14,938 nt of DNA from Candidatus Solibacter sp. GTDB lineage: Bacteria; Acidobacteriota; Terriglobia; Bryobacterales; Bryobacteraceae. This document shows positions 1 through 14,938 of the stretch, one piece after another. The position numbers and the translations under genes are program-made. The stretch spans positions 1 through 14,938 of the forward strand of contig JADGNT010000028.1 in the NCBI GenBank assembly GCA_017883345.1, written 5' to 3'. Every line of letters begins with the position of its first letter. The stretch's first letter is position 1. The notes under the pieces are model-generated. The model was not told where the DNA came from. It searched no databases and saw only the letters and a program-made list of their open reading frames with translations.

Positions 1-1250
1 ACGGTGCCGCCCGCAATGCCGCCGCCTGCCAGGAAGAGGCTGTAGGCCAGCGGGTGATGGTCGCGGCCGGCGTTGTTGGCGTCGCGCGGATTGCGGATCT
101 CGCACATCGGCGTGCGGCCGAATTCGCCGCCCCAGACCACCAGCGTGTCCTCCAGCAGGCCGCGCTGCTTCAGGTCTTGGATCAGCGCCGCGGTGGGCTT
201 GTCGGCAATATCGCAGTGCGTCTTGAGCTTGCGATTGAGATCGGTGTGGTCGTCCCAACTGGCGTGGTTCAGCATAACGAAGCGCACGCCGCGCTCCACC
301 ATGCGGCGGGCCAGCAGGCAGTTGGTGGCGAACTGCCTGGTGGGGTCCTCATTCACGCCGTACATGGCCAGCGTCTCCGGGCTCTCCTTGGAAAAATCGA
401 GCAGCTCGGGCGCGGCCATCTGCATACGGAAGCCGAGTTCGTAAGAGGAAATGCGCGAGGCGATCTCCATGTCGCCGGTTTCGGAATAGTGCTCTTCGTT
501 GAGACTCTTCAGCACGTCGAGGCCGGCGCGCTGCATCTCGCGCGTGACGCCCGGAGGGTTCGAGAGATAGAGTACCGGGTCGCCCGAGCTGCGGAACACC
601 ACGCCCTGATAGGTCGAAGGAAGATATCCGCTCGACCAGTTGGAGCTTCCGCCGCTGGTGCCGACACCGGAGCTGAGGACGACGAATCCCGGCAGATTCT
701 GCGACTCGCTGCCGAGACCGTAGAGCACCCACGCGCCCATGGTCGGGCGGCCCACCTGTATGCTGCCGCCGAAGAGCAGCAACTGGCCGGGATGGTGATT
801 GAAGGCGTCGGTGTACATCGAGCGCACCAGGCAGAGATCGTCGGCGCATGACCCGATGTGGGGGATGTAATCGGAGAACTCGGTGCCGCTCTGCCCGTAC
901 GGGGTGAAGACGCGCGGGCTGGCGAGCACGGCGGCGTTGGGCTTGGTGAAGGCCAGGCGCAGATCTTTGGTGAGCTCGGGGGGCAGCGGCTTGCCGTGCC
1001 ACTTCTGGAGTTCGGGCTTGGGATCGAAGAGATCGATCTGGCTGGGACCGCCTTCCATGAACATGAAGATGACGTTCTTGGCCTTGGGCGCGAAGTGCGG
1101 CTGGCGCGGCGCCAGAGGGTTCTGCTCCACCGCTGCGCCGCGGCCTTCGCGTTCCAGCATCTGCGCCAGCGCGATGGTGCCGATGCCGCCGGCGCATTCG
1201 CGGAAGAAGCTGCGGCGGCTCTGAATTCGGCGAAACTGTTCCAGGTCCAT
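1..1250 (-). CDS. DUF1501 family secreted protein (3' end outside window)
   Basis: The minus-strand frame opens with ATG at 1250 and stays open for 416 codons to the window edge, so the C terminus is missing. The N terminus (MDLEQFRRIQSRRSFFREC) carries a twin-arginine-like SRRSFF motif followed by a hydrophobic stretch, which suggests Tat export. Seen further on: FMFMEGGPSQIDLFDPKP near residue 62, typical of DUF1501 (a sulfatase/alkaline-phosphatase-fold family), then NCLLARRMVERGVRF, a WDDHTDL motif and LVVWGGEFGRTPM late in the protein. These are family hallmarks. The biochemical role is unknown; related genes are usually paired with DUF1549/DUF1553 genes in planctomycetes and acidobacteria. 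An AAGGA ribosome-binding site lies about 9 bases before the ATG. A DUF1553 remnant lies 106 bp upstream on the same strand, so the normal operon partner is damaged here. Confidence 0.93.
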   Translation of the reverse strand, partial: MDLEQFRRIQSRRSFFRECAGGIGTIALAQMLEREGRGAAVEQNPLAPRQPHFAPKAKNVIFMFMEGGPSQIDLFDPKPELQKWHGKPLPPELTKDLRLAFTKPNAAVLASPRVFTPYGQSGTEFSDYIPHIGSCADDLCLVRSMYTDAFNHHPGQLLLFGGSIQVGRPTMGAWVLYGLGSESQNLPGFVVLSSGVGTSGGSSNWSSGYLPSTYQGVVFRSSGDPVLYLSNPPGVTREMQRAGLDVLKSLNEEHYSETGDMEIASRISSYELGFRMQMAAPELLDFSKESPETLAMYGVNEDPTRQFATNCLLARRMVERGVRFVMLNHASWDDHTDLNRKLKTHCDIADKPTAALIQDLKQRGLLEDTLVVWGGEFGRTPMCEIRNPRDANNAGRDHHPLAYSLFLAGGGIAGGT

Positions 1251-1299
1251 GGCTAAGATTTCCTTTTTGATTTGCGGGGCGGGAACCTTGGGAAGAATG

Positions 1300-1336
1300 C
1301 CCCCACGAATGGGGTCATGGCAGCCTGAAAGGCTAC
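1300..1336 (-). repeat. Small double-hairpin palindromic element
   Basis: Two short hairpins lie side by side in the gap between the DUF1553 remnant and the DUF1501 gene. Read on the minus strand, AGCCT-TTC-AGGCT (1334 down to 1322) is followed by CCCCA-TTCG-TGGGG (1314 down to 1301). No T-run follows, so this is not a standard intrinsic terminator. Loop sequence and order match the larger element at 10933-11061, which suggests one repeat family. The assignment is inferred from two copies only. Confidence 0.5.
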
Positions 1337-1356
1337 GCTACAAAGAAATGGCATGG

Positions 1357-2121
1357 CTAATCCCTCGTGATGAACTCGTCCAGGTTGAGGAGCACGCGGC
1401 TCAACGCGACCCAGGCGGCGGTTTCGGCCTGCGGCACGCCTTCCAGTCGATTGGGGAAGAGGGCGGCCACGGTCCGCGGGTCGGCGAGCAGCCCGCGGCT
1501 GGTTTCGTCGAAATACTTGCCCATGCGCTCGGCCTCGCGCGCCGTGGCCTCGCGGCCGAGCGTGATGGCGTAGGCGTGGTTGAGGCGCTCGCGGAAGCCG
1601 CCGGCGGACTCGCGCATGATGCGATAGGCGAGCCCCTGCGCGGCTTCGAAGAAGACCGGATCGTTCATCAGGTTGAGCGCCTGAAGCGGCGTATTGGTGC
1701 GTTCGCGGCGCGGGCAGGCGAGGCTCGCGGCCGGCGCGTCGAAGCTCATCAGTTGCGGATAGGGCACGGTGCGCTGGAAGTGTATGTAGAGGCCGCGGCG
1801 GTAGCGGTCGGGCCCGCTGCTCTCGTCCCACTTCACCGACCCCGCGTAGGCAAGCTCGGCCACGCCCTTGGGCTGCGGCGGCTTGACGCTGCGCCCGCCG
1901 ATGCGCGGATCGAGTAATCCGGCCGCGGAGAGCGCTTCGTCGCGGATCAGTTCCGCGGGCAGGCGCAGGCGCGATTGGCGGGCGAGCAGCGTGTTTTCCG
2001 GATCCTTCGCCGCCAGTTCGGGACGCGCGTTGGAGCTCTGGCGGTAAGTGGAAGAGGTCACCAGCAGGCGCACCATCTGCTTCATGCTCCAGCCGCGCTC
2101 GATGAATTCGGCGGCCAGCCA
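1357..2121 (-). pseudogene. DUF1553 (PSD1-type) protein, C-terminal remnant
   Basis: The minus-strand frame ends with TAG at 1357-1359. It reads WLAAEFIERGWSMKQMVRLL, then LLVTSSTYRQSS, RRGLYIHFQRTVPYP and TNTPLQALNLMNDPVFFEAA. These are hallmark segments of the C-terminal DUF1553 domain in DUF1549/DUF1553 proteins, which normally run to 700-1000 residues. Family similarity starts abruptly at about 2121. Upstream codons look unrelated, and an in-frame TAA follows at 2161-2163. About 255 codons therefore survive, and the cytochrome-like and DUF1549 parts are gone. An internal ATG at 2085 could start a 242-residue product, but it lies inside the conserved domain, so I call a 5'-truncated pseudogene. 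The DUF1501 gene downstream is its usual operon partner. Confidence 0.82.
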
Positions 2122-2198
2122 GTAGCCAGGTATTGCTTGGCGGTGATCAGCAGAATTGGCTTATCGATATCGGGCACGGGAGCGTGGCCGGCACCGTC

Positions 2199-2831
2199 TT
2201 ACCTGGCGGGCCACCCGATTCCCAGAAGCACCTGCGCCTCGTTTTGCGGCACTCGTAGATAGTACGCGGCGTCGCTGGAGGAAGGTCTCGACGGAACCTC
2301 CCACCGCAGATAGCGGATTTCCGGGGTGATGCGGATGTGCCAGAGCTTCACCCCGACTCCGCCGCCCAACACAAACGCTTGGTCATGGGCATGCCAATCG
2401 ACGGACGAGAAGGTGACATCGCTTGGATAAAATCCATAATGAATGGTATTGATCCTGCCGCCAGCACGGCGCGGCGCGACTCCCACGGACACGTACGGGT
2501 GCACGCGAGGAACCGGCAAACGGTACTTCACCAGCAGCGGAAATTCCCACGAATTCGCGATGGTACGTATGTAGGATTCGTTGGCTATCAAGGGAATATA
2601 GGACGTGTTTCCGAGGCGGCTATACAGCGCATCGGTCTCAAAAGCAAAGTGGAACGGCAACCGCACCTCGATCATCGGACCCACGAGGTAGGGCTTGGAG
2701 TTCGATCGGTCAATGATTGGGTCATAGATTTGCGGATCTCTGCTCAATCGGACACCGCCTTCCACACCAATGGTCAGAGGTTGCGGCAGGCCAGGGATTG
2801 CGAGGCACAACAGCGCGAGCGAAAGGCGCAT
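2199..2831 (-). CDS. Predicted outer-membrane beta-barrel protein
   Basis: A 210-residue protein. I chose the ATG at 2831 over one 33 bases upstream because it places a clean signal peptide at the start (MRLSLALLCLAIPGLPQ). The mature part alternates aromatic and polar residues in strand-like segments separated by turns: VGPMIEVRLPFHFAFETDAL, SWEFPLLVKYRLP, HPYVSVGVAPRRAG, FVLGGGVGVKLWHIRITPEI and a last strand AQVLLGIGW. This resembles small barrels of the PorT/OmpA-like group that span the outer membrane. There are no catalytic motifs. The gene lies between the broken DUF1553 and DUF1501 genes, its stop only about 80 bp from the DUF1553 breakpoint, so it may sit on a segment joined in by the same rearrangement. 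Specific function unknown. Confidence 0.75.
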   Translation of the reverse strand: MRLSLALLCLAIPGLPQPLTIGVEGGVRLSRDPQIYDPIIDRSNSKPYLVGPMIEVRLPFHFAFETDALYSRLGNTSYIPLIANESYIRTIANSWEFPLLVKYRLPVPRVHPYVSVGVAPRRAGGRINTIHYGFYPSDVTFSSVDWHAHDQAFVLGGGVGVKLWHIRITPEIRYLRWEVPSRPSSSDAAYYLRVPQNEAQVLLGIGWPAR

Positions 2832-3196
2832 CACGCTTCTAAGAGTCGCGCCGGGCCGATCCAACTACGGGCAGCGTGAACTTTTCGGGCGAGTGCGGCC
2901 CGACCACCAATGGGCGTTCATTTGTCCCGGTTGTCGTAGGTTTCGGGACACCGGCCCCCCACAAACACATGGGGCGTCGGTGTCCCTTTTTTTGTGGGTG
3001 CCTGAGCTAGGACGTCCGGCACTAGCCCACAGTTGGGAACGGTATGTGGATTCCGGAAAATGACCCCGCGGCCCCGGCCGCCGCACTGTTCGAGCGATGA
3101 GAGCCGTCGAGTACGACTGCACGAACCGAGGCACGCTCAAAACCGCTATCCCTCGATTGGTCGAGCAATTGACACGGGTCAAGAAAACAGCGCCTT
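2832..3196. other. Intergenic stretch, no supported gene
   Basis: These 365 bases separate the beta-barrel gene (minus) from the DUF1501 remnant (plus). Apart from the hairpin with T-run at 2945-2993 I find nothing that codes convincingly. The plus-strand frame from 3097 begins MRAVEYDCTNRGTLKTAIP, which I cannot assign to a family. The frame of the DUF1501 remnant has a stop at 3170-3172, only 24 bases before its first ATG. One end of a rearrangement probably lies near 3195. A promoter for the beta-barrel gene should be in the 2832-2900 part, but no clear -35/-10 pair is visible. Confidence 0.5.
2945..2993 (+). terminator. Terminator-like hairpin followed by seven T
   Basis: GGGACACCG (2945-2953) pairs perfectly with CGGTGTCCC (2978-2986). 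An inner C-run/G-run stem (2957-2961 with 2970-2974) closes on a loop of about 8 bases. Seven T follow at 2987-2993 on the plus strand. This is the form of a Rho-independent terminator for rightward transcription, but no rightward gene lies upstream. It may be left over from a lost gene, or be a dispersed palindromic repeat that resembles a terminator. On the minus strand it has no T-run. Confidence 0.55.
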
Positions 3197-3718
3197 ATGT
3201 ACGGCGCGCACCCCGGAGACGGGTCGTTCGCATCCAACTGCCTGCTGGCGCGCCGCCTGGCGGAACGCGGCGTGCGATTCATTCAACTCTATCATCGCGA
3301 TTGGGACCACCACAGCGGCGTGAAGGCCAACATTGCGCTCAAGGCCGAAGAAGTGGATCGGGCGACGGCGGCGCTGATCACCGACCTGAAGCAGCGCGGC
3401 ATGCTCGAGGAGACGCTGGTGATCTGGGGCGGGGAGTTTGGCCGCACGCCGATGTCGCAGGGTGGCGACGGACGCGATCGTCGCATCGAGGGGTTTTCTT
3501 TCCTGGTTGCCGGCGGCATGAAGGCTGGGATCAGTTACGGCACTACCGATGAACTCGGCTATGCGGCCGAGGAGAACCCGGTGAGCGTGGACGACTTTCA
3601 CGCCACCATGCTTCATTTACTCGGCGTGGACCATCAGCGCCTCGCCGTGAAATTTCAGGGCCTCGATGTCCGGCTGACTGGCATCTCCGGCGACGTGGTT
3701 AGAGATATCGTGGCGTAA
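3197..3718 (+). pseudogene. DUF1501 protein, C-terminal remnant
   Basis: 173 codons from ATG 3197 to TAA 3716-3718. The reading MYGAHPGDGSFASNCLLARR, then RGVRFIQLYHRDWDHHSG, LVIWGGEFGRTPM, DDFHATMLHLLG and a final GDVVRDIVA matches the last third of DUF1501 proteins, which are normally about 430-490 residues. Similarity begins right at the first codon and a stop lies 24 bases upstream, so roughly the first 60% is missing. The fragment parallels the tail of the DUF1501 gene at 1-1250 (compare WGGEFGRTPM in both) but is a distinct paralogue on the opposite strand. The final two thirds show no frameshift, so the truncation may be recent. A short product could be made, but without the N-terminal half and export signal I treat it as a broken gene. 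Confidence 0.82.
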
Positions 3719-3734
3719 GTGCGACGACGCTCCC

Positions 3735-3784
3735 TGACGGTCGCGGCTCGGACCGGATGCGTTCGATCAGAGCCGCGCGCGTCA
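3735..3784. repeat. Long imperfect inverted repeat between convergent genes
   Basis: TGACGGTCGCGGCTC (3735-3749) pairs with GAGCCGCGCGCGTCA (3770-3784). Thirteen of 15 positions are complementary, the loop is 20 bases, and two adjacent positions mismatch. It lies between the DUF1501 remnant (plus) and the SYLF gene (minus), so it could slow transcription from both sides, though there is no T-run. The GC-rich arms differ in style from the flanking genes and suggest a dispersed palindromic repeat. Only this copy is visible here. Confidence 0.5.
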
Positions 3785-3810
3785 GCAAGCGGCCTTGACA
3801 TACTGATCTG

Positions 3811-4530
3811 TTACTTCTTCTTATCTTTGCCGACCGCGCGGGTTTCGATCGGCGTATCCTTGGCCTCGCGCGGCGAGTAACGGTTCAAGGCCGTAATCAA
3901 GTCCATCGCGCTGGCCGGAGCCGTCTGGCCGCCCGACAGGAGCTGTTTGTTGGTAAGTTTGCTTCCGTACAATTCCTCGTTCACGTCGTTATCCGGCCGC
4001 AGCGTGGCGCCGTGCAACGCGATCCCGGCAAACAGCCCTTTCGAGCGCGACCAGGAGAGTATTTCCGCCGACACTTGGACGTCGGTGGAAGCCGAAGTCT
4101 GGCGGCCGACTGGACCCGCCGCGACCGTGGCTTCGGCGCCCAGCGTGACCTTATCCTCCAGCAGACGGCGCATGCCGCGATCGTTCATGACCAGCATGAT
4201 GATATCCGTGTTGGACACACCGATCTGAAAGCCGAAGCTGCCGCCTTCCACCCGAATTGCCGCGGGCGCGCCCCAGCCTGCCCGATTCTGGCGGCAAACC
4301 GCGTATCCGCGGCCGAATTTAGCGCCGATGCCGAGCGCCGCCTGCTTCATCCCAGGCACGATGACGATGCAGTGCGCCGTCTCCAGCAACTCTTGCGGAA
4401 CACCCTTATCCGGGGTGGCCATGATCTCATTGAAAACCTTGGTAGCGTCCGACAACCGCTCCTGTGCGGTATCCGCGGCGAACAGAACTACCGATGAACA
4501 GAGCGATAACGCCAGTGCAAATTTGCGCAT
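3811..4530 (-). CDS. SYLF-domain (Ysc84/DUF500) lipid-binding protein, secreted
   Basis: A 239-residue protein. The ATG at 4530 is chosen over one 42 bases upstream because it has GAGG about 6 bases before it and starts a good signal peptide (MRKFALALSLCSSVVLFAAD). The remainder is one SYLF domain: AHCIVIVPGMKQAALGIGAK at about residues 52-71, GRGYAVCR, GWGAPAAIRVEGGSFGFQIG at about 86-104, TDIIMLVMNDRGMRRLL at about 108-124, and SWSRSKGLFAGIALHGA near 159-175. The family binds phosphoinositides in eukaryotes. Bacterial members are exported proteins of unsettled role, often linked to envelope lipids. The C terminus is lysine-rich (GKDKKK). The gene lies 60 bp after the aldehyde dehydrogenase on the same strand and may be co-transcribed, though it shows no metabolic link to that set. 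Confidence 0.9.
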   Translation of the reverse strand: MRKFALALSLCSSVVLFAADTAQERLSDATKVFNEIMATPDKGVPQELLETAHCIVIVPGMKQAALGIGAKFGRGYAVCRQNRAGWGAPAAIRVEGGSFGFQIGVSNTDIIMLVMNDRGMRRLLEDKVTLGAEATVAAGPVGRQTSASTDVQVSAEILSWSRSKGLFAGIALHGATLRPDNDVNEELYGSKLTNKQLLSGGQTAPASAMDLITALNRYSPREAKDTPIETRAVGKDKKK

Positions 4531-4590
4531 AAGTGACCTCGCGTCGATAGGCAGCAATTCGAGGTCCAACATCGGTGAGTGTATGAAGGC

Positions 4591-5952
4591 TTACAAAACC
4601 ACCACGGTCTTCACATTCACGAATTCGCGAATTCCCCAGGCGCTGAGTTCGCGCCCGTATCCCGATGCCTTGACGCCACCGAAGGGCAGGCGCGGGTCCG
4701 ACGCCACCATGCCGTTGATGAACACCATCCCGGCGTCGATCTCCTCGATGAAGCGCTGCTGCTCGGCGCCATCGCGCGTCCACGCGCTGGCGCCTAGTCC
4801 GAACCGGGTATCGTTGGCCTGGCGGATGGCCGCTTCGATTCCCCGGGCGCGCATCACCACGGCCACCGGTCCGAACAGCTCCTCTCGGTGAGCGGGCGAA
4901 TTCGCGGGCGCGTCGACCAGCACCGTGGGCGCGTAATAATTGCCGGGACGCTCGAGCCTGTGCCCTCCGGTGAGCACGCGCGCCCCCGCCGCTACGGAGC
5001 GCCGCACCTGCTGATCGAGATCGTGCAGGATGACGGGCGTGGCCAGCGGACCTACCTGCGTGGTCTCCTGCATCGGATCGCCCACCACCAGCCGGGCCAT
5101 GGCCTCCACGAAGCGCCGCTCGAACTCATCGGCAACGGCTTCTTCCACGATGAAGCGCTTGGCGGCGATGCAACTTTGGCCGTTGTTGAGGACGCGCGCC
5201 TGCACCGCCGTGGGCACCGCCGCGTCGAGATCGGCGCTCGGCATGACGATGAAGGGATCGCTGCCGCCCAGTTCCAGTACGCATTTCTTGATCTGGCGGC
5301 CGGCCTGCACCGCCACCTGGCGGCCCGCCGGCTCACTGCCGGTCAGGGTGACGGCTTTCACGCGCGGGTCGTCGATCACCCCGTGCACCAGCTCAGCGCC
5401 GATCAGCAGCGTCTGGAACACGTCCGCGGGGAAGCCCGCGCGCCGCACGATATCTTCGATCCCGAGCGCGCACTGCGGCACGTTGGAAGCGTGTTTGAGC
5501 AGGCCCACGTTGCCCGCCATCAGGGCCGGCGCCAGGAAGCGGAAGACCTGCCAGAACGGAAAATTCCAGGGCATGACGGCGAGCACCGCGCCAATCGGTT
5601 GGTAGCGGATGAAGCTCATGGGGCCGCCCGTGTCCACCAACTCATCGGCCAGCAGGTGTTCGGCGTGCTCCACGTAATAGCGGCAGGCGGTGGCGCACTT
5701 GGCGGCCTCCTGGCGCGCGGCCGCCAGCGGCTTGCCCATTTCGAGCGTCATGATGCGCGCGAATGCATCCTTTTCGGTTTCCAGGATTTCGGCCGCGCGC
5801 CGCATCCAGGCGGCGCGTTCGGCGAACGTGGTGTGGCGATAGGTGCGGAACGCCTCGGCTGCGCGCGCCAGCTTTTCGTCGAGTTGCGATTCGGTGAGCG
5901 GGTCGAATGTGGCCAGGCAGTCACCGGTGGCGGGGTTTATGGTAGCGATCAT
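4591..5952 (-). CDS. NAD(P)-dependent aldehyde dehydrogenase, succinate-semialdehyde type
   Basis: A 453-residue, full-length aldehyde dehydrogenase, probably cytoplasmic since it has no signal peptide. Catalytic and cofactor residues are visible: PWNFP with Asn130, LLKHAS with Lys153, the TGSEPAGR nucleotide-binding loop at about 204-211, the general base Glu227 in LELGG, and the nucleophile Cys261 in NNGQSC. A PFGGVKASGYGRE signature is near 423-435. The short length and the HASNVPQCALGIED segment match the Sad/YneI-like group that oxidises succinate semialdehyde to succinate. Substrate choice within this family is hard to predict, so a sugar-derived aldehyde is equally possible. Its ATG shares one base with the TAA of the upstream hydrolase (TAATG), a strong sign of translational coupling in one operon. 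Confidence 0.93.
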   Translation of the reverse strand: MIATINPATGDCLATFDPLTESQLDEKLARAAEAFRTYRHTTFAERAAWMRRAAEILETEKDAFARIMTLEMGKPLAAARQEAAKCATACRYYVEHAEHLLADELVDTGGPMSFIRYQPIGAVLAVMPWNFPFWQVFRFLAPALMAGNVGLLKHASNVPQCALGIEDIVRRAGFPADVFQTLLIGAELVHGVIDDPRVKAVTLTGSEPAGRQVAVQAGRQIKKCVLELGGSDPFIVMPSADLDAAVPTAVQARVLNNGQSCIAAKRFIVEEAVADEFERRFVEAMARLVVGDPMQETTQVGPLATPVILHDLDQQVRRSVAAGARVLTGGHRLERPGNYYAPTVLVDAPANSPAHREELFGPVAVVMRARGIEAAIRQANDTRFGLGASAWTRDGAEQQRFIEEIDAGMVFINGMVASDPRLPFGGVKASGYGRELSAWGIREFVNVKTVVVL

Positions 5953-7730
5953 TACTCTCTATTCTCGGACAGGAGGCGTGCCACGCGCAGACCGCCGGCG
6001 CGTTGGATGCCGGGCACGAAGAATCGGTCCACGTATTCCTGGTCTGTGCCGGTGAAGTTCGCCAGATCGGCTTTCAGCACCACCCTTTGCCTGGACAGGG
6101 CGGCGGCGAACTGGCACCAGACGGCGGCTTTGCCCACCCCCACCAGTTCGACATCGGGCACGTCCAGCCAGCGCAGAACGGTCAGGATATCCTGTACGCG
6201 GTTGGCATCGTCGCTCCGGTTGAAGGTGAGGAACATCTTGGCCTCGCGGTCGCGCGGCGCCACGGCAGCGCCGGTTTGGAACGCGTCGATGGCGTAGATC
6301 GGCCGCCCGGTGCGCACCAGGGCGGCGAACTCGGGACTGTGGCGCGCGGCCTCCGCGCCGTCGGGATGGATGAAGAGCACCTTACGCCCTTCACCGGGGA
6401 ACCAGAATCCGGCCACCCGGTCACCGCGGCCGGGACGCCCGAAGACGATCTTCTCGCCCTTGGCCTCGCTGACCACGCGCTCCGGCCACTCCGCGCCCAG
6501 GGCGAATTCCATCATCTCGCGCAACTGGTTCCGGTCGGTGATCTCCCGCACCAGCGTCTGCGCCGTGCGCACCCATTGCGCGAAGATTCCCGCGTAATCG
6601 AGGGCGTTGCCGGGGAGCGTGCGATTGTGCAGGGCGAGCATGTCCTGGAGCTTTTCGAGGCGGATGCCGCGTTCCTTGAATTTGGCGGCGTCGGGTTCGC
6701 CGAGCACGTGCTTGCCGAAGAAGCCGTAGACCGCCTCGCGAGCCACTTGATTGTAATTGTGCGGCGCGTCCTGGTGCATGGCCTGCACGTTGGCCGCGCG
6801 ATCGAAAAGTTCGTAGATGGCGCGCACCGCGGGAAACTCCTCGGTGAGGTTATTCTTCGTCCAATCGCCGGTGGCCGAGACCATGATCATGGGCCGCGGA
6901 GCCATCATGGCGGCGATCTCCACGTTGAAGGTATCCAGGCGCAGGTTGGGCGCATTCTCGCACAGGCCGCCGCCCTGCATGATGGCCGAGATCATGTTCA
7001 CCGGCGCGGAGAACTGTATGCGGTCATCCACTGCCGCCAGCAGAAACGTCTGCGTGGCCCCACCCGACGCTCCGGTGGCGCCGATGCGCGCCGCGTTGAC
7101 GCCGGGCAGGGATTGCACGAAATCCACCGCGCGGATGGAGTTCCACAACTGCAAGCTGAGCGGTCCGAAGTCCCAGAGTTGTTCCGCGGGGCTGCCGAAA
7201 TCGTGCGGCGTCTGGACGGTGTCGTTGTAGCCCACCATGTCGTAGCAGAAGACCACGTAGCCCTGCTGCGCCAAGTTGATGCAGCGCGCCGGAATCGACG
7301 CGTTCACCGCATGCTCCAGCCGCCCGTAGGTCCAGTGCCCGTGCGGCGAGACGATTCCCGGGAAGCCTCCGGCCGGAGCAGGCTTCATGGGGCGATAGAG
7401 ATTGCCGCCGAGATAGTAGCCCGGCAGCGTCTCCAGCAGCACCTTCTCGATCACGTAGGTCTTGTTCTCGATACGACCAAATATCTGCGGGTGGGGAGGG
7501 TTCTTTGGCGGCATGGGCAGGAGTCCGGCGGCGGAGAGAATCTGTTTGCGCAAGTAGGCGCGCCGTGCCTGCCACTCCGCCAGCGTCTTGTAGGTGCGCG
7601 CGGTGAAGTGGGTATCGGTATTTGGAATCTCGGTGTTGCGCGCGTCATTTTCGGGGATGGGTGCCGGGATCTGCGCCGGGATCTGCGCATGCAGCGCGCC
7701 GCAAACCAAAAGCGTCAGTAACGTTCGCAT
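5952..7730 (-). CDS. Secreted alpha/beta hydrolase, acetyl-xylan-esterase-like
   Basis: A 592-residue protein. The ATG at 7730 is preferred over one 15 bases upstream: it begins a signal peptide (MRTLLTLLVCGALHAQ), lies 4 bases past the amidohydrolase stop, and has GGAG nine bases before it. An alpha/beta-hydrolase core follows: the oxyanion-side SPHGHW at about 128-133, the nucleophile elbow GATGASGG with Ser222, an acid candidate Asp289 in SATGDW, and the likely catalytic His324 in DAPHNYN. The layout resembles secreted deacetylases of the acetyl-xylan esterase/cephalosporin-C deacetylase group. About 260 residues follow the catalytic His and include a second, weaker hydrolase-like region (KVLFIHPDGAEAARHSPE); a degenerate duplicate domain is possible. 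Exact substrate unknown. A 12-bp tandem duplication just after the signal peptide encodes the repeat AQIPAQIP. Confidence 0.85.
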   Translation of the reverse strand: MRTLLTLLVCGALHAQIPAQIPAPIPENDARNTEIPNTDTHFTARTYKTLAEWQARRAYLRKQILSAAGLLPMPPKNPPHPQIFGRIENKTYVIEKVLLETLPGYYLGGNLYRPMKPAPAGGFPGIVSPHGHWTYGRLEHAVNASIPARCINLAQQGYVVFCYDMVGYNDTVQTPHDFGSPAEQLWDFGPLSLQLWNSIRAVDFVQSLPGVNAARIGATGASGGATQTFLLAAVDDRIQFSAPVNMISAIMQGGGLCENAPNLRLDTFNVEIAAMMAPRPMIMVSATGDWTKNNLTEEFPAVRAIYELFDRAANVQAMHQDAPHNYNQVAREAVYGFFGKHVLGEPDAAKFKERGIRLEKLQDMLALHNRTLPGNALDYAGIFAQWVRTAQTLVREITDRNQLREMMEFALGAEWPERVVSEAKGEKIVFGRPGRGDRVAGFWFPGEGRKVLFIHPDGAEAARHSPEFAALVRTGRPIYAIDAFQTGAAVAPRDREAKMFLTFNRSDDANRVQDILTVLRWLDVPDVELVGVGKAAVWCQFAAALSRQRVVLKADLANFTGTDQEYVDRFFVPGIQRAGGLRVARLLSENRE

Positions 7731-7734
7731 GGCA

Positions 7735-8628
7735 TCACGCTCCAAAAGGCCAGACTCGTTCGATGGTCTTGTTCATGATCCAGTCCCTGTCCTCGGTGTT
7801 GAGGAATTTCATCTCGTCGCGGACCACGCGCAGCGCGCGTTCATAGGTGGAGACGTTCTCCACGATGGGCCAATCCGTGGCCCACATCAGGCGCTCGGGT
7901 CCGAAGGCCGCGTGCAGCCGCTTGACGTACTCCTGCGCGTCCAGCCACGGATACGGCTGTTTGGAAATCGACCAGGTGTGCGAGATCTTGACAAACACCT
8001 TGGGGTAGCGCTGGAGGGCGATCAGCTTCTCCAGTTCCGCCGGCTGATCGATGGGGCAATCGGCCATGTGGTCGATGACTACGGTCAGGTCCGGCAGTTT
8101 TTCGAGCAGCGCCGCCACTTCCGGCATGCGCGTGATTGGGGCCAGCACCGTCATCGGCACTTTGAGTTCCTGGCATCGTTTCCACAATGGAGGCATGAGG
8201 GGGCCGCGAAACCAGTCGCCGGTCGCATTGCCCGCCGGACTGAGGCGCACGCCGCGAAAGCCCTGCGTGGTCAGGCGCGAGAGCTGGTCGGGCGCCGCGG
8301 GGTCCAACGGATCCACGCGGCAGACGCCTTGAAATATGCCCGGATATCGCTTCAGCACGCTCGCCAGGTAGCGGTTGTCGTACTTGTAGTGGATCACCTG
8401 GATGATTACCGTGCGCGCCACCCCGTTGGCCTTCATCAACTCCAGCAGCGTCTCGGGAGCGGCATCGCGCTCCGGCACGCGCGCGAGAGCGGCAAACGGA
8501 AACGCGGGGTCGTGCTTCCACACGTGGACGTGAGGGTCGAGAATTCGGGAATCGGCCGCCAGCGCGTTGGCCGCCGCGCCGGCCAGCAGCGTGCGGCGGG
8601 TGACCTCAGACCGGGTGACCTCAGACAT
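7735..8628 (-). CDS. Amidohydrolase-2 family lactonase-like protein, exported
   Basis: A 297-residue TIM-barrel metal hydrolase of the amidohydrolase-2 family. Seen: metal-binding HVH at residues 33-35 after a strand (RILDPHVHVW), GFRGVRLSP near 123-131, VVIDHMAD with His187, and the distal WATDWP with Asp252. Relatives include L-fuconolactonase, rhamnonolactonase and 2-pyrone-4,6-dicarboxylate lactonase, so hydrolysis of a sugar or aromatic lactone is a reasonable guess but not proven. The N terminus has a twin-arginine-like SEVTRRTLLAG stretch, suggesting Tat export. It is preceded by a duplicated SEVTR from an exact 15-bp tandem repeat (8597-8626). The ATG overlaps the end of the epimerase gene by 8 bases (ATGTCTGA), with GGAG inside that gene as ribosome-binding site. 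This points to coupled translation. Confidence 0.9.
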   Translation of the reverse strand: MSEVTRSEVTRRTLLAGAAANALAADSRILDPHVHVWKHDPAFPFAALARVPERDAAPETLLELMKANGVARTVIIQVIHYKYDNRYLASVLKRYPGIFQGVCRVDPLDPAAPDQLSRLTTQGFRGVRLSPAGNATGDWFRGPLMPPLWKRCQELKVPMTVLAPITRMPEVAALLEKLPDLTVVIDHMADCPIDQPAELEKLIALQRYPKVFVKISHTWSISKQPYPWLDAQEYVKRLHAAFGPERLMWATDWPIVENVSTYERALRVVRDEMKFLNTEDRDWIMNKTIERVWPFGA

Positions 8629-9502
8629 AGATGGACTCCAGTTTGTTCACCACATACTCTCCGCAGCGTTCGTAGCTGACGCGCGGTCCCTTGCGCGCGG
8701 TGTCGAGATCGACGCAGAGCCACCCTTTGTACCCGATCGATTTCAGCACTCGATGGCAGCCCGGAAAATCCACGTTGCCATCGCCGAGGTCGAAGATATT
8801 GTCGAGCAGCTTGTCGCCGATCTTGCGCGCGTCCTTGTAGTCCAGCAGCATCAGGCGGCTCTTATGTTTCTCGATGGTCTTGACCACATCGCAATCGGCC
8901 AGATAGAGGTGCGCGAGGTCCGGCGAGAACCAAAACAGCTTGGGGTCGGTCATCGCCATGCAGCGGTCCACCTCTTCGGCGGTCTGCACGATTTGGCCCA
9001 TGTGGTTGTGCAGTCCCGCGCGGAAGCCCATTTCGCCGGCGACTTCGCCGAGTTGATTGTAGCACTCGCACATGCTTTGGAAGCCGGCCTCCGACGCATT
9101 GCTGCGATTGGGTGAGAAGACCACGAGGTGGTTGGCGCCGAACTCCTTGAGAAAGGTCATGGCGGTGCGGGCGCCGGAGATCACGTCGGCGCGCCGCGCG
9201 GGGTCGTGCGCGGGACCGTTGTAGGAGATGGTGATCACGTGGCATCCGCGTTTGGACAACTCCTTTTGCAGCTCCGGCACGGTGATGCTGTAGGTCTTGA
9301 GGATCTGCGGAAACTGCGTCATGCGGATCCCGATGAAGCCGGTGTCCTTCATGACGTCCAGGATGTCGGTGAATGCCACGCGCGGAAACGAGTTCCACAG
9401 GTTGGCGCCCAGCGCCCATCGAACGTTCTTGTTGGCGGGCAGGCGCCCGGCGGCGCGGGCCAGCGTAGTCCCGAAAAGGGCTAGTGCAGTACGGCGGGTC
9501 AT
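8621..9502 (-). CDS. Sugar phosphate isomerase/epimerase-like TIM-barrel protein, exported
   Basis: A 293-residue protein of the xylose-isomerase-like TIM-barrel superfamily, the fold of IolE and related isomerases, epimerases and dehydratases. I chose the ATG at 9502 because upstream codons translate G-rich repeat DNA and this start gives a twin-arginine N terminus (MTRRTALALFGTTLARAAG). Motifs: GFIGIRMTQFP at about 55-65, VITISYNGPAHDP near 89-101, GLHNHMGQ with His165/His167, FSPDLAHL with Asp195, LLDYKDAR, and DLGDGNVDFP near 238-246. At the last strand, where many relatives carry a metal-ligand Glu (WxxVE), this protein reads WLCVDLD, so metal binding may be altered. It heads the close-packed set with the amidohydrolase, hydrolase and aldehyde dehydrogenase. 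No strong ribosome-binding site is visible. Confidence 0.88.
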   Translation of the reverse strand: MTRRTALALFGTTLARAAGRLPANKNVRWALGANLWNSFPRVAFTDILDVMKDTGFIGIRMTQFPQILKTYSITVPELQKELSKRGCHVITISYNGPAHDPARRADVISGARTAMTFLKEFGANHLVVFSPNRSNASEAGFQSMCECYNQLGEVAGEMGFRAGLHNHMGQIVQTAEEVDRCMAMTDPKLFWFSPDLAHLYLADCDVVKTIEKHKSRLMLLDYKDARKIGDKLLDNIFDLGDGNVDFPGCHRVLKSIGYKGWLCVDLDTARKGPRVSYERCGEYVVNKLESIYV

Positions 9503-9539
9503 AGTCACTGATGTTACCCGCTTCGCGCCGCGGTTGCCA

Positions 9540-9580
9540 GGGGTGGTGGGGGTGGTGGGCCGGCGTGGTGGGCCGGCGGG
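9540..9580. repeat. G-rich tandem repeat between thiolase and epimerase genes
   Basis: The plus strand has five runs of three or more G at 9540-9543, 9548-9552, 9557-9559, 9570-9572 and 9578-9580. A 13-base unit GTGGTGGGCCGGC is repeated exactly twice (9552-9564 and 9565-9577), with a partial third copy upstream. It lies in the 137-bp leader of the epimerase operon and would be C-rich in the minus-strand transcript. It could fold as a G-quadruplex on the non-transcribed side, or be simple slippage DNA. Confidence 0.6.
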
Positions 9581-9628
9581 CCGCCGTCCGAGTTTGGTGT
9601 TCGTCCGAGGAGACCGCTCCCGGCCCAG

Positions 9629-9640
9629 GGAGTATACTCC
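9629..9640. promoter_or_regulatory. Perfect 12-bp palindrome at the thiolase stop codon
   Basis: GGAGTATACTCC is fully self-complementary. Its last base is the first plus-strand base of the thiolase stop (9640-9642). It lies 127 bases upstream of the epimerase start, a possible place for an operator of the catabolic operon. No regulator is encoded nearby and one site alone is weak evidence, so a chance palindrome is quite possible. Confidence 0.2.
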
Positions 9641-10845
9641 TACTCCGCCGCCCGCAGCACGGTGCACACGCTGGCGCAGATGGGGCCGCCGATATTGAAG
9701 GTCGCGGCGGCGCGCGGATTTGGCGCCTGCAAACCGGCCGGCGCTTTACCGAGCAGTTGGAGTGCGCTCCAGCCGATCATGGCGATGCCGGTGGCGCCGA
9801 TGGGGTGTCCCTTGGCGATCAGCCCGCCGGATGTATTGATGGCGCACTCGCCATCGGGCGCCGCCTTGCCCTCGACCCAGTATTGGGCGCCCTTGCCGGG
9901 CTCGGCTTTGCCGATCACTTCCGTGCCCAGCGCGCCCATCACGGTGAAGCAATCGTGCACTTCGGCCACGTTCACGTCTTCGGGTTTGACTCCCGCCATC
10001 TGGTAGGCCGTGCGCATGGCACGGTACGCGCCCGCGGGATGCAGCACATCGCGGCCGGCCTTGCGAATGGGGTCGGTCGCCTGTCCCCATCCCGCCACCT
10101 GCACGCACTCGGATTTGGGAACGCCGAGCTTCGCCAAGCCTTCAGCGGTAGCCAGAATCAGCGAGGCGTAGCCATCGGTGATCTGCGAGCAATCGTAGGT
10201 CTTGAGCGGCAGGCCCTCGACTACGTAGCGATTGAAGCCCTCGATCTGGAGCGCCTGATCGAGGGTGATCTGCACCTTGTTCATCTGCGCAAAGGGGTTG
10301 AACCGCGCGTTGGCATACTCCTGCACGGCGATTGCCGCGAGATCGCGTTCGGTGACGCCGTAGGCGTCCATGTACTCGCGCATCACTTCGGCGAAGATGT
10401 GGGGGAAGACGAAGACCTTGCCCGCGCGCTCGTCGGGATGAGAAAAGTAGCCGAGCACCTTGCCGATGAGCTTGCCGTCCATCTTGCCTTCGGCATCGCG
10501 CATCTTTTCGTAGCCCACGGCGATTCCGGTCTCGCCCATGCCGAGTTGCAGCTTCTGGATCACAGAGAGAACGGCCTGCCCGCCCGAGGCGCAGGCATTC
10601 TCCACCGCCTCGATGGGCTTGCCTTCCATGCCCGGCGTGTCCGCCATCAGCCCGGCGAGCAAACCCTGCTCGTTGAGGGAGAAATTGCAGGCCGCGCCGA
10701 TGCTGCCCACGTCCAAAGCAGACGGCTCCGTGCCGATTTGGCGGCAGGCGCCCTGGATGGCAGAATCCAGAATCTGGGGCACGGTCATGCCAAGCAGCTT
10801 GCCGAACTTCGATTGGTGGAAGGTGGCGATGTAAACAGGTTTCAC
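9640..10845 (-). CDS. SCP2-type thiolase / acetyl-CoA acyltransferase
   Basis: A 401-residue, full-length thiolase-superfamily protein, cytoplasmic. The start is GTG at 10845 (second residue onward KPVYIATFHQSKFG), the position where this family normally begins, with GGGA about 8 bases upstream. Seen: the nucleophilic Cys85 in ENACASGG, His297 in VHDCF, and GHPIGATG with His347. The usual C-terminal CxG of biosynthetic thiolases is replaced by GGPICASVC, which fits the sterol-carrier-protein-2 type subgroup. Members cleave or condense acyl-CoA thioesters; many act with a small OB-fold zinc-ribbon partner, and none is seen beside this gene. A TACAAT-like -10 candidate lies at 10864-10869 on the minus strand, without a convincing -35. 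The gene precedes the epimerase operon by 137 bp; co-transcription is possible but unproven. Confidence 0.92.
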   Translation of the reverse strand: MKPVYIATFHQSKFGKLLGMTVPQILDSAIQGACRQIGTEPSALDVGSIGAACNFSLNEQGLLAGLMADTPGMEGKPIEAVENACASGGQAVLSVIQKLQLGMGETGIAVGYEKMRDAEGKMDGKLIGKVLGYFSHPDERAGKVFVFPHIFAEVMREYMDAYGVTERDLAAIAVQEYANARFNPFAQMNKVQITLDQALQIEGFNRYVVEGLPLKTYDCSQITDGYASLILATAEGLAKLGVPKSECVQVAGWGQATDPIRKAGRDVLHPAGAYRAMRTAYQMAGVKPEDVNVAEVHDCFTVMGALGTEVIGKAEPGKGAQYWVEGKAAPDGECAINTSGGLIAKGHPIGATGIAMIGWSALQLLGKAPAGLQAPNPRAAATFNIGGPICASVCTVLRAAE

Positions 10846-10932
10846 GGTAATGTCCCAGTTCCAATTGTAGGGCCGGCCATTTCACGGCGGAGCACCTAGT
10901 ACTTCGACCAAATGATAAAGTTCGCCACGTCA

Positions 10933-11061
10933 GCGGCTCCGTGGAGCCGCCTTTCCAGGCGGCCACCTCGGCATTCGTGCCGAGGTGCCTTCCGGCCTGG
11001 ATATGCCCGCTAGAAAGCGGGCATGGCCGGCGGGGTACCCTCTGGGTCCGCCGGCTCCACG
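10933..11061. repeat. Compact multi-hairpin element, MITE-like or structured RNA
   Basis: Perfect hairpins follow one another with almost no spacer. They are GCGGCTCC/GGAGCCGC (10933-10950); GCCGCCT-TTCC-AGGCGGC (10946-10963), which overlaps the first and excludes it; CACCTCGGCA-TTCG-TGCCGAGGTG (10964-10987), a 10-bp stem with a UUCG-type tetraloop; ATGCCCGCT-AGAA-AGCGGGCAT (11003-11024); and GCCGGCGG/CCGCCGGC (11026-11033 with 11048-11055) enclosing ACCC-TCT-GGGT. The ends also pair with each other: CGTGGAGCCG (10940-10949) with CGGCTCCACG (11052-11061), making terminal inverted repeats or a closing stem. No T-run follows and no open frame of value crosses it. It lies about 90 bp upstream of the thiolase start and about 24 bp from the toxin remnant. 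It is either a non-autonomous palindromic mobile element or a folded RNA. Confidence 0.75.
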
Positions 11062-11084
11062 AATTGAGGCTTAGGAGAACCTAT

Positions 11085-11240
11085 TCAGACGGCCGAACTA
11101 CTAGACCGCCGCTTGAGATTCGTGCCGCGCGATTGGCCCAGCGACTCAAGTTTTTGGACGACACGGACCAGCACGTTATCCGGTAACGCTTCGAGTTCCT
11201 TCGGTGCGGGAGGCTTTACTTCAACGGAATAACTACTCAC
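11085..11240 (-). pseudogene. RelE/ParE-family toxin, N-terminal remnant
   Basis: A 51-codon minus-strand frame from GTG 11240 to TGA 11085-11087. It begins MSSYSVEVKPPAPKELEALP and continues DNVLVRVVQKLESLAQS. This is the alpha-helical N-terminal half typical of RelE/ParE mRNA-interferase or gyrase toxins, which run to about 85-95 residues. After about residue 38 it drifts into RGTNLKRRSSSSAV, and the strands that carry the toxin active site are absent. The GTG overlaps the stop of the antitoxin remnant (GTGAGTAG), the usual toxin-antitoxin arrangement, which supports the assignment. It is almost certainly inactive. Confidence 0.65.
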
Positions 11241-11298
11241 GCGTCCGACCGCGTTTTACGAGGTCCGCTTTGATCTTTTTCTTCTCCCTTGAAACGTA
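11233..11298 (-). pseudogene. Antitoxin C-terminal remnant of the RelE-type locus
   Basis: The frame ending with TAG at 11233-11235 reads YVSREKKKIKADLVKRGRTRE. This basic, helix-forming tail resembles those of antitoxins found just before RelE-type toxins. Upstream in the same frame the sequence (YSLAFPFATQN) no longer looks like an antitoxin and I find no start, so only about 21 codons remain. Its stop overlaps the toxin start by a few bases. The assignment rests on position and the charged tail, not on a conserved domain. Confidence 0.45.
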
Positions 11299-11310
11299 GT
11301 TTTGTGTTGC

Positions 11311-11562
11311 AAAAGGGAAGGCCAGCGAATATGATTGTCTCTGTCAGGAAACAAGTACCACCGGGGGCCTGCCAGTTTGCCGCTGACAGGTTCCCTCCCT
11401 TTTACGCCCCCAATGGTGCCTCAATATGTAGTGGCACGTCAAGATTTATATGTTCATATGGTGTCATAGGGTTACGGGTGGAAAGTTCCAATCGTCCTAC
11501 ATGTAGAGTCTTCACAACCGTCAAGACGCTAATTCTGGTAGCAGTTCTGTACGCCCGGACAG
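11311..11562. other. AT-richer stretch without a recognisable gene
   Basis: About 250 bases between the antitoxin remnant and the small HNH-like gene. The base composition is visibly richer in A and T than the flanking genes, as in 11401-11470. A 7-bp inverted repeat CTGTCAG/CTGACAG (11341-11347 with 11383-11389) is present with a long loop. The frames crossing it on both strands give no family resemblance. It probably belongs to the same decayed insertion zone as its neighbours. Confidence 0.4.
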
Positions 11563-11796
11563 CTACTCGATCCGGTCCTTGGCCTTGGCTGCTGCCGTCG
11601 TCTGCCACTGCATTCTGCCTGGGGCATCGGCACCGCGGCGCTTCAGAGGAGCGATCTGGTCGATCACGTAGCCCTTGCAGGCTCCGTAGGTTTTGCCAGT
11701 TGCCGGGCAGGGATGAGAGTTCCTGAACGACTTCCGGGCGTCGGCGGAGCGCTTGATGCGACCGCGTACTTCAGGCCAGTCCTTTTGCAGATCCAT
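11563..11796 (-). CDS. Small HNH-endonuclease-like protein with altered active site
   Basis: 77 residues from ATG 11796 (GGGA 5 bases upstream) to TAG 11563-11565. The central part reads RNSHPCPATGKTYGACKGYV, then IDQIAPLKRRGADAP and MQWQTTAAAKAKDRIE. It matches a family of short HNH-signature proteins whose members read HPCPxTGxxxGxCxGYVxDHxxPLxxGGADxPxNMQWQT. Cys30 and Cys40 and the GADAP and MQWQT blocks are kept. The expected catalytic His after Asp46 is Gln47, and the usual Asn of the P-x-N-M step is Arg61, so nuclease activity is doubtful. The gene lies 53 bp after the fused Pta/AI-2E scrap on the same strand. The frame is intact, so it is either a repurposed protein or an early pseudogene. 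Confidence 0.62.
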   Translation of the reverse strand: MDLQKDWPEVRGRIKRSADARKSFRNSHPCPATGKTYGACKGYVIDQIAPLKRRGADAPGRMQWQTTAAAKAKDRIE

Positions 11797-11849
11797 CGAA
11801 GTCCCAGAACGGTTAAGCTCGCCCCCGCCCTGCCCCGTGCCGCGCCCCC

Positions 11850-12015
11850 TCAATCCCCGAGGAACTTGCCGAACGCCCGCAGCCCCTTGACGTTGTCGCA
11901 GACCGCCTTGATCCCCGCCGTCAGCGGAATCGCCAGCAAGAGGCCCGGCGCGTCCCACTGGAACCCCCAGATCGTCAGCGAAAACGTCACCACCAGCGGA
12001 TTCAAGTGAACTCGC
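11850..12015. repeat. Direct repeat copy A (AI-2E 3' end)
   Basis: This 166-bp segment matches 13753-13918 with 8 mismatches and no gaps by hand alignment (about 95% identity). It covers the last 55 codons and stop of the AI-2E permease gene. Similarity stops sharply after CTCGC at 12015 and fades within about 15 bases past the stop. The copies are in the same orientation, 1903 bp apart, and flank the acyltransferase and cyclophilin genes. Confidence 0.9.
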
Positions 12016-12248
12016 TGGTGCACGCGCTCCGGCGCCCGCGCCATCTCCATGGCCTCCACCACCTTGTTCACCATCGGCCCCTTCCCGCTGCCCTTGGTGG
12101 AAAAGTTGAGCAGCGCCACCACGGGCTCGGTGTTCATGAGCACTCGCGTGCTCTCCGCCGTGGCGATCGCGATATCGGCCATCTGCATCGCGTTGGGCTC
12201 AATCACCACCGCGCAATCGGCGAACGCAATCCGCCCGGTTTGTAGCTC
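11850..12248 (-). pseudogene. Fused scrap: phosphotransacetylase fragment plus AI-2E permease tail
   Basis: One open minus-strand frame joins two unrelated family fragments. Codons from about 12248 to 12033 read FADCAVVIEPNAMQMADIAI, then EPVVALLNFSTKGSGKGPMV and VVEAMEMARA. This is characteristic of the C-terminal half of phosphate acetyltransferase (Pta) or its MaeB fusion. From about 12015 to TGA 11850 the frame reads RVHLNPLVVTFSL, then WDAPGLLLAIPLTAG and LRAFGKFLGD, the tail of an AI-2E permease. Neither part has a catalytic core, a start or its own upstream region. Upstream of 12248 similarity ends at the acyltransferase leader. The piece records at least two recombination events and is unlikely to make a useful protein. 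Confidence 0.8.
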
Positions 12249-12315
12249 CGGCGGCGGAAATAAGTTGCTCCTGGCTGTCGAGAGTGCAAGAATTTGGACA
12301 GCCGAATCATTCAAG

Positions 12316-13056
12316 ATGACCCGTCTTCTACGATCCGCTTGGATTTGGGCTGCGACTGGAGCTCTTATTCTGCTTTGGGTCCCGCTGCTGGGCGCGATCA
12401 GGCTCTTTGACGTCGAGCCGCGCCGGCTGCGAACCGGACGCTGGTTCCGCAGGCTTGGGCGCGTCCTTGCAAGAGTCAACCCTTGGCGAATCCACATTTC
12501 GGGCGGTGAAAACCTGAACACGAACCAGGTGTACGTCATCGTTAGCAATCATCAGTCCATGGCCGATATCCCGGTGATTTCGCACCTGAAGCTGGATACG
12601 AAATGGCTCGCCAAGGCGGAGTTGTTCCGGTTGCCTTTACTGGGCTGGATGCTCCGCATGACAGGGGACGTGCCGATCGAACGATCCGACCGGCGCAAGG
12701 GTGCGACAGCGATGTTGCAGTGTGCGCGATATCTGCGCCAGCGATGCTCGGTCGTTTTTTTCCCCGAAGGAACCCGATCGCCTGACGGGCGGGTCCTGCC
12801 GTTCAACGAGGGTCCATTTAAGTTGGCGATTCGTGAGCAAATCCCAATATTGCCGCTGGTGGTGGAAGGCTCCGGAACCGCTCTGCCACGAAATTCGTGG
12901 ATTTTTGGAAGAACCCAGGATATCCATCTTCGGATACTGGACGCCATTCCCGTGGACGGATGGAACATCAAACAAGTTCCCGCACTGCGAGATGCAGTTC
13001 GGCAGAGAATTGTGGACGAGTTGGACCGGCTGCGCGGTACAGGTCGAGGATCTTGA
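12316..13056 (+). CDS. plsC: 1-acyl-sn-glycerol-3-phosphate acyltransferase (PlsC type)
   Basis: A 246-residue inner-membrane acyltransferase of the PlsC family. It would transfer a fatty acyl chain to lysophosphatidic acid, or a similar lysolipid, in phospholipid synthesis. The ATG at 12316 is chosen because it starts an N-terminal membrane segment (AWIWAATGALILLWVPLLGA, about residues 8-27) and gives the usual family length; the open frame extends upstream only through the antisense of the Pta scrap. Acyltransferase motifs in order: NHQSMAD with the catalytic His79 and Asp84, GDVPIERSDRR near 117-127, FFPEGTRS near 148-155, and ILPLVVEGSG near 178-187. The ribosome-binding site is weak. Its leader abuts the recombination debris, so its promoter may be new; a loose TTGCTC and AAGAAT pair lies in 12260-12295. 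The cyclophilin gene follows 75 bp downstream. Confidence 0.92.
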   Translation: MTRLLRSAWIWAATGALILLWVPLLGAIRLFDVEPRRLRTGRWFRRLGRVLARVNPWRIHISGGENLNTNQVYVIVSNHQSMADIPVISHLKLDTKWLAKAELFRLPLLGWMLRMTGDVPIERSDRRKGATAMLQCARYLRQRCSVVFFPEGTRSPDGRVLPFNEGPFKLAIREQIPILPLVVEGSGTALPRNSWIFGRTQDIHLRILDAIPVDGWNIKQVPALRDAVRQRIVDELDRLRGTGRGS

Positions 13057-13131
13057 CGCGGGGTCCGCGGACTACGGGCCGAACCTCCAAGGATGGTACG
13101 CGACCTTGCCAGCGGATAGAATGGGGATACC

Positions 13132-13734
13132 GTGACGAGATTCACACTATTCCTTCTGGCGGCAGGATGCGTTTCCGCGCAACCACAACCGAACGGACTC
13201 TATGCCATCTTCCACACATCGATGGGGAACATCACCGCCCGGCTTTACGAGAAAGATGCGCCGAAAACGGTCGAGAATTTTGTAGCGCTGGCACAAGGCG
13301 CCAAGGCGACGCGCCATCCCAAGACCGGGACGATGGTGAAGCTGCCGCTGTACGACAACATCACGTTCCACCGCGTGGTACCGGGCGAGATGATCCAGTC
13401 GGGCGACCCCACCGGGACCGGGTCGCACAACTGCGGCTTCACGATTCCCGACGAGTTTCTGCCCGGTCTGCGGTTCGATAGCGCAGGCAAGCTCGCCATG
13501 GCAAACACCGGCGAGCCGAATTCGGGCGGCTGCCAGTTCTTCATCACCGAAAATGCCATGCGCGTATGGGACGGCAAGTACACGATCTTCGGCGTGGTGG
13601 TGGAGGGGAAGGATGTAGTTTCGAGGATCAATCACGCTCCGGTCCGCGGCGACAAGCCGGTGGACCCGGTGAAACTGATTGGCATAACCATCGAACGGAT
13701 CGGGCCGGAGCCGGTGAAGAAGAGGAAGAAGTAA
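13132..13734 (+). CDS. Secreted cyclophilin-type peptidyl-prolyl cis-trans isomerase
   Basis: A 200-residue protein starting at GTG 13132, with GGGG about 6 bases upstream. The start gives a signal peptide (MTRFTLFLLAAGCVSAQ), so the enzyme acts in the periplasm or outside. The cyclophilin domain shows GNITARLYEKDAPKTVENFV, FHRVVPGEMIQSGDPTGTG with the catalytic-type Arg in FHRV, and MANTGEPNSGGCQFFIT. It catalyses cis-trans isomerisation of X-Pro bonds and helps protein folding, like PpiA. The insert after ALAQG (KATRHPKTGTMVKLPLYDN) is a little longer than in PpiA. The C terminus is basic (PVKKRKK). It ends 18 bp before the stop of the convergent AI-2E gene; no terminator hairpin is visible between them. 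Confidence 0.94.
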   Translation: MTRFTLFLLAAGCVSAQPQPNGLYAIFHTSMGNITARLYEKDAPKTVENFVALAQGAKATRHPKTGTMVKLPLYDNITFHRVVPGEMIQSGDPTGTGSHNCGFTIPDEFLPGLRFDSAGKLAMANTGEPNSGGCQFFITENAMRVWDGKYTIFGVVVEGKDVVSRINHAPVRGDKPVDPVKLIGITIERIGPEPVKKRKK

Positions 13735-13752
13735 AGGACGTAGCCGCCCCCC

Positions 13753-13918
13753 TCAATCCCCCAGGAACTTGCCGAACGCCCGCAGCCCCTTGACGTTGTC
13801 GCAGACCGCCTTGAGGCCCGCCGTCAGCGGGATCGCCAGCAAGAGGCCCGGTGCGTCCCACAGGAACCCCCAGATCATCAGCGAAAACGTCACCACTAGC
13901 GGATTCAAGTGAACTCGC
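13753..13918. repeat. Direct repeat copy B (AI-2E 3' end, in the larger gene)
   Basis: This is the 3' portion of the larger AI-2E permease gene that is duplicated at 11850-12015. Three of the encoded residues differ between copies: SLMIW/SLTIW, GFLWD/GFQWD and TAGLK/TAGIK. This copy continues into the rest of the gene and is therefore the likely source or the older allele. Confidence 0.9.
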
Positions 13919-14938
13919 GAACCCACGATCTTCGGGTACAGCACGTTCAACGCAACCAGGTGCAGCATCGCCACCGTCACCACCACCAGCACGTACACCG
14001 GCACCGCGTTCAAAGGCAGCGCCGCGAATAGCGGCGGAATCATGGCCAGCGGCAGTCCGATATACGGCACCAGGCTCATGAACCCGCTCAGCGGACCCAC
14101 CAGCATCGGGTAGGGCACGCGCAGCGCCCAAAACAGCGTCGAGCTGATCAACGCCAGCAGCAGACCCAGCACGAAGTTGCCCACCACAAAGGCCCGCACC
14201 ATGTCGGCAATCCCCTGCACGCTGCGCGCCGCGATCAGGCGATCCTCGCCGTGGAAGAATTGCAGGAAGCTGCGGTTGATGTGGTCCCGCCAGCTCAGCA
14301 TGAAGTACACCAGGAACGGGATGAACGACGCCATCAGCAGCACCTGGTACACCGAGCTCAGGCGCGAATAGACGTAATCGCCGATTGGCGTGCGCTCTTG
14401 AAGAATCCTTACTTCGGGGATCGCCCCCGGCATTGGCTGCGGCGCCGGCTGCGGCAGGGGCGTGGCGCCCTTCTTGCCCTTCTTGGCCGCCGTCAGCGCC
14501 TGCTCCTGCTGCTTGCGGCGCTCTTCTTCCTGGCGCTGCCGCGCGGGAACCAGCATCTTGTAGGTCTGGTCTTCCATGGCGGAGATCTTCTGCTGGATCC
14601 CGTCCACCAGGTCGGCGACGCGCTGCCCGTACTTCGGCAGCTCGTCGTAGAGACCCGACAGTTGCGAATACGCCCCCAGCCCGATGACGTAGAGCAGCGC
14701 CAGCGCGAACGAACACACCACGAAGCTGGCCAGGGAGCGCGGGAAGCGAATGCGCATCAACAGGGCCACGAACGGTTCCAAAATGAAGGCGATGGTCAGC
14801 GCGATCAGCGACGTGATAAAGAAAAGACGCCCCAGGTACAGGATGGCAATCACCACCCCCAGCGCCAGAATCGGCAAAGCGATGTGACGCGCCTCCCGAG
14901 CGGCGCTGGCGGTGCTGGATGAAGGCTGCGTTACGACG
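13753..14938 (-). CDS. AI-2E family transporter (TqsA/PerM-like), 5' end outside window
   Basis: The minus-strand frame ends with TGA at 13753-13755 and runs open through the right edge; a TTG at 14877 lies inside an already open, family-like reading (REARHIALPILALGVVIAIL), so the true start is probably outside. At least 394 codons are visible. The hydrophobic segments have the AI-2E/PerM pattern: an N-terminal pair (LPILALGVVIAILYLG and LIALTIAFILEPFVALL), a third (ASFVVCSFALALLYVIGLGA), then later segments including FVVGNFVLGLLLALISSTLF, SLVPYIGLPLAMIPPLFA, HLNPLVVTFSLMIWGFLWDA and GLLLAIPLTAG. Family members export autoinducer-2 or act as sodium/proton antiporters; substrate unknown here. 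The soluble domain holds a charged then Pro/Ala-rich insert (EEERRKQQEQ, later PLPQPAPQPMPG) about 110-155 residues after the TTG. Confidence 0.92.
   Translation of the reverse strand, partial: VVTQPSSSTASAAREARHIALPILALGVVIAILYLGRLFFITSLIALTIAFILEPFVALLMRIRFPRSLASFVVCSFALALLYVIGLGAYSQLSGLYDELPKYGQRVADLVDGIQQKISAMEDQTYKMLVPARQRQEEERRKQQEQALTAAKKGKKGATPLPQPAPQPMPGAIPEVRILQERTPIGDYVYSRLSSVYQVLLMASFIPFLVYFMLSWRDHINRSFLQFFHGEDRLIAARSVQGIADMVRAFVVGNFVLGLLLALISSTLFWALRVPYPMLVGPLSGFMSLVPYIGLPLAMIPPLFAALPLNAVPVYVLVVVTVAMLHLVALNVLYPKIVGSRVHLNPLVVTFSLMIWGFLWDAPGLLLAIPLTAGLKAVCDNVKGLRAFGKFLGD

Follow-up and report, generated by a model that had tools for sequence, protein, structure and literature searches.

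The window analysed here is a 14,938-nucleotide stretch from Candidatus Solibacter sp. It holds a thiolase gene with its start codon at 10845, the remnant of a ParE-type toxin gene and, between the two, a 129-base stretch (10933-11061) built of hairpins. The first-pass annotation had read this stretch as either a non-autonomous palindromic mobile element or a folded RNA with two alternative states. The features that the following argument needs are these:

10941..11060, no strand assigned: REPIN-like element made of two tagged double-hairpin units that face each other (aligned copies; covariance model R2, without rows of the element, matches both units)
10941..10987, plus strand: left unit, with tag GTGG at 10941-10944, hairpin 1 at 10946-10963 and hairpin 2 at 10964-10987 (R2 match 10941-10986, 42.6 bits, E 4.4e-11; stems)
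11003..11060, minus strand: right unit, read on that strand with tag GTGG at 11060-11057, hairpin 1 stem 11026-11033/11048-11055 and hairpin 2 at 11003-11024 (R2 match, 31.7 bits, E 5.8e-8; 18 nt where the alignment to model R1 expects a 5-nt loop)
11032..11049, plus strand: loop cassette GGGGTACCCTCTGGGTCC replacing the ordinary hairpin 1 loop (180 places in the own genome with 2 mismatches allowed and none for the control; copies C793, C13 and C865 have the ordinary loop)
10897..11103, no strand assigned: wider repeat of 207 bp whose inverted ends match imperfectly, at 11 of 14 bases in the window (C166, C620 and C793 have both ends; C82, C403 and C740 have one)
11085..11240, minus strand: ParE-type toxin gene remnant whose frame terminates inside the wider repeat (whole gene in a relative; truncated frame in the window)
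1297..1341, minus strand: another double-hairpin unit of the family, canonical in form (73.2 bits with R2, whose rows hold identical letters)

The last of these carries the tag GTAG, and its letters are identical to those of other units in the genome. Elsewhere in the window, an ORF at 11850-12548 on the minus strand combines a piece of phosphotransacetylase with the tail of an AI-2E family transporter, and the AI-2E transporter ORF at 13753-14877 (minus strand) ends in a very similar tail; the former has the appearance of a joined remnant or a partial duplication.

Fold and paired units

Read directly in the sequence, the 129-base stretch contains a 10-bp stem closed by TTCG (10964-10973/10978-10987), a 9-bp stem closed by AGAA (11003-11011/11016-11024) and a 6-bp stem at 10946-10951/10958-10963, while an 8-bp stem (11026-11033/11048-11055) encloses the inner stem ACCC-TCT-GGGT. 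A further 8-bp stem, 10933-10940/10943-10950, leaves 2 nt between its arms and takes the form of 7 bp with a 4-nt loop in the predicted fold. Ten base pairs can join the two ends (10940-10949 with 11052-11061), and the stretch has no T-run. These stems, the pairing ends and the missing T-run are all present in the letters as first described. The folding energy of the given strand is -86.4 kcal/mol, against -60.1 +/- 4.0 for shuffled sequences (z -6.6; none of 200 shuffles was as good), and that of the reverse strand is -86.0 (z -6.7). The first-pass annotation had staked its reading on a fold better than shuffled sequence and on a second copy in a related genome; the energy lies far below the shuffled one on both strands, and copies are present in the genome itself.

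Two parts of that earlier description fared differently. The extent held for a tagged element at approximately 10941-11060, and bases 10933-10940 turned out to be part of the wider repeat at 10897-11103. The two alternative RNA states relied on the competing left stem, 10933-10950. A run of at least six of its pairs occurs in 1 of 99 other family units, among which left units of the window subtype are absent, and equally in 1 of 99 in the re-dealt control. The stem is mostly kept in near-identical copies, an uninformative result. With the competing stem at chance level among the 99 other units, the two-state RNA was set aside.

An alignment of the copies resolves the element into modules: the left one is GTGG or GTAG followed by two hairpins, and the right one is the same reversed. 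The tag is GTGG at both element ends and GTAG in most family units. Copies C793, C13 and C865 have an ordinary short hairpin 1 loop in the right module, and there the element spans GTAG to CTAC; the corresponding loop is GGGGTACCCTCTGGGTCC in the window and in C620, and GGGGTACCCTCTGGGTC in C416. We used two covariance models. The rows of R1 take in the left unit of the window, as well as near copies of the right one, which makes R1 scores in the window partly a matter of construction. R2 was built from a stricter 49-unit set without the window element or its close copies, and it nevertheless recovers both window units. Matches of both models place two inverted REP units with their tags outward and no gene between them, which is the orientation of a REPIN.

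Copies, compensatory changes and the loop cassette

The own genome (G000) is an assembly of 5.45 Mb in 890 contigs, 79% complete. When positions 10900-11100 were used as a query against it, 42 matches were obtained (40 of 192 first-look candidates were scored), ranging from the nearly complete C620 (96% over 193 bases) to single hairpins; complete copies of the window type are few. The units themselves are far more abundant. With as many as 3 mismatches allowed, the own genome holds 175 places with the pattern GTAGMGTMGCCTTNCAGGCKGCC and 1 with its reversed form; with no more than 2 allowed, the numbers are 159 and 0. R1 has at least 150 matches there. Family units thus form the many dispersed copies that the REPIN definition calls for. 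G004 is the only one of the 100 relatives with multiple places of the unit pattern (10); seven have one each, approximately the control level. The stretch 10900-11100 matches 11 of 101 genomes, the own one included, and the 10 relatives among them contain single hairpins only. With up to 150 candidates per genome scored, R1 gave at least 35 matches in G004, 31 in G001, 17 in G006, 12 in G007, 2 in G003 and 1 in G002 (each a lower bound), and none in the other genus genomes, G005 and G008.

Most of the units at home are single. In 60 loci fetched around GTAG units, R1 finds 69 units, and clear head-to-head pairs are found in five of these loci (L212, L232, L245, L246 and L256); L231 and L235 hold a partial or wide pair, L216 a tail-to-tail one and L249 a tandem. 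A further head-to-head pair, cassette-bearing L238, was seen by eye and missed by R1. Doublets therefore do not prevail as they do among REPs of P. fluorescens SBW25, where the consulted part of the source puts 61% in doublets (PMC3116915), and we chose the term REPIN-like because single units dominate.

The hairpins change in a compensatory way, which the earlier reading had named as a sign in its favour. An alignment of 55 units, 52 of them distinct, has 97.4% of its cells paired, and 83 cells carry a double change, against 22.1 +/- 3.5 in shuffled and 0 to 23 in slid versions; because the units are related, the cells far outnumber the independent change events. When the window type is left out, in the stricter set of 49 units, it is hairpin 2 that shows the effect (57 double-change cells against 14.5 +/- 2.8). 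One pair of this hairpin, however, is open in 13 of the 46 distinct units, and shuffled versions are not exceeded in two of five covariation measures; hairpin 1 is nearly invariant in this set and thus gives no covariation signal. Units of both alignments were mostly picked from 67 distinct ones. Pairs of U with G are frequent, as in 50 of 52 units at one hairpin 1 pair.

The tip of hairpin 1 in the right unit has a distribution of its own. The cassette GGGGTACCCTCTGGGTCC, whose 180 home places contrast with none in the control, occurs, with 1 mismatch allowed, in 12 of 101 genomes (control 0), with 135 places in the own genome, 70 in G057, 65 in G004, 48 in G006, 15 in G002, 13 in G001, 7 in G003, 4 in G009, 3 in G038 and 1 each in G028, G053 and G072. 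A stem score of at least 6 surrounds it in 38 of the 78 distinct home places read. The stems differ in their letters and share their tips, in ratios that describe own-genome loci, many of them fetched for holding the cassette, and not the genome. Thirty-one stems of the pattern GTGGGGCAGGCG/CGCCTGCC carry the cassette forward in 11 cases (and 1 variant), reversed in 6 (and 1 variant), and the short loops CTTC and CTTT in 6 each. Among 11 GTGGGACAGRCG stems the cassette and CTTT appear four times each, and among six GGCATGGCAGGCG stems the cassette appears twice and short loops four times. The window's own stem, GCATGGCCGGC, was read six times, with the cassette in three and TGAAA in two; GWTGCARCC stems, also six, divide evenly between cassette and TGAAA. 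Since the first three patterns share inner letters, approximately three clearly different stem types are represented. No longer insert was seen inside the cassette of GGCAGGCG stems among the loci examined.

We raise tentatively the idea that the cassette is itself mobile, a hairpin tip transferred in either orientation between differently built REP hairpins. The window could then be read as one such transfer because the same element occurs with the ordinary loop and with the cassette. If so, families of mobile repeats trade tips, and the stems would keep a readable record of REP families exchanging parts.

The cassette sequence also lies in a gene-like stretch shared with G038 (L261; L111 and L390), so not every match is a hairpin tip; this may be either chance or the origin of the cassette. 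At L067 and L249, a cassette-like GGGGTGCCCTYTGGGCC lies between hairpin 1 and hairpin 2 rather than in a loop.

The site, the wider repeat and the transposase

In the relative G001, a short-chain dehydrogenase gene is followed by a small ORF whose RelB-like match is weak and below cut-off, then by a ParE-type toxin (PF05016, 48.3 bits) and thiolase. BLAST similarity between the window and G001 stops at approximately 11134 and resumes at approximately 10899. The toxin gene, whole in G001, ends in the window within the 207-bp repeat, which bears out the earlier remark about a broken toxin locus. Taken together, the gap in similarity and the end of the remnant's frame inside the repeat suggest that the arrival of the repeat accompanied or followed the loss of the 3′ part of the toxin gene and was not a clean insertion.

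Thiolase matches were found in six of the eight other genus genomes. The sequence upstream could be read over 1,100 bases in G003, G001, G007 and G004 and over 96 bases in G006; the start in G002 is unplaceable, and this genome is not counted. None of these five upstream regions holds a match to the element, none is a clean empty site of it, and the flanks of the 207-bp repeat have no match in any of the eight. In G006 (L282), the 96 bases before thiolase hold a fragment resembling a different repeat, GTGGGGCAGG; repeats of another family therefore also occupy the thiolase site.

The element lies only 95 bases upstream of the thiolase start codon, and the first-pass annotation had suggested that it might sit in the thiolase leader. 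Since the part conserved upstream of the gene ends at approximately 10899 and the start regions of the five readable relatives lack the element, we rejected a regulatory leader, a role that we now regard as hardly credible.

More weight is due to the possibility that the wider repeat is the moving entity, a MITE mobilised by some other transposase through its inverted ends, with the hairpin pair as cargo that landed inside it. The repeat has the terminal inverted repeats expected of a MITE, TAGTACTTCGACCA and, reversed, TAGTAGTTCGGCCG, imperfect as they are, and both of them enclose the hairpin pair at C166, C620 and C793, with one end at three more loci. Yet C13 and C865 have the pair without the outer ends, no outer ends without hairpins were reported, and an autonomous relative with such ends was not seen in the assembly, 79% complete as it is. 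The target duplications that would have favoured insertion, according to the earlier annotation, are not evident at the boundaries of the window copy; CTAG/CTAG and ATAG/ATAG were considered and rejected, as copies of NTAG lie at or in the inverted ends. On balance we find the MITE explanation unlikely. An explanation by transcribed RNA, in which the hairpins protect or process messages or end transcription and are kept for that role, is not exclusive with mobility. It could draw on the strong fold, the compensatory changes and the frequent U-G pairs, and RNA roles of REPs are proposed in the consulted part of one study (PMC3733652). However, the opposite strand folds equally well, there is no T-run, the window has no Rfam match at gathering score, and mobility explains both the copies and the association with a RAYT gene; we therefore regard a conserved RNA role as very improbable.

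That association begins with the transposases of the own genome, where Y1_Tnp matches occur at eight places, seven of them above cut-off. The gene at L035, on C7, encodes a protein with a Y1_Tnp match of 31.8 bits (cut-off 23). Against the NCBIfam model of REP-associated tyrosine transposases the protein scores 72.9 bits, just short of the cut-off of 80. Family units flank it: the left one is canonical, GTAGCGTAGCCTTTTAGGCTGCC followed by ATGACCCCATTCATGGGGGCAT, and on the right a diverged, reversed unit overlaps the gene end. Both belong to the common subtype and not to that of the window. H-V-H, W-Q and the tyrosine are invariant across five aligned RAYTs related to L035. Such relatives are present in 61 of 101 genomes, and among the best 80 of 425 confirmed loci in the named collection, the closest are mostly from Bryobacterales and other Acidobacteriota and the more distant include many Verrucomicrobiota. 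Other RAYT matches in the genome are broken or partial: there are two frames on G000:C784, and an internal stop on G000:C740 (L038) with loop cassettes nearby.

A flank test was started from 115 RAYT loci, of which 1 without a match, 9 with too little flank and 1 duplicate were dropped. Similar units lie on the two sides in 79 of the 104 distinct loci that remained (local score of at least 18), against 0 with shuffled flanks; because the units are palindromic, the direct-orientation control is also high (46 of 104), and the test shows shared units and not their orientation. GTRG stands at the start of the matched stretch in 42 of the 79. L035 itself scores 16.5, under the threshold because its right unit is diverged, and so stands outside the 79. 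Two or more hairpins occur in the first 60 bases of 63 of the 79 loci, only modestly above the 46 of 79 after shuffling; for this reason, double hairpins at RAYT ends rest on our reading of the matched stretches, of which L036, L037, L178, L184, L185, L310 and L333 show two consecutive hairpins.

We consider it very likely that the 129-base stretch belongs to the GTAG-tagged REP class as a miniature, REPIN-like mobile element of variant architecture, and would be firmer still if it were not for the high hairpin-count control and the diverged right unit of L035. The non-autonomous palindromic element proposed at the outset is supported, with many copies at home, compensatory hairpin changes and a truncated toxin gene adjacent. 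We infer that the window element is mobile and that L035 is the acting enzyme. The stretch is a gene-less hairpin repeat whose spread is probably due to an enzyme encoded elsewhere in the genome of this soil bacterium. If studied REPs are a guide, a RAYT (a transposase of the HUH/Y1 type) would act on single-stranded DNA, where it would recognise the tag together with the folded hairpin, cut at the tagged hairpin and carry the element or unit elsewhere.

Comparison with known systems

No description of this element was found in the literature searched, namely the titles and abstract beginnings of one library, including a search for Bryobacter with "repetitive extragenic palindromic". The REPIN and RAYT papers cited here centre mainly on Pseudomonas and enterobacteria in the parts consulted. 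As far as the REPIN source was available (PMC3116915), the element shares with REPINs two close, inverted, tagged REPs, a whole that can fold as hairpins, compensatory changes, many copies and a RAYT in the genome; it differs in that each end is a double hairpin, that one loop is replaced by the cassette, and that home units are mostly single, whereas doublets prevail in P. fluorescens SBW25.

The GTAG-tagged REP dimers, in the sections of their description seen here (PMC3733652), share the GTRG tag, head-to-head dimers whose spacers are structured, double palindromes next to transposase genes and several kinds of loop on one stem, a likeness by description and not letter by letter. According to the same sections, by Di Nocera and colleagues, tyrosine transposase genes can have double palindromic ends, and shared as well as alternative loops are known for the GTAG families (PMC3733652). 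By comparison with them, one loop sequence of 16-18 nt occurs here in several stems and in both orientations. Insertion sequences that target REPs likewise place foreign DNA within them, as may be true of the cassette, although the cassette measures only 16-18 nt and holds no gene (PMC1525189, seen in part).

The sections consulted on REPtrons and TnpA_REP (PMC6006769, PMC8266576) describe, as found here, a RAYT gene flanked by REP units, and the NHVH, WQ and YI..NP motifs of L035 resemble those listed there for several TnpA_REP subclasses. The Acidobacteriota class 3 TnpA_REP structures in these sections have a CnGA foot, whereas the units here have GTRG. The class is therefore a known one, and the variant lies in the double-hairpin ends, the mostly single units, the 207-bp surround and the shared loop cassette. 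A dense system of the REPIN/RAYT class, in which double-hairpin ends lie next to transposase genes, is present in this Bryobacterales-like genome.
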